Shown here: positions 1-64,000 of the stretch, piece by piece
Position numbering within the stretch: position 1 is the first letter of the stretch
How the letters are laid out: the number at the start of each line of letters is the position of its first letter
NCBI GenBank assembly: GCA_947074145.1
Contig: CAMTOJ010000014.1
Location: forward strand, 1 to 64,000
Length of the DNA: 64,000 nt
Source of the DNA: an uncultured Bacteroidales bacterium
Lineage (GTDB): Bacteria; Bacteroidota; Bacteroidia; Bacteroidales; JAUNSR01
Direction: 5' to 3'
Notes under the pieces: generated by a model
What the model saw: only the letters and a program-made list of their open reading frames with translations
Told to the model about the DNA's origin: nothing
Databases searched by the model: none
Translations under genes and position numbers: made by a program

Positions 1-268
1 ACCGGACGATAATTTGATGGGTGAAGATCTTTTTTCATTGCTATATTTTATTTTTTATTAATTTATTTCTTTTATATTGGTAGAGTGAAATGGTTTCGGA
101 GTGCAAATTTATCGAATCATTTTTAATTACAAAAATATTTGGCTCCTTTTTTCCTGAACATCTATTATATTGATATAATATCATTTAATTTGTATGCTCT
201 AACGAGATATTACCAACAAAAATAATCGATATCATATCATTATTGGTTATAACAAAGGAGTAAGAAAT

Positions 269-322
269 ATGTTTTTTACCCCAATTTCAAAAGAGAGAAT
301 AATTAATAAACGACAGAAATGA
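269..322 (+). CDS. Putative 17-aa leader/upstream ORF (MFFTPISKERIINKRQK)
   Basis: ATG at 269, TGA at 320-322 overlapping the lpxB ATG at 319 (ATGA); purine-rich AAAGGAG at 254-260 upstream. Confidence 0.35.
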   Translation: MFFTPISKERIINKRQK

Positions 323-1467
323 AATATTATCTGATAGCAGGAGAGGCTTCTGGTGATTTACATGCCTCGAGATTGATGCATGAACTTAAAAAAGTGGATC
401 CAAAAGCAGAATTTCGCTTTTTCGGTGGTGATTTGATGGCAGCCGAAGGGGGTGAGCCGGTCAAGCATTATAAGAAAATGGCATATATGGGTTTTGTTAC
501 CGTTATAATGCATCTTCCTGAGATACTTTCAAATATGAAAAATTGTCGAGAAGATATACGTTCATATTCTCCTGATATAATAATCCTTATCGATTATCCG
601 GGATTTAACCTTCAAATTGCTGAATTTGTAAAGAAGCATTTGGATATCCCTGTTGTATATTATATTTCTCCTAAACTTTGGGCATGGAAGGAGTATCGTG
701 TGAAAAGTATTAAGAAATATGTCGATTGTATGTTGTCGATTCTTCCTTTCGAGGTTGATTTTTACAAGAAACACTCTTTTGAAACTACTTATGTCGGCAA
801 TCCTACAGTTGACGAGCTTATTCCTCTTAAAAACTCTTATACATCTGATAAATCGGATGCCTTTATTAAAAATAATAACCTTGATAACCGTCCTATAGTA
901 ACACTTATGGCGGGTAGTCGTAAGTCTGAGGTGAAAAATAATCTGCCTTATATGATAGATGTTATCAAGCGCCATCCTCAGTATCAGGCCGTCATAGCGG
1001 GTGCGCCGGGACTTGATTTGGAATACTATTCAAAATATCTCGATAATGATATCAAAATTGTTTTTGACAAAACGCATGAACTTCTACTCAACTCTTATGC
1101 TGCGATGGTGACATCAGGTACGGCAACTCTTGAAACTGCTATTATGGGTGTGCCCCAGGTGGTTTGTTACAAAATAGGGGGAGGAAAGCCTCTTTATAAG
1201 ATAATGGAAAGTGTACTGAAAATAAAATATGTGTCACTTGTTAATCTAATTGCCGATGCTCCGGTTGTTAAAGAATTATTGGGATATAAATACACAGCCG
1301 ATTCACTCGATAAAGAATTTATAAATATAACCGAAGACAAAGACTATCGTGAAAAGATGAAGAAAAACTACGATATTATCCTTGAACGTCTTGGTGAAGT
1401 TGGTGCACCTGAAAAAGCAGCATCTATAATAAATAAAAGTTTTTCTGCGAAACCTAATAAGGTGTAG
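319..1467 (+). CDS. lpxB: Lipid-A-disaccharide synthase
   Basis: N-term YLIAGEASGDLHASRLM, FFGGDLMAAEGG, PKLWAWKEYRVKSIKKYVD, VTLMAGSRKSEV, TSGTATLETAIMGVPQVVCYK. Confidence 0.95.
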   Translation: MKYYLIAGEASGDLHASRLMHELKKVDPKAEFRFFGGDLMAAEGGEPVKHYKKMAYMGFVTVIMHLPEILSNMKNCREDIRSYSPDIIILIDYPGFNLQIAEFVKKHLDIPVVYYISPKLWAWKEYRVKSIKKYVDCMLSILPFEVDFYKKHSFETTYVGNPTVDELIPLKNSYTSDKSDAFIKNNNLDNRPIVTLMAGSRKSEVKNNLPYMIDVIKRHPQYQAVIAGAPGLDLEYYSKYLDNDIKIVFDKTHELLLNSYAAMVTSGTATLETAIMGVPQVVCYKIGGGKPLYKIMESVLKIKYVSLVNLIADAPVVKELLGYKYTADSLDKEFINITEDKDYREKMKKNYDIILERLGEVGAPEKAASIINKSFSAKPNKV

Positions 1468-1507
1468 CTTTAAACCTTGCAAGGTTTTATTCTACACCTT
1501 GTTAGGT
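1452..1507. repeat. Nested inverted repeat (REP-like); 16-bp outer arms (1 mismatch, G-U compatible) around the palindrome AAACCTTGCAAGGTTT
   Basis: 1452 acctaataaggtgtag ... ctacaccttgttaggt 1507; inner perfect palindrome; overlaps lpxB stop. Confidence 0.75.
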
Positions 1508-1842
1508 GTAATTAAAATCTTTGCAAAGCTTATCAAATCTCACACTATTTTCTGTGAAAATGTTGGCTATATTGGGTTCTATTACTTTTTAATATCAGCA
1601 AAGACCTATAATATCAAAATTAAGCAGATAATCTTCTTCGACCTGTTCTTCACTAATAATATACATTACAAGCTGACTTTACCTATCTCGACTTTTGCGA
1701 TAATATATCATACAGATGTATTTTAGATACAAATATTAAATATTTGGTAGGTGGAAGAAATAAAGAAGATGAGATATAAAAAGGTTAATACCAATAAGAT
1801 CTTAAAAAAAGGAATTTGTATAATAATAAATAAGACTTAGTG

Positions 1843-3441
1843 TTAATAATTACCATTAAAAGGTTTAAATGAGATTTTCTCTCTTCTACTTTCTTCACGA
1901 AGCATCAATGCTCGATTGCAGAATATAGTTATTAAAATATATATCAAAAAGAAAGATGTTGTAATGAATGGATGATTAAGATCTGAGGGATTGATAAAAT
2001 CTGTTTCGTAGAAATGTATTCCGTAATAACATATAATTACTGGAATATAGGCATATATACCGAGCATATTGAAAGCTAAATCGTTGCTTAATAAGTCTAC
2101 CTTACCACTATGTGTTACCACTCCATATGCAAGCAAAGCAATAAGAGCCCAAACTTGTTGCGCACTCCAAGTCCATCTTAAGCCGGGTATTATGTCAGAA
2201 AGAAATATGCATGCAAATGTACCTACCATAACAAATAGTACACCTATGTTTAGTGCTATCTCATTGATTATTCTCAATTCCTTCATATTTAGAAATGATA
2301 TTGTCGAAGGATTTTTCCTTCCTAATAAAATGACTGAATATATGTTTATCATAAAACCAATTGAAAAGAATCCAAATCCACACATAATAAATGAGGAACT
2401 TAACATTGATCCAACTGTAATCTGGGTTGAAAATGGAAATGAAAGATGCTCACCTATAACAATGAAATTCTGAATAAGCATCATTAACCCTGCAAAGAAT
2501 GAAGCAAACGAAAATACCATAGGAGAGCGAAGAACAAAGAAAAGAGATGCAAACATAATATACCAAGCCACGTGAGGCGCACAGTCGAATACGGAGTCAA
2601 TAGAATAATAATCTTTTTGGATCCAAAATTCAGCCATTTTAAGAGTGTGGTAGAAAAATAGAGATCCTATTGTTATCATCAAAATATCCAAAATATTTTT
2701 CCATGAATCTATTTTATTATTTTTCTTGCTATGCATCAATACATAGATACTTATCATCATGAAAAAACCAAGAAATAAATATGCAAGAGAGACTATAATA
2801 AATTTATTGGAGTTTTCACTAACAAGATTTATTTCAGGTTGTATTGTCGATTCCGTAAAAAATGTTGAGATGTTATCTTGAATTCTTACAGGAGTGTGCG
2901 TGTAGATATGCATTTCCTGTGGTAGTCTATTATTGAAAGCAAGTTGCATATTTTGCGTTTCCGCTTTCAGCGATAGTGAACTTAATGAGAGTAATAAAAT
3001 CCAGAATGAGTTTTTAGAGAATACCTTTAATCTTTTAATATGATTTCGCAGCCTGGAATCTTTGGTAAAGAATATCATTAATAAAGATATTAACATCATA
3101 ATGTAGCCGAATATACAAAACCATTTTCCAAAACTATGTTGAGCATTTTTTATAGTTTGTCCTCCTACCATCAGAATAAAAGATAGATGCATCAAACTCA
3201 TTGCATGATTTTTTTCATAAGAAAGAAATCTTTTTAAAGACACGGCAAGAAAGTTGATACAAGAAAACAATATCAGTATGAAAAATAAAGGATTTCCATA
3301 TATAATGTGTTGATCAAATCTATCGGGAAAATAAAGATCTATTATGGTGGCAAAACCATAACAAATCGAAAGTAAGAATAACAAAATAACCGTAAGACCG
3401 GAAGAGAAAAATGCGCCGGTAAGAAAAATTGTGTTTTTCAT
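1843..3441 (-). CDS. Cytochrome c biogenesis protein, CcsA/ResC-like with a reduced ResB-like N-terminus
   Basis: Multi-TM; N-term TM block with HAMSLMHLSFILMVGG; C-term GLRWTWSAQQVWALIALLAYGVVTHSGKV resembling the CcsA WWD region. Confidence 0.75.
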   Translation of the reverse strand: MKNTIFLTGAFFSSGLTVILLFLLSICYGFATIIDLYFPDRFDQHIIYGNPLFFILILFSCINFLAVSLKRFLSYEKNHAMSLMHLSFILMVGGQTIKNAQHSFGKWFCIFGYIMMLISLLMIFFTKDSRLRNHIKRLKVFSKNSFWILLLSLSSLSLKAETQNMQLAFNNRLPQEMHIYTHTPVRIQDNISTFFTESTIQPEINLVSENSNKFIIVSLAYLFLGFFMMISIYVLMHSKKNNKIDSWKNILDILMITIGSLFFYHTLKMAEFWIQKDYYSIDSVFDCAPHVAWYIMFASLFFVLRSPMVFSFASFFAGLMMLIQNFIVIGEHLSFPFSTQITVGSMLSSSFIMCGFGFFSIGFMINIYSVILLGRKNPSTISFLNMKELRIINEIALNIGVLFVMVGTFACIFLSDIIPGLRWTWSAQQVWALIALLAYGVVTHSGKVDLLSNDLAFNMLGIYAYIPVIICYYGIHFYETDFINPSDLNHPFITTSFFLIYILITIFCNRALMLREESRREKISFKPFNGNY

Positions 3442-3539
3442 AACTCGCTACAATAATTAAGATTAATTGTGTGATATGTAGTTTAAGTCATAAAACAATA
3501 TTTAAGGTAAAATAGTTTTACCTCAAAAAAGTTTTTTTG

Positions 3540-4601
3540 TTAAATGCCCATTAAATCTCTGAAAATATCAAACATAATCTCTATTTCTTCCTTTGTTGCA
3601 CTTCTGTTAAGTTCAATATCTCCGAAGTTATTTAGTAAAGAGAAATTGATAAAACCGTTGTCATTTTTTTTATCGTGTGTCATATAATCGTATAGAATAT
3701 CATAATCTTTACAAGTAAAGTAAGCTACCGGATAATTTGTTTTTATAAATGTTGCAGCCTCGTGAAGTACAGAAGAAGGGAACCCACACTGTTTGTTCGA
3801 TAGTATAAGTTCGCATATTAATCCCCACGCTACAGCATAACCATGAAGCACAGGCTTTTCTTTTGCCATACAGAAGCTTTCAAAAGCGTGACCTACCGTA
3901 TGTCCAAGATTTAGAGCTTTGCGAAGACCTTTTTCATAAGGGTCTATATCAACTACTTTTCTCTTGATATTTACAGATTCTTCAAGAAGAGGCAACAAAC
4001 TTTCGAAATCACCCCTAGTTACATCATAGGAAATTAACTTGTTGAAATAATTTTCTGATTCAAGTAATCCGTGTTTAAGCATCTCTGCATATCCTGAAAG
4101 CAGATTCTCATTATCCATAGTTGAGAAAAATTCAGTGGATATATAAACCTGAGTTGCAGTTTTGAATACACCAACTTCATTTTTTAAACCGTTGAGATTA
4201 ATTCCTGTTTTACCACCCACTGCCGCATCAACTGAAGCAAGTAAAGATGTTGGAATATTAATGAACTTAATACCACGTTTGAAAGTTGCGGCAGCAAAAC
4301 CTCCGATATCTGTTATCATTCCACCACCAAGATTGATCATTAGGGATCTGCGGGTTGCTCCGTTTTTACTTAATTCAATCCATATATGATTTAGAGATTC
4401 GATGTTTTTGTTATCATCGCCTGCCGGTATTGTAATAAGAAAGTAATCTTTCAATTCATCAGTGAAACTCTTAATAACAGGAAGTGATGTTTCTTTGGTG
4501 TGAGTATCTGTAAGAATAAATATATGATCATAATCTATGTCTTTAATATATTCGGATAATGAAATATTTATATCTGATGTGAAAATTACTTTTTGTTCCA
4601 T
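3540..4601 (-). CDS. aroB: 3-dehydroquinate synthase
   Basis: NLGGGMITDIGGFAAATFKRGIKFINIPTSLLASVDAAVGGKTGINL; LNLGHTVGHAFE. Confidence 0.96.
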   Translation of the reverse strand: MEQKVIFTSDINISLSEYIKDIDYDHIFILTDTHTKETSLPVIKSFTDELKDYFLITIPAGDDNKNIESLNHIWIELSKNGATRRSLMINLGGGMITDIGGFAAATFKRGIKFINIPTSLLASVDAAVGGKTGINLNGLKNEVGVFKTATQVYISTEFFSTMDNENLLSGYAEMLKHGLLESENYFNKLISYDVTRGDFESLLPLLEESVNIKRKVVDIDPYEKGLRKALNLGHTVGHAFESFCMAKEKPVLHGYAVAWGLICELILSNKQCGFPSSVLHEAATFIKTNYPVAYFTCKDYDILYDYMTHDKKNDNGFINFSLLNNFGDIELNRSATKEEIEIMFDIFRDLMGI

Positions 4602-4826
4602 TTATTTGATGATTTATTTCTCAAAGATAGGTAAAATTTAAAAATATTGATTTATTGATTGTCAGCAGTTTGATTTATTAGTTTAATGTTTTTATTAAAA
4701 AAATCATATCTGACTCTTTATTGGTGTTTTTTTGTCCTATAAATTGAAAAATTATATATCAATAACTAATTTAAAAAAGGAAATTAAATAATTAATGAAT
4801 AATTTTGCAGTAATATATTCATACTT

Positions 4827-5801
4827 ATGCTAAAAAAAATATTTGGTATTAAAGATAAAATATCTTTCGCCTGCCTAAATCGAAGCTTGTTTGCAGTTCT
4901 GTTTGTTTTTTCAATATTTGCATGTACAAATACCGAAGAAGATGACTTCTGGGACATTGATAAAGATTCAGTCGATAAAGAGCATTCCTCTGGAGATACT
5001 TATTCTATAGAGGGCAACTATGGTTCGTCATTGAAGACAGCATGGTCGAGAGTTTTGGAATCAACTCATGTAAGACAATCATATACTCCGGGAGTATGGA
5101 ATGCTTATTATACAACCGACATAAGAGATGATGGATATGTTGATGATCTTTATGGTGGCTCTACTACGAAATATATTGTGGGAGTAGATCAACAAAGATC
5201 CGGAACAAGTTCCGGTAAATATGACAGAGAGCATTCTTTCCCTAAAAGTTGGTGGAACTCTTCAATTAGAGACTCTAACAATAGCTGGACATATATGTAT
5301 ACAGATCTATTTCATGTATATCCCTGTGATCATGATCTGAATTCTACAAGGTCGAATTATCCTTATGGTGAACCTACAACCGTTTCTTATACTTCAAAAT
5401 CAGGCTGCAAACTTGGAACAAGATTTGAAAAAGGTCTTGGAACCATAACTGTCTTTGAGCCATTTGATGAGATAAAGGGTGATATTGCTCGTACTTATTT
5501 TTATATGGCAATGCGTTATGACAGGGAAGATTTCTCTCTTTGGGGAACATCGGGTGGAAAAATGCTTACTCTTTCTGCTTATCCTTTTTATCGAGATTGG
5601 GCTATAGAGCTACTTATGAAGTGGCATAATCAAGATCCTGTGAGCGAGCGTGAAATAAAAAGAAATAATGAAGTAGCTAAGATCCAAAAAAACAGGAATC
5701 CTTTTATTGATTATCCAGAATTGGTCGATTATATATGGGGAGATAAAGTTTCAACGCCTTTCTATTTTAAGAATACGGCAGCAGGTGCGGAAATAAAATG
5801 A
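4827..5801 (+). CDS. Endonuclease I family nuclease, predicted lipoprotein
   Basis: YDREHSFPKSWW, FHVYPCDHDLNSTRSNYPYGE; lipobox-like IFAC followed by acidic TNTEEDD. Confidence 0.85.
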   Translation: MLKKIFGIKDKISFACLNRSLFAVLFVFSIFACTNTEEDDFWDIDKDSVDKEHSSGDTYSIEGNYGSSLKTAWSRVLESTHVRQSYTPGVWNAYYTTDIRDDGYVDDLYGGSTTKYIVGVDQQRSGTSSGKYDREHSFPKSWWNSSIRDSNNSWTYMYTDLFHVYPCDHDLNSTRSNYPYGEPTTVSYTSKSGCKLGTRFEKGLGTITVFEPFDEIKGDIARTYFYMAMRYDREDFSLWGTSGGKMLTLSAYPFYRDWAIELLMKWHNQDPVSEREIKRNNEVAKIQKNRNPFIDYPELVDYIWGDKVSTPFYFKNTAAGAEIK

Positions 5802-5814
5802 AATAAAAAATAAT

Positions 5815-5860
5815 AAGCCGGATATAAAATCATTCATATGGTTTTATACCCGGCTTTTTT
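5815..5860 (+). terminator. Rho-independent terminator
   Basis: aagccggatataaaatc / ggttttatacccggctt stem followed by T-run. Confidence 0.75.
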
Positions 5861-5983
5861 ATTATTCATTTTCATGTTTAAAAATTAGAAATGGTTTATA
5901 GTTAATCGGTTGTTTTAAGAATATTTATCCATTTTGACACAATAATGTATATTGTTTGAAATATTAATTTATTTTATAATTTA

Positions 5984-5991
5984 TATCTTTG
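5984..5991 (+). promoter_or_regulatory. Bacteroidetes -7 element TATCTTTG
   Basis: Matches TAnnTTTG; upstream of the 6135 CDS, leaving about a 135-nt leader. Confidence 0.45.
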
Positions 5992-6134
5992 GGTAATAAA
6001 ATGTAACAATTATTATTTATTAAGGTTGTATTTAAACTGGTTGTGAATTAGAATTATCCATTAATTCTAAAAATTAAAGATATACACATTACACCTATTT
6101 TGATTAATTAGATAAACGATAAAAACTCAACATT

Positions 6135-8501
6135 ATGAAAAAAATTCTACTTTCTTTTTTTATGTTGCTTGTGGCTTCATTAGGGAGCGCATTGGCAGAT
6201 ATTATTCAAAAAACAGTAACTTTTGATTTGACAACTGGTTATAAAAATGAGGATGTTGTAACAACAGTATCTAAAGAAAATGTAAATCTTTTATTTGGAG
6301 GTGGTTTAAATACTTCAAGTATTCCCAAATGGTATAATACAGGTACAGCTCTACGTATGTATGCCAATAATACTCTCGAGATATCATATGATGGAAAAGC
6401 AACTATAAAATCAGTTGAATTTTCTTTTTCTTCAAGTTCTAATAATTTTCATCGTAAAACAGGAAAACAAGTAACATTAAGTACCGGCAATTATACTGAA
6501 GATGAAACTACAGGAACATGGAATGATTTGTCTGAAAATCCTAAGTTAATAGCTGTAGATGCAACTGGTCATGCAAGAATTAAATCTATTGTAGTTGTTC
6601 TTGAAATAGAAGAGATAGGAGGGACAGAAGAAACAGTACCTCAAGCACCCACATTTGATATCATAGGTGGTGATTTTTACAATAATCAAAAAGTAATAAT
6701 TACAGCACAAGATGAATCTAAAATTTATTATACCCTTGATGGACAAGATCCAAATAAAGACTCGAATGAATTTTCTGAATTCGTTTTAATAGATAAAAGT
6801 TGTACACTTAAAGCTGTTGCTGTAAAAGGTGAATTATCAAGTACAATCGCTACTGCGGAATTTAAAATTTTAACTGCAAAGCCTGTATTTAGTATAGCAG
6901 AAGGTTCATATTCTGAATCTCAGAAACTGGAAATTACATCGGTAACAGAGAATGCTGAAATATATTATACCTTAGATGGAACTGAGCCAACTTCATCATC
7001 TCAATTATATTCATCCCCTATTGATATCACAGCAGATGCTATCTTAAAAGCTATTGCAATAAAAAATAATATCAGTAGTGAGATTTCAACTGCTAATTAT
7101 GTGATTGACGCAACTTTGAAATTTGTTAATTTCGATTGTTCAGATCCTATCTCGTTAGGATATGATTCTCCAACAGTGGAAGCACAAGGTGTAAATGTTA
7201 CGAACTTTACAAAAGATAATGTATTAATAGCTACCAACAAAGGATTAGCATCAACTGCAAATAGATTTTGGGCAACAGTAACGAATAAAGTTATAACCAA
7301 GATTGACTATAGAATGTACAATGGTTCATCATTTAAAGTTTCTGTAGGAAAGGGATATAAGATTGTACAAATTGAGTTCGGCGGAAATAGTGTATCTGAA
7401 TCTTCATTTGAACCAAAAACTGGCACCGCTTCAACTACAAATAGAGTTTGGAGTTGGATTGGAGATGAAAATGTAGTTAATGTAAATATAAAAGCTACTA
7501 TTCAGGTAGATTACATTAGAGTTATTACTAAAGAAGTAGAAGTTTCAGATATTGCAGAACCGACATTCAATCTTGAAAATGGAACATATTATGGAAGTCA
7601 AACAGTTACTATTTCATCAACAGATGAAAATGCAGTAATCTATTATACTCTTGATGGAGAGGATCCTACAGATGAATCTGCAAAATATACAGAACCTATA
7701 GAGATTAAAGAAACTTCAATATTGAAAGCTATCGCGGTTGTTGGCGATGAAGCGAGTGACGTGGCTTATGCAAACTATATAATAGGATCTATATTAAATT
7801 CATTAGAGTCTTGGTCTTCAATGGCTGTTGGTACAATCTTAGAAATCAATACTTCATTGACTGCTATACATCATTACAATCAATATTTATATTTAACTGA
7901 CGGAACTAACCCTATATTAGTATACGGAACTGTTACTAATAAATATGAAAATGGTGATGTTTTACCTGCAGGAATCAGAGGTGAGAAGATTCAATATAAA
8001 GGTTTGGAAGAATTAAAACCTGTTGACGCTACATTCTTAGAAGCAACTAAAGGTGTTGGTGTTGAACCAGTAGAGGGTGCAATATCTACTCTATCTGCAG
8101 ATGATCAAAATAAATATGTTATAATCAAAAATGTAACATATTCAGAGAATTCTATCTCAGATGGTTCTAACTCTATGGTTGTAAATAATAGACTTGGTGC
8201 TACTTTACCGAGTGATGCTAATACATATAATGTGAAAGGATTTGTGGCTGTGGCAGAAGATGTTGTTCAGTTCTATCCAACTGTATTTGATTTTGTAAAT
8301 ACTCTCGATTCTTCAAAATTAGAAACTGTTTCAATAGAGGTTGTTAACGGAACAATAGAAATAAAAGGAGATGTTGAAGATGTTGAGATCTATACAATAG
8401 GCGGTTCTTTAATTAGTAAAGGTTCAACTAAAGTTGCAGCTTCAACGGGTATGTATATCGTTAAGGTAAATGGAAAAGCTACTAAAGTTGTAGTAAAATA
8501 A
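6135..8501 (+). CDS. Secreted protein with chitobiase/beta-hexosaminidase C-terminal-type (CHB_HEX_C) repeats, OB-like region and T9SS-type C-terminal tail
   Basis: Signal peptide; IYYTLDGQDP, IYYTLDGTEP, IYYTLDGEDP repeats; C-term EIYTIGGSLISKG...GMYIVKVNGKATKVVVK. Confidence 0.75.
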   Translation: MKKILLSFFMLLVASLGSALADIIQKTVTFDLTTGYKNEDVVTTVSKENVNLLFGGGLNTSSIPKWYNTGTALRMYANNTLEISYDGKATIKSVEFSFSSSSNNFHRKTGKQVTLSTGNYTEDETTGTWNDLSENPKLIAVDATGHARIKSIVVVLEIEEIGGTEETVPQAPTFDIIGGDFYNNQKVIITAQDESKIYYTLDGQDPNKDSNEFSEFVLIDKSCTLKAVAVKGELSSTIATAEFKILTAKPVFSIAEGSYSESQKLEITSVTENAEIYYTLDGTEPTSSSQLYSSPIDITADAILKAIAIKNNISSEISTANYVIDATLKFVNFDCSDPISLGYDSPTVEAQGVNVTNFTKDNVLIATNKGLASTANRFWATVTNKVITKIDYRMYNGSSFKVSVGKGYKIVQIEFGGNSVSESSFEPKTGTASTTNRVWSWIGDENVVNVNIKATIQVDYIRVITKEVEVSDIAEPTFNLENGTYYGSQTVTISSTDENAVIYYTLDGEDPTDESAKYTEPIEIKETSILKAIAVVGDEASDVAYANYIIGSILNSLESWSSMAVGTILEINTSLTAIHHYNQYLYLTDGTNPILVYGTVTNKYENGDVLPAGIRGEKIQYKGLEELKPVDATFLEATKGVGVEPVEGAISTLSADDQNKYVIIKNVTYSENSISDGSNSMVVNNRLGATLPSDANTYNVKGFVAVAEDVVQFYPTVFDFVNTLDSSKLETVSIEVVNGTIEIKGDVEDVEIYTIGGSLISKGSTKVAASTGMYIVKVNGKATKVVVK

Positions 8502-8603
8502 ATTAATATCAGAAATGGATGCTTCTTATTTAATTAAGAGGTATCCACTTTCTTTATTATATATGATTAAATAAATTCTCTTTAATTAATAATATTACAA
8601 ATT

Positions 8604-10064
8604 ATGAAAAAAACTTTACTTTCTTTTTTGATGTTGTTTATGGTTTTGGGTGCTAATGCAACCGAATCAATTTTTTTATGTGATGATCCTAAATCTTTGG
8701 GATATGCAAAACCTGAAGGATCTTCTGGGGCTGAACAATATACATTGGTAGATAAAGGCCTTCAGTCTGGGGATATTAATATTGATGTAAAGAATCTTTC
8801 TACTGCTTCTTCATCGAATTCTGCGAAGTTTTGGAATGGGTCGATTATAGATTTTAGAGCTTATAAAGGGGGATCATTAACATTTTCTTCAACTAATGGA
8901 GAAAATATAGTAAGCATAGAACTAACAGGAAATAAAGTGTCTAATACTTTATTTACTCTTTCTTCGGGGGAAGCAACAACTGTTAAGGGTGTTACTACAT
9001 GGGTAGGTAATGCAGATGTTGTTACCTTTTCAATAACCGCAACAATGAATATTACAAAAATTGTTGTAAAAACAGGTTCTGCAGCATCAACCAAATCACC
9101 AAAGTTCTCTATTGCCCCGGGAACATATTGGGAATCACAGAGCGTAGAATTAAGCTCAGAAACAGAAGGAGCAGATATATATTATACAGTTGATGAAACA
9201 GAACCTACTGAACAATCGACTAAATATACTTCACCAATTAACGTAACTGAAACTACTTTAATAAAAGCACTAGCGATTTTAAATGGAGAAAAAAGTACCG
9301 TAGTTTCTGCTCAATATAATATTGCTAATGCAGTTAATTCATTAACTGATTGGAAAGAATTGGAAGTTGGGGAAACATCAAAAATTAATGTACCTCTAAC
9401 TGTTGCTTATTATTCTAAAGAGAAAGCAGGAGAATATCTATATGTAAAACATAATGATGATTATATGCTTATCTATGGAACACTTAATCAATCTTATGAA
9501 AATGGAGATATATTACCTGCAGGTATAGTAGGAAAAAAAGATAATTATAATGGTTTGATTGAATTTCTTCCTGATGTTGCAACAATGGGTGAAGTGACAA
9601 AAGGTGGTCCTTCTGTAGATCCAATCGTGGTAAAAACTACTGATTTGACTACTTCTGACATGAATAAATTCGTAATTATCAGAAATGTGACAGTTAGTAA
9701 GGACGAGAAAACATTATCAGATGAAAACTCTTCTCTTACATTTTATCAAAGATTTGCAGCTGTTGAAATACCTGAAGATGAACAAGCTTACAATGTTAAA
9801 GGATTTGTTGCAGTTTATAAAGATGCAGTCCAAATCTATCCAACAGCATTTGAAGTAGCAGCTTCTGTTTCAGAAATAGAAAACAATGATTTTGACATAA
9901 TTTCTTCAAAAGGAGTTATTGAAGTAGTTGGAGATACAACTAATATTGAAGTATATACAATAGGTGGTAAGATGATTAGTCAAGGTAAATCAGTGATTAC
10001 ATGTTCTACCGGATTATATATTGTAAAAGCAAATGGTAAAGTTGCAAAAGTAATAGTGAAATAA
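8604..10064 (+). CDS. Paralogous secreted protein: one CHB_HEX_C-like repeat, OB-like region, T9SS-type tail
   Basis: Signal peptide; IYYTVDETEP; LPAGIVGKKDNYNGLIEF; C-term EVYTIGGKMISQG...GLYIVKANGKVAKVIVK. Confidence 0.75.
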   Translation: MKKTLLSFLMLFMVLGANATESIFLCDDPKSLGYAKPEGSSGAEQYTLVDKGLQSGDINIDVKNLSTASSSNSAKFWNGSIIDFRAYKGGSLTFSSTNGENIVSIELTGNKVSNTLFTLSSGEATTVKGVTTWVGNADVVTFSITATMNITKIVVKTGSAASTKSPKFSIAPGTYWESQSVELSSETEGADIYYTVDETEPTEQSTKYTSPINVTETTLIKALAILNGEKSTVVSAQYNIANAVNSLTDWKELEVGETSKINVPLTVAYYSKEKAGEYLYVKHNDDYMLIYGTLNQSYENGDILPAGIVGKKDNYNGLIEFLPDVATMGEVTKGGPSVDPIVVKTTDLTTSDMNKFVIIRNVTVSKDEKTLSDENSSLTFYQRFAAVEIPEDEQAYNVKGFVAVYKDAVQIYPTAFEVAASVSEIENNDFDIISSKGVIEVVGDTTNIEVYTIGGKMISQGKSVITCSTGLYIVKANGKVAKVIVK

Positions 10065-10085
10065 ACCACTAAAGCTTAATTTTAA

Positions 10086-10129
10086 ATATCCTGCAAATTA
10101 TAATTTTATAATTTGCAGGATATTTTTTT
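10086..10129 (+). terminator. Rho-independent terminator
   Basis: atatcctgcaaattata/tataatttgcaggatat stem followed by T-run. Confidence 0.85.
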
Positions 10130-10418
10130 ATAAATAAACAATTGTTAATTTAAAATTATTATATTAGTGCAGAAATTATGTAGCCAACAAAACTACATAT
10201 TGTGTTATGAAATGAATTATAAATTTGGTTGTCATTATTCATTAAAATCACATTAAACGTTATAAACGAGAATATTTAAGGATTGTATGAGTTGAAAAGA
10301 ATAGTCAATTATTAACCTCTATGACGCTATTCTCCTAAGTCATATTATGAAAAAATAACAATTAACAACACGAACCTTGCTGGATTTTGGGTTGAATACA
10401 GCTTTACATTTATTTATT

Positions 10419-13328
10419 ATGAAACAACAAAAACTCTTTGCCGCAATTGCTGTGGCGACCTCTTGCTGTCTGTCCGGGTTGCAGGCACAATCAAACAATT
10501 TTAGTTTAGAAAAAGCGAATTCGCAGAGTTATATCGATGCGACTTCTTACATCTTGAATCCAAGTTTTCAGGCTGGTAATGGTGGGACATTCGAAGGTGT
10601 AAACCAGCCAGGAAATACTAATGTTCCCGCAAATTGGACATTGAAAGCCAATACTACATGGATTGATTCGGCACCTAATAGAGATAATCCACATAATGGT
10701 GATGTATGTTGGAATATATGGTCTGGAACGGTAAATGAACTTGATTTACATCAGACTATTACTCTTCCTGCAGGAAAATATTCTTTATCTGCATATCTTC
10801 GTACCGAGAAAGATGAACAAGCTGTAAATCAGCGAGTTTATGCTCAAATTGGAGATGGTATATCTTATTCATCTGCTTTACTTCCTAAATCTCAATATTG
10901 CAGTGGAGAATGGAATTCGTTTGAGGCATGGCAGAAACTTGATGTAGAGTTTACTGTAACAGATGATAATACAGCTGTAAGAATCGGAGCTTCTTCTACC
11001 GGAGGTGATGGATCGATAGGTTGGTTTCAGATTGATGATTTTCAGCTAATCTCTTTTGTAGAGTCTGATTTAACTTCAACTTATCTAAAAAATTATGATT
11101 TTGAAGCATCTCCTGTAATTTTTATTGCTGATGCTGATGGTGCAGGAAATCCGGGTAAAAATAGTTTGGCAGAGAAACTTGGAACTAAAGGATGGGTACA
11201 TTCTATTCCGGGATGGACAAATGAGTCAAGCGATAATACTGCTCAGGTTTCAACTGCTGAATATAATGTTGATTTCACAAGCTCTTACGGTAACGGTTTG
11301 AACACAGTGAACCCTCCTGCATCAGACATAAACGGAGAGGGAGGAGTTTGTATTCATATGTCTGCAGGCTGGAATGATAAAGCTATTATAACACAAGCTG
11401 TATCTCTTCTTGGTGGAAAATATACTTTAAGTTATGATGTTTATAATGCTCATACTGCTACATCTATAGTTAATAGTTATTGTGGATATATTGCGGATGG
11501 CGTGGCTACTTATGACAGCTCTTTCAAATCTCTTTCTCAAGGAGTATGGGAAACAAGAAGTGTAACATTTAATGCAATTGAAGGTGTTTCAGGTAAGATT
11601 AGTATTGGTTTCACAACTTCTGCAAATGGTTCAGGAAATGGTGCAAAACTATTCGTTGATAATATCAAACTTGAATATCTTGGAAATGATAAGGGTGAGT
11701 TGAAAGATAAAATTGCGGAAGCGGAAGCTACTTATAATGAAGCGAACGCTAAGGCTGAAAATCTAAAAAATACTATTGATGCTGCAAAAGCGGTTATTGA
11801 TAATGAAGATGCAACACAATCTGAAATTTTGGCTGCTATAGCATCACTTGAAAATGCTTTGTTTGCTTGTACTCTTGCTGATGCAACAGTTGAGAATCCT
11901 TATGAAATGACATCATTCCTTGTAAATCCTGATTTCGAAGGTGGAATTTCAACACTGGAAGGTTCATTAGGAAACAACGGTATAGGACAACCTGAGGGAT
12001 GGAAATTGGATTATAGTGTTGATGGATGGAAAGACTTTAATACAGTAACAGTTAATCCTAAATCCGGATCGAAAATTCTTAATGCATGGGCAGGAACAAC
12101 AAATAAAATAGATCTTTATCAGACAGTGAATTTGCCTGCAGGACAATACACTTTAACAGCGGCAATGCGTAGTGAAAATGAAAAGATATCTAATCAGAGA
12201 ATTTATGCAATTGCACATGATTTGAAATTATATTCATCCGTTCTTAAAGCTCCTTCTGAGATAGGCAACCCTGAATGGAATTCTTATGAAGCATGGCAAG
12301 TTCTTGAAGTTGAGTTCTATGTAACAGAAGATAATACACCTGTTACAATAGGTGCTTCTTCAACAGGAGGAGGAAGTTCTCTTGGATGGTTCCAACTTGA
12401 TGATTTCCGTTTGAATTATACATCTTCAGATTTCAGCGCTATAAATGCGATCGTGAAAACAGATCTTATTGAAAAAGTAGAAGCTGTAGAAAATGTTGAT
12501 TACAAAGGGGTCGGAACAGAATTATTCCAGAAACCTGTAGCTGCAAAAAACAGTCTGATGGAAGCAATGGCTGCAATCAAAGATCTTGAAATTACATCTC
12601 TTGCTGTTTATCAGAATGCATTGAACGACCTAAACGCTGCAGTATCTGCTTATGACGAAGTTATGCTTAATCAGCCATTAGCTAAAACTGCTTATAATTT
12701 CGTTCTGGCAGGAAATGGTACTGATTATGATAGTAAAGTTCTAACATGGTCAAATGACAGACCTGCTGAAGGATTCTATAATATTAGATTAGTTGATGAA
12801 GCTGAGGAAGCAACTCCGACTCAACAATTCTATTTTATCCCTCTTGAAGATGTAAATTGCTATAATATCCGTTTTATAGATGCTGATAATAAAGATCGTT
12901 TCCTTTGTTTAGGTGAGGTATATGGTGGAACAAGTGCTCAACTCAGAACTTCTTCTGAATTTGCAGACGCAGCAATTTTCAAAGCTGTACATAATGGCGA
13001 TTATACAAAAATTAAAAATGTTGTGAATAACAATTTCGTAGGTACTACAGATGGTGGTTTCTTTACAACTAATAGTAATAATAATTATAGTTTTAAAGCT
13101 ATAGATAATAGTATTACTAGTGTTTTAGATGCTCCTTTTGAATTAAATGAAGTTTCTATCGCATTAAATGGTAATAGCCTATCAGTTTTAGGTGCTGATA
13201 ATTATACAGTTTATACTGTTCAAGGTGCAGTTTATGCAAATTGCTCTGGATCTGAAACCGTAGTATTATCTCAAGGTATTTATCTTGTTAAAGCAAACGG
13301 TAAGGTGACAAAAGTATTGGTTAAATAA
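10419..13328 (+). CDS. Large secreted multimodular protein, repeated jelly-roll/CBM-like modules, FIVAR-like helical segment, T9SS-type tail
   Basis: Start refined to MKQQKLFAAIAVATSCCLSGLQAQ; two homologous modules (NPSFQAG...GASSTGGDGSIGWFQIDDFQL and NPDFEGG...GASSTGGGSSLGWFQLDDFRL); C-term GIYLVKANGKVTKVLVK. Confidence 0.7.
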   Translation: MKQQKLFAAIAVATSCCLSGLQAQSNNFSLEKANSQSYIDATSYILNPSFQAGNGGTFEGVNQPGNTNVPANWTLKANTTWIDSAPNRDNPHNGDVCWNIWSGTVNELDLHQTITLPAGKYSLSAYLRTEKDEQAVNQRVYAQIGDGISYSSALLPKSQYCSGEWNSFEAWQKLDVEFTVTDDNTAVRIGASSTGGDGSIGWFQIDDFQLISFVESDLTSTYLKNYDFEASPVIFIADADGAGNPGKNSLAEKLGTKGWVHSIPGWTNESSDNTAQVSTAEYNVDFTSSYGNGLNTVNPPASDINGEGGVCIHMSAGWNDKAIITQAVSLLGGKYTLSYDVYNAHTATSIVNSYCGYIADGVATYDSSFKSLSQGVWETRSVTFNAIEGVSGKISIGFTTSANGSGNGAKLFVDNIKLEYLGNDKGELKDKIAEAEATYNEANAKAENLKNTIDAAKAVIDNEDATQSEILAAIASLENALFACTLADATVENPYEMTSFLVNPDFEGGISTLEGSLGNNGIGQPEGWKLDYSVDGWKDFNTVTVNPKSGSKILNAWAGTTNKIDLYQTVNLPAGQYTLTAAMRSENEKISNQRIYAIAHDLKLYSSVLKAPSEIGNPEWNSYEAWQVLEVEFYVTEDNTPVTIGASSTGGGSSLGWFQLDDFRLNYTSSDFSAINAIVKTDLIEKVEAVENVDYKGVGTELFQKPVAAKNSLMEAMAAIKDLEITSLAVYQNALNDLNAAVSAYDEVMLNQPLAKTAYNFVLAGNGTDYDSKVLTWSNDRPAEGFYNIRLVDEAEEATPTQQFYFIPLEDVNCYNIRFIDADNKDRFLCLGEVYGGTSAQLRTSSEFADAAIFKAVHNGDYTKIKNVVNNNFVGTTDGGFFTTNSNNNYSFKAIDNSITSVLDAPFELNEVSIALNGNSLSVLGADNYTVYTVQGAVYANCSGSETVVLSQGIYLVKANGKVTKVLVK

Positions 13329-13350
13329 GCCAATATCCAATAGTATATAA

Positions 13351-13382
13351 AAGGAGATGCCAATGGCATCTCCTTTTTTTTG
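13351..13382 (+). terminator. Rho-independent terminator
   Basis: aaggagatgccaatggcatctcctttttttt. Confidence 0.9.
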
Positions 13383-13471
13383 CCAGTATTATATGAAAAG
13401 TTGAATTGTAAGAGTTTTGTTTCATATAAATTCGTAATATGTAGATATTAACATAAAAATAAAAAAATATA

Positions 13472-13479
13472 TATATTTG
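13472..13479 (+). promoter_or_regulatory. -7 element TATATTTG
   Basis: Matches TAnnTTTG upstream of the 13671 CDS. Confidence 0.45.
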
Positions 13480-13670
13480 TGCTTTGATTAAGAGTTTGAC
13501 TTATCAGGTTAAAAGGACTTATCTTCTACGTTCATTATCAAAAATGCTGTTGTGTGCCAACAAAGCAGAAAATAGTTATAATTAGGATTGAGATTAAGTA
13601 TAGGCTATAAGTTAAATTTTACAATACCGAAAAGAGTATTCTACTGACTTTAATTTTTATATGATAATTT

Positions 13671-14333
13671 ATGAAGAAAGTATTATTGTCAATTTTAATA
13701 TGTTTTTCAACTATAAACGGAATATATGCAGAATCAGGATTTTCGATAAATCCGGGTTTCTTTTTGTCACCTTTAAACGAAAGTGATATGGTATCAGGGC
13801 TTGGCGTTTCAGTAGGTCTTGAATATATGAAAAGAGAAAGTTCTATATTTAGTGTGGAATTAAGGGCTAAATATGGTTATTATAAATTTGATGACGGGAC
13901 AAGTTATACATATAATTCTGACGGAACTTATGACCCGCCTGTAAATCGAGGTGAGGCAAGATTAGATTATGAATTATCATGTCCACAGATAGCGATTGTT
14001 CCCAAATTATATCTTCATTTAGGGGATCCGTTTGACGTAGAAATGTTTTCTCTTTTTTTAGAAAATGAGTTTTCTGCAGGAATAATGACAGGAAATTTCA
14101 AATTTAAAGATGTTTCAAAGAAAAAACATATAGCAGATTATATCTTCAATTATAATATAGGATTGGGGGCTGAGTTTCGATGGAGTAAATATTCAATTGC
14201 ATGTTCAGCAATATATACAACAATGAATTTTAGAGAAAATATAAAGAAACACAAACCTTTGAATTATGATCAATATATACCGAATCAGGATGTCGCAATT
14301 TTGATAAATGCAATATTTAAAATTCGGATATGA
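13671..14333 (+). CDS. Predicted outer-membrane beta-barrel protein
   Basis: Signal peptide, alternating aromatic/hydrophobic strands, aromatic-rich repeats. Confidence 0.55.
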   Translation: MKKVLLSILICFSTINGIYAESGFSINPGFFLSPLNESDMVSGLGVSVGLEYMKRESSIFSVELRAKYGYYKFDDGTSYTYNSDGTYDPPVNRGEARLDYELSCPQIAIVPKLYLHLGDPFDVEMFSLFLENEFSAGIMTGNFKFKDVSKKKHIADYIFNYNIGLGAEFRWSKYSIACSAIYTTMNFRENIKKHKPLNYDQYIPNQDVAILINAIFKIRI

Positions 14334-14439
14334 TATTATGTTTCAAAGGTTTGTACTTAATAGATAATTCTTGATAAAGACACTCTTTAAAGATATATAG
14401 TTATAACTTTAAATAAAGATAGTGTTGATTAACTTTACA

Positions 14440-15165
14440 TTAATATTCAGCATCCTTAATCATCTGCTCACTTGCATAGATATAGAGTTCGACCCTTCTG
14501 TTTTGTGCTCTTCCGGCAGCAGTAGCATTTGAAGTAATAGGATTGTTCCATCCATCACCTTCAGCAGTAATTCTATCTGCCGCAACACCCTGAGAAATAA
14601 GATAATTTCTTACAGAATTAGCCCTTTGTTTTGATAATTCCATGTTTAACTCATAACCTCCCGTATTATCGGTATATCCTATCACTGTGATATGAGTTCC
14701 CGGATTTTGATTTAAGTTATAAGCAATTCTGGAAAGAGCGGCATCAGCCTGAGGACTAAGCGTAGAGGAGCCGGTTTTAAAAAGAATAGCATCTCCAAGA
14801 ACTACTTTAATAGCTTTAAGATTGTTGTTATCGGTGATCTCTTTGACCATAATGGCAGAATCCTTAGCATCCATTTCCTGTCTAAGTTTATCAAGTTCTT
14901 TCTCAAGCTCGTTTTTTTGTTTGTCCATACTATGGCCAATAGCGGCACCTGCTCCCGCACCTATGGCAGAGCCAATTAATGCTCCAATCCAAGTGCCTCG
15001 TCCTCCTCCGATTAAAGCACCGATACCTGCACCTACAGCACCACCGGCAGTTCCTCCAACTATTGCATTTTTACCGGAGTTATCCATGTTTCTGAATGTT
15101 TGACATCCTGTTGGAATAATCAAAGTAAGTGATAAAAACAGTATTACTAAATTTCTGAGATTTTT
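14440..15165 (-). CDS. OmpA-family lipoprotein with glycine-zipper region
   Basis: Start refined to MKNLRNLVILFLSLTLIIPTGC; AGGAVGAGIGALIGGGRGTWIGALIGSAIGAGAGAAIG; OmpA core VIGYTDNTGGYELNMELSKQRANSVRNYL...GRAQNRRVELYI. Confidence 0.9.
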   Translation of the reverse strand, partial: KNLRNLVILFLSLTLIIPTGCQTFRNMDNSGKNAIVGGTAGGAVGAGIGALIGGGRGTWIGALIGSAIGAGAGAAIGHSMDKQKNELEKELDKLRQEMDAKDSAIMVKEITDNNNLKAIKVVLGDAILFKTGSSTLSPQADAALSRIAYNLNQNPGTHITVIGYTDNTGGYELNMELSKQRANSVRNYLISQGVAADRITAEGDGWNNPITSNATAAGRAQNRRVELYIYASEQMIKDAEY

Positions 15166-15345
15166 CATAACGATTAAGTATTTAAACGTAATAAAAACAT
15201 TTTTCAATACAGTTATAGTTTGTTTTTAAAGAACACGGGTATAAAATAATTTGTTCAGAAAGAGGAATTGTGAACTATTGGTTAAAAATCTTAGATCCTT
15301 AATAAGTTTTTTTATAAAAATATGATTTAGTATTAAAATTCAGAT

Positions 15346-18300
15346 CTATTCCGAATCAGCTATCCAGAATTGATTTTTCTCTTTTGTGAAAGATATTAAT
15401 TCTCTATAGACAGGATCCTTTTCAAGCAGAGAGTGGTCGCCTAATATAAACATTTGTTTTTTAGCGCGTGTAAGTGCTACATTAAGTTTTCTATCTACAT
15501 AAACTCCATTTTCAGTGATACAATTAGAGAGAAATATTAACTGATAATCTTTAGCAACACAACATGAATATATCATTATATCCTTTTGTCCACCCTGAAA
15601 TCTTTCAACCGTATCAATTACGAAATCTGAAGCATCTTTAATTCCCAGAGCTGCAATTTCTCGTTTTATCATAGCAATCTGATTGCGATAAGGCGTAATT
15701 ATTCCAATCTGAAGAAGAGGATTAAAGTTATTATCATTCAAAGTTTTCTGATCAATAATGTTTTTTATAAGTCTGGCTACAAGATTAGCCTCTTCAGGAT
15801 TGACTTTATCTGATAATATTTTGTCTTTCTTTTTTACAGAAAGGAAACAAAATCTAGAAGAATTAGCAATTTTGGATAATGAAAATTCACCGGTATATAT
15901 ATCTGTTTTCTCTTTTTGATGTTCAAGTGGAACACAAAACAGATTCTCACCGTAAAAATATTTCGAAGGAAATTCAGAAATGTCAGGGTGCATTCTTCCC
16001 TGGCGAGTAAGAATATCAACAAATTGAGTCCTTTCGTTCTCAGTTTCAATCCTATAAAGACGCTCAAAAAATGATTCTCTTAGGTTTTTCAATCCTATAT
16101 TATTAAGCGCTTCGTTGGTGATTTTGCCTGCTTCTTCACTTTGAAGAACTACGGCTGGTAATTGTTTATGATCACCAATTAGGATAAATTTTCTAATGGC
16201 ATCACTTCCGTCTTTTCCTATTGCAGATAGAATACCCAATATCTGAGGTTCGATGATTTGTGAAGCCTCGTCAATTATAGCAACATCAAAGTTTTTCAAT
16301 CTGAAAAGATCGGTTTGTCTGGATATTGTTGATATGGTAGATACGAATATTCTGTTGGTTGCAATAAGATTTCTTACTTGTTGGCGATTAGTACAATTTC
16401 TCATCAGATTTTTAAGTAGAAAATCTTTGAATTGATCATCGCATGTTGACTCGTTTCCTATTCTTATGAAAGGAAGATTATCATCAATAGAACTTATCGA
16501 ACGGCATATTTCATCAACAGCTTTATTGGTATAGGCAAGAAGAAGAATATTTTTTGAAGGATCGGAATAATATTCATCAACCATTCGACGAAGGGCAATT
16601 GATGTTTTCCCGGTTCCAGGGGGACCTACAAGTAAAAAATAGTCTTTTGCCGAAATCGCCTTATCGGTAATACGATCAATGTCGGAATCATATTTTTCTT
16701 TTAAAGGTTGAATTGCGCCCGGTTTTCTGTTTCCGAGAAGAAGGGCACGTCTTTGAGGAGTAGCCGATAAAAAGTGAGCCAGTCCTTTATACATAACATT
16801 ATATGATGCATCTATATAATCTCTTTCGAGAGTAAATATTGCATTCTCGGGTAAGACTGATTTATTTCGTTGAATATAACGAAGAGAAACAACTAATTCC
16901 GAAGTTGATATCTGTTCCACCGATCCTTTCATAATCTGACTGTTGCAAACATTGGATTCGGGTGTTTTCTGTTCATAAAATATTATAGCATCCCCTTTTC
17001 TGAAATTCGGGATTGAATCGATAGCAGGAGAGGGAAGTGTGAATTTTATTATATGTCGGTCGTTGTCCGGATAGGTTTCTATTATAGAAAGAGGAGTGAT
17101 AATCTCCCCTGCTTCTGCTTTCTCTTTTACGCTGTTGTTCCAAAGCATAGTTATGCCTCGATTCATCTCATCGGCAAAATCACCTGTTTTTGAAACGAAT
17201 TGTTCTTTAGTAATAAATGTAAAAATAGAGAGAAAATAATCTCTTTCAAGGGGTGAAAGAGAGGCTATAGAGGCCTGGAAGTTATCAATCTGAGGTTTTT
17301 GATATTTATTCCATAATGTATTATTCTCTTTTTTTACATTTAGATTATTTGAATTTATAGCCGCTATAATTGTTTCTGAGAAATTAATATTGTTGTTGTC
17401 ATTAATATCTTTTTCAATTTTCACTATTCTGTTTCGTAGATCTATCGCTTTCTTTACAATATGCCTATTATAAGGTAAAGGAAGAAGTACCGGATACTTG
17501 CTATAAAAAAGAAAAGCATCTATTTGATCAATATCAAGCCCGAGATTAATGTTCAGAACAGCATAATAAAGCAGCATCTGAACATAATTGTTGTCTTTAT
17601 ATGTAAAGGAATTGTCCGCGAATCTCTCGTTCGCTTTCCCTGATTTGAGTTCTATAAATTTTGTGTAATCTTCCTGAAGCATATCAAGACGTCCTTGTAG
17701 ACCTAATCCTACACAAATAAAAGAGGGTTCTATAAGAGATTTGTACTTATCAATTTCGAATTCGGGAAAAGAATTTTTTACACTTGTTTTAATATTATCA
17801 AATTGAGAGCGGGTAGAAGCAAAAAAATCGGTTTGTTTCTTTGTCTCATCAAGTTCTGGGCAGGATGCAATTGCAAGCGGATTGTTTGCAAAAGATTTAG
17901 CCATTGACAGATTATAGCTAGCCGGTTCTTCTTCGGTTTCATTAAGAATGTCGTCGAGAAACTGATTGGCAATATTTCCCAGAATAAGAGGTACTGAGTT
18001 TGAATCACGGCTGATTCTGCTCATGAAATAGTTTAGCGGATGTGCACCATATTCTTTAAAACATTCAGCTATGGAACTAATATCTATCAGAAATTCCGGT
18101 TCTAAAACTATGATCTCTGTGACAAGATTGATAAACAGAGTGTTGCCATTAAATTGATAATCAAGTATATTACCTGTAATATCGGAGTTAATAAGATTAA
18201 TGTCTGCCCCCGGATATAAAGACGTTATAGTTCCTGTGAATACTTCAAAATCAGTTAGTTTAACAGATGCAAAAATCTCAATATCACCCGATGAAAGATC

Positions 18301-18462
18301 TTCAATCGCTTCCGGTGCCTCGATTCGCATCTTGAGTAAATCACTAAAAAAAGAAAGCATCTTAAAAGAGCTTTCTTTTATTTTTATTATGATAAAATCA
18401 TCTTTGATTCTTTCAAATTTTGCCGAAAGGATATTTATGTGAGAGGGATTTTTTGTCATCAT
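15346..18462 (-). CDS. Dna2-like protein: PD-(D/E)XK nuclease-like region plus SF1 (UPF1/Dna2-type) helicase
   Basis: GRLDMLQEDYTKFIELKSGKA...YVQMLLYYAVL; Walker A LLVGPPGTGKTS; IIDEASQI; IGDHKQLPAV; QGRMHPDISEFPS; VERFQGGQKDIMIYS; LNVALTRAKKQMFILGD. Confidence 0.85.
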   Translation of the reverse strand: MMTKNPSHINILSAKFERIKDDFIIIKIKESSFKMLSFFSDLLKMRIEAPEAIEDLSSGDIEIFASVKLTDFEVFTGTITSLYPGADINLINSDITGNILDYQFNGNTLFINLVTEIIVLEPEFLIDISSIAECFKEYGAHPLNYFMSRISRDSNSVPLILGNIANQFLDDILNETEEEPASYNLSMAKSFANNPLAIASCPELDETKKQTDFFASTRSQFDNIKTSVKNSFPEFEIDKYKSLIEPSFICVGLGLQGRLDMLQEDYTKFIELKSGKANERFADNSFTYKDNNYVQMLLYYAVLNINLGLDIDQIDAFLFYSKYPVLLPLPYNRHIVKKAIDLRNRIVKIEKDINDNNNINFSETIIAAINSNNLNVKKENNTLWNKYQKPQIDNFQASIASLSPLERDYFLSIFTFITKEQFVSKTGDFADEMNRGITMLWNNSVKEKAEAGEIITPLSIIETYPDNDRHIIKFTLPSPAIDSIPNFRKGDAIIFYEQKTPESNVCNSQIMKGSVEQISTSELVVSLRYIQRNKSVLPENAIFTLERDYIDASYNVMYKGLAHFLSATPQRRALLLGNRKPGAIQPLKEKYDSDIDRITDKAISAKDYFLLVGPPGTGKTSIALRRMVDEYYSDPSKNILLLAYTNKAVDEICRSISSIDDNLPFIRIGNESTCDDQFKDFLLKNLMRNCTNRQQVRNLIATNRIFVSTISTISRQTDLFRLKNFDVAIIDEASQIIEPQILGILSAIGKDGSDAIRKFILIGDHKQLPAVVLQSEEAGKITNEALNNIGLKNLRESFFERLYRIETENERTQFVDILTRQGRMHPDISEFPSKYFYGENLFCVPLEHQKEKTDIYTGEFSLSKIANSSRFCFLSVKKKDKILSDKVNPEEANLVARLIKNIIDQKTLNDNNFNPLLQIGIITPYRNQIAMIKREIAALGIKDASDFVIDTVERFQGGQKDIMIYSCCVAKDYQLIFLSNCITENGVYVDRKLNVALTRAKKQMFILGDHSLLEKDPVYRELISFTKEKNQFWIADSE

Positions 18463-19149
18463 TTAATGGGAAAACTTTTCATCATAAACTTCAAGTACTC
18501 TTGATATATCGAAATAATAACCATCGATGTTGAATTTATTATCATCAACTTCAAGGTATTCAAGATTTGGAGGCATAAGAGTATTGTTTTTTACGTTCAG
18601 CCCGAATCTGTGTATCACTTCATATTCATGCGGAGCATATATAATCTGCATTGGAGTGTCGGCTGTCAGACCGTCGCCTGTTGCAAGTATCGCATCAATA
18701 ATACCAGTTAGTTTATATGCCCAAGCATTCATTTTTAGATCATCCTTTTTGCATTTATATCCGTAAATCAAAAGATTCATCGATCGGATATCAAAAGGAA
18801 AATCAGCAACAGCCAGTTCTCCATATTTTATAAGTGAATCACATTCAACATTTTCGGCAGTTGCCGCAAGTGCAAAATCTTTAACTTTTACAGAATAAGG
18901 GCTTATGCGATAAGGGTTGTAATCCTCTTGAAATGAATAGCCATAGTAAAGATTCCTAAAATCTGACGTTGTAAGAGTTGTATCGTTATTCAGATACTTT
19001 TCCATTAACTTAGGATAGTAAGAATCAGAGTATCTGTTGTTTATATCTTTTAGTATTAAGTCAAAATCTACAGGTGTTCTGTTATCCTGAGCATTAAGAT
19101 TAAAAATACAGGAAAGACAGAATATTATTATTTTTAAATAGAACTTCAT
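18463..19149 (-). CDS. DUF4919-like secreted protein
   Basis: Signal peptide; YYPKLMEKYLNNDTTLTTSDFRNLYYGYSFQEDYNPY pattern. Confidence 0.6.
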   Translation of the reverse strand: MKFYLKIIIFCLSCIFNLNAQDNRTPVDFDLILKDINNRYSDSYYPKLMEKYLNNDTTLTTSDFRNLYYGYSFQEDYNPYRISPYSVKVKDFALAATAENVECDSLIKYGELAVADFPFDIRSMNLLIYGYKCKKDDLKMNAWAYKLTGIIDAILATGDGLTADTPMQIIYAPHEYEVIHRFGLNVKNNTLMPPNLEYLEVDDNKFNIDGYYFDISRVLEVYDEKFSH

Positions 19150-19206
19150 TTATTTGATATTTATCATCTTGGCTGCAAAATTAAGAAATACATCTCAACA
19201 ATAAGA

Positions 19207-19638
19207 TTATTTACCCTCCTTATTATTTAGAATATCTCTTATTTCTTTAAGAATTACAACATCTGGAGCATCGGGCGTCGGTTTTGGAGCAGGAGCAGGT
19301 TTGGGCTTATTAAGTTTTGAAAGTAATCTTATAAGCCAAAATATTGATAGTGCGACTATAAGGAAATCTATTATTACCTGGATAAGTTCGCCATAACCGA
19401 TTGCAACTTCGGGTCTTAATATTTTCCCTTTATCCGACAAAACAGCCTCATGAAGAACTATTTTCATCGCAGAAAAGTCAAAACCACCGGTAATCAGACT
19501 TATTAAAGGGGATATAATGACGCTGACTATAGTACTTACTATTTTTCCGAAAGCTGCACCAATCACAATCCCAATGGCCATATCCACTGCATTTCCTTTA
19601 ATAGCGAAGCTTTTGAAATCTTCCAACCACTGTTTCAT
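19207..19638 (-). CDS. mscL: Large-conductance mechanosensitive channel
   Basis: Start refined to MKQWLEDFKSFAIKGNAVDMAIGIVIGAAFGKIVSTIVSVIISPL. Confidence 0.95.
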   Translation of the reverse strand: MKQWLEDFKSFAIKGNAVDMAIGIVIGAAFGKIVSTIVSVIISPLISLITGGFDFSAMKIVLHEAVLSDKGKILRPEVAIGYGELIQVIIDFLIVALSIFWLIRLLSKLNKPKPAPAPKPTPDAPDVVILKEIRDILNNKEGK

Positions 19639-19767
19639 AACTATACGATAACTCTTATTTGTAACTCTATGAAACCAAAACACCGTTGGAGAATAAATGT
19701 TTATTTTGATATTATTATACTAAAAGGTTTAATGTTAATGATGAAACTTTAGTTTCAATTCTAATTT

Positions 19768-20661
19768 TTATTTTTTTCTAAAATTACGTTTAGTATCGTC
19801 AATACTATATTTTCTTTGAATATCATACATGAAATTAAGATTTTTCTCAATCGTCTCATTGGTTTTAAGATCCTGAGCCCTTTCCATCCATTCAATCCCT
19901 TTTACAAAATATTCACGATAAATCATGCCTATTTTATTTCTCCTTTCGGCATAATCAAGATTAGAAGGATTTTCAATGGTTAGATACTCTTTTTCAACCT
20001 TTTCGAACCCTAATTTTCCTTTGACAAAATAAAGATTGGCAAAGAAAAGAATAGCATCTAGATCATTATTATTCTCAACTAAAATATTATGATAAATATC
20101 GCCAGCCATATCAAGACTATCGAGAAGTATATAATTTTCAGCTTTGATTTTCTGATATAATGTAGGATCAATTCCTCTTTGAGATGCCTCGTCTATAACT
20201 CTCAAAACATGTTTGGGTTGATGAAGAAGAATGCGATAATTTATCAGATTAGTGTAGAAGTATTGTTTATGTTGAGGATAAGTATGCATAAGTTTATGTA
20301 TCACAATCTCATAATCATCAAACATTTTAAGTTTAATAAATTCTCTTGCAACATCATTTAATACAGTGTCAAAGGTCGTTCCTGTTTTTGTTATTATAGA
20401 TATTGCCTTTTCCACTCCATCGCTGTCATTTGTCATAAGATTTGATATAATAGCCATCTTATAATTATCGGAATAAACAGTGGAGTCTTTAAGATAAAGA
20501 TCAAGTAACGTTGCAGTACTTTTCCATTTTTGAGAAGAATATGCATCATGTGCACTTTTTAGTAAAGGATCACTTTTTTTCTGAGAAAAGAGAGGTAGAC
20601 AAAAAATGATGTAAGTAAACAGAATTAAATATGGTGTTAATTTATGGAGGTAGCTTTTCAT
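19768..20661 (-). CDS. Tetratricopeptide-like repeat protein, secreted
   Basis: Signal-like N-term, helical repeats (KAENYILLDSLDMAGDIYHNILVENNNDLDAILFFANLYFVKG). Confidence 0.55.
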   Translation of the reverse strand: MKSYLHKLTPYLILFTYIIFCLPLFSQKKSDPLLKSAHDAYSSQKWKSTATLLDLYLKDSTVYSDNYKMAIISNLMTNDSDGVEKAISIITKTGTTFDTVLNDVAREFIKLKMFDDYEIVIHKLMHTYPQHKQYFYTNLINYRILLHQPKHVLRVIDEASQRGIDPTLYQKIKAENYILLDSLDMAGDIYHNILVENNNDLDAILFFANLYFVKGKLGFEKVEKEYLTIENPSNLDYAERRNKIGMIYREYFVKGIEWMERAQDLKTNETIEKNLNFMYDIQRKYSIDDTKRNFRKK

Positions 20662-20834
20662 TTTTTGAAATTTATAGATTGCAAAACAGAGATATTTTTG
20701 AAAATAACAATTAGAAGAGTCTATTTAATAGCTAAAAAATATCTTAAAACTATAATATTTACGAATTTACCTACTTTCTCAATAATAGATTATCTTTTTT
20801 GATACTTTGTTATTTCCGGTCGATAGTATTTATA

Positions 20835-20842
20835 TATTTTTG
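20835..20842 (+). promoter_or_regulatory. -7 element TATTTTTG upstream of pyrH
   Basis: Matches TAnnTTTG about 40 nt upstream of pyrH. Confidence 0.45.
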
Positions 20843-20880
20843 TGAAAATTAAAAATTACATAAGCTAACGTAAATTCATT

Positions 20881-21591
20881 ATGGAGATAAAATATAAGAG
20901 AATCCTGCTTAAACTAAGTGGCGAATCATTAATGGGAGAGAAGCAATACGGTATAGATGAAAATCGTCTTGCAGAGTATGCTCAACAAATCAAGGAGATA
21001 GCAGATTTAGCTATTCAGATCGGAATCGTGATTGGAGGAGGAAATATATTCAGAGGTCTTAGTGGAGCATCTAAAGGTTTTGATCGTGTAAAAGGTGATC
21101 AAATGGGTATGCTTGCTACAGTAATTAACGGACTTGCTCTTGGATCGGCTCTAACTGCGCAAGGGCAGAAAGCTAAAGTTCTTACTGCTGTAAATATGTT
21201 CCCAATCGGAGAATACTATAGTAAATGGAAAGCTATTGAAGCGATGGAAAATGGAGAAATAGCAGTTCTTACAGGTGGTACAGGTTGTCCATATTTTACT
21301 ACAGATACAGGTTCCGCACTAAGAGGTATTGAGATTGAAGCAGACGTAATGCTTAAAGGAACAAGAGTGGACGGTATTTATACAGCAGATCCTGAAAAAG
21401 ATCCAACTGCTACTAAATATGATAAGATTTCTTATGATGAGATCTATATCAAAGGTCTTAAGGTGATGGACCTTACAGCTACAACTTTATGTAAGGAGAA
21501 TAATCTTCCCATCATAGTATTTGATATGGACACTCCCGGTAATTTGAAAAAGGTACTTACAGGTGAGAATATCGGCACATTAGTATATTAA
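20881..21591 (+). CDS. pyrH: Uridylate kinase
   Basis: YKRILLKLSGESLMG, GIVIGGGNIFRG, DQMGMLATVINGLALGSAL, GTGCPYFTTDTGSALRGIEIEADVMLKGTRVDGIYTADP. Confidence 0.97.
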   Translation: MEIKYKRILLKLSGESLMGEKQYGIDENRLAEYAQQIKEIADLAIQIGIVIGGGNIFRGLSGASKGFDRVKGDQMGMLATVINGLALGSALTAQGQKAKVLTAVNMFPIGEYYSKWKAIEAMENGEIAVLTGGTGCPYFTTDTGSALRGIEIEADVMLKGTRVDGIYTADPEKDPTATKYDKISYDEIYIKGLKVMDLTATTLCKENNLPIIVFDMDTPGNLKKVLTGENIGTLVY

Positions 21592-21781
21592 TAATTCTCT
21601 AAGGCATAAGACTCTATTGAGCATAATAATAAAATTCCTTTTTTTATTATCTTTGTGGAGCAATTTAAACAAGATATTTATCTAATTGTTTATCAATCAG
21701 GTTGTCTGAAGTAATAAGAATCTGACATCTATTTTAATATAGAAGAGCAAAACAAATAAAAACAGATATAAAAATAAAATC

Positions 21782-22342
21782 ATGGCAGAAGTAAAACAGA
21801 TAATTAGTGCGTCTGAAAACAAAATGAATGGCGCTATCGAGCATTTGGATGAGGCTCTTGCGCATATCCGTGCAGGTAAAGCTAACCCTCGTATTCTTGA
21901 TGGAATTTATGTAGAATATTATGGAAGCAGTGTTCCATTGAGCAATGTCGCAAATATTTCTACTCCGGATGCTAAGACTATTGCTATCACTCCATGGGAA
22001 AAATCAATGTTCAGAGAGATTGAAAAAGCAATCATCAATTCAGAGCTTGGTATTATGCCTGAGAATAATGGTGAAATCATTCGTATAGGTATTCCTCCTT
22101 TGACTGAAGATAGACGTAAATCTCTTGCAAAACAGGCAAAAGCAGAGGCTGAAACTGCTAAAGTAAGTATCCGTAATGCAAGAAGAGATGCTAACGAGGC
22201 TATCAAAAAAGCTCAGAAAGATGGTCTTGCTGAAGATTCAGCTAAAGATGCAGAATCTGATGTTCAGAAAGTTCACGATAAATATATCAAAAAGGTTGAT
22301 GAGCTTTATGCTGCTAAAGAAAAAGAGATTCTTACAGTATAA
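21782..22342 (+). CDS. frr: Ribosome recycling factor
   Basis: [56 protein letters not shown]. Confidence 0.97.
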
Positions 22343-22374
22343 TATTGATTTGACAACATAAAAACATATATAAT

Positions 22375-22417
22375 AAAGATACTTTTCAGTTTTTCTGAGA
22401 AGTGTCTTTATTTTTTT
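22375..22417 (+). terminator. Rho-independent terminator after frr
   Basis: aagatacttttcag...ctgagaagtgtcttta followed by T-run. Confidence 0.7.
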
Positions 22418-22575
22418 GAAATTATTTCTATTTGAATTGTTATATCGGTAAGTGGAATTTAAGTCACTTTATGATCTTCTCTTTTTCAAGAAAAGAGAAA
22501 TGTCGTAATATTGTTATTTAAATATATTTGAATTTATAACAAAAGAAAAACCGGTAACGGATCGCACCGGAATAT

Positions 22576-23538
22576 ATGGCGAAACCGATTATAAAAAATA
22601 ACCGAATGAAAGGATTGGTCATTAAGAATACAGGAAGCTGGTATCAGGTGAAAACAATTGACGGAAGGGTGATAGATTGTAAGATAAAGGGTAATTTTCG
22701 TCTAAAAGGGATTAAAAGTACTAATCCCATAGCAGTGGGGGATAATGTTGTCATTGATATTAATAATGAAGGGACAGCTTTTATCACAGCCATTGAAGAC
22801 AGAAAGAATTATATAATTCGTAAGTCATCAAATCTTTCAAAACAATCACACATACTTGCCTCTAATCTTGATCAGGCTATGCTTATTATAACTATTGCAT
22901 ATCCTGAGACAAGCACTGTGTTTATTGATCGTTTTCTTGCTACAGCCGAAGCATATAGAATACCTGTCATAATCGTAATCAATAAGATTGATCGTTATGA
23001 TGAGGCTGAATCCAATTATGCCGAAGCTATTATCAATTTATATGAATCAATCGGATATCCATGTTATAAGATATCTGCAAAAAGCGGTATCGGGTTAGAT
23101 CAGTTAAAAGATTGTCTGGCAGGAAAAACAACACTTTTATCCGGTAATTCCGGAGTAGGTAAATCAACACTTATCAATGCATTACTTCCTGAACTGAAAT
23201 TAAAAACAAGAGAGATTTCAGATGCTCATAATACGGGGATGCATACGACTACCTTTTCTGAAATGTTTGAACTTCCGCAAGGTGGTTATATAATAGATAC
23301 ACCTGGAGTGAAAGGGTTTGGAACGATAGATTTCAAAAAAGAGGAGATTGATCATTTCTTTCCTGAAATATTTAAAATCTCGGAAGGATGTAAATTTAAT
23401 AATTGCTCCCACACTCATGAACCGGGGTGTGCTGTACTTGAAGCGTTGAAAGATCATTATATAAGTGAATCACGATATAATAGTTATTTGAGTATTATGG
23501 AGGATTCTCAAGAGGGTAAATACAGATCCTCTTTTTAA
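22576..23538 (+). CDS. rsgA: Small ribosomal subunit biogenesis GTPase RsgA
   Basis: [27 protein letters not shown], Zn-binding [16 protein letters not shown]. Confidence 0.95.
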
Positions 23539-23569
23539 AGATATAGAAGGAAGAAGAGTATAATAAAAG

Positions 23570-23618
23570 ATGCCCACCGAATAATTTATTTAAACATTCG
23601 GTGGGCATATTATTTTTA
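23570..23618. terminator. Stem-loop terminator (rsgA / purF-like convergent region)
   Basis: atgcccaccgaat...attcggtgggcat perfect 13-bp stem followed by T-rich tract. Confidence 0.85.
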
Positions 23619-23808
23619 TTAAATATCTCTCTTTATAATCTAATGTAGAGTTATACTTTTTGAAGGATAAAATATTAGATTTCAATCACTCTTTAAGAAT
23701 CTTCATTTATGAAAGAATAAAATAAATCTACATTCCATTATTACATGTTCTTTTTTATAAGGAATTATATAATCCGGAGTAAAATCAGGTTAGAATAAGT
23801 GTTATTGA

Positions 23809-25701
23809 TTAATAACCTCTTTTCTCCTCTTCTCCTTCGTAATAATAAACAAAAGCATTGTTTACCACACGATTTCCTCCGGGTGTCGGATAATTTCCTG
23901 TGAAATACCAGTCACCGGTATTATTAGGACAAGCATCATGAAGACCTTCTATTGTCTGATATATAATCTCAACTTCTGCTTTAATCCCTTGAGGTGTAAG
24001 CATATCTGCTATTTTTTTAGATATTTGCTCGGGAGAGAAAGGTTTATATATCTCTTTTACATAATTGGTTATTTCCTCTTTTGGAAGTCCTTGTTGTGCT
24101 TTAGACTTTTTGTAAACATCCTCAATAATATACTCCATATTGTTCTCTTTAAGAAGCTCAATGGCTGCTTTGAAAGCGATAAACTCACCCATTCTCGACA
24201 TATCAATTCCATAACAATCAGGATAACGAATCTGAGGAGAAGATGATAGAATAGTTATTTTTTTAGGATGAAGAGTATCTAAAATTTTTATAATACTCTG
24301 TCTAAGAGTAGTACCGCGAACAATAGAGTCATCAATAACTACAAGATTGTCAACATCTGCTTTCACACTACCGTATGTCACGTCATAAACATGAGCAGCC
24401 AAATCATTTCTTGTATTACCTTCCGCGATGAAAGTTCTTAATTTTATATCCTTAAGAGCAACTTTCTCACTTCTTATCATTCGAGAAAGAATCTCTTGTA
24501 CTTTTTCAGGAGTAGCCTCTTTTCCAAGTTTCAATATGCTTTCAGTCTTTTCACTGTTAAGTTTTTCATTAAGACCCTCAAGCATACCATAGTAAGCAAC
24601 CTCTGCTGTGTTTGGAATAAAAGAAAATACAGTGTGATCAAGATCTCCGTCTATTGACTTCATAATTGCCGGAACAAGATTCTTTCCAAGCATTTTTCTT
24701 TCCTGATAAATATCTTTGTCACTACCTCTTGAGAAGTAAATTCTTTCGAAAGAACATTTTTTTACATCTCTTGGCTCATTGATTTGAGATACTTTTACAT
24801 CACCATGTTTGCTTATTATGATTCCCTGTCCAGGTTCAAGTTCCTTGATATTGTTGATATCTGCGCCTATTGCAGTTTGGATAACAGGTCTTTCAGATGC
24901 AATGACTACAATTTCGTCATCGGCATAATAGAAAGCCGGTCTTATTCCCCAAGGATCTCTGAAAGTGAAGCTGTCACCACTTCCCGTTAATCCGCTTATT
25001 ACATATCCGCCATCCCATTTAGGGCTTGCGCTTTTTATTACATTTTCAATATTCAGATTATTCTCAATAGCCATTGTAATATCCATTCCGGTAAGCCCCT
25101 GAGCTTTATATTCCTGGAAAAGACGTTCAGCCTCACGGTCAAGACGGTGTCCGACCTGTTCGAGAATTATGTAAGTATCGGCTAATTTGCGGGGATGTTG
25201 TCCCTGAGATGTAATCTCATCGAATATTTCATCTACATTGGTAAGATTGAAGTTTCCACAAAGCGAAAGATTTTTTGCGCGCCAATTATTTCTTCTGATG
25301 AAAGGATGCACATAAGCAAGGCCTGATCGGCCCGTTGTGCTGTAACGAAGATGTCCCATATATATTTCACCTGCAAACGGAAGAACCTGTTTTGCATAAG
25401 TGGCATCAGATAATTTCTCTTTAGGGACATTTTGATAATGTGAATAAACTTTGTCAAAAATTTCGGTAATGGCTCCCGAGCCCATCGCTCTTTCTCTGAA
25501 AAGATACTCTTCACCGGGATGAGCCTCCATTTTTAAGCAGGTCAGACCTGCACCTTCCTGGCCTCTGTTATGCTGTTTCTCCATAAGTAAATATAACTTA
25601 TTAAGACCATACATCCATGTGCCATACTTTTGTTGATAATACTCAAGAGGTTTTAGTAAGCGAACCATCGCTATACCACATTCATGCTTGATTTGTTCCA
25701 T
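23809..25701 (-). CDS. purF: Amidophosphoribosyltransferase (PurF family, long Bacteroidetes-type form)
   Basis: MEQIKHECGIAMVRL; QHNRGQEGAGL; MGHLRYSTTGRS; PRPP-site VVIDDSIVRGTTLRQSI; YGIDMSRMGEF. Confidence 0.85.
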   Translation of the reverse strand: MEQIKHECGIAMVRLLKPLEYYQQKYGTWMYGLNKLYLLMEKQHNRGQEGAGLTCLKMEAHPGEEYLFRERAMGSGAITEIFDKVYSHYQNVPKEKLSDATYAKQVLPFAGEIYMGHLRYSTTGRSGLAYVHPFIRRNNWRAKNLSLCGNFNLTNVDEIFDEITSQGQHPRKLADTYIILEQVGHRLDREAERLFQEYKAQGLTGMDITMAIENNLNIENVIKSASPKWDGGYVISGLTGSGDSFTFRDPWGIRPAFYYADDEIVVIASERPVIQTAIGADINNIKELEPGQGIIISKHGDVKVSQINEPRDVKKCSFERIYFSRGSDKDIYQERKMLGKNLVPAIMKSIDGDLDHTVFSFIPNTAEVAYYGMLEGLNEKLNSEKTESILKLGKEATPEKVQEILSRMIRSEKVALKDIKLRTFIAEGNTRNDLAAHVYDVTYGSVKADVDNLVVIDDSIVRGTTLRQSIIKILDTLHPKKITILSSSPQIRYPDCYGIDMSRMGEFIAFKAAIELLKENNMEYIIEDVYKKSKAQQGLPKEEITNYVKEIYKPFSPEQISKKIADMLTPQGIKAEVEIIYQTIEGLHDACPNNTGDWYFTGNYPTPGGNRVVNNAFVYYYEGEEEKRGY

Positions 25702-26041
25702 TGTCTTGAAGTCGGTTTCAAAAATCTTCTGTTGAGAATAAGAAAGTGCAAAGATAATAATTATTGTAATGCTTCATATTTTTTTTGGAAATTCAAATAC
25801 TATATTATGCTTATCCCGGTTATTATTCATATTGATCTTATTTAATTAATATTGTTTATAAAATGACACAACTCGCTGTTTAATTGTTACTTTTTATATG
25901 GATATAGCTATGAAATATATACAGAATATATATTAACTAAACTTTTTTTAGTATTTGTAAATATAGGATTGGATTAAATTATTAATTCACTTTAATTATA
26001 AAATACTATTTTTGTCAAATTAGAAAAACCTTTGAATAAAT

Positions 26042-26686
26042 ATGTCAGAAGATATAAATAATCTGAATTTCAAACTACCGGAACCCACTCTTCGCAGATT
26101 GCCATGGTATCTGGCTTACTTGAAATTGTTGAAAGATAAAGGTGAGGAATATGTATCGTCGACACAAATTTCAAAAGATATAAATGTTGATTCCTCTCAG
26201 ATAGCGAAAGACTTATCCTTTATAAATATATCGGGAAAAACAAGAGTCGGATACGAGATTAATTCTCTTGTAGATGTCCTTGAAAGTTTTCTCGGATTCA
26301 CTCGTACACACAGAGCTTTCATTTTAGGAGCCGGAAGTCTTGGGTCAGCATTGCTCCATGACGACGGTCTTTCTCAATACGGATTGCAGATTGTAGCCGC
26401 ATTTGATGTTAATCCCAATAAGATAGGGAAAGTTATCAATGGCATACATGTTTACGATATAAAAGATCTGGAACAATTTCGCAAAGATCAAAATGTCAGT
26501 ATCGGTATATTGACAGTTCCGGTCGATAAGGCTCAAAACGTGGCAGATATGGCTATCAAAGCCGGCATCGAAGCAATTTGGAATTTTACACCTTTCCGAA
26601 TAAAAGTGCCTCATAACATCGTGGTACAGAATACATCAATTTATGCACATCTTGCAGTAATGTTTAACCGATTAACTTTTCAATAG
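26042..26686 (+). CDS. rex: Redox-sensing transcriptional repressor Rex
   Basis: EPTLRRLPWYLAYLKLL...SSTQISKDINVDSSQIAKDLSFI; Rossmann FILGAGSLGSALL; IWNFTPFRIKVP. Confidence 0.95.
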   Translation: MSEDINNLNFKLPEPTLRRLPWYLAYLKLLKDKGEEYVSSTQISKDINVDSSQIAKDLSFINISGKTRVGYEINSLVDVLESFLGFTRTHRAFILGAGSLGSALLHDDGLSQYGLQIVAAFDVNPNKIGKVINGIHVYDIKDLEQFRKDQNVSIGILTVPVDKAQNVADMAIKAGIEAIWNFTPFRIKVPHNIVVQNTSIYAHLAVMFNRLTFQ

Positions 26687-26689
26687 TTT

Positions 26690-27307
26690 ATGAAGATAAT
26701 ATGTGTGGGCTGGAATTATCCTTTACACAATAAAGAGATGAATAAAACGTTAGAAGATAAGGCCCCTATAATTTTCATTAAGCCGGACTCAGCTATACTT
26801 AAAAGTGATAAGCCTTTCTTTCTTCCCGATTTTTCACAAAGAGTAGAGTTTGAGACCGAACTTGTGTTCAGAATTTGTAAAGTAGGAAAAAATATTTCCG
26901 CCAAATTTGCTCATCGTTATTACGACGCTGTGACAGTGGGAATAGATTTTACGGCAAGAGATCTTCAGGAGAAACTAAGAGCGGCAGGTGAACCATGGGA
27001 AATGTCTAAAGCATTTGATAACTCCGCAGTTTTAGGAAATTTTATAAATATCGATCAATTCAAAAACGGTATTGATGATATTGATTTCTCTCTTTCATTA
27101 AACGGAGAGCAGGTACAGAAAGGAAACTCTTCACAAATGATCTCTTCTATTGATCAAATTATTGCTTACGTCAGCAAATTCATCACATTGAAAATAGGTG
27201 ACCTTATTTACACCGGAACTCCAAGTGGAGTAGGTCCGGTAAAAATAGGCGATCATTTACAAGGATATATATCCGACGAAAAATTGTTTGATTTCCATGT
27301 CAGATAA
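26690..27307 (+). CDS. Fumarylacetoacetate hydrolase family protein
   Basis: VEFETELVFRICKVGKNI; TVGIDFTARDLQ; GDLIYTGTPSGVGPVKIGD. Confidence 0.92.
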   Translation: MKIICVGWNYPLHNKEMNKTLEDKAPIIFIKPDSAILKSDKPFFLPDFSQRVEFETELVFRICKVGKNISAKFAHRYYDAVTVGIDFTARDLQEKLRAAGEPWEMSKAFDNSAVLGNFINIDQFKNGIDDIDFSLSLNGEQVQKGNSSQMISSIDQIIAYVSKFITLKIGDLIYTGTPSGVGPVKIGDHLQGYISDEKLFDFHVR

Positions 27308-27365
27308 TTGCCTATGTATTTATAGAATACATAATTACAAGTTTATCATATAACGGAGAATTTTT

Positions 27366-30300
27366 ATGTTAACACGATATATCGTTTCATCACTGATACT
27401 ATTTTTTCTTCAATGTGCCTTAATAGCCCAGACAACTCAGGTTACAGGAATTCATACCTTTGCCGAATCATCGAAGTTATCATCCGGGAAATGGTATAAG
27501 ATTGCTATAGAAAATAATGATGTATATCAAATTACTTATAGTGAATTGAGAAATATGGGATTTACCGATCCTTCGAAAGTCAGTGTCTATGGTTTTGGCG
27601 GTAATATCATTGATGAATCGTTCTCCATGCCTCATATTGATGATCTTCCTGAAATTGCTGTATTTCATGATAGCAATAATTCACGTCTTCTTTTTTATGG
27701 TTTGGGAGTTACTAAATGGCAATATTCATCCAGCAAAGGCTATTATCATGCAAATAATTTTTACTCTACAAAAGCATACTATTTTCTTCATCAGAAATCA
27801 GAAGATCCTAAATCGATAGAGCTGAGTAATCCTGTTGAAGCAACGTCAAAAGTTTATACTTACGACGATTATTTTCTTCATGAAAACGATCTTGAAAATA
27901 TCGGAAATACGGGACGAGAAATGTATGGAGAATCATTCAACTATACAAGAACGCGAGATTTTTCATTCAATATTCCGGGTATTACAAAAGATAAAGGAAC
28001 TATTATTATCGATTTTATTGCAAGTAATAATGTTGCAAGTTCGTTAACCGGTACATTAAATGGAGAAACATTTATAAACACAACTGTTCCCTCATTAAGA
28101 TCTGACAAATATCATTTTGCAGAAACGGTGAACAGAAAAAGCGAAATAACTTTCGACGGATCTGCTAACCAAAGAATACGACTTGTATTCAATCCCAATT
28201 CAGGATCACTTAAAAGTTCATATCTAAATTATATTCGATTAAACGTAAAACGCACATTGCAATCTTATGCCGGTGCTACTCTGTTTCGCTTAAACGGAAC
28301 AGGAACGTCTCAATATGTTTTCAATGAATCGGGAAATAACCTCTCACCATTTATGATCTGGGATGTTTCAAATCCTATTGAAGCAAAAAAGATGACTCAT
28401 TACAGCGTTGACGACAAATTATGTTTCAACGGTGAGAATTCAAAAGAATATGTCCTTATAAACAATACTAAAACTTTTTCTTCCGTAACTCCGGTTGGTA
28501 ATATTACCAATCAGAATCTGCATGCACTTGAACAAGCCGACATGGTAATAATTGCCGCACCTCAAATACAGGAACAGGCACAACGTCTTGCAAAATATCG
28601 CCGTGAAAACGATAATTTAAAAGTACATGTAGTTACACCAACTCAGATCTATAATGAGTTTTCTTCCGGAACTCCCGATGCTACGGCATACAGATTATTT
28701 TTGAAGATGTTTTACGACAGAAGTGTATCTTTAGGTAATCCCCCTTTATATCTTCTTCTTATGGGAGACGGATCTTGTGATAATAGAGGAATGAACAACT
28801 CCCAATGGAAAGAATCTGTTCTTGAAAATTGTCTTCTTACCTATCAATCGGAAATGTCGCTCAATGAAACAGAATCTTATGTATGTGACGATTATTTCGG
28901 ATTTCTTGATGATAATGAGGGTGGTAAAACCGATATATATGGACAGATCACTTTAAGAAGTGATGTTATTGATATAGGTATTGGCCGTTTCCCGGTTCGT
29001 ACACCTTCTCAGGCGAAAACAATGGTTGATAAAGTGATAGCATATTCCGATAATACAGAACTCGGAACATGGAAAAACAATCTTTGTTTCCTTGGTGATG
29101 ATGGCGACAACAACACTCACATGAAACATGCCCAGACAATGGTTGAGATAATTCAAAATCAGGGACATCATGAATTCAACTTCAGTAAAATATATCTTGA
29201 TGCATATAAAAGAGAATCAACGGCTGCCGGAACTGCTTATCCGGATGCAAAAAAGAAACTCTTTGAACAGTTAAATTCAGGAGCTCTGATTATGAATTAT
29301 TCAGGACACGGAGCAACTACATCTATAACTCATGAAAAATTATTCATGCTATCAGATGCAGAAACAATAAAAATGAAACGCCTTCCTGTTTGGGTTACGG
29401 CAACATGTGACTTTAGTCGTTTTGACCAACCCGCTACAACTGCCGGTGAGGCTCTTGTATTGAATCCTGACGGGGGAGCAATTGCAATGTTTACCACTAC
29501 ACGCGTAGTATATTCTGACGGAAATCTTCAATTGAACAGAAAACTTATCGAAAATTTATTCGATAAAAAGGAGGATGGAACTCGCTATAGAATGGGGGAT
29601 ATTATGAAGTTTGCCAAACGTGATCTTGGTTCGCAATCAAATAAATTAAACTTTACTTTGCTTGGTGATCCATCATTAAAATTGGCTTATCCGGAATACA
29701 GAATGGAGATCACAGAGATCAATAATAAAGCTGTAAATCCAAATCAACCCGTACAATTTAAGGCACTTGAAAATATTACGGTAAAAGGTCGCATACTTAC
29801 ACTTACCGGCAACAATACTGAAACAAGTTTTAAAGGACTCGTATATCCTACTCTTTACGATGCTGAAGAAACAATAATCGCTATGGATAACGACCAAACC
29901 GGCAAACCGTTCGAATTTCCTGATCGTAATAAAAAGATATTTACTGGTTGTGATTCTATTAGAAACGGAGAATTTGAATTCTCATTCATTGTTCCTAAAG
30001 ATATAAGTTACTCTATGAACAGCGGAATGATGAATCTCTACGCTTATAGTGACGATAGAAGAGAAGCACAAGGATATTTTGACGGTTATATTCTTGGAGG
30101 TACAGCCGAAGATATAGCTGTTGACACAATCGGACCGAAGATCAATTATATTTACTTAAACTCTACCGCTTTCAGAAACGGAGATGTGGTTAATCAAACT
30201 CCATATCTTTATGCGGCTATTGAGGATGAAACAGGTATAAATGCAACAGGTTCTTCAATAGGTCACGACATAACAATCACTATATACGGAGAAGATAATA

Positions 30301-30797
30301 TACGTCATAAATATGTTTTAAATGACTATTTTATGACAAATCCGGGGAATTCCTCAGCCGGAGTGATTCAATATAGTATACCATCACTTGCTGACGGAAA
30401 ATATACTCTCGAATTTAAAGTATGGGATGTTTACAACAACTCTTCATCAGCTGCTATTGAGTTTGAAGTTAATTCGAATGCCAAACCTGTAATCTTCGAC
30501 CTTTCTGCTCAGCAGAACCCTGTTAGAGATGAGGCTCGATTCCTACTTTCTCATAACAGACCTGAAGTTACGGTGACTGCAAAAATACAGATATTTACTC
30601 AGATGGGACAGATGGTGTATGAAAATGATCTTTCCGCATCAACCGAGTTTATGCACTCTTTACCTATAGATTGGGATCTTCGTTCAATGTCCGGACAAAG
30701 AGTATTGCCGGGTATATATATATATCGTGCTTACCTTTCTTCTGACGGAGTAAATTATACAACAAAGAGTAAAAAACTTATTGTGTTAGGTCAGTAA
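27366..30797 (+). CDS. porU: Type IX secretion system sortase PorU
   Basis: C25-like peptidase: LLMGDGSCDNRG, MNYSGHGATTSITHE, VTATCDFSRFDQP; followed by porV. Confidence 0.92.
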   Translation: MLTRYIVSSLILFFLQCALIAQTTQVTGIHTFAESSKLSSGKWYKIAIENNDVYQITYSELRNMGFTDPSKVSVYGFGGNIIDESFSMPHIDDLPEIAVFHDSNNSRLLFYGLGVTKWQYSSSKGYYHANNFYSTKAYYFLHQKSEDPKSIELSNPVEATSKVYTYDDYFLHENDLENIGNTGREMYGESFNYTRTRDFSFNIPGITKDKGTIIIDFIASNNVASSLTGTLNGETFINTTVPSLRSDKYHFAETVNRKSEITFDGSANQRIRLVFNPNSGSLKSSYLNYIRLNVKRTLQSYAGATLFRLNGTGTSQYVFNESGNNLSPFMIWDVSNPIEAKKMTHYSVDDKLCFNGENSKEYVLINNTKTFSSVTPVGNITNQNLHALEQADMVIIAAPQIQEQAQRLAKYRRENDNLKVHVVTPTQIYNEFSSGTPDATAYRLFLKMFYDRSVSLGNPPLYLLLMGDGSCDNRGMNNSQWKESVLENCLLTYQSEMSLNETESYVCDDYFGFLDDNEGGKTDIYGQITLRSDVIDIGIGRFPVRTPSQAKTMVDKVIAYSDNTELGTWKNNLCFLGDDGDNNTHMKHAQTMVEIIQNQGHHEFNFSKIYLDAYKRESTAAGTAYPDAKKKLFEQLNSGALIMNYSGHGATTSITHEKLFMLSDAETIKMKRLPVWVTATCDFSRFDQPATTAGEALVLNPDGGAIAMFTTTRVVYSDGNLQLNRKLIENLFDKKEDGTRYRMGDIMKFAKRDLGSQSNKLNFTLLGDPSLKLAYPEYRMEITEINNKAVNPNQPVQFKALENITVKGRILTLTGNNTETSFKGLVYPTLYDAEETIIAMDNDQTGKPFEFPDRNKKIFTGCDSIRNGEFEFSFIVPKDISYSMNSGMMNLYAYSDDRREAQGYFDGYILGGTAEDIAVDTIGPKINYIYLNSTAFRNGDVVNQTPYLYAAIEDETGINATGSSIGHDITITIYGEDNIRHKYVLNDYFMTNPGNSSAGVIQYSIPSLADGKYTLEFKVWDVYNNSSSAAIEFEVNSNAKPVIFDLSAQQNPVRDEARFLLSHNRPEVTVTAKIQIFTQMGQMVYENDLSASTEFMHSLPIDWDLRSMSGQRVLPGIYIYRAYLSSDGVNYTTKSKKLIVLGQ

Positions 30798-30974
30798 TCC
30801 CGATTTTTATGTATCCTCAACGGATAATTTCTATTAAAAAATTATTGTCAAAACAATATTTCATAGATTATTCAGTTTAATATATCACATTGACAACAAT
30901 TGCTTTAAGATATCTTAAAGAGTCACTATTTGTTTGTCTGGTATTTATATAAAGAAAGTTCGAAAAAGATAAAT

Positions 30975-32180
30975 ATGAATTCAAATATTCTAAAAGCAGG
31001 GATTGTCACTTCTCTCACTTTATGCAGTTTAAGTGCCTTTTCTCAGGATGATATAAAAAGTGAGAGCTTTAATCCCGTACAAACCGGGGTAAACTCTCTT
31101 GGTATCGCTCCCGATGCGCGAGGAGGTGGTATGGGTGATATTGGAGCTGCTACCGATCCTGATGTTTATTCACAATTCTGGAATCCTGCCAAATATGCCT
31201 TTGCATACTCTCAGGCAGGTGTAGCTTTTTCCTACACTCCATGGTTGCGTAAACTTGTAAGCGACATTAATCTGGGATATCTTTCCGGATATTGGAAACT
31301 TGGCTACAATGATATGCAGGCAATCAGTGCTTCTCTTCGCTACTTTTCATTAGGTGAAGTTAATATAAACAATGAAGGAGGAGGAACATCCGATATTATT
31401 AATCCTTATGAAATGGCGGTCGATCTTGGTTATTCAAGAAAACTTTCAGAAAGCTTTTCGATGGGGGTAGTTTTCAGATATATCTATTCAAATCTCGCTT
31501 ATTCTTCAGATGAAGATATTTCGGCAGGTAACGCATTTGCTGCAGATATCGCCGGTTATTACACGGCTTACCCTATCGTGGGACAAAACGAATGTCAATG
31601 GTCTTTTGGTTTCAATGTTTCAAATATCGGATCAAAAGTATCATATGACGGAGGAACAACATCTGCTTTCCTCCCAACTACGCTAAGACTCGGAACAACA
31701 TTCCTTTTTCCAATGGATGAATACAATAGAATGTCGTTCAGTTTTGATGCGCACAAATTGCTTGTTCCTACAAAACCTCAAAGAAGTGAATTCGAAGATG
31801 ATTTCGAATATCAGGAAGCTGAAGATCGATGGTATGCAACTTCATCAATCTCGGGAATTTTTAAGTCATTCTCAGATGCGCCCGGAGGAATGAAAGAAGA
31901 GCTTCAAGAGATCAATTGGTCAGTCGGTGCGGAATACACATACAACGATCAATTCTTTATTCGCGGAGGTTACTTCAATGAGCATAAAAATAAAGGAAAT
32001 CGAAAGTTCTTCACCCTTGGAGCCGGATTTGCTCTTAATGTATTTCGCCTTGATGCCGCTTATGTGATCTCTGTGGCTCAAACGAGTCCGCTCGATCAGA
32101 CGTTAAGATTCTCACTTGCCTTCGATATGGATGGCATACAAAGTATGTTGGGCCGTAACGGCAGAGGACGCAGAAGATAA
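30975..32180 (+). CDS. porV: Type IX secretion system outer-membrane protein PorV
   Basis: Start refined to MNSNILKAG; APDARGGGMGDIGAATDPDVYSQFWNPAKYAF; adjacent to porU. Confidence 0.92.
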   Translation: MNSNILKAGIVTSLTLCSLSAFSQDDIKSESFNPVQTGVNSLGIAPDARGGGMGDIGAATDPDVYSQFWNPAKYAFAYSQAGVAFSYTPWLRKLVSDINLGYLSGYWKLGYNDMQAISASLRYFSLGEVNINNEGGGTSDIINPYEMAVDLGYSRKLSESFSMGVVFRYIYSNLAYSSDEDISAGNAFAADIAGYYTAYPIVGQNECQWSFGFNVSNIGSKVSYDGGTTSAFLPTTLRLGTTFLFPMDEYNRMSFSFDAHKLLVPTKPQRSEFEDDFEYQEAEDRWYATSSISGIFKSFSDAPGGMKEELQEINWSVGAEYTYNDQFFIRGGYFNEHKNKGNRKFFTLGAGFALNVFRLDAAYVISVAQTSPLDQTLRFSLAFDMDGIQSMLGRNGRGRRR

Positions 32181-32202
32181 AAAAACATAATATAAGATAA
32201 AT

Positions 32203-32250
32203 AAACAGACACTCACGGACCTATTTCCGTGGCTGTCTGTTTTCTTTTTT
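32203..32250 (+). terminator. Rho-independent terminator after porV
   Basis: aaacagacactcacgga...tccgtggctgtctgttt followed by T-run. Confidence 0.8.
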
Positions 32251-32337
32251 AGCGGCAATCTCAATATTCGCACTTGAAAAAATATTTATAATCTCATTTA
32301 TTGTATTACATTTAACATTCAAAATTTGAGAAAGTAT

Positions 32338-32817
32338 ATGAAAATAAGGACCGGATTCGGATACGATGTACATAAACTTGTGGAAGCAAGAGAATTGTGG
32401 CTTGGCGGTATAAAGTTAGACCATGAATTAGGATTACTTGGCCATTCAGATGCCGACGTGCTGATTCATGCTTTGTGCGATGCCCTTTTGGGTGCAGCCA
32501 ACATGCGCGACATAGGGTATCACTTTCCCGATACATCCGGAGATTTCAAAAACATAGACAGCAAAATTCTTTTGGCACGTACAATGACACTGATACGTGA
32601 AAAAGGATATGAATTTGGAAATGCCGATATAACGGTGGTAGCCGAACGCCCGAAACTTAAAATACATATTCCTCATATGCAGGAGGTACTTGCCCGGGTT
32701 ATGGAGATTGATACTGACGATATCTCAATAAAGGCAACAACTTCAGAAAAGCTCGGTTTTACAGGGCGCGAGGAGGGGATAGCAGCTTATGCTTCTGTTC
32801 TGATTTGTAAAAAATAG
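32338..32817 (+). CDS. ispF: 2-C-methyl-D-erythritol 2,4-cyclodiphosphate synthase
   Basis: MKIRTGFGYDVHKL, GHSDADVLIHALCDALLGAANMRDIGYHFPDT, KATTSEKLGFTGREEGIAAYA. Confidence 0.97.
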   Translation: MKIRTGFGYDVHKLVEARELWLGGIKLDHELGLLGHSDADVLIHALCDALLGAANMRDIGYHFPDTSGDFKNIDSKILLARTMTLIREKGYEFGNADITVVAERPKLKIHIPHMQEVLARVMEIDTDDISIKATTSEKLGFTGREEGIAAYASVLICKK

Positions 32818-33008
32818 TAACTTTTATTAGATTTGTAAAAGTTATAAAGAAATAACTTAATTTATTAGTACTCAAAGTCATTGGTTAATATATTTACACT
32901 GATATATAGCCATGTCAAATTAAGGAAATTAAATAACAAAATATTTCAATTGGTGTTTTATCAAAAGAGGTAACTCTTGTAATTAATAATAGATTAAATA
33001 TAAAAATT

Positions 33009-33563
33009 ATGGAAATCAAACCGGGAAAATTCGTAGCTGTATCTTATACGCTATATGCAAATGAAAAAGGTGAAGAGCCGGAAATGGTTGAAGAAACACA
33101 ACCAGGTCAGCCACTTTCTTTTGTTTACGGTACAGGAATGATGCTTGAATCATTCGAAAAAGCTCTTGAGGGCTTGAAGGTAGGCGATAAATTTGATTTC
33201 GTGCTTGAAGCAAAAGACGCTTATGGCGATTATGAAGATGAAAATGTGATCGAATTACCTAAAAATATCTTTGAAGTTGACGGAAAATTTGATTCTGAAA
33301 TGGTTGTTGAAGGAGCTGTTTTACCAATGAGAGATTCTCAAGGTATGACTATCAACGGAACTGTTGAGAAAATCACAGATACAGGTGTAGTAATGGATTT
33401 CAACCATCCTATGGCAGGTAGCGATCTTCATTTCACAGGTGAAGTGCTTGAAGTGCGCGAACCGACAGAACAGGATATTCACGCATGTAATGGTGGATGC
33501 TCTTGTGATGATAAAGGTGATTGTGGTAGCGGTGACTGCGGATGCAGCGGCGGTTGTCATTAA
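33009..33563 (+). CDS. FKBP-type peptidyl-prolyl isomerase, SlyD-like, with Cys/His-rich tail
   Basis: GTGMMLESFEKALEGLKVGDKFDFVLEAKDAYGDYED; DFNHPMAGSDLHFTGEVLEVR; tail HACNGGCSCDDKGDCGSGDCGCSGGCH. Confidence 0.93.
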   Translation: MEIKPGKFVAVSYTLYANEKGEEPEMVEETQPGQPLSFVYGTGMMLESFEKALEGLKVGDKFDFVLEAKDAYGDYEDENVIELPKNIFEVDGKFDSEMVVEGAVLPMRDSQGMTINGTVEKITDTGVVMDFNHPMAGSDLHFTGEVLEVREPTEQDIHACNGGCSCDDKGDCGSGDCGCSGGCH

Positions 33564-33611
33564 TTTAAGCCTGAATAGATAATAATTCATTTCATTATAA
33601 TCAGGATATAG

Positions 33612-33645
33612 CCCGTAAGAATGTAGTTTTCTTACGGGTTTTTTA
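33612..33645 (+). terminator. Rho-independent terminator
   Basis: cccgtaaga...cttacggg followed by T-run. Confidence 0.8.
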
Positions 33646-33681
33646 TTTGTTTTATAATGATATTTTAAAAATATAAAGATG

Positions 33682-33779
33682 TTTTCGCTGCTCCTAGCTA
33701 ATTATCAGTTGATAAGACGCAAGTTATCAGTTGATAACTCGCAAGTTATCAGTTGATAATTAGCTAGGAGCAGCGAAAA
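33682..33779. repeat. 98-bp composite palindromic element: 20-bp perfect inverted repeats flanking three TTATCAGTTGATAA units at 22-bp period
   Basis: ttttcgctgctcctagctaa (33682-33701) and ttagctaggagcagcgaaaa (33760-33779) are exact reverse complements; units at 33702-33715, 33724-33737, 33746-33759. Confidence 0.95.
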
Positions 33780-33913
33780 TGCCGGTAAGAAAATCAAAAG
33801 TTGTAAAAGGTGAAACGATTTCATCCTCTATTTTACCATTTCGTTATATAGAGTTTAGAAACCCATGTTTTTATCGTAAATTTGTATCATAAATAAAAAA
33901 TATTAAAAAACTG

Positions 33914-34987
33914 ATGAACACTTTCGGAAATATATTCAGACTTACTTCATTCGGAGAATCTCATGGTGCTGCAGTAGGAGGCGTAATCGACGGAATGCCG
34001 GCCGGAGTTGAGATAGATATGGCTTTTATTCAAAGTGAATTGAACCGACGCCGTCCGGGACAATCAGCTGTGGTAACTCCGCGCAAAGAGAATGATGAAG
34101 TAGTATTTTTTTCAGGAATTTTCGAAGGTAAATCAACAGGAACACCGATCGGTTTTGCAGTATATAATGCCAATCAGCACTCTTCAGATTACGATAATAT
34201 TAAAGATGTTTATAGACCCTCGCATGCAGATTTTACTTATACAAGTAAATACGGAATAAGAGATCATCGTGGAGGAGGCAGGTCTTCGGCAAGAGAAACA
34301 ATTTCAAGATGCGTAGCCGGAGCTTTGGCAAAGTTGGCTTTAAAGGAAAAAAATATACTAATTCAGGGTTATACCTCGTCTGTGGGTAATATTTCCCTAA
34401 CCAAATCTTATCAAGAATATGATTTAGAGAAAGCAGAGCTTAACATTGTGAGATGCCCGGATTCGGAGATTGCTCAAAAGATGGAAAATCTGATTCTTGA
34501 TGTCAAAAAAGATGGCGACAGTATTGGCGGAACAGTAAGTTGCGTTATAAAAAATATGCCCGTTGGAATAGGTGAGCCTGTATTCGGGAAACTTCATGCC
34601 ACCCTTGCATCTGCAATGATGAGTATAAACGCAGCTAAAGCATTCGAATATGGAATGGGATTCGAAGGGTGTCATCTTCGAGGTTCTCAGGTTAAAGATA
34701 CATTTGTTAATATAGATGGAAAGATTGGTACACTTACTAATAACTCCGGCGGTATTCAGGGTGGAATCTCAAATGGAGAGGATATCTACTTTAAAGTTGG
34801 ATTTAAGCCTGTTGCCACATTGCTTATGGACCTTGATACTGTGGATAAAGATGGTAATAAAGCTGTACTTAAAGCTAAAGGTCGCCATGATCCTTGTGTT
34901 TTGCCTCGTGCAGTGCCTATTGTAGAAGCTATGGCGGCTATGGTTATACTTGATATGCTATTAATTAAGAAAACAAACTTGCTTTAA
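33914..34987 (+). CDS. aroC: Chorismate synthase
   Basis: [58 protein letters not shown]. Confidence 0.97.
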
Positions 34988-35065
34988 TCAATAAATACAA
35001 CACTTGAAATTAAACAACAATATCCAACGAGTGTTATAATAAATATAATTGAAAAGAATAAAGAG

Positions 35066-36298
35066 ATGATATTACGCTTAACCGGAAAAATACTATTTTG
35101 CTTGCTTTTTTGTTTGTCAGTTTTCTCTTGCAAGGATAAAAATAATGATGTTATTGATCCTTCCATACCTAAGAAAGATAATATTGACCGAACTATTTTT
35201 GTATATATTAGTGCCGAAAATTCACTTGCCGGTTTTAGTCAGGAAAATATAGATGATATGAAGAAAGGATTAGAGTCAACTGCTTCTGATCTAAATCTTA
35301 TAGTTTATGAGGAGAAATCTTTATATTCGTATCTATGGAAACTATATAATGACGGTAACGGAGAGGTGATTCAAGAGATGGTAGCTACTTATTACAGAAA
35401 GAATTCCGCCGATAAAGAGTTCCTTGCAGAGATGATAAATTATGTATTCAAAGAGTTTCCGGCAAAGGAGAAAGGACTAATACTGTGGTCGCACGGTACG
35501 GGGTGGTTGCCATCTGCCAATTATGTCGTTTCGTCAACCTCTTCTAATATTCAAAGCAATGATTATTCTGTCTTTATAGATGATCTTTCTTCTACCCAGA
35601 AACCTATACAATATAGTTTCGGTGAGGATAACTATCATAACAGTTACATGGAGATTTGGGATTTAAGGGAAGCTCTTGAATCAACAGGAATATATTTCGA
35701 TTTTATAGCTTTTGATGCTTGTCATATGTCATCAATAGAGGTGGCTTATGAGCTTAAAGATGTTACTTCAGACATCATGGCTTCACCTGCAGAAATAATG
35801 GGTGACGGGTTTCCGTATAATACAATAGTAGAGCTATGGCAACAGGAGAAGTTCACGGTAGGGGAAATGTGTCAAAAGTATTATGAACTTTATCAAGAAT
35901 ACTCAGGTACAATAGCATGGATTAAGACAGAGCATCTTGAAGAGTTAAGAAAATACTATTCAAGGGTTGTAAATGAGTTCCCGTATAACTTTTTAAACTC
36001 AACAAGTGATGATATACAACAATATGGAAGATCAAGAATAGGTTATGGAAATGTTTTTTTCGATATTGAAGATGTAGTAAGAGTCTTGGTTCCTGAAATG
36101 TATGATGATTTTGCTCCTATTATGGATAAGTTGGTTCCTTATGCGGCTTCAACGGAGAACTTTTTAGAGTTACCTATAGATCTTGACTCATTTAGCGGAA
36201 TATCAGTATTTGTGCCCGAATTTAAACAGAATAATCGTTACCATGATGCTTATATGAAACTCAGATGGTACGATAAAGTTTATGTCAACAGACATTGA
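35066..36298 (+). CDS. Clostripain-family (C11) cysteine peptidase, lipoprotein
   Basis: Lipobox SVFSC; LILWSHGTGW; FDFIAFDACHMSSIEVAYELKD. Confidence 0.9.
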   Translation: MILRLTGKILFCLLFCLSVFSCKDKNNDVIDPSIPKKDNIDRTIFVYISAENSLAGFSQENIDDMKKGLESTASDLNLIVYEEKSLYSYLWKLYNDGNGEVIQEMVATYYRKNSADKEFLAEMINYVFKEFPAKEKGLILWSHGTGWLPSANYVVSSTSSNIQSNDYSVFIDDLSSTQKPIQYSFGEDNYHNSYMEIWDLREALESTGIYFDFIAFDACHMSSIEVAYELKDVTSDIMASPAEIMGDGFPYNTIVELWQQEKFTVGEMCQKYYELYQEYSGTIAWIKTEHLEELRKYYSRVVNEFPYNFLNSTSDDIQQYGRSRIGYGNVFFDIEDVVRVLVPEMYDDFAPIMDKLVPYAASTENFLELPIDLDSFSGISVFVPEFKQNNRYHDAYMKLRWYDKVYVNRH

Positions 36299-36321
36299 AT
36301 TTATAAGTGATAACTTTATAT

Positions 36322-36361
36322 AAAACAAAAAAGATAGGATTAATCCTATCTTTTTTGTTTT
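36322..36361. terminator. Bidirectional terminator between convergent genes
   Basis: aaaacaaaaaagataggattaatcctatcttttttgtttt, near-perfect palindrome. Confidence 0.9.
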
Positions 36362-36387
36362 ATAAAAGTTGGTTTACTGCAAGCAGA

Positions 36388-36822
36388 TTATCTTTTTTTC
36401 TTAAAAAATTCCTTCATCATCACAGATGATTCATTTTCCATAATTCCTTTTATCACAACGGTTTTTGGGTGAAGAGCATTGGGGGCATAACGTGAATATC
36501 CTCTTTTTTCGTCAGACGCTCCATAGACAAGTTTTGAAAGTTGCGACCATCCCAATGCACCCGCACACATAACGCACGGTTCGAGAGTAACGTAAAGTGT
36601 ACAATCTTTAAGATACTTACCTCCAAGAGTTGAAGCGGCTGCCGTAATAGCTTGAATCTCGGCATGAGCGGTAACATCTGATAAAGTTTCAGTAAGATTG
36701 TGAGCTCTGGCAATGATTCGATCATTGCATACAACAATCGCACCGACCGGAATTTCTCCGCGCTCAGCTGCTTTATTGGCTTCAATAAGAGCCTGTCGCA
36801 TATAGTAATTATCATCTAACAT
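36388..36822 (-). CDS. tadA: tRNA adenosine(34) deaminase / nucleoside deaminase
   Basis: YYMRQALIEANKAAERGEIPVGAIVV; TAHAEIQAI; TLEPCVMCAGAL. Confidence 0.92.
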   Translation of the reverse strand: MLDDNYYMRQALIEANKAAERGEIPVGAIVVCNDRIIARAHNLTETLSDVTAHAEIQAITAAASTLGGKYLKDCTLYVTLEPCVMCAGALGWSQLSKLVYGASDEKRGYSRYAPNALHPKTVVIKGIMENESSVMMKEFFKKKR

Positions 36823-36823
36823 A

Positions 36824-37051
36824 TCAACGTCTCATTTCTTGTTCATTGAAAAGTGTGGGATGGTTCTCTTCAAGTTTATTAAGGATATGAAGAAGTATGG
36901 TCTCTCTAAACCATCGGTTTTTATTGAGAATCTTGTATTTATCAAGATAGCGCGACACCATGTTATACTCCTTTTCATTCAAGGAAATAGTAATCTTGAA
37001 ATTTCGTGGGAGCGATTCTTCCTGTTCCTTTTTGGTGATTTTCTTATTCAT
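36824..37051 (-). CDS. Small basic protein, possible ribbon-helix-helix fold
   Basis: NFKITISLNEKEYNMVSRYLDKYKILNKNRWFRETILLHILNKL; stop codon 1 nt from the tadA ATG (TGATATG). Confidence 0.6.
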   Translation of the reverse strand: MNKKITKKEQEESLPRNFKITISLNEKEYNMVSRYLDKYKILNKNRWFRETILLHILNKLEENHPTLFNEQEMRR

Positions 37052-37369
37052 TGATACAAAAATATATAGCAAATTTTAAACAAAAAAATCTATAACGGCA
37101 TTTTGTGGTACATGCATCTTTTTTTAAGAAAAATGTATTGATATTTATTAATAAAGAAACTTGTTGATAATTCTACTTAAGATAGATATATAATAACCTT
37201 CCTATTCTTGAATTGCGAAAAGAATCCATTGAAAAAAGAATAAATATATGAGTGTACTATTCGTCACAACTATAATAAATCGATTATGATAACTTTTAAT
37301 TTTTGTAGTACACAAAAATTAAACAATACGTAAAGAGGATTGTTTTCAAAATATAGAAAAACAATATAT

Positions 37370-37735
37370 ATGGATCACAATATTCTTGGAAAACAGGGTG
37401 AACATCTTGCTATAGAATTCTTGAAATCAAAAGGTCATCATATACTTGATACTAATTGGCGATTTCATCATCTTGAAATAGATATAATATCGGTTGATGG
37501 CTGTGATATTGTATTTACAGAGGTAAAAACAAGAGGCTCGCGAAAATATGAATTACCATATCAGGCAGTGACAGGCAATAAGATAAGAAATATAGTGATG
37601 GCTGCCGATTCATATATAAAGCAAAAATGTATAGATCTGGAAGTGCGATTTGATATAATTAGTATTGTTATCTCTAACAATAGTCATGAGCTTGATCATA
37701 TAGCCGATGCTTTCTATCCTCCATTGTTAAGATAA
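37370..37735 (+). CDS. YraN/UPF0102 family endonuclease-like protein
   Basis: LGKQGEHLAIEFLKSKGHHILDTNWR...EIDIISVDGCDIVFTEVKTR. Confidence 0.93.
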   Translation: MDHNILGKQGEHLAIEFLKSKGHHILDTNWRFHHLEIDIISVDGCDIVFTEVKTRGSRKYELPYQAVTGNKIRNIVMAADSYIKQKCIDLEVRFDIISIVISNNSHELDHIADAFYPPLLR

Positions 37736-37913
37736 TCATCAAAACAACTTTTATTCAAATATTTATTATAAACCGGCTAAATATGTTATTTTTATAGGGA
37801 TAATTATATATGTTAATGAAATATATAATTCAATGGTACTTGTATCGGATAATTTCCGACAATGTTAGAACTAAAAGAAAAGCTTATATAACTTATTCAA
37901 AATAAAGATAATT

Positions 37914-38651
37914 ATGCCGCAGTTTATACATTTACCCCATACAGGATCTACAAATCAATACTTAAGAGACCTTGTAGAGGCAACAAAGACAAGAGAGGAA
38001 GGAACAGTGATTTGGGCTGATTATCAATCAGCAGGGAAAGGACAGAAAGGCAATACTTGGGAATCGGAAGAGGGAAAGAATCTTCTTTTTACACTATTGC
38101 TTTGTCCCGATTGTATAGAGGCATCAGATCAGTTTATCATTTCACAGATGGTCTCACTTGCGATAATAGATGTTTTAAGCTCCTATAGTGAGGGTTTTTC
38201 GGTGAAATGGCCTAATGATATTTATTACAATGATAAGAAGATAGCAGGGATACTTATTGAGAATGATATTGCGGGAAGATCAATCTTTTCATCTTTTATA
38301 GGGATTGGAATAAATGTAAATCAGAAGCAATTTTTAAGTGATGCACCTAATCCTGTTTCTTTGGTTCAAATAATAGGAGAGGATACTTCTTGTGAAATGC
38401 TTCTGTCCAAAATAATAGAATCTATATATTATTATTATGATATAGCAATCGAGGGCAATTTTGAACTGATAAGAAAAGATTATATGAGTTCTCTATATAG
38501 AAAAGATGATTTTTATGATTTTTCTGATGCTGACGGCTTTTTTTCGGGTAAAATCAAAAATGTAGCTCCTTCAGGAACTCTAACTATAACCGATCAGTCG
38601 GGAATAGATAGAAATTATGAATTTAAAGAGGTGGTTTTCGAGAATATTTAA
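37914..38651 (+). CDS. birA: Biotin--[acetyl-CoA-carboxylase] ligase
   Basis: STNQYLRDL; WADYQSAGKGQKGNTWESEEGKNLLFTLLL; VKWPNDIYYNDKKIAGILIE; IGIGINVNQ. Confidence 0.94.
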   Translation: MPQFIHLPHTGSTNQYLRDLVEATKTREEGTVIWADYQSAGKGQKGNTWESEEGKNLLFTLLLCPDCIEASDQFIISQMVSLAIIDVLSSYSEGFSVKWPNDIYYNDKKIAGILIENDIAGRSIFSSFIGIGINVNQKQFLSDAPNPVSLVQIIGEDTSCEMLLSKIIESIYYYYDIAIEGNFELIRKDYMSSLYRKDDFYDFSDADGFFSGKIKNVAPSGTLTITDQSGIDRNYEFKEVVFENI

Positions 38652-38688
38652 GAAAAGATTTAAGAATATATTTCACACAATATAGATT

Positions 38689-38730
38689 AACGGAGATATC
38701 GTTTTTAGGAATGATATCTCTGTTTTTTAT
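38689..38730 (+). terminator. Rho-independent terminator after birA
   Basis: cggagatatcg...gatatctctg followed by T-run. Confidence 0.7.
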
Positions 38731-38953
38731 TTAAAAAAAATTGAATGATATACAATGAGTCTTATTTTTTAGTCGGGTTAATATGATAAAAGGTTAATAA
38801 AAGAACAGTTTTATAGTCTAAGTAAATTAGAATAATAGAGAAATAGCAATATCACATAGTTGAAAAAAAGAGAATAATAATAAGCTTACATAGGAATATC
38901 AACAAATAATATGTTAAAATTAAAATAAATATGTCTCTATTTGAAAAAATGAT

Positions 38954-38961
38954 TATTTTTG
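38954..38961 (+). promoter_or_regulatory. -7 element TATTTTTG
   Basis: Matches TAnnTTTG about 67 nt upstream of the 39028 CDS. Confidence 0.4.
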
Positions 38962-39027
38962 TAGATACTTTATAAAGTGTGTGTTATCGAACTTTAAAAT
39001 TACTATCTTTTATTATTTTAATTTACA

Positions 39028-41535
39028 ATGAAACGAGTTTATTCTTTGGTAATCAGTCTTATGGCTATGTTGTCATTAGTGTTTGCCGAAAAACCGTCAG
39101 TATATGTTTTCGATGAGAATACAGCCAGATCAGTTCTGTCAAATCATTTCGCAAATGTTAATAGGTTTAACTATGCCTATCCACAAGAGAAGGTTTATCT
39201 TCATTTTGATAATTCCGGATATTATTGTGGTGAGGATATATTTTTCAAAGCGTATGTTGTATTAGCTTCAGGATTGCAAAGCAGTTCATTAAGTAAAGTT
39301 CTTTATGTGGAGCTGATAGATCAATTTGGTAATACTTTGGAAACACAACGATTAAAGATTGAAAATGGACAGTGCTTCGGAAATTTCACATTAAAAGATT
39401 ATTATAAACCTGGATTTTATGAAGTGAGAGCTTACACTAAAATCATGCTTAATAATGATAACGAAGTGTTGTTTTCAAGAATATTTCCAATATTTGGCGA
39501 AACAAATGCTCTGGAAACAAATACTTCAAATATAAAAGAGGAAAAAAGAAGTACTCAACCTCCGTATTTAAGAAAAAAGAGAGAAAAACTATCGAAACTG
39601 AATATGAATTTTTATCCCGAAGGTGGAAATAGCGTAAACGGATGTTTTTCGAGGTTTGCATTTAAGGCCTGTGATAATAATGGTTTCGGTGTAAGTACTA
39701 AAGGTTTTATAGTTTCCTCGGAAAATGACACAGTGACGCATATAACAACATTGCATCGAGGGATGGGGGTTTTTTCTTTTATGCCTGAAAAAGGTATTGT
39801 CTATTCTGCTCATATTATGTATGAAAACAAGATATATAAATTTGATCTTCCCAAATCAATAGATGAAGGATATGTACTGGAAAGTAGTAGTGTAAATAAA
39901 GATTTTGTCAATATAAATATACGTAGGCCGCAAGATATGAATGGTGATACTTTAGGGATGGCGGTAATGACTTCGGGAAAGATTTCTTATGCCAATGTAG
40001 TCGATATGAAGAACTTTAATGATATAAACATATCGGTTCCAAAATCAGAACTTGGAGGTGGAGTTTCTAATATATTGCTTATTGATAGAATGGGATTAAT
40101 TATGACAGAAAGACTTATATTTAATCGTCCTGAAAATAGTGTTGATATATCTGTTAAGACTGATAAGAATATATATAATCCTTATGATGCTATTAATCTT
40201 GAATTCAAACTTCTAGACAAAGATCAAATGCCAATTTCAACTTCCTTTTCTTTATCCGTAAAAGATTGTGATGATGATATTCAAACCAATTATAGTGATA
40301 ATATTTATACCGATTTACTCCTTTCTTCAGAAGTAAAAGGATATATAGAGGATGTCGGTTATTATTTTCAAAAAAATGATAGGGCACATATTCAGGCACT
40401 CGATTTATTAATGATGGTGCAGGGATGGAGACGTTACAAATGGGATAATATGGTGAAAGGATCTCCCGAAAATATTGAGAATTTTCAGGAAAAAGGATTA
40501 GTAGTGTCGGGTAAAGTTGAGTCGATAATGACGCATAAATCAAAAAAAGGAGTTTTGTTGAAAGCTACTGTATCTCCAAGAACAGAAATGAAAACAACTG
40601 CCGAATGTTTGACCGATGAAGATGGTAATTTCAATTTCATGGTATCTGATTTCAATGGTTCTGCAAATATGACTCTTGGTATTTATGACAGCAGTGATAA
40701 GAATAAAAGATTGAACGGAGTGATAAAACTTAATCAAAACTTCTCACCGGAGAAACGAGAAATAACCGCTTATGAGATGATTTACTCTAAAGAGAAAAGA
40801 GATTCTGACAGAGCTAGGGTATCCGGTAATAAAGAAACTATTAAAGATATAAATTCCGGATTTGTTTATAATTCAAAAATGGAGCATGAAATTGAAAGAA
40901 AGAATGACAATATTACAAATAAAAAAGAGGAAAGAAGCTTGAGATTATCGTCTGTTTCTTATGATGTTAAAACAGAGTGTGATAACCTTATAAATAAAGG
41001 TATTTCACCCGATTTAAATTTAAAGGATTTTGTCAGACAGATATCTCCTTTGGTTTCTACCGGTTTCAGATATAAGGACAGAGATATGGTTTATGTGATA
41101 GATGACAGAAGTATAGATGAAAGTATATATCAAAATGTAGATGAGATAAGAATTGATGATATTAAGAAAATAGCTATTTGTGATGATCAGATATCTTATT
41201 TATCATATTATCCGAATTTAAAATCGACAGATGTAACTCCGGTAGTGGTTTTTTTATATACAGATCCTAATATGTCGATTAATGAAAGAAAAGGGGAAAG
41301 AATAACCACATTTGAAGGTTATTCAAGAGCAAAAGAGTTTTATGTCCCACAAATATTATCACCGGATGCTTTGGAGGATATTCCATATCGACGTACATTG
41401 TATTGGAATCCTGATGTAAAGAGTGATGCTAATGGAACAGCCAAAGTGAATTTTTTTAATACCGGATCTGCAAAAGAGTTTATAGTGGATGCTCAAACAA
41501 TCTTGCCATCAGGTTTAATAGGAATTATAAAATAA
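39028..41535 (+). CDS. MG2-like/TonB-plug-like large exported protein (paralog A)
   Basis: QEKVYLHFDNSGYYCGEDIFFKAYV; carboxypeptidase-regulatory-like region; plug-like VYVIDDRSIDESIYQNVDEIRIDDIKKIAI; PYRRTLYWNPDVKSD. Confidence 0.7.
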   Translation: MKRVYSLVISLMAMLSLVFAEKPSVYVFDENTARSVLSNHFANVNRFNYAYPQEKVYLHFDNSGYYCGEDIFFKAYVVLASGLQSSSLSKVLYVELIDQFGNTLETQRLKIENGQCFGNFTLKDYYKPGFYEVRAYTKIMLNNDNEVLFSRIFPIFGETNALETNTSNIKEEKRSTQPPYLRKKREKLSKLNMNFYPEGGNSVNGCFSRFAFKACDNNGFGVSTKGFIVSSENDTVTHITTLHRGMGVFSFMPEKGIVYSAHIMYENKIYKFDLPKSIDEGYVLESSSVNKDFVNINIRRPQDMNGDTLGMAVMTSGKISYANVVDMKNFNDINISVPKSELGGGVSNILLIDRMGLIMTERLIFNRPENSVDISVKTDKNIYNPYDAINLEFKLLDKDQMPISTSFSLSVKDCDDDIQTNYSDNIYTDLLLSSEVKGYIEDVGYYFQKNDRAHIQALDLLMMVQGWRRYKWDNMVKGSPENIENFQEKGLVVSGKVESIMTHKSKKGVLLKATVSPRTEMKTTAECLTDEDGNFNFMVSDFNGSANMTLGIYDSSDKNKRLNGVIKLNQNFSPEKREITAYEMIYSKEKRDSDRARVSGNKETIKDINSGFVYNSKMEHEIERKNDNITNKKEERSLRLSSVSYDVKTECDNLINKGISPDLNLKDFVRQISPLVSTGFRYKDRDMVYVIDDRSIDESIYQNVDEIRIDDIKKIAICDDQISYLSYYPNLKSTDVTPVVVFLYTDPNMSINERKGERITTFEGYSRAKEFYVPQILSPDALEDIPYRRTLYWNPDVKSDANGTAKVNFFNTGSAKEFIVDAQTILPSGLIGIIK

Positions 41536-41604
41536 ATACTTTTACATTAAATACAGAATGTTGCGACAACATATATAAATACTTTTATTCAATATTAAAG
41601 TTAA

Positions 41605-41641
41605 GAACAAGGGAGATATTGATTATCTCCCTGTTTTTTTA
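41605..41641. terminator. Stem-loop terminator
   Basis: aacaagggagata...tatctccctgttttttt. Confidence 0.8.
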
Positions 41642-41646
41642 TTACC

Positions 41647-41859
41647 TTACTCATCAAGATTAACAGCCAGATAGCCTGCTTTTTCAATCATTCTTTCAAT
41701 CTCATAGGCGGGAATATCGGTTTCGATTGTAAGGATTTTCAATGGAGATTCAAGATCTACATCCCATTGATCATGATCAAACTTCTTAGATAAAACAGAT
41801 TTAATTCTCTCTACACAACCAATACAGTTTGCATTGGTTTTGAACATCAACTTCTTCAT
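41647..41859 (-). CDS. Heavy-metal-associated (HMA) domain protein, copper-chaperone-like
   Basis: MFKTNANCIGCVERIKSVL (CxxC); 18 nt downstream of copA. Confidence 0.85.
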   Translation of the reverse strand: MKKLMFKTNANCIGCVERIKSVLSKKFDHDQWDVDLESPLKILTIETDIPAYEIERMIEKAGYLAVNLDE

Positions 41860-41877
41860 AAATAATTCCGGTTTAAA

Positions 41878-44097
41878 TTATATTTTTGACCATTTAAGTC
41901 GTAGACTGTTCATAATAACAGATACCGAGCTGCATACCATGGCTATGCCAGCCCAAATCGGATTTAGTAAAATTCCAAATAAGGGATAGAGTAATCCGCA
42001 GGCTACAATAATTCCTATAATATTGTAAATAAATGCCCATAAAAGATTTATCCTTATTATACGTACACATTTTTTAGAAAGTCGAATAGCAAAAGAAAGA
42101 GCTCTTAAATCTGAGTTGACTATAGTAAGCATTGCTACCTCTTTTGAGAAATCGGATCCGATCCCCATTGCAATACTCACGTTAGCTCCTGCAAGAGCAA
42201 GAGAATCGTTTACACCGTCACCTACCATAGCAACAATTTTCGATTCTCTGCGCATATCTTTAATACAATTATACTTGTCAACGGGAAGCAAGTCTGCTTT
42301 ATAATCTTTAATTCCAACTTCTTGTGCTATATATGATGCACTGTTTTTATTATCGCCCGTAAGCATAATTACATCAATTCCCATTGATTTGAGATCAGCT
42401 ACAGCAGCTGCCGAACCCTCTTTTATCTGATCAGATATTACAAAAACCGCCAAAAGTTTATAACTGCCAAAAAGCACGATACTCATACCTTTATTTTGCC
42501 AGGTGGTAATCTCTTTTATTTCAGAATCACTTAATTCGGATATATATTCTTTAGATAAACTGAAATTACCTATCCAATAAGTTTCTTTATTGGCAATCAC
42601 TTTTGTCCCTTTACCTATTATGCTTTCAAAATCAGTAAGGTCGGTTTTTGTTATTCCGGCTTTTTTTAGATAATCGGCAATTGAGCTTGCAAGCGGATGT
42701 TCAGCTCTTATTTGAGCGGAAAGTAATACGGATTTGTCAAAATCATTTATTTGATCACTCCACATTACTTTCTTTATATACGGCTCACCTTTGGTTATTG
42801 TTCCTGTTTTATCTAATACAATGGTATCTACTTTATAGAGGTTTTCAAGAGCATAAGCATCTTTTATTAGTAATCCGTTTATTGCACCTCTTCCGATAGC
42901 AACAGTAAGAGGAGCCGGGGTTGCAAGACCTAATGCACATGGACATGCAATGACAAGTACCGATACAGCTGAAATTATAGCAATAAATATATTGCTACCT
43001 CCATCAAGAAGTATCCAAAGAAGAAATGTGATAAGGGAAATTGACATAACAGTGGGAACGAATACGGCACTAATTTTATCGGCAGTTTTTTGCACAGGAG
43101 CTTTCTCTGATTGAGATACTTTTACCATTTTTATTATCTGAGCAAGCATTGTCTGAGAACCGACTTTTGTGGCTACAATAATTATAGAACCACGTTGGTT
43201 AACTGTTCCGGCAAGAACTTTATCTCCTTTTGTTTTTTCTACCGGCATCGGTTCCCCGGTTACCATACTTTCATTTATAAAAGAGTTGCCACTTATAATT
43301 ATACCGTCAACAGGGATTGACTCCCCCGATCGAACAATAACGTGATTATCTTTTTTAAGTTGATCTATCGGCATTTCGAATTCAGTATCATTCATAATGA
43401 CCATTGCTTTAGATGGTTGGAGTTCCATTAAGCTTTTTATTGCATTTTCAGCACTTCTTTTAGCTTTATCTTCGAGTAATTTCCCTGTAAGAACAAATGC
43501 GATAATCATGCCTGCAGCTTCATAATATACATGAACTTTAATGCCCCGTGCTATCCAAAATTCAGGAAAAAGTGTATTGAAAAGGCTGAATATAAAGGCT
43601 GCCAACGTGCTTATTGCAATAAGAGTGTCCATATTTGCACGACCCAGATTAAAAAGTTTACGTGCATTTATAAAGAATTTATCACCACAATAAAATATAA
43701 GAGGGACAGAAAGACAAAGCATTATAAAATTGCTCCATTGCTCATCTGTAAAGAATATTGATAATACTGAAGTGGGAATAACCAATATCCAGGCAAGAAT
43801 CATTTTTATTTTCAGGTTACGATATTTCACCTTTATCTCATCGGATATCTTATCTCTTAAACGGTCATTGCTTACCAAAATATCATATCCTATATTTAAG
43901 ATGTTTTCTCGTATTGATCGGATGTCTATTATATTGTCATCATATTCAAGGAGTAGTTTATTTGATGCTGCATTAACACTTGCATTTATAATTCCCGGTA
44001 GACTTTTTAGTTTTTTCTCAATAATGAGAGCACAATTGGTGCAATTGATATTAAGAATGGGAACTGTCTTTGTGATAATGTTTGATCTTTCTGTCAT
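41878..44097 (-). CDS. copA: Copper-translocating P1B-type ATPase
   Basis: [80 protein letters not shown]. Confidence 0.95.
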
Positions 44098-44210
44098 ATA
44101 TCGAAATGTAGATCAGTAATTGTTGTTTTATTTCTATAACATTCAATTAATATGTTGGTTTTAGAAAAGATGCTATTTGCTTGTATTATAGTCTTTTTAA
44201 GGTTGTTATA

Positions 44211-44218
44211 TATTTTTG
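44211..44218 (+). promoter_or_regulatory. -7 element TATTTTTG
   Basis: Matches TAnnTTTG about 70 nt upstream of the 44289 CDS. Confidence 0.4.
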
Positions 44219-44288
44219 TTATATAAATTAGCTAATAAGTGTTACTTTTATTAAATATATTTTGTGTTAATCTTATAATACAATTATC

Positions 44289-46778
44289 ATGAAACACATA
44301 ACAACTCTTCTCATTAACACATGCCTTATGGTAACACCTATCTTGGCGGAAACAACGGCAGTCGACATCTTTGCTAACTATTTTACGAATGTAAATAAGT
44401 ACAATCATCTTTTCCCACAGGAGAAAGTTTATCTTCATTTCGATAATTCAGGATACTATCAGGGTGAGGATATCTATTTTAAGGCATATGTCGCTTTAGC
44501 AGCGGGTTTGGAAGCAACTCCGGTTAGTTCAGTACTCTATATTGAACTTATAGATCAATATGGAAAATCTATTGAAACTAAAAGGTTAAGAATAGAAAAT
44601 GGACAGTGTCACGGGAACTTCTCTATAAAAGGATATTACAAGCCCGGTTTTTATGAAGTTAGGGCTTATACTAAGATCATGCTTAATAATGATAGCGAAG
44701 TACTGTTTTCAAGGATATTCCCAATTTTTGCTCATACCGGAAATGGAGAATATAAACCGCAGATAAAAGAGAAGCCAAGAAGTCAAGATGCTCCTATGTT
44801 AAGAAATAAAAGTGAGAAGTTTTCCGATCTTAATGTGAAGTTTTACCCCGAAGGTGGAAATACCGTAAACGGATGTTTATCAAAAGTTGCTTTTAAGGCA
44901 ACCGATAATGCAGGACTTGGTGTAAATGCTACAGGTGTTATAATATCATCAAAAAAAGATACTGTTTCTCTTATAAATACTCTTCATAAAGGCATGGGCA
45001 TTTGTTCTTATCTTCCTGAAAAAGGTGTTACTTATACCGCTTATATGAATTATGATAAAAAGGAATATAAATTTAATCTTCCAAAAGCAACAGAGTCTGG
45101 TTATGTTATAGAGTGTAATAATGTCAATAAAGATATTCTTAATGTAAGAATAAGAAAACCGGAAACAATGGTTGGTGATACTCTTGGGATAGCTGTTATG
45201 ACAGCCGGTAAGATATCTTATGCTAATATTACTGATCTTAAAAACAATAATAATGTAGGGGTTTCAATACCTAAGTCAGATATAGGACCTGGGGTTTCGA
45301 CCGTTATACTTATAGATAAAGAGGGTAAGATAATGGGTGAAAGATTAATATTCAATCGCTCTGAAAATATGATTGATATATCTGTAAAAGCGGATAAAGA
45401 GACTTATAATCCATTTGATCAGGTTAATCTTGAGTTTAATCTAAAGGATAAAAAACAAAAACCTGTTATGACTACTTTTTCACTCACGGTGAAGGATTCA
45501 GAAAAAGATATCAGTACATCTTATTATGATAATATTTACACCGATATGCTTTTGTCGTCAGAAATTAAGGGATATATCGAGGATGTAGATTATTATTTCA
45601 CAGAAAACGACGTTGCGCGTAATCAAGCTCTTGATCTTCTTATGATGGTTCAGGGATGGAGACGTTACGATTGGACAAAGATGGTGAAAGGATCTGAAGA
45701 GAAAGTAGATAATTTCACAGAAACGGGTATCGTTGTTTCCGGAAGAGTTGAATCTGTGTTTCGAAGAAAATCAAAGAAAGGAGTTCTGGTGAAAGCAACT
45801 ATTTTCCCTGAGACAGAAAAGAAGCGCCATGCTGAATGTGTGACTGATGAGAATGGAAATTTCAATTTTATTATTGCCGATTTCGATGGTAAGGCAAACA
45901 TGTCTATCGGAATTTTTGATAAGGATAAACAGGATAAAAGATTGAACGGATATATAAAACTAGATCGTCTTTTCTCTCCTGAAAAGAGAGCATTATCGGC
46001 AATTGAAATGAAATATACTACAAGAAGTTCTAATTCTGATAGATTTTATGTTTTGAAAAATAAAGAAGAAGCTGTTAAATCGGATAATTATAATGAACTG
46101 ATTAATTATGATCCGGAGTCGAGATTGCTTGAAAATATAACTGTTACGGCAGAAAATATGAATAAAAGACAACTTAATTCTCTTAGAATATCTTCTGTTT
46201 TTTATGATGCTAAAGAGGAGAAGGATAGGCTTATCGATAACGGTATAACTCCGGAAACCTATGTAAATGATTTTATTGCACAGATTAACTCTTTAATCCC
46301 CAATGATAATGTTCATAAAGGAAGAGGCATGGTTTATGTGATTAATGACAGAAATATAGAACAAAGTATTTATCAAAGTATTGATGAAGTGAGGACTGAT
46401 GATGTTATAAGAATCGCATTCTGTTACGATCAGATCTCTTATTTATCTTATTATCCTCAAATGAGTTGTAACGGTATTGCTCCTATTGTAGCATTCATAT
46501 ATACAGAACAAAAAACACAACCTTCGGAACGAAAAGGAGAAAGGATAACCACTCTTGACGGTTATGCTATTGCAAGAGAGTTTTATGTTCCTGACAGATT
46601 GCTTCCCGATATCATTGAGGATGTTCCTTATCGCCGCACTTTATATTGGAATCCTGATGTTAAGACAAACGAAAAAGGAGAGGCAAGCGTGAGTTTCTTT
46701 AACAATAGTTCATGTAAGGTTATGGCAGTTGATGCACAAACTATTACTCCTTGGGGAGCTATTGGGGTGATTAAATAA
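44289..46778 (+). CDS. MG2-like/TonB-plug-like large exported protein (paralog B)
   Basis: QEKVYLHFDNSGYYQGEDIYFKAYV; full-length similarity to the 39028 CDS; ITVTAENMNKRQL plug-linker-like; PYRRTLYWNPDVKTN. Confidence 0.7.
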   Translation: MKHITTLLINTCLMVTPILAETTAVDIFANYFTNVNKYNHLFPQEKVYLHFDNSGYYQGEDIYFKAYVALAAGLEATPVSSVLYIELIDQYGKSIETKRLRIENGQCHGNFSIKGYYKPGFYEVRAYTKIMLNNDSEVLFSRIFPIFAHTGNGEYKPQIKEKPRSQDAPMLRNKSEKFSDLNVKFYPEGGNTVNGCLSKVAFKATDNAGLGVNATGVIISSKKDTVSLINTLHKGMGICSYLPEKGVTYTAYMNYDKKEYKFNLPKATESGYVIECNNVNKDILNVRIRKPETMVGDTLGIAVMTAGKISYANITDLKNNNNVGVSIPKSDIGPGVSTVILIDKEGKIMGERLIFNRSENMIDISVKADKETYNPFDQVNLEFNLKDKKQKPVMTTFSLTVKDSEKDISTSYYDNIYTDMLLSSEIKGYIEDVDYYFTENDVARNQALDLLMMVQGWRRYDWTKMVKGSEEKVDNFTETGIVVSGRVESVFRRKSKKGVLVKATIFPETEKKRHAECVTDENGNFNFIIADFDGKANMSIGIFDKDKQDKRLNGYIKLDRLFSPEKRALSAIEMKYTTRSSNSDRFYVLKNKEEAVKSDNYNELINYDPESRLLENITVTAENMNKRQLNSLRISSVFYDAKEEKDRLIDNGITPETYVNDFIAQINSLIPNDNVHKGRGMVYVINDRNIEQSIYQSIDEVRTDDVIRIAFCYDQISYLSYYPQMSCNGIAPIVAFIYTEQKTQPSERKGERITTLDGYAIAREFYVPDRLLPDIIEDVPYRRTLYWNPDVKTNEKGEASVSFFNNSSCKVMAVDAQTITPWGAIGVIK

Positions 46779-46817
46779 AATATGTATAATATATTTTTAA
46801 ATACTATTATACATATG

Positions 46818-46860
46818 AAGTGAACTTCAAGATTCAAAAAGAATTTTGAGGTTCACTTTT
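46818..46860. terminator. Stem-loop terminator between convergent genes
   Basis: gtgaacttcaagattc...gaattttgaggttcac followed by T-run. Confidence 0.75.
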
Positions 46861-46883
46861 ATTTTAATAAATTATTCTTCTGA

Positions 46884-47744
46884 CTATACGGAGAATAGCT
46901 TTTTATAATCCATAGGAGTTTCTCCTGAATATTTCTTAAACATCTTATTGAAATATGATATATTATCAAATCCAAGAGAAAAAGCAACATCTTTAATGAG
47001 TGCGTCATTAATAAGAAATGATAGCTGAGCTTGTTCGATCTTTTTTTGATTAATAAATTTAATAGGGGTAATATTCATTTCTTTTTTGAAAAGTCGAATA
47101 AAATGATCATTAGAAAGAAAACACATCTCAGATAGATTATCAACAGATATCGGTTTATGAAGATTTTGATAAATATATTTAAGAGATTTGAGAACTCTTT
47201 TGTCCATGGATTTAGTCTTAAAGGTTGAATCTTTCATAAATCTGGATATAAGAATTTTTAAAATAGCCTCTGTTTCAAGCTCATGAGAAAGGATCAAATC
47301 TTTATTTTTTGAAATGTTTTTAGCCAAAGTTGCCGAATCATCATATTTTTTAGGATCATAATGAGGTAAACCACGATGCGGATTTATCTCAACAAGTCTT
47401 TTTATTAATTCAATATCAAGATTGTTTATTTCAACTTCAACGGGAAAGTCAATGAAATCGAAAAAACTGAAATTATTATCTGTTTTTTCATATATATGAA
47501 TATAATATTGTTCATATATCCCGTCGCATTTATAAGAGTGATTTATATGAGAAGGGGTTAGATACATATGATTTTCTTTGGTGTAAACAGTTCTGTCATC
47601 CCTGATAATCTTGGCATTACCCTTTATTACAATATGTATTCTGGAGAAAGGACTTTTTACATTTTTCCAGTTCCAGTCTGCATCATGATAAGCATAACCT
47701 ATATTTAGGAGAATAAAATTTTGATTAAAGTCTTCGCGATTCAT
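46884..47744 (-). CDS. AraC-family transcriptional regulator
   Basis: Cupin-like N-term; C-term HTH KPISVDNLSEMCFLSNDHFIRLFKKEMNITPIKFINQKKIEQAQ...IKDVAFSLGFDNISYFNKMFKKYSGETPMDYKK. Confidence 0.93.
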   Translation of the reverse strand: MNREDFNQNFILLNIGYAYHDADWNWKNVKSPFSRIHIVIKGNAKIIRDDRTVYTKENHMYLTPSHINHSYKCDGIYEQYYIHIYEKTDNNFSFFDFIDFPVEVEINNLDIELIKRLVEINPHRGLPHYDPKKYDDSATLAKNISKNKDLILSHELETEAILKILISRFMKDSTFKTKSMDKRVLKSLKYIYQNLHKPISVDNLSEMCFLSNDHFIRLFKKEMNITPIKFINQKKIEQAQLSFLINDALIKDVAFSLGFDNISYFNKMFKKYSGETPMDYKKLFSV

Positions 47745-47815
47745 ATATACCGATTTTTTATTATTTAAATATAGACAAATATGGATGCTGACAATCTTTT
47801 GAAGCCTATTTTGTC

Positions 47816-47850
47816 GATTTTGTATTATTGATTAAAGATTTTGTATTATT
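47816..47850 (+). promoter_or_regulatory. Two exact 14-bp direct repeats GATTTTGTATTATT, start-to-start 21 bp; candidate AraC-type operator
   Basis: 47816-47829 and 47837-47850 in the intergenic region between divergent AraC and GH29 genes. Confidence 0.6.
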
Positions 47851-47870
47851 CAGAGATTATAAGTAGATAC

Positions 47871-47878
47871 TATTTTTG
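47871..47878 (+). promoter_or_regulatory. -7 element TATTTTTG for the GH29 gene
   Basis: Matches TAnnTTTG, 20 bp downstream of the direct repeats. Confidence 0.5.
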
Positions 47879-47947
47879 TATCATTAGAGATAGTAAATTT
47901 GTTTACTAATATATTTATTACGCATAACACATTAATTAACAAATACG

Positions 47948-49552
47948 ATGAAAACAAAATTTTTTGCATCCCCCATTATAGCCATAGGTCTCTTAAATTC
48001 ATCCATTATTTATGCAGATATAGATTATTCACAAGAACCATATTTAGAGGGTAAGTATACCGCAGATTGGAGTTCTTTGACCCAATATGAAATACCAGAA
48101 TGGTTTAAGGATGCCAAGTTTGGTATTTGGGCTCATTGGGGACCACAGTGTGAACCCGAAGCGGGAGATTGGTATGCGAGATTTATGTATTATAAAGATA
48201 GTTGGACACATAATTATCATGTTAATAAATATGGGGATCCGACGATATTCGGTTTTAAAGATGTAATCAATGAGTGGAAAGCAGATAAATGGGATCCGGA
48301 AACATTAGTAGCTCTATATAAAAAGGTTGGAGCTCAATATTTTATGGCATTAGCCAATCATCATGATAATATGGATTTATGGGATAGCAAATATCAACCT
48401 TGGAACTCTGTGAATATGGGCCCTAAAAAGGATATTCTTAAGGGTTGGGCTGATGCTTGTGAGAAATATTCACTTCCTTTAGGTATAAGTATTCATGCAT
48501 CTCATGCCTGGAGCTGGCTGGAACCGGCGCAGGATTTTGACGGAAATCTTACAAAAGAGGATGGAAAAGGTAAATGGTGGGAAGGCTATGATCCTAAGGA
48601 TTTATATGCTCAAAACCATGAAAGAAGTGCCGGTAGTTCTAATTCAGGATCTATTCATGCTCAATGGGAATGGGGAGATGGAGCCTATTGTCCGAGTGAT
48701 GAGTTTATGACAAATATTTACAATCGAACTATAGATGCGATTAATAAATATAATCCCGATCTTCTTTATTTCGATGATACTGTATTGCCTTTTTATCCAA
48801 TAAGTAATGTTGGTAATTATATAGCATCTCATTTTTATAATAAAAGTATGAAGGATAATAATGGAGAGATGCGAGCTGTGATTATGGGCAAGAAGCTCGA
48901 CGAGCAACAAAAAGAAGCTATTCTATGGGATGTGGAAAGAGGCGCTCCGGATAAGATTCAGGAAAAGTATTGGCAAACATGTACATGTATTGGTGATTGG
49001 CATTATAACAGGGGTGTTTATAATAATAACAATTATAAATCTGCTAAAAGCGTTATACATATGCTTGTAGATATTATAAGCAAAAATGGAAATCTGTTAT
49101 TAAGTGTACCATTAAGAGGTGATGGTTCTTTGGATGAAAAAGAACTCGAAATATTGAATGATATAGCTGACTGGATGGAAATTAATAAAGAAAGTATATA
49201 TGGAACAAGAGCTTGGAATGTTTTTGGTGAAGGTCCAACATTTGAAGCTTCAAATCCTATAAATAATCAAGGATTTAACGAAGGTACATCACATAGTTCG
49301 TCAGATATACGTTTTGTGAAGAAAGACAATTACGTTTATGCTACTATTTTGGGCGATCCATCAGACAATAATATATCTATAAAATCTTTAGGTCTTAAAA
49401 GTGGAAATTTCAAAGGAAAAATAAAATCGGTAGAACTCCTTGGCGCAGGAGATGTAGATTTTAATTCCACAAAAGATGCTTTACTCGTTTCTTTACCTCA
49501 AAAAAGAGCAAATGATATAGCGATAGTTTTAAAAGTAGAGATTAGACAATAG
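47948..49552 (+). CDS. Alpha-L-fucosidase, GH29 family
   Basis: KFGIWAHWGPQCEPEAGDWYARFMY; ALANHHDNMDLWDSKYQPWNSVNMGPKKD; NPDLLYFDD; NGNLLLSVPLRGDGSLDEKE. Confidence 0.9.
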   Translation: MKTKFFASPIIAIGLLNSSIIYADIDYSQEPYLEGKYTADWSSLTQYEIPEWFKDAKFGIWAHWGPQCEPEAGDWYARFMYYKDSWTHNYHVNKYGDPTIFGFKDVINEWKADKWDPETLVALYKKVGAQYFMALANHHDNMDLWDSKYQPWNSVNMGPKKDILKGWADACEKYSLPLGISIHASHAWSWLEPAQDFDGNLTKEDGKGKWWEGYDPKDLYAQNHERSAGSSNSGSIHAQWEWGDGAYCPSDEFMTNIYNRTIDAINKYNPDLLYFDDTVLPFYPISNVGNYIASHFYNKSMKDNNGEMRAVIMGKKLDEQQKEAILWDVERGAPDKIQEKYWQTCTCIGDWHYNRGVYNNNNYKSAKSVIHMLVDIISKNGNLLLSVPLRGDGSLDEKELEILNDIADWMEINKESIYGTRAWNVFGEGPTFEASNPINNQGFNEGTSHSSSDIRFVKKDNYVYATILGDPSDNNISIKSLGLKSGNFKGKIKSVELLGAGDVDFNSTKDALLVSLPQKRANDIAIVLKVEIRQ

Positions 49553-49701
49553 TTTAGAATATTATCTAAAATCTTAAAGATAAATCTATTTACCTTTAAT
49601 TTATACAGCAATTTGATAACTCAGAAATTATATTATTTAAAAAGAATATTTCCTAAGATTAAACACTAAATAGATTCATAAGATAGAATATATTTCAAAT
49701 A

Positions 49702-49750
49702 AAATTATTGTCTGTTCAGCAATTTGTTGTTTAGACAATAATTTTTTTGC
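49702..49750 (+). terminator. Stem-loop followed by T-run
   Basis: aaattattgtct / agacaataattt perfect 12-bp stem, 19-nt loop, then T-run. Confidence 0.6.
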
Positions 49751-49768
49751 AATCGGATTAACATATAT

Positions 49769-49776
49769 TATATTTG
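49769..49776 (+). promoter_or_regulatory. -7 element TATATTTG
   Basis: Matches TAnnTTTG just upstream of the 49799 CDS. Confidence 0.45.
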
Positions 49777-49798
49777 TAGGTTAATATTAGGTTAATTG

Positions 49799-50935
49799 AT
49801 GTGTGGTATGTTAGAACTTTATTATTTAGATACGCTTCTGATATGTGGCGTAATAGTGACATTTTTAGGGGGATATCTTTGTTTTGGTACAGTTCCCCAA
49901 AAAGAAATATTCAGAGATTATAGAAGAAGTAGAAAGATTATTGGAGCTACAATCTTTATCTGGGGACTACAATATCTTTTCCTTGCAAAAGTCAATTTTC
50001 GAACAACTGCTCCTCAACTAGCTACTGCTGTAAATCTTTCGATGTATTATGCCGGAGCATTGCTTTTTGGTATGGGGATAATATCATTAATAAAGAAAGA
50101 TTATATAAATAAACGACAAACAATAACAGATATAATTAAATATATATTTGTCCTTTGTATAACCTGGATAGGTGCAATATTTCATGAAGGAAGAGTATGT
50201 AATGGATTTCTTATTACGGCAGCTATAATATTCGGAGGCGATTCTGTAAGAATGACAATTATATTCTTTAAAAACTACTTTAAAACAGTACGAAATATAG
50301 ATAATTATTATTCTGATAACATAGCGAATTTTATAAAATGGATTTATAAATGTGTCTCAAGCATTTGTATGATGGGAATACTTGGAGCAATTCTTGCGTT
50401 TGCTCCGAAATGGATAATTACGATTTATGCAGTTGGAGGACTTATTGTTTTTACGTTCATATTTAATTGCCTTCAGAACTACTTAATACAGTATGAGAAG
50501 ATTGAGCCTATAATGGGTGATAATGTTGATTCTGAAAAGAAACAAGAAAATGAATCTGAATTTTTGAAGAATAATATTCATGTATTTTCTGAAATTAAAA
50601 TTTTGATGGAAAGATGGATAGAGGATAAAAAATTTAAAACTAACGGAATTACAATACAGCAATTAGCATTGGAATTTGGTACAAATAGAACATATCTTTC
50701 TGAATTTATAAATTCAGAATATAAGCAAAGCTTTAGAGAGTGGATAGGAGAGCTGAGAATAGAAGAAGCAAAAAGATATCTATTAGAATCAAAGGGCGCT
50801 ACTATGTTAGAGATAGCTGAGGCAATTGGTTATACAACTTCTTCTCATTTTATACGATCGTTTACATCCAAAGAGGGAATTTCTCCTTCAAAATGGCGAG
50901 AGACTGCAACTAATAGTGAGGAAATAATAGTTTAA
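49799..50935 (+). CDS. Membrane-anchored AraC-family transcriptional regulator
   Basis: Multiple N-terminal TM helices; C-term HTH ITIQQLALEFGTNRTYLSEFINSEYKQSFREWIGELRIEEAKRYLLE...MLEIAEAIGYTTSSHFIRSFTSKEGISPSKWRE. Confidence 0.88.
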   Translation: MCGMLELYYLDTLLICGVIVTFLGGYLCFGTVPQKEIFRDYRRSRKIIGATIFIWGLQYLFLAKVNFRTTAPQLATAVNLSMYYAGALLFGMGIISLIKKDYINKRQTITDIIKYIFVLCITWIGAIFHEGRVCNGFLITAAIIFGGDSVRMTIIFFKNYFKTVRNIDNYYSDNIANFIKWIYKCVSSICMMGILGAILAFAPKWIITIYAVGGLIVFTFIFNCLQNYLIQYEKIEPIMGDNVDSEKKQENESEFLKNNIHVFSEIKILMERWIEDKKFKTNGITIQQLALEFGTNRTYLSEFINSEYKQSFREWIGELRIEEAKRYLLESKGATMLEIAEAIGYTTSSHFIRSFTSKEGISPSKWRETATNSEEIIV

Positions 50936-50940
50936 AATAA

Positions 50941-50988
50941 AAAATGGAAATACAAGAAGAAAATAAATCTTCAGTATTTCCATTTTTT
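50941..50988. terminator. Stem-loop terminator between convergent genes
   Basis: aaaatggaaatac...gtatttccatttttt. Confidence 0.8.
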
Positions 50989-51037
50989 ATAATTGATCAA
51001 ATCTGATTTAGTAGAAATAAATCTCTTTTTAAACTGC

Positions 51038-52378
51038 TTAATATTTATATCTAAACCATTTGAAAACCTCTTTATAGGTGATTTTCTTTCCGTACATAAG
51101 TATTCCTGTTCGGTAAATCTTGGATGCGAATTTTATAGTCATAAGAGATGTACAATATAAAATTCCTACCGATAGAGCAAGCTCCCAATAAGGAACATCG
51201 TAAGGAAGTCTTACCATCATTACAACCGGAGATGTAAAAGGGATCATTGAACACCAGAAAGCCAAAGGCCCGTCAGGGTTTGAAGCACTATAGATTCCTA
51301 CATATAAAGCGAAAATATTAATCATTGTTACAGGCAACATGAATTGCTGTGTGTCAGTATCCTGGTCGACAAGCGAACCAATTGCAGCAAATAAAGATGC
51401 ATAAAGAAAATAACCACCAATAAAATAGAAAATAAACATTATTGCTATCTGTACAAAATTGACACTGGCCAAAATAGATTGAATCTCTCCGGCCACAGGA
51501 TTTGTTACCATTAATTCACCCATTTGATTCATTCCCGGATTTTGAGAAACCATCGCTTTCCCTATCTCTGATATATTTTCAGGATCAGATGCCATTCCGG
51601 TTACAAATAATATAGATCCCAATATTCCGGCAATAAGTAATATCCAAATAAGAAATTGAGTAAGTCCGACAAAAGCAACAGCAATTATTTTCCCCATCAT
51701 AAGTTCAAAAGGCTTTACAGAGGAAACCATTATTTCAACAATTCTGTTTGTCTTTTCCTGAATTACACTTGTCATCACCATACTTCCGAAAGCAAATATG
51801 AACATATAGATCACAATAGTTGTCATAAGCCCTATTAGGGAAGCTAATTCACCCGAAGAGTTTACTTCAGAACCATTTTCGCCCCATTTTAATGTATTTA
51901 TATTTATTCGTACAGAAGAATCTTCTATTATATTTTTTAGATTGGGAATATTATAATATTCCATTTTTTTTTCGCTCAACCATGGATTGAACTGTTGAGA
52001 AATCTCTGTTTTTAATGCAGGAGGGATTATCTTATCTGAAAAAATTGTAATTGCATCATGGTTCTCTATAAGATTTTTATCAATTACCACTACTGCATAA
52101 TTATCTCGTATTACGTTTTCATTAGATTGATTTAATCCAATTTCAGGCACATAAACAAAATTAAATTCATCATTTGATTTCAATACATCTCCATATAATT
52201 CTGTATTATCAATAATTGCTATTGTCTTAATGTCAGAATCTTTGACCTGTGACAAAAATGCCGGGATAAGAATAATACCTACAAATATGAGAGGCAACAG
52301 AATAGTCATCAAAATGAATGATTTCTTATTGACACGAGTCAGATACTCTCTTTCTATAATTAATCCTATTTTACTCAT
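51038..52378 (-). CDS. ABC transporter permease (NatB/ABC-2 type)
   Basis: IIEREYLTRVNKKSFILMTILLPLIF; EKTNRIVEIMVSSVKPFELMMGKI; six-TM pattern. Confidence 0.9.
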   Translation of the reverse strand: MSKIGLIIEREYLTRVNKKSFILMTILLPLIFVGIILIPAFLSQVKDSDIKTIAIIDNTELYGDVLKSNDEFNFVYVPEIGLNQSNENVIRDNYAVVVIDKNLIENHDAITIFSDKIIPPALKTEISQQFNPWLSEKKMEYYNIPNLKNIIEDSSVRININTLKWGENGSEVNSSGELASLIGLMTTIVIYMFIFAFGSMVMTSVIQEKTNRIVEIMVSSVKPFELMMGKIIAVAFVGLTQFLIWILLIAGILGSILFVTGMASDPENISEIGKAMVSQNPGMNQMGELMVTNPVAGEIQSILASVNFVQIAIMFIFYFIGGYFLYASLFAAIGSLVDQDTDTQQFMLPVTMINIFALYVGIYSASNPDGPLAFWCSMIPFTSPVVMMVRLPYDVPYWELALSVGILYCTSLMTIKFASKIYRTGILMYGKKITYKEVFKWFRYKY

Positions 52379-52445
52379 AAAAGAATAATTGGTTTTTATA
52401 TCTCTTTGTGTGGAAAAGCAAAAGAGATCAATTTCGTTTTTATTT

Positions 52446-53351
52446 CTAACTCTTTACAACTTCAATAAATATCTCTTGCATGGAAGGCAGAAGTTCCTCA
52501 AAGCACTCTATTGTGAAATTACCGGAGATATCATTTATCAACTCGTTATTCCCAATTCCGCGATTTGCTTTAATAATAGATTGATATCCATTGACAAGAG
52601 GCTTTCTTTCTACTATCTCGAATATATTTCTGTCAGAATATATATCATCTTCTGAGACAACAACACGGAAAAGATGCTTTTTATATTTTCTTCTTATATC
52701 ATTGACATTTCCCTGAAGCATAACTTTTGAACGGTTTATCAGACTAATCTCATCACACATCTCTTCTACAGAATTCATATTATGAGTTGAAAGAATAATA
52801 GTAGAACCGTTATTTTTTAATTCAATTATTTCATTTTTGATAAGTTCGGCATTGACAGGGTCAAAACCACTAAAAGGTTCGTCAAGTATAACGATCTCCG
52901 GTTTATGGATAACAGTAGAGATAAACTGTATTTTTTGTTGCATACCCTTTGATAGTTCCTCAATCTTTTTTGACTTCCAATCTGAAATATCGAATTTCTC
53001 AAGCCATTGCTTCATCGAACTTGTCGCATCGCTATTAGACATACCTTTAAGACGGGCAAGATAAATGATCTGTTCGGAAACCTTCATTTTCTTATAAAGT
53101 CCCCTCTCCTCAGGCAAATAACCTATGGTACTAATATCATTATCATTAAGAGGTTTCCCTTTTAAAGTAATATAACCCTGATCAGGGCCGGTAATACGGT
53201 TGATGATTCTTATAAATGTAGTTTTTCCTGCACCGTTAGGTCCTAAAAGTCCATAAATGCAATTTTCCGGTATATCTATACTAACACCATCAAGAGCTTT
53301 GTGATCAGCATAATGTTTTACGATATCTCTTGCCTCTAAAATATTATTCAT
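52446..53351 (-). CDS. ABC transporter ATP-binding protein (NatA type)
   Basis: GLLGPNGAGKTTFIRIINRI; ELSKGMQQKIQFISTVIHKPEIVILDEPFSGFDP. Confidence 0.95.
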   Translation of the reverse strand: MNNILEARDIVKHYADHKALDGVSIDIPENCIYGLLGPNGAGKTTFIRIINRITGPDQGYITLKGKPLNDNDISTIGYLPEERGLYKKMKVSEQIIYLARLKGMSNSDATSSMKQWLEKFDISDWKSKKIEELSKGMQQKIQFISTVIHKPEIVILDEPFSGFDPVNAELIKNEIIELKNNGSTIILSTHNMNSVEEMCDEISLINRSKVMLQGNVNDIRRKYKKHLFRVVVSEDDIYSDRNIFEIVERKPLVNGYQSIIKANRGIGNNELINDISGNFTIECFEELLPSMQEIFIEVVKS

Positions 53352-54016
53352 CATTAAAATTGTTGAATAAAACAACCATTTGTTTAAAATATGAGATGCT
53401 AAGGTAATAAATACATCTCTATATAAATGAAAATCATAAACTTTAGAACTTATAAATATATTTTATTGACACTTGCGAAACTTAAAATCTATATAAATAA
53501 ATAATTCATTATCTAATATTTATACTTTTAATATTTCATGTTGTTAAAAAGTGTAATCCTAATAAAATAATTAATTTCAAAAGAATATAATAATGAGGAG
53601 AGTAAAAAGACTAACTCTTAGATTACCAGGTGTTTTATAATAATATTATTATTAATTTCAATAATTGATTTTTATGCTTTGGATTTTGAAAAGAATGTAT
53701 ATAAATATCATATAATTGAATCATTCGAATTTAAAGTTGGTTTGAAACAATGCCTATAAACCTATGATGAGTAAATCTTCTGTGTCAAAATTATCAATAC
53801 CGACATATCAGGAAAATTAAAACAGGAGTAAATTTTGTAAATAACTTAATGAAATTTTAATAAATGAGTTGTGGTAATTCAGAATGGCCGTAAGTTGCTT
53901 GTAGCCAGGCTTGTGTATAGATTTGGTTTTTTGAATATTGTAATATTATGTTTTATTGATGGTTTAAATTAATAAATAGAAATATAATTTACCATATATA
54001 TGTGTATGTTAATCTT

Positions 54017-54024
54017 TATATTTG
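54017..54024 (+). promoter_or_regulatory. -7 element TATATTTG
   Basis: Matches TAnnTTTG about 42 nt upstream of the 54067 CDS. Confidence 0.45.
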
Positions 54025-54066
54025 TGCCCGCTTAATATTTGATTTAAAGAATTATAACTTACTAAT

Positions 54067-54801
54067 ATGAAGAAGTATTTTTTAGGCTTAACATTAGTTT
54101 TTTCATTTCTTGGGACTCAGGCACAAAAAATAGAGCTAACACCACAAATAGGTGTTACAATTAATAAAGTATCAGATTATACTACAGCTTTAGGGCTCAA
54201 AGTTGGAGCTGATGTAACTTATAGATTTAATAAATACTTAGGATTTCAATCCGGATTATTTTATACACAAATAAAATCGCCGGAATTAAACGAAAGTTCA
54301 ATTTCAGGATATAGATCCGAAACTAATACTCCAGAATTTCATTTATGCCTTTTAGAGAAACCAGGGTTTGATTATAGCTACACTATGATCAATAGATTTG
54401 CTCCGGATTTTGTGGTAGAAAGAGGCTCGCTTGCTTCTCAGGAGAGTAGAAAAGATTTCCTTCAAATACCCATTCGATTACAATATGCACTACAAATATA
54501 TGATATTCTTAATATCGATTTCGGAGCAGGAGGGTATCTAGGTTACGGAATTACCGGAAAAACAGATACTTATGTGACATACTGGGAGATAGGCAAAGAG
54601 CCTGTTTCAAGCAAAATAACAAAAGAGTCGTTTGCATATGGCATACCGAGATTTGATTATGGAGCATCTTTTCTTCTTAGAATAAATTCAAATAAACTAA
54701 GCGTAATTGCAGGCGCAGATATTCCCTTATATCAACGCAGTAAAAATACTTATGAAGGTAAGTCAAAAGTTTATTATTTAGGTTTCGGTTATTCATTTTA
54801 A
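54067..54801 (+). CDS. Outer-membrane beta-barrel protein (PorT-like family)
   Basis: Signal peptide; LTPQIGVTINKVSDYTTALGLKVGADVTYRFNKYLGFQSGLFYTQ; IPIRLQYAL. Confidence 0.75.
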   Translation: MKKYFLGLTLVFSFLGTQAQKIELTPQIGVTINKVSDYTTALGLKVGADVTYRFNKYLGFQSGLFYTQIKSPELNESSISGYRSETNTPEFHLCLLEKPGFDYSYTMINRFAPDFVVERGSLASQESRKDFLQIPIRLQYALQIYDILNIDFGAGGYLGYGITGKTDTYVTYWEIGKEPVSSKITKESFAYGIPRFDYGASFLLRINSNKLSVIAGADIPLYQRSKNTYEGKSKVYYLGFGYSF

Positions 54802-54878
54802 ACCACATCGAGAAAAACGCCTAAATAAAAAAAACAAAAGAAAAAGGACAATAAATTAATATTATCTGTACTTATAAT

Positions 54879-54920
54879 AAAAAAGCCGTTTATCCATAAA
54901 CATGAATAAACGGCTTTTTA
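54879..54920. terminator. Stem-loop terminator between convergent genes
   Basis: aaaaagccgtttatccataaacatgaataaacggcttttta. Confidence 0.9.
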
Positions 54921-54951
54921 AATTATTTTTCAATCCTTAAGAATATACTAA

Positions 54952-56589
54952 TTAGCATTTTCCGAAGCAAGAAGGTTTGATCTGTTTGAAGAAATCGTTG
55001 CCTTTATCATCAACAAGAATGAAAGCAGGGAAATCAACAACTTCGATTTTCCAGATAGCCTCCATACCAAGTTCAGGATACTCAACACATTCAACTTTGC
55101 GGATATTATTTTGTGCAAGGATAGCAGCAGGACCACCGATAGAACCAAGGTAGAAACCTCCGTGTTTATGACAAGCATCAGTAACCTGTTGACTTCTGTT
55201 TCCTTTAGCAATCATCACCATAGAACCACCTTCAGATTGGAACATGTCAACATAAGAGTCCATACGACCGGCTGTTGTAGGTCCGAACGAACCTGAAGCC
55301 ATTCCCGCAGGAGTTTTAGCAGGTCCAGCATAATAGATAGGGTGATTTTTAAGATATTCAGGCATTCCAAGACCTTTATCCAAACGCTCTTTAATCTTAG
55401 CGTGAGCGATATCACGACCTACGATGATAGTTCCGTTAAGAGAAAGACGAGTAGCAACAGGATATTTTGTAAGTTCTTTAAGGATATCTTCCATTGGAAG
55501 GTTAAGGTCAATCTTCACTGCGTCACCTTCACCTGCATTACGAAGTTCCTCAGGGATAAGTGTAGCCGGTTGATCATCCATTTTCTCAATCCAAAGACCG
55601 TCAGCATTGATTTTTGCTTTGATGTTACGGTCAGCCGAACAAGAAACACCCATAGCGATAGGGCAAGAAGCTCCGTGACGAGAAAGACGTATTACACGGA
55701 TATCGTGAGCGAAATATTTACCTCCGAACTGAGCACCAAGACCAAGTTCATAAGCTTTTTCAAGAAGTTCTTTTTCAAGCTCAACATCACGGAATGCGCG
55801 ACCAAGCTCATTACCTGTTGTTGGTAGTTCGTCATAATATTTAGCAGAAGCAAGCTTAACTGTCTTAAGACAAGTTTCAGCAGAAGTACCACCAATAACG
55901 AAAGCGATATGATAAGGAGGACAAGCCGCAGTACCAAGACTCTTCATCTTTTCAACAAGGAAAGGAACAAGAGTATCAGGATTGATTACCGCTTTTGTTT
56001 CTTGATAAAGATAAGTTTTGTTGGCAGAACCACCACCTTTTGCCATGAAAAGGAACTTGTACTCATCACCGTCAGTTGCCAAAAGGTCGATCTGAGCAGG
56101 TAGATTTGTAGCAGTATTAACCTCGTCATACATATTAAGAGGTGCATTCTGAGAATAACGAAGATTTTCGTTTACATATGTATTATAGATACCCTGGGCA
56201 AGAGCCTCTTCATCTCCGCCTCCGGTCCATACTTGTTGACCTTTTTTACCAAGCACGATAGCTGTACCTGTATCCTGACAAACAGGAAGTTGTCCTTTTG
56301 CTGCAATCTCTGCATTGCGAAGCATAGTAAGAGCAACATATTTATCGTTTTCCGATGCCTGAGGATCGTTAAGGATCTTAGCAACCATTTCATTGTGCTC
56401 GCGACGAAGTAAGAAAGATACGTCTCTCATAGCGTGTTGTGCAAGGATTGTTAATGCTTGAGGATCTACCATAAGCATCTTTTTGCCGTTGAACTCCTGA
56501 GTCGTTACGTAATCTTTAGTCAGATTGTAATATTCAGTTTTTTCTTTTCCTAATGGAAAAGTAGGCTGAAATTTAAAAGGTTTTGACAT
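54952..56589 (-). CDS. Fumarate hydratase, class I (Fe-S)
   Basis: [88 protein letters not shown]. Confidence 0.96.
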
Positions 56590-56727
56590 AATATTTATAA
56601 GTTTGTTTAGTTAAATCAACTTTGCCTCAAAGTTAAGAAACTGTTTGTATTTGTTGCAAATATTAGATGTTACTTATTTGATATTAAAACCGTAAGAAAT
56701 ACAATTTTTATAAAATAATCCGGCAAT

Positions 56728-57771
56728 ATGATATTCAGAACAGAAATTGAAAGAAACAATAATCCATTATCTATAAGTTATGACGACAAGATACTTATGA
56801 TAGGTTCATGTTTTACCGAAAACATCGGCAATTGGTTAAAAGATAGTTTATTCGATATTGATTTCAATCCATCCGGCATAATGTACAATCCTGTATCTGT
56901 GGCAGACTCTTTGCTAAATATCATAAACCAACGCAGATTTGAGGATAAAGAACTGTTTTATCATAACGGAGTTTTCAATAGTTTCTATTATCATTCAAGA
57001 TTCTCTAATTCCGACAAAATTGAGATGATAAACAATATCAACAATGATATAATATCGCAAAAAGAGCGTCTTGAAAAAACCGACATCTTATTTGTAACAT
57101 TCGGAACGGCTTGGGTTTATTCACTCAATAAAAACGCAGCAGACTATATTAATACTTTTATAAGAAAAGACTCAGCAACAGATGAGCAAATAGTGGGTAA
57201 CTGTCATAAACTATCTGATAAGTTATTTACAAGAAGGCGTCTTGATATATCTGAAATAACAACGCTTTGGAGTGAGATCATCTCAAAACTAAGAGTTATT
57301 AATAAAGATATGAAGATCATATTTACCGTAAGTCCTATCCGACATATCAAAGATACTCTTCATGGCAATCAATTAAGTAAGGCTGTACTTCAGTTAGCGA
57401 TTGAAGAGTTGTGTTGCAAAAACAATAACGTAAGTTATTTTCCTGCATACGAAATACTGATTGACGACCTTCGCGACTACCGTTTTTACACACCTGATAT
57501 GGTGCATCCATCAGAATCGGCAATAGAATATATAAAAGAGAAATTTTCTGAATATTATTTTAATAAAGAAACTGTTTCACTCCACAAAGAGTGTCAAAAA
57601 ATCAGCCGAGCACTCAATCATCGCCCAAAAAACGAAAATAGCTATGAATACTTAGTATTTTTAACACAAAACATCAATAAGTTAGAATCATTAATACAGA
57701 AATATGACTACTTTTCGTTTCAGAAACCCTTGAAACAATTTTTAAGAATTAAACAAAATATCAAGACATAA
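56728..57771 (+). CDS. GSCFA domain-containing protein
   Basis: LMIGSCFTENIGNWL (GSCF motif); FVTFGTAWVY; FTVSPIRHIKD; DMVHPSESAIEYI. Confidence 0.93.
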   Translation: MIFRTEIERNNNPLSISYDDKILMIGSCFTENIGNWLKDSLFDIDFNPSGIMYNPVSVADSLLNIINQRRFEDKELFYHNGVFNSFYYHSRFSNSDKIEMINNINNDIISQKERLEKTDILFVTFGTAWVYSLNKNAADYINTFIRKDSATDEQIVGNCHKLSDKLFTRRRLDISEITTLWSEIISKLRVINKDMKIIFTVSPIRHIKDTLHGNQLSKAVLQLAIEELCCKNNNVSYFPAYEILIDDLRDYRFYTPDMVHPSESAIEYIKEKFSEYYFNKETVSLHKECQKISRALNHRPKNENSYEYLVFLTQNINKLESLIQKYDYFSFQKPLKQFLRIKQNIKT

Positions 57772-57848
57772 TAATAGTGTACAAACACGCCATGACGTTA
57801 AAACAAGGGATATGATCTAAAAGCTATTCATCTTACTAAACTAATCTT

Positions 57849-60314
57849 ATGGACTATAATATTTCAGAGATTGCATCTATCATTAAAGCCAAACACAAGA
57901 ACCTTAAAGAAAATGTCATTAGTATATTATTGACAGATAGTCGCTCTCTAACTTTTGCAGAAGAAACACTTTTTTTCGCCATAACAAGCTCAAAAAATGA
58001 CGGACATAAATATATCGAAGACCTATACAAAAAAGGTGTTAGAAATTTTGTCGTTTCAAATAAATACAAGGTACCTTCCCAATTCAAAGATGCCAATTTC
58101 CTTCATGTAAAAGATACTCTAAAAGCTATTCAGACACTTGCTCGAGAACATCGTATGAGATTTTCTATTCCTATTATCGGAATAACGGGAAGTAACGGCA
58201 AAACGGTAGTAAAAGAGTGGTTATATCAACTTTTGCAATCTGATAAATATATCACTCGTTCTCCAAGAAGCTACAACTCTCAGATTGGTGTGCCTCTTTC
58301 TGTGTGGGAACTTTCCGAGCAAAGTGAACTCGGGATTTTCGAAGCCGGAATATCGCAAAAAGACGAGATGCAGAATCTACAAGATATTATAAAACCAACA
58401 ATCGGTATTCTTACAAATATCGGCGATACACATCAGGAAAACTTTACCTCACTTAGAGAGAAACTTGATGAAAAACTTAAACTGCTCAGAAACTGTGATG
58501 TCATAATTTACAATGGTGATGAGCCTGCAATAGCAACAGCTCTGGAAGAGTCATGTCTTACTCTAAAGGAGATTGCCTGGTCAAAAAAAGATCCTAATAA
58601 ACAACTATATATAAAGAGAATTGAAAAAGGGGAGTTTTCTACCTCTATCAATTATATCTATCTTGGATTTGAAGCATCATATACAATCCCTTTTATTGAA
58701 GATGCTTCAATAGAAAACTCCATTACAGCACTTGCCGTAATGTTTTATTTTGGCATTCTTCCTGATGAAATTGAAAAAAGAATGCGTACACTTGAGCCTG
58801 TTGCAATGAGGCTTGAAGTAAAAGAGGGTAAAAATAATTGTCTTCTTATCAACGATACTTATAACTCTGATATAAACTCTCTGGATATAGCCCTTGACTT
58901 CCAGAACAGAAGAGCATCTACATATAAAAAGAACACTCTTATTATTTCCGATATACTTCAGACAGGATTACTTCCGCGTACACTATATCGCAAGATTGCG
59001 GATATCTGTAAAGGAAAAGGTGTTGATAAAATAATTGGCATAGGAAGTGATATTTCGGAAATGAAATCAGTATTCGAATGTGAAAGTTATTTTTTCAATA
59101 CAACAGACGATTTTCTAAATTCAGATCTGATTGATTCTTTTCACGACGAATTAATATTGATTAAAGGTGCAAGAAGCTATAACTTTGAACATATATCCGA
59201 GTATCTTGAGCTCAAACAACATGAGACCATACTTGAGGTTAATCTGGATGCCGTAATTCATAATTATAATGTTTACCGAACTCTTTTAAAACCAACAACA
59301 AAGATGGTATGTATGGTAAAAGCATTCGGTTATGGGGCGGGATCGTATGAACTTGCAAAGACTCTTCAGGATGCCGGTTGCGAATATCTTGCTGTGGCAG
59401 TTGCCGATGAGGGTGCCGAACTTCGTAAGCAAGGTATACAGATTCCTATTATTGTTATGAATCCTGAGATATCAGCGTTTCGCACAATTTTTAGCTATAA
59501 CCTCGAACCTGAGATCTATAGTTTTAAACTCCTTAATGCATTTATTCATGAAGCAGAAATATACGGCATTACAAATTTCCCCGTACATATAAAGATAGAT
59601 ACAGGGATGCATCGACTTGGCTTTCAGCCTGATGATATTGAAAAACTTGCCGATATGCTTGTCCGTCAAAATACAGTGTTGGCAAGATCTGCCTTTTCTC
59701 ATCTTGCCGGAAGCGGAGAAGAGGAGTTTGATTACTACACCAAAATGCAATTTGATATATTCGACAAATCGACAGCTTTGCTTGAGAATAAACTCGGTCA
59801 TAAACTGCTAAAACATATACTTAATACAGCCGGTATTGAGCGATTTGCCGATCATCAGATGGATATGGTACGTCTTGGCATTGGTCTTTATGGAATAGAA
59901 GGGTCATATAAAAAGCTGCCATTACGTAATGTCAGTACACTACGTTCAATAATTCTTCAGATTAATCATTTTTCAAAAGATCAGACAATAGGTTATTCAA
60001 GAAAAGGAAAACTTACCAGAGATTCCCGTATTGCTGCAGTTCCTATCGGTTATGCAGATGGCTACAATCGTCATTTGGGTAACGGAATAGGATATATGAT
60101 GGTTAACGGTTTTAAATGCCCAATTGTAGGAAATGTCTGTATGGATGTTACTTTAATTGATGTGACTGATTGCGAATGTAAAGAGGGAGATTGCGTTATT
60201 GTTTTTGGCGATGAACTACCTGTTTCCGAGCTGGCTAATAAATTAGACACTATAGCCTATGAAGTTATTTCCACTGTATCATCAAGAGTAAAACGAATAT
60301 ATTTCCGTGAATAA
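57849..60314 (+). CDS. Bifunctional UDP-MurNAc-tripeptide:D-Ala-D-Ala ligase / alanine racemase
   Basis: N-half Mur ligase IIGITGSNGKTVVKEWLYQLL...INDTYNSDINSLDIALDF; C-half Alr MVCMVKAFGYGAGSYELAKTL...HIKIDTGMHRLGF...RLGIGLYGI...IGYADGYNR...VGNVCMDVTLIDVT. Confidence 0.95.
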   Translation: MDYNISEIASIIKAKHKNLKENVISILLTDSRSLTFAEETLFFAITSSKNDGHKYIEDLYKKGVRNFVVSNKYKVPSQFKDANFLHVKDTLKAIQTLAREHRMRFSIPIIGITGSNGKTVVKEWLYQLLQSDKYITRSPRSYNSQIGVPLSVWELSEQSELGIFEAGISQKDEMQNLQDIIKPTIGILTNIGDTHQENFTSLREKLDEKLKLLRNCDVIIYNGDEPAIATALEESCLTLKEIAWSKKDPNKQLYIKRIEKGEFSTSINYIYLGFEASYTIPFIEDASIENSITALAVMFYFGILPDEIEKRMRTLEPVAMRLEVKEGKNNCLLINDTYNSDINSLDIALDFQNRRASTYKKNTLIISDILQTGLLPRTLYRKIADICKGKGVDKIIGIGSDISEMKSVFECESYFFNTTDDFLNSDLIDSFHDELILIKGARSYNFEHISEYLELKQHETILEVNLDAVIHNYNVYRTLLKPTTKMVCMVKAFGYGAGSYELAKTLQDAGCEYLAVAVADEGAELRKQGIQIPIIVMNPEISAFRTIFSYNLEPEIYSFKLLNAFIHEAEIYGITNFPVHIKIDTGMHRLGFQPDDIEKLADMLVRQNTVLARSAFSHLAGSGEEEFDYYTKMQFDIFDKSTALLENKLGHKLLKHILNTAGIERFADHQMDMVRLGIGLYGIEGSYKKLPLRNVSTLRSIILQINHFSKDQTIGYSRKGKLTRDSRIAAVPIGYADGYNRHLGNGIGYMMVNGFKCPIVGNVCMDVTLIDVTDCECKEGDCVIVFGDELPVSELANKLDTIAYEVISTVSSRVKRIYFRE

Positions 60315-60372
60315 CAGGTTTGTGATAATTAATTTATAATTTTATTGATTATTATTCGCCATATATCCGTGT

Positions 60373-61251
60373 ATGGAATATTATGACGCGTTCAAAATCG
60401 GAATTATGAATTTAAAAGATATGAATAAGAGCGCCCTTGTTCTTGAAGGGGGCGGGATGAGAGGTATATTCACAGCAGGAGTTCTCGACTATCTGATGGA
60501 TAATGAGTTATGGTTTCCCTATACAATCGCGGTTTCAGCCGGTGCCAGCAATGGCATCTCTTATATGTCAAGACAGCGTGGACGAGCTAAATTCGGTGAT
60601 ATAGATCTTTTAAAGATACGACCTTATATCGGTATGAAACATTTCATCAGAGGCAAAGGTTATATAGACTTAAACTATATTTTTTACGAATATCCACAGA
60701 AGCATTATCCGCTCGATTTCAAAACATATTCCGAATCATCAAATCGTTTTATAGCAGTGACTTCCGATTGTATTTCAGGAAAGGCTAAATATATGGAGGA
60801 GAAAAGTGATGAAAAAAGATTGTGCGATATTCTTAAGGCCTCTTGTTCTTTACCGTTTATTGGTCCTATTGCTTATGTCGATGGTATTCCTATGCTTGAC
60901 GGTGGGATTACAGATCCTTTGCCAATCAAAAAAGCTATGGCAGACGGCTTCACAAACATTGTTGTTGTTTTGACACGAAACAAAGGTTACAGAAAGAATA
61001 TCCGCAAACGTCCAATTCCGAAATTCATTTATAAGCAATATCCGAATCTAAGAGATGCTTTATTTGAAAGATCAAAAGAATATAATGATACACTTCAATA
61101 TATTGAGCAACTTGAGGAAGAGGGGAAAATAATCGTGATAAGACCTCAAAAAAAGATTGAAGTAGGAAGAACGGAAAAAGATCCTAAAAAACTAACTGAT
61201 TTCTACGATGAAGGGTATGAGGAGGCAAAACGTATGTTATCTTTGAAATAA
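60373..61251 (+). CDS. Patatin-like phospholipase
   Basis: LVLEGGGMRGIFTAGVLDYLM; GASNG nucleophile elbow; LDGGITDPLPIKKA; start may be internal (ATG at 60406 or 60421). Confidence 0.92.
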   Translation: MEYYDAFKIGIMNLKDMNKSALVLEGGGMRGIFTAGVLDYLMDNELWFPYTIAVSAGASNGISYMSRQRGRAKFGDIDLLKIRPYIGMKHFIRGKGYIDLNYIFYEYPQKHYPLDFKTYSESSNRFIAVTSDCISGKAKYMEEKSDEKRLCDILKASCSLPFIGPIAYVDGIPMLDGGITDPLPIKKAMADGFTNIVVVLTRNKGYRKNIRKRPIPKFIYKQYPNLRDALFERSKEYNDTLQYIEQLEEEGKIIVIRPQKKIEVGRTEKDPKKLTDFYDEGYEEAKRMLSLK

Positions 61252-61314
61252 ATTCGCTCTGAATTGTTATATCAGTATATGTAAATGCATAAAGCAAGCT
61301 AAAAATCAGAAAAT

Positions 61315-61923
61315 ATGTATATTAAGTTATATTCAAAGAACCCGAGTCAGGCAGAGATTGCAAGAGCGGTTTCGATATTGAAAAACGGTGGTATAATAAT
61401 TTATCCAACCGACTCTGTTTATGCTATGGGATGTGATGCCCTTAACGTAAGAGGTGTAGAAAAGATATATAAATACAGAGGAATTGATGCCAAGAAAGCT
61501 CTTCTCTCAATTATATGTTCTGATTTGAGTAATATTAGCCAATATGCAAGAGTAGATAATCAGCAATTTAAGATACTTAAAAAGAATCTGCCCGGAGCTT
61601 TTACTTTTATCCTTGAGGCTAGTAGCAGTTTACCCAAACTTTACAAATCAAGAAAAACTGTCGGGATAAGAATTCCTGATAATGATATAATAAGAGCTAT
61701 TGTTGAACAGCTTGGTAACCCTGTCCTTACCGCCTCTATTAAAGATGAAGATGATGTGATAGAATATACAACCGATCCGGAATTGATTTACGAAAGATAT
61801 GAAAATCAGGTTGATGCCGTAATTGATGGCGGATATGGAAATAATCAACCATCTACAATTGTTGATCTTACAACCGACGAACCGGAAATTATACGTCAGG
61901 GAATAGGGGAACTTATACTCTGA
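61315..61923 (+). CDS. L-threonylcarbamoyladenylate synthase (Sua5/YciO/YrdC)
   Basis: [63 protein letters not shown]. Confidence 0.93.
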
Positions 61924-61962
61924 TTCTTTTTTAATTCATCGCACGAAATAAACGATAACTAA

Positions 61963-63087
61963 ATGCTGTTTAAAGATATTATAGGACATGACGATATTAA
62001 GCAGAGATTAATAAAGTCTGTAAAAGACAATCATATTGCTCATGCTCAATTGTTTTCAGGTCTTCCAGGGCTTGGGAAATTTCGGCTGGCTCTTGCTTAT
62101 GCTCAATATATACATTGTACCAATCGTAAAGATGATGATTCTTGCGGTGTATGTAGCTCATGTGTAAAATATAATAAGCTGATTCATCCCGATCTGCATT
62201 TCGTTTTTCCTGTTCTTAATAAGAAAGGGAAGAAGGATGCTTATTGTGATGATTATCTTCCCGAATGGCGTGTCTTTCTTACTCATAATGAATATTTCGA
62301 TCTTAATGATTGGCTTTCAGATATAGGAACCGATAATCAGCAAGCTAATATTTTCACCCGTGAAGCGGATGAGATTATTAAGAAACTGAGCAAAAAGTCG
62401 TATGAGTCGGAGTATAAGATTATGATTATATGGCTTCCCGAGAGAATGAGGGAGGAGGCTGCCAATAAGATTCTGAAAATTCTTGAAGAACCATACGACA
62501 ACACATTCTTTCTATTGATAAGCAATGATCCTGAATCACTTCTTACGACTATCAGATCGCGAGCTCAACAGATATTCGTACGACCTCTTTCTGAAGAGAT
62601 CATAAAGAGCGCGCTTGTTAACAGATATGGAGTTGATAATGCGCAGGCGGTGAATATCGCTCACATTTCAAACGGTAATATCCACAAGGCAATTGAGAAT
62701 ATCAGTATCTCCGAGGAGAAAGAGTATTTTCTCGAACTCTTTATGCACATGATGCGTATGTCTTACGGTAGAAAACTAAAAGAGATGAAGCTTTGGAGCG
62801 AGGAGGTTGCGGGACTTGGTAGAGAGAAGCAAAAGCTGTTTCTTCAATATTCGCAGCGTATGATTCGCGAAAATTTCATAATGAATTTTTCTACTCCGGT
62901 TCTTAACTATATGACTTTACCGGAGATTAATTTCTCTACTCGCTTTTCCCCTTTTGTAAACGAGAATAATACGGAGCAGATAATGGAAACACTAGAGCTT
63001 GCCGAACTTCACATTACCCAGAATGTGAATGCTAAGATGGTATTTTTCGATATGGCATTGCGGTTTATCATGCTTCTGAAACAATAG
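61963..63087 (+). CDS. holB: DNA polymerase III delta-prime subunit
   Basis: AHAQLFSGLPGLGKFRLALAYAQYI; CGVCSSCVKYNKLIHPDLHFVFP; NKILKILEEPYDNTFFLLISNDPESLLTTIRSRAQQI. Confidence 0.93.
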   Translation: MLFKDIIGHDDIKQRLIKSVKDNHIAHAQLFSGLPGLGKFRLALAYAQYIHCTNRKDDDSCGVCSSCVKYNKLIHPDLHFVFPVLNKKGKKDAYCDDYLPEWRVFLTHNEYFDLNDWLSDIGTDNQQANIFTREADEIIKKLSKKSYESEYKIMIIWLPERMREEAANKILKILEEPYDNTFFLLISNDPESLLTTIRSRAQQIFVRPLSEEIIKSALVNRYGVDNAQAVNIAHISNGNIHKAIENISISEEKEYFLELFMHMMRMSYGRKLKEMKLWSEEVAGLGREKQKLFLQYSQRMIRENFIMNFSTPVLNYMTLPEINFSTRFSPFVNENNTEQIMETLELAELHITQNVNAKMVFFDMALRFIMLLKQ

Positions 63088-63389
63088 TATTATATTTCAG
63101 AGATTGCAAACAGAATATTGTATTTTAAATATAATATACTTTCTTACTTTTATTCGATCTGAGAATAAGTTACATTTTTTTTTACGAAAAAAGCGGATAA
63201 TATCGTATTTTTACTCTATAAATGAAAAATATTAATCAGTAATAGAAAAATTTTGTACTATTACTAATCTCCTTGTTAAAAATCTAATAATAAGTCTTAT
63301 GCCGCAAATCAAGCAGACAATGCTCGTTGCATTATTTTTAATAAATATGTAGCTACCAAAGCAAAACGAAAAAATTTGAGGATATTATA

Positions 63390-63641
63390 GTGGATAAAGA
63401 TGTTTCACTTAAAACGGCAGATGATTTAATGAATAATATCATAACCTATAATGATACGACAACATATCATTTTAAAATATTGGAAACAACAGAAAGGTTA
63501 CTGATATGATCTTATAAAAATTATTTTATCGGCACGTGCTCTGTCTCCCATCTTATTGAAGATCAAATTGATCACGGTGCCGATCTGAATGAATACGATA
63601 ATAGTATTCTGATTTTAATTGAAGATTTCAGGTTCATGTAA
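63390..63641 (+). pseudogene. Short reading frame interrupted by a single in-frame TGA (63507-63509); possible decayed gene
   Basis: VDKDVSLKTADDLMNNIITYNDTTTYHFKILETTERLLI*SYKNYFIGTCSVSHLIEDQIDHGADLNEYDNSILILIEDFRFM*. Confidence 0.3.
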
Positions 63642-63690
63642 TCTTATTTTTTTTCTATATCGTTTCCTCATAACCAAAAAATAATATATT

Positions 63691-64000
63691 ATGAAAAATA
63701 GACACATTAAATCCATACAAGCCGGTATTCTGCTAATAGCGGGATTCCTGGGTATTATATCCTGTGGGAATACAAAAGAAAAGACAGAAAACACGGGTTA
63801 TTCCAATATCATAGAGTTGTCGGACGCAATTTCAGATTTGAAATCAGTGAAGTTATCCGAAATAGCCGATTCAATAAGCTATATACCGCTGAGTAATGAT
63901 ATTATGATTGGCAACAGAGTTTTATTTAACGCTTCCGATAAATATTTATACGCCGGAGCATCTGTTTTTGACTGGGATGGTAATTATCTTTTTGAAATAG
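63691..64000 (+). CDS. 6-bladed beta-propeller-type lipoprotein, truncated by window end
   Basis: MKNRHIKSIQAGILLIAGFLGIISCGNTKEKTEN; VKLSEIADSISYIPLSN...ASDKYLYAGASVFDWDGNYLFEI; no stop before 64000. Confidence 0.65.
   Translation, partial: MKNRHIKSIQAGILLIAGFLGIISCGNTKEKTENTGYSNIIELSDAISDLKSVKLSEIADSISYIPLSNDIMIGNRVLFNASDKYLYAGASVFDWDGNYLFEI

Follow-up and report, generated by a model that had tools for sequence, protein, structure and literature searches.

What is the purpose of a 98-bp composite palindrome that lies between two genes and codes for nothing? The element occupies positions 33682-33779 of the window analysed here, a stretch of 64,000 nucleotides from the draft genome of an uncultured Bacteroidales bacterium (GCA_947074145.1, contig CAMTOJ010000014.1; hereafter genome G000, 3.71 Mb in 106 contigs). 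An earlier note, made from the sequence alone, described it as a 20-bp inverted terminal arm, three identical 14-bp near-palindromes at a 22-bp period and a perfect complementary arm, and offered three readings: a miniature mobile element or REP-type repeat, a site for a multimeric DNA-binding protein, or a cruciform or RNA hairpin. We sought to establish whether the structure is genuine, whether it is unique, and which of these readings is consistent with its distribution in this genome and its relatives. Our analyses confirm the observation, although the repeating unit required redefinition, and support its interpretation only in part.

The palindrome is genuine

The left arm TTTTCGCTGCTCCTAGCTAA (33682-33701) is the perfect reverse complement of the right arm (33760-33779), and three identical copies of TTATCAGTTGATAA begin at 33702, 33724 and 33746, separated by the spacers GACGCAAG and CTCGCAAG, both of which end in GCAAG as the note had stated. 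The element lies between a FKBP/SlyD-like gene with its terminator (33009-33563, plus strand, PF00254) and aroC, encoding chorismate synthase (33914-34987, plus strand, PF01264). It is not a product of chance; 42 of 49 possible pairs are complementary, making this the strongest palindrome of its length in the window (the next best centre has 32), and its fold as DNA has a z-score of -12.4. The note had proposed that proof of an assembly artefact would overturn the observation, but this is excluded because 15 further copies of the same subtype lie at unrelated places with unique flanks, and because the slyD-aroC adjacency exists without the element in two congeners, G001 and G002. In a third congener, G003, aroC has a different upstream gene and no array.

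A dispersed family in a fixed frame

A BLASTN search of G000 with the element returned 16 copies of this subtype (A) in unrelated intergenic places, approximately 76–89% alike and all 98 bp long. A pattern search for two CTWGCWAG sites 22 bp apart revealed a second subtype (B, ACACCTTGCAAGGTGT) in the same frame, and a covariance model of subtype B, using sequence only, listed the remainder, giving 16 A and 44 B copies in addition to two weak hits (C6:9949 and C20:12108, where C denotes a contig of G000). One subtype B copy lies within the window itself, at 1442-1539 on the plus strand, and was missed by the earlier note.

The common design is an end cap with a T-tract, four 8-bp cores at columns 13-20, 35-42, 57-64 and 79-86, three 14-bp linkers, and an end cap with an A-tract, so that four sites lie at a pitch of 22 bp, or two helical turns. 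In the window's subtype A copy, the left end cap TTTTCGCTGCTC (33682-33693) has its T-tract flush with the edge of the frame and is followed by the core of site 1, CTAGCTAA (33694-33701; consensus CTWGCWAG), linker 1 (33702-33715), the core of site 2, GACGCAAG (33716-33723), linker 2 (33724-33737), the core of site 3, CTCGCAAG (33738-33745), linker 3 (33746-33759), the core of site 4, TTAGCTAG (33760-33767), and the right end cap GAGCAGCGAAAA (33768-33779). Each linker is TTATCAGTTGATAA, linker 1 comprising the inner half of site 1, two base pairs and the outer half of site 2. Hence, the repeating unit is a site centred on CTWGCWAG, extended in subtype A to TGATAACTWGCWAGTTATCA, and the 14-mer TTATCA-NN-TGATAA that the note had taken for the unit is the junction between two neighbouring sites. 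In subtype B two kinds of site alternate, strong ACACCTTGCAAGGTGT and weak AAACCTTGCAAGGTTT (strong-weak-strong-weak), and the element is therefore two tandem 44-bp units with a direction; global palindromy is special to subtype A. Subtype A also shares approximately 19 bp of mirror-image flanks on each side of the frame (consensus, read outward, nnCTTTtGGnAAAATnAAAA), which are only partly kept on the left of the window copy (33663-33681) and weak on its right (33780-33798).

The 98-bp frame was not imposed by the search. A search with one single site (ACCTTGCAAGGT), which contains no information on pitch, found 14 further loci and all 14 were in the four-site frame, while in the covariance-model search, which allows gaps, the best hit at each locus spans exactly as many genome bases as model positions. 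No indel was seen in about 60 copies. Given how far the B copies have diverged, loss and gain of single bases would be expected in drifting DNA, and the spacing therefore appears to be under selection; this is the main argument against a decaying family of mobile elements.

Genomic context

None of 41 copies examined lies within an ORF of 90 aa or more; 21 are between tandem genes, 13 between divergent genes, 6 between convergent genes and 1 at a sequence edge. This near-random orientation is unlike operators or terminators. We considered whether the copies are operator arrays of a global transcription factor controlling the adjacent genes, since palindromic sites two turns apart are usual for cooperative operators and all examined copies are intergenic. 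However, distances to gene starts vary widely, the neighbours listed are varied, mostly housekeeping genes without a common theme, and the over-even spacing described below is not expected for a regulon, making this reading unlikely.

Two further repeats accompany some arrays. A second dispersed repeat of approximately 90 bp (TTAACGATTTT ... GTAAGTTGACTC) lies beside several arrays at varying distance (C24:26577, C73:5235, C55:3715, C37:22600 and C28:11388, with parts near C6:45468 and C1:14158), and a repeat of 40–110 bp (TGACTTTCnCTGAAATTAGTTTACATTTTTAAATTTAATCTCTAATACG) begins a few bases outside one end of five subtype B arrays (C7:4347, C13:48318, C20:46068, C23:22110 and C7:87883).

The same geometry with a different sequence

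To look for the design without reference to its sequence, we scanned 393 kb of G003 for palindromes at a fixed pitch over periods of 16–33 bp. The scan peaked at 22 bp, revealing eight arrays that are also four-site and 98 bp long, but whose core is YYGTRCRG and whose linkers carry an invariant ATAT in the eight aligned. A model of these arrays found at least 81 places in G003, again with equal genome and model spans for the best hits, and none in G000 or in the congeners G001, G002 and G004. Conversely, CTWGCWAG or CTTGCAAG pairs are frequent in G000 and absent from G003. Congener G004 showed no 22-bp array in 418 kb, so the system is not a core function of the genus.

Among 393 genomes of the order, only G000 has many CTTGCAAG arrays; one other genus (g45) has two or three that look related, G251 and G324 carrying a few CTTGCAAG-type 22-bp pairs with symmetric arms (CTTGCAAGcGTGCnnnnnGCACCTTGCAGG), perhaps a third version. 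Arrays with CTTGCAAG cores, other arms and 2–8 units also occur in a horse-gut Bacteroidaceae MAG (H99, JAKSLM01), where 637 kb of directly scanned sequence contains 17 arrays, all at period 22 and none at 18–21 or 23–26. More distantly, loci of Rhodobacteraceae (for example L120, L124, L137, L196 and L226) carry arrays of perfect 18–20 bp palindromes centred on TTGCAA, with a pitch of mostly 22–23 bp, often four units, and arbitrary but exactly symmetric arms (covariation z up to 17), often squeezed 5–12 bp from the stop codons of convergent genes; any resemblance to the present family is possibly convergent.

There is no sign that array positions are conserved between species. Between G000 and H99 only two array-adjacent genes are plausible orthologues, and between G000 and G003 four neighbours match above 45% identity, none of them on both sides of an array.

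The conserved property is not a hairpin

The window copy folds very stably as DNA or RNA, but several observations speak against an RNA or cruciform element such as a small RNA, processing signal or terminator. The 40 tested copies of subtype B are not globally palindromic and display only weak covariation in their local arms, while the arrays of G003 show no pair covariation and less global pairing than shuffled partners; in G003 the half-sites instead vary independently, as for protein recognition. This pattern fits recognition by dimers better than a conserved hairpin. A search of Rfam returned no match at the gathering score, only sub-threshold eukaryotic miRNA models that are a hairpin artefact, and the copies start with T runs and end with A runs, the reverse of an intrinsic terminator. 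A whole-element hairpin as the conserved feature is rejected by subtype B and G003, and we consider an RNA or cruciform function very unlikely.

Copies are too evenly spaced for chance

On the 12 draft contigs of G000 with two or more firm copies, the 18 gaps between neighbours range from 12.1 to 77 kb, most being 18–32 kb. Only 1 gap is below 18 kb where 8.1 are expected if copies fall uniformly given the counts per contig (P of a minimum this large = 2.5e-4). H99 has no gap below 12 kb against 3.7 expected (P = 0.005), and short gaps are again too few in G003 (P = 0.001–0.008), although the last test is the weakest because the lengths of some contigs were approximated and the hit list ended at 150 scored candidates. 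The spacing is not uniform throughout, since long stretches lack copies (for example about 150 kb of C1), and all of these tests rest on draft contigs.

Even spacing is compatible with the principal rival explanation, a MITE-like non-autonomous element, in which a transposase supplied in trans would recognise the array and copy it into intergenic DNA, and transposition (target) immunity around each copy would keep insertions more than about 10 kb apart. Mu cis-immunity is strongest near 5 kb and fades between 5 and 25 kb, and immunity reaches further for Tn3 and Tn7 (PMC7350765), which matches the observed exclusion range. Furthermore, the arrays are multicopy, intergenic and absent from congeners, the slyD-aroC junction is empty in G001 and G002, and subtype A, with 16 similar copies sharing symmetric flanks, looks recently amplified, as after a burst. 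As for terminal inverted repeats, subtype A is symmetric to about 19 bp beyond the frame whereas subtype B is directional. Against this reading, there was no excess of matching flanks at offsets of -6 to +6 from the 98-bp edges, and so no target-site duplication; in the draft assembly the end pattern occurs only in 98-bp arrays and a few weak, unrelated matches (3 mismatches), with no longer parental element sharing the same ends; plasmid, phage and viral collections gave no related hit; and dead copies should gather indels, of which none was seen in the copies here or in the best G003 hits. Hence, a MITE-like origin remains a live possibility but seems the less likely. The REP alternative is rejected, since G000 (95% complete) contains no match to the REP-associated RAYT transposase (PF01797), and the arrays show no short hairpin preserved by compensatory changes of the kind that pairs as single-stranded DNA, with no covariation in G003 and only weak local dyads in subtype B.

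A last alternative is that the copies are plasmid- or phage-type origin or partition arrays (iteron-like) held in the chromosome, for example as titration or incompatibility sites. Searches of plasmid and phage collections returned no match; scans of viral sequences gave only unrelated hits (loci L229 and L230, and L372, which shows only a partial match with no further sites in phase), and two other patterns found nothing. No Rep gene was noticed near the examined arrays and about 60 copies per genome is unlike an origin, so we regard this reading as very improbable.

Interpretation

Of the three readings in the earlier note, a site for a multimeric DNA-binding protein is the best supported, by the invariant four-site, 22-bp, 98-bp frame in about 60 copies, the same frame with a different core in a congener, and the half-sites that vary independently there. 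We propose that the element is a docking platform for an as yet unidentified oligomer, in which four dimers would bind four sites on the same face of the helix and bend or wrap approximately 98–136 bp, the T and A tracts marking the edges of the wrapped segment. Since such platforms sit in intergenic DNA at over-even intervals, their likely role would be at the scale of the chromosome (domain anchoring, boundary or organising sites) rather than regulation of one neighbouring gene. Our analysis demonstrates the copy number, the fixed frame, the intergenic location, the over-even spacing and the different core in the congener; the existence of the protein and its binding, the wrapping of DNA, and any chromosomal function are inferred, the chromosomal role from spacing and geometry alone. 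No binding protein was identified; the only lrp/asnC-like ORF found in the sequence searched is in H99, about 9 kb from the nearest array. We rate the docking explanation as about as likely as the other readings taken together.

A bolder form of this hypothesis, which we hold only tentatively, is a chromosome-marking or chromosome-organising system in which four-dimer arrays of exactly 98 bp are placed every 20–30 kb along much of the chromosome, and in which the recognition sequence has been replaced wholesale between sister species (CTTGCAAG-type in one, CGTACG-type in the other) while the geometry stayed the same, implying a cognate DNA-wrapping protein that changes specificity quickly. If the arrays dock an organising protein, they provide a handle on how Bacteroidota chromosomes are folded, which is little known; if they are mobile, they would be a miniature element with built-in spacing control, and correspondingly less of a departure from what is known. 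Either way the prediction is sharp: one protein per species, switchable specificity and four dimers on 98 bp. The geometry-first approach, scanning for palindromes at a fixed pitch in any sequence, should find more such systems that sequence searches miss.

Comparison with known systems

No site family or repeat known to us combines an invariant four-site geometry, wholesale change of sequence between congeners and over-even chromosomal spacing, and literature searches for the motif or for evenly spaced repeats, covering open-access papers only, found nothing relevant. The closest precedent in manner of working is the Lrp/AsnC-type operator, where clusters of imperfect palindromes two or three helical turns apart are bound by octamers of four dimers that wrap approximately 100 bp (PMC2995911), RemA, an octameric ring, being a second (PMC8481266). 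The four sites at 22 bp conform to that arrangement, but the Lrp and RemA sites control particular promoters, whereas here about 60 near-uniform arrays are spread evenly over the chromosome, and no Lrp or RemA protein has been linked to them. Chromosome-wide site families, such as the Noc-binding NBS, SlmA sites, matS and parS, are likewise dispersed palindromic sites with a chromosome-level role, and the over-even spacing in G000, H99 and G003 gives the arrays the non-random chromosomal distribution of such a family, but they are single sites of about 13–20 bp conserved across related species, in contrast to four-site 98-bp arrays whose sequence is replaced between congeners. The BrickBuilt MITE of Porphyromonas gingivalis (PMC4596501) is also an intergenic element of Bacteroidales, with about 20 copies and tandem 23-nt units, but it has a variable repeat number and a leader and tail with IS-type terminal repeats, whereas the arrays here have exactly four palindromic sites at 22 bp and no IS-type ends. 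REP/BIME elements mobilised by RAYT transposases are dispersed intergenic palindromes in many copies, but this genome has no RAYT and its arrays keep a fixed four-site frame. Finally, plasmid iterons and the four iterons of the phage lambda origin have a pitch near two turns, and four units are common, but these occupy one locus beside an initiator gene rather than about 60 places on the chromosome.
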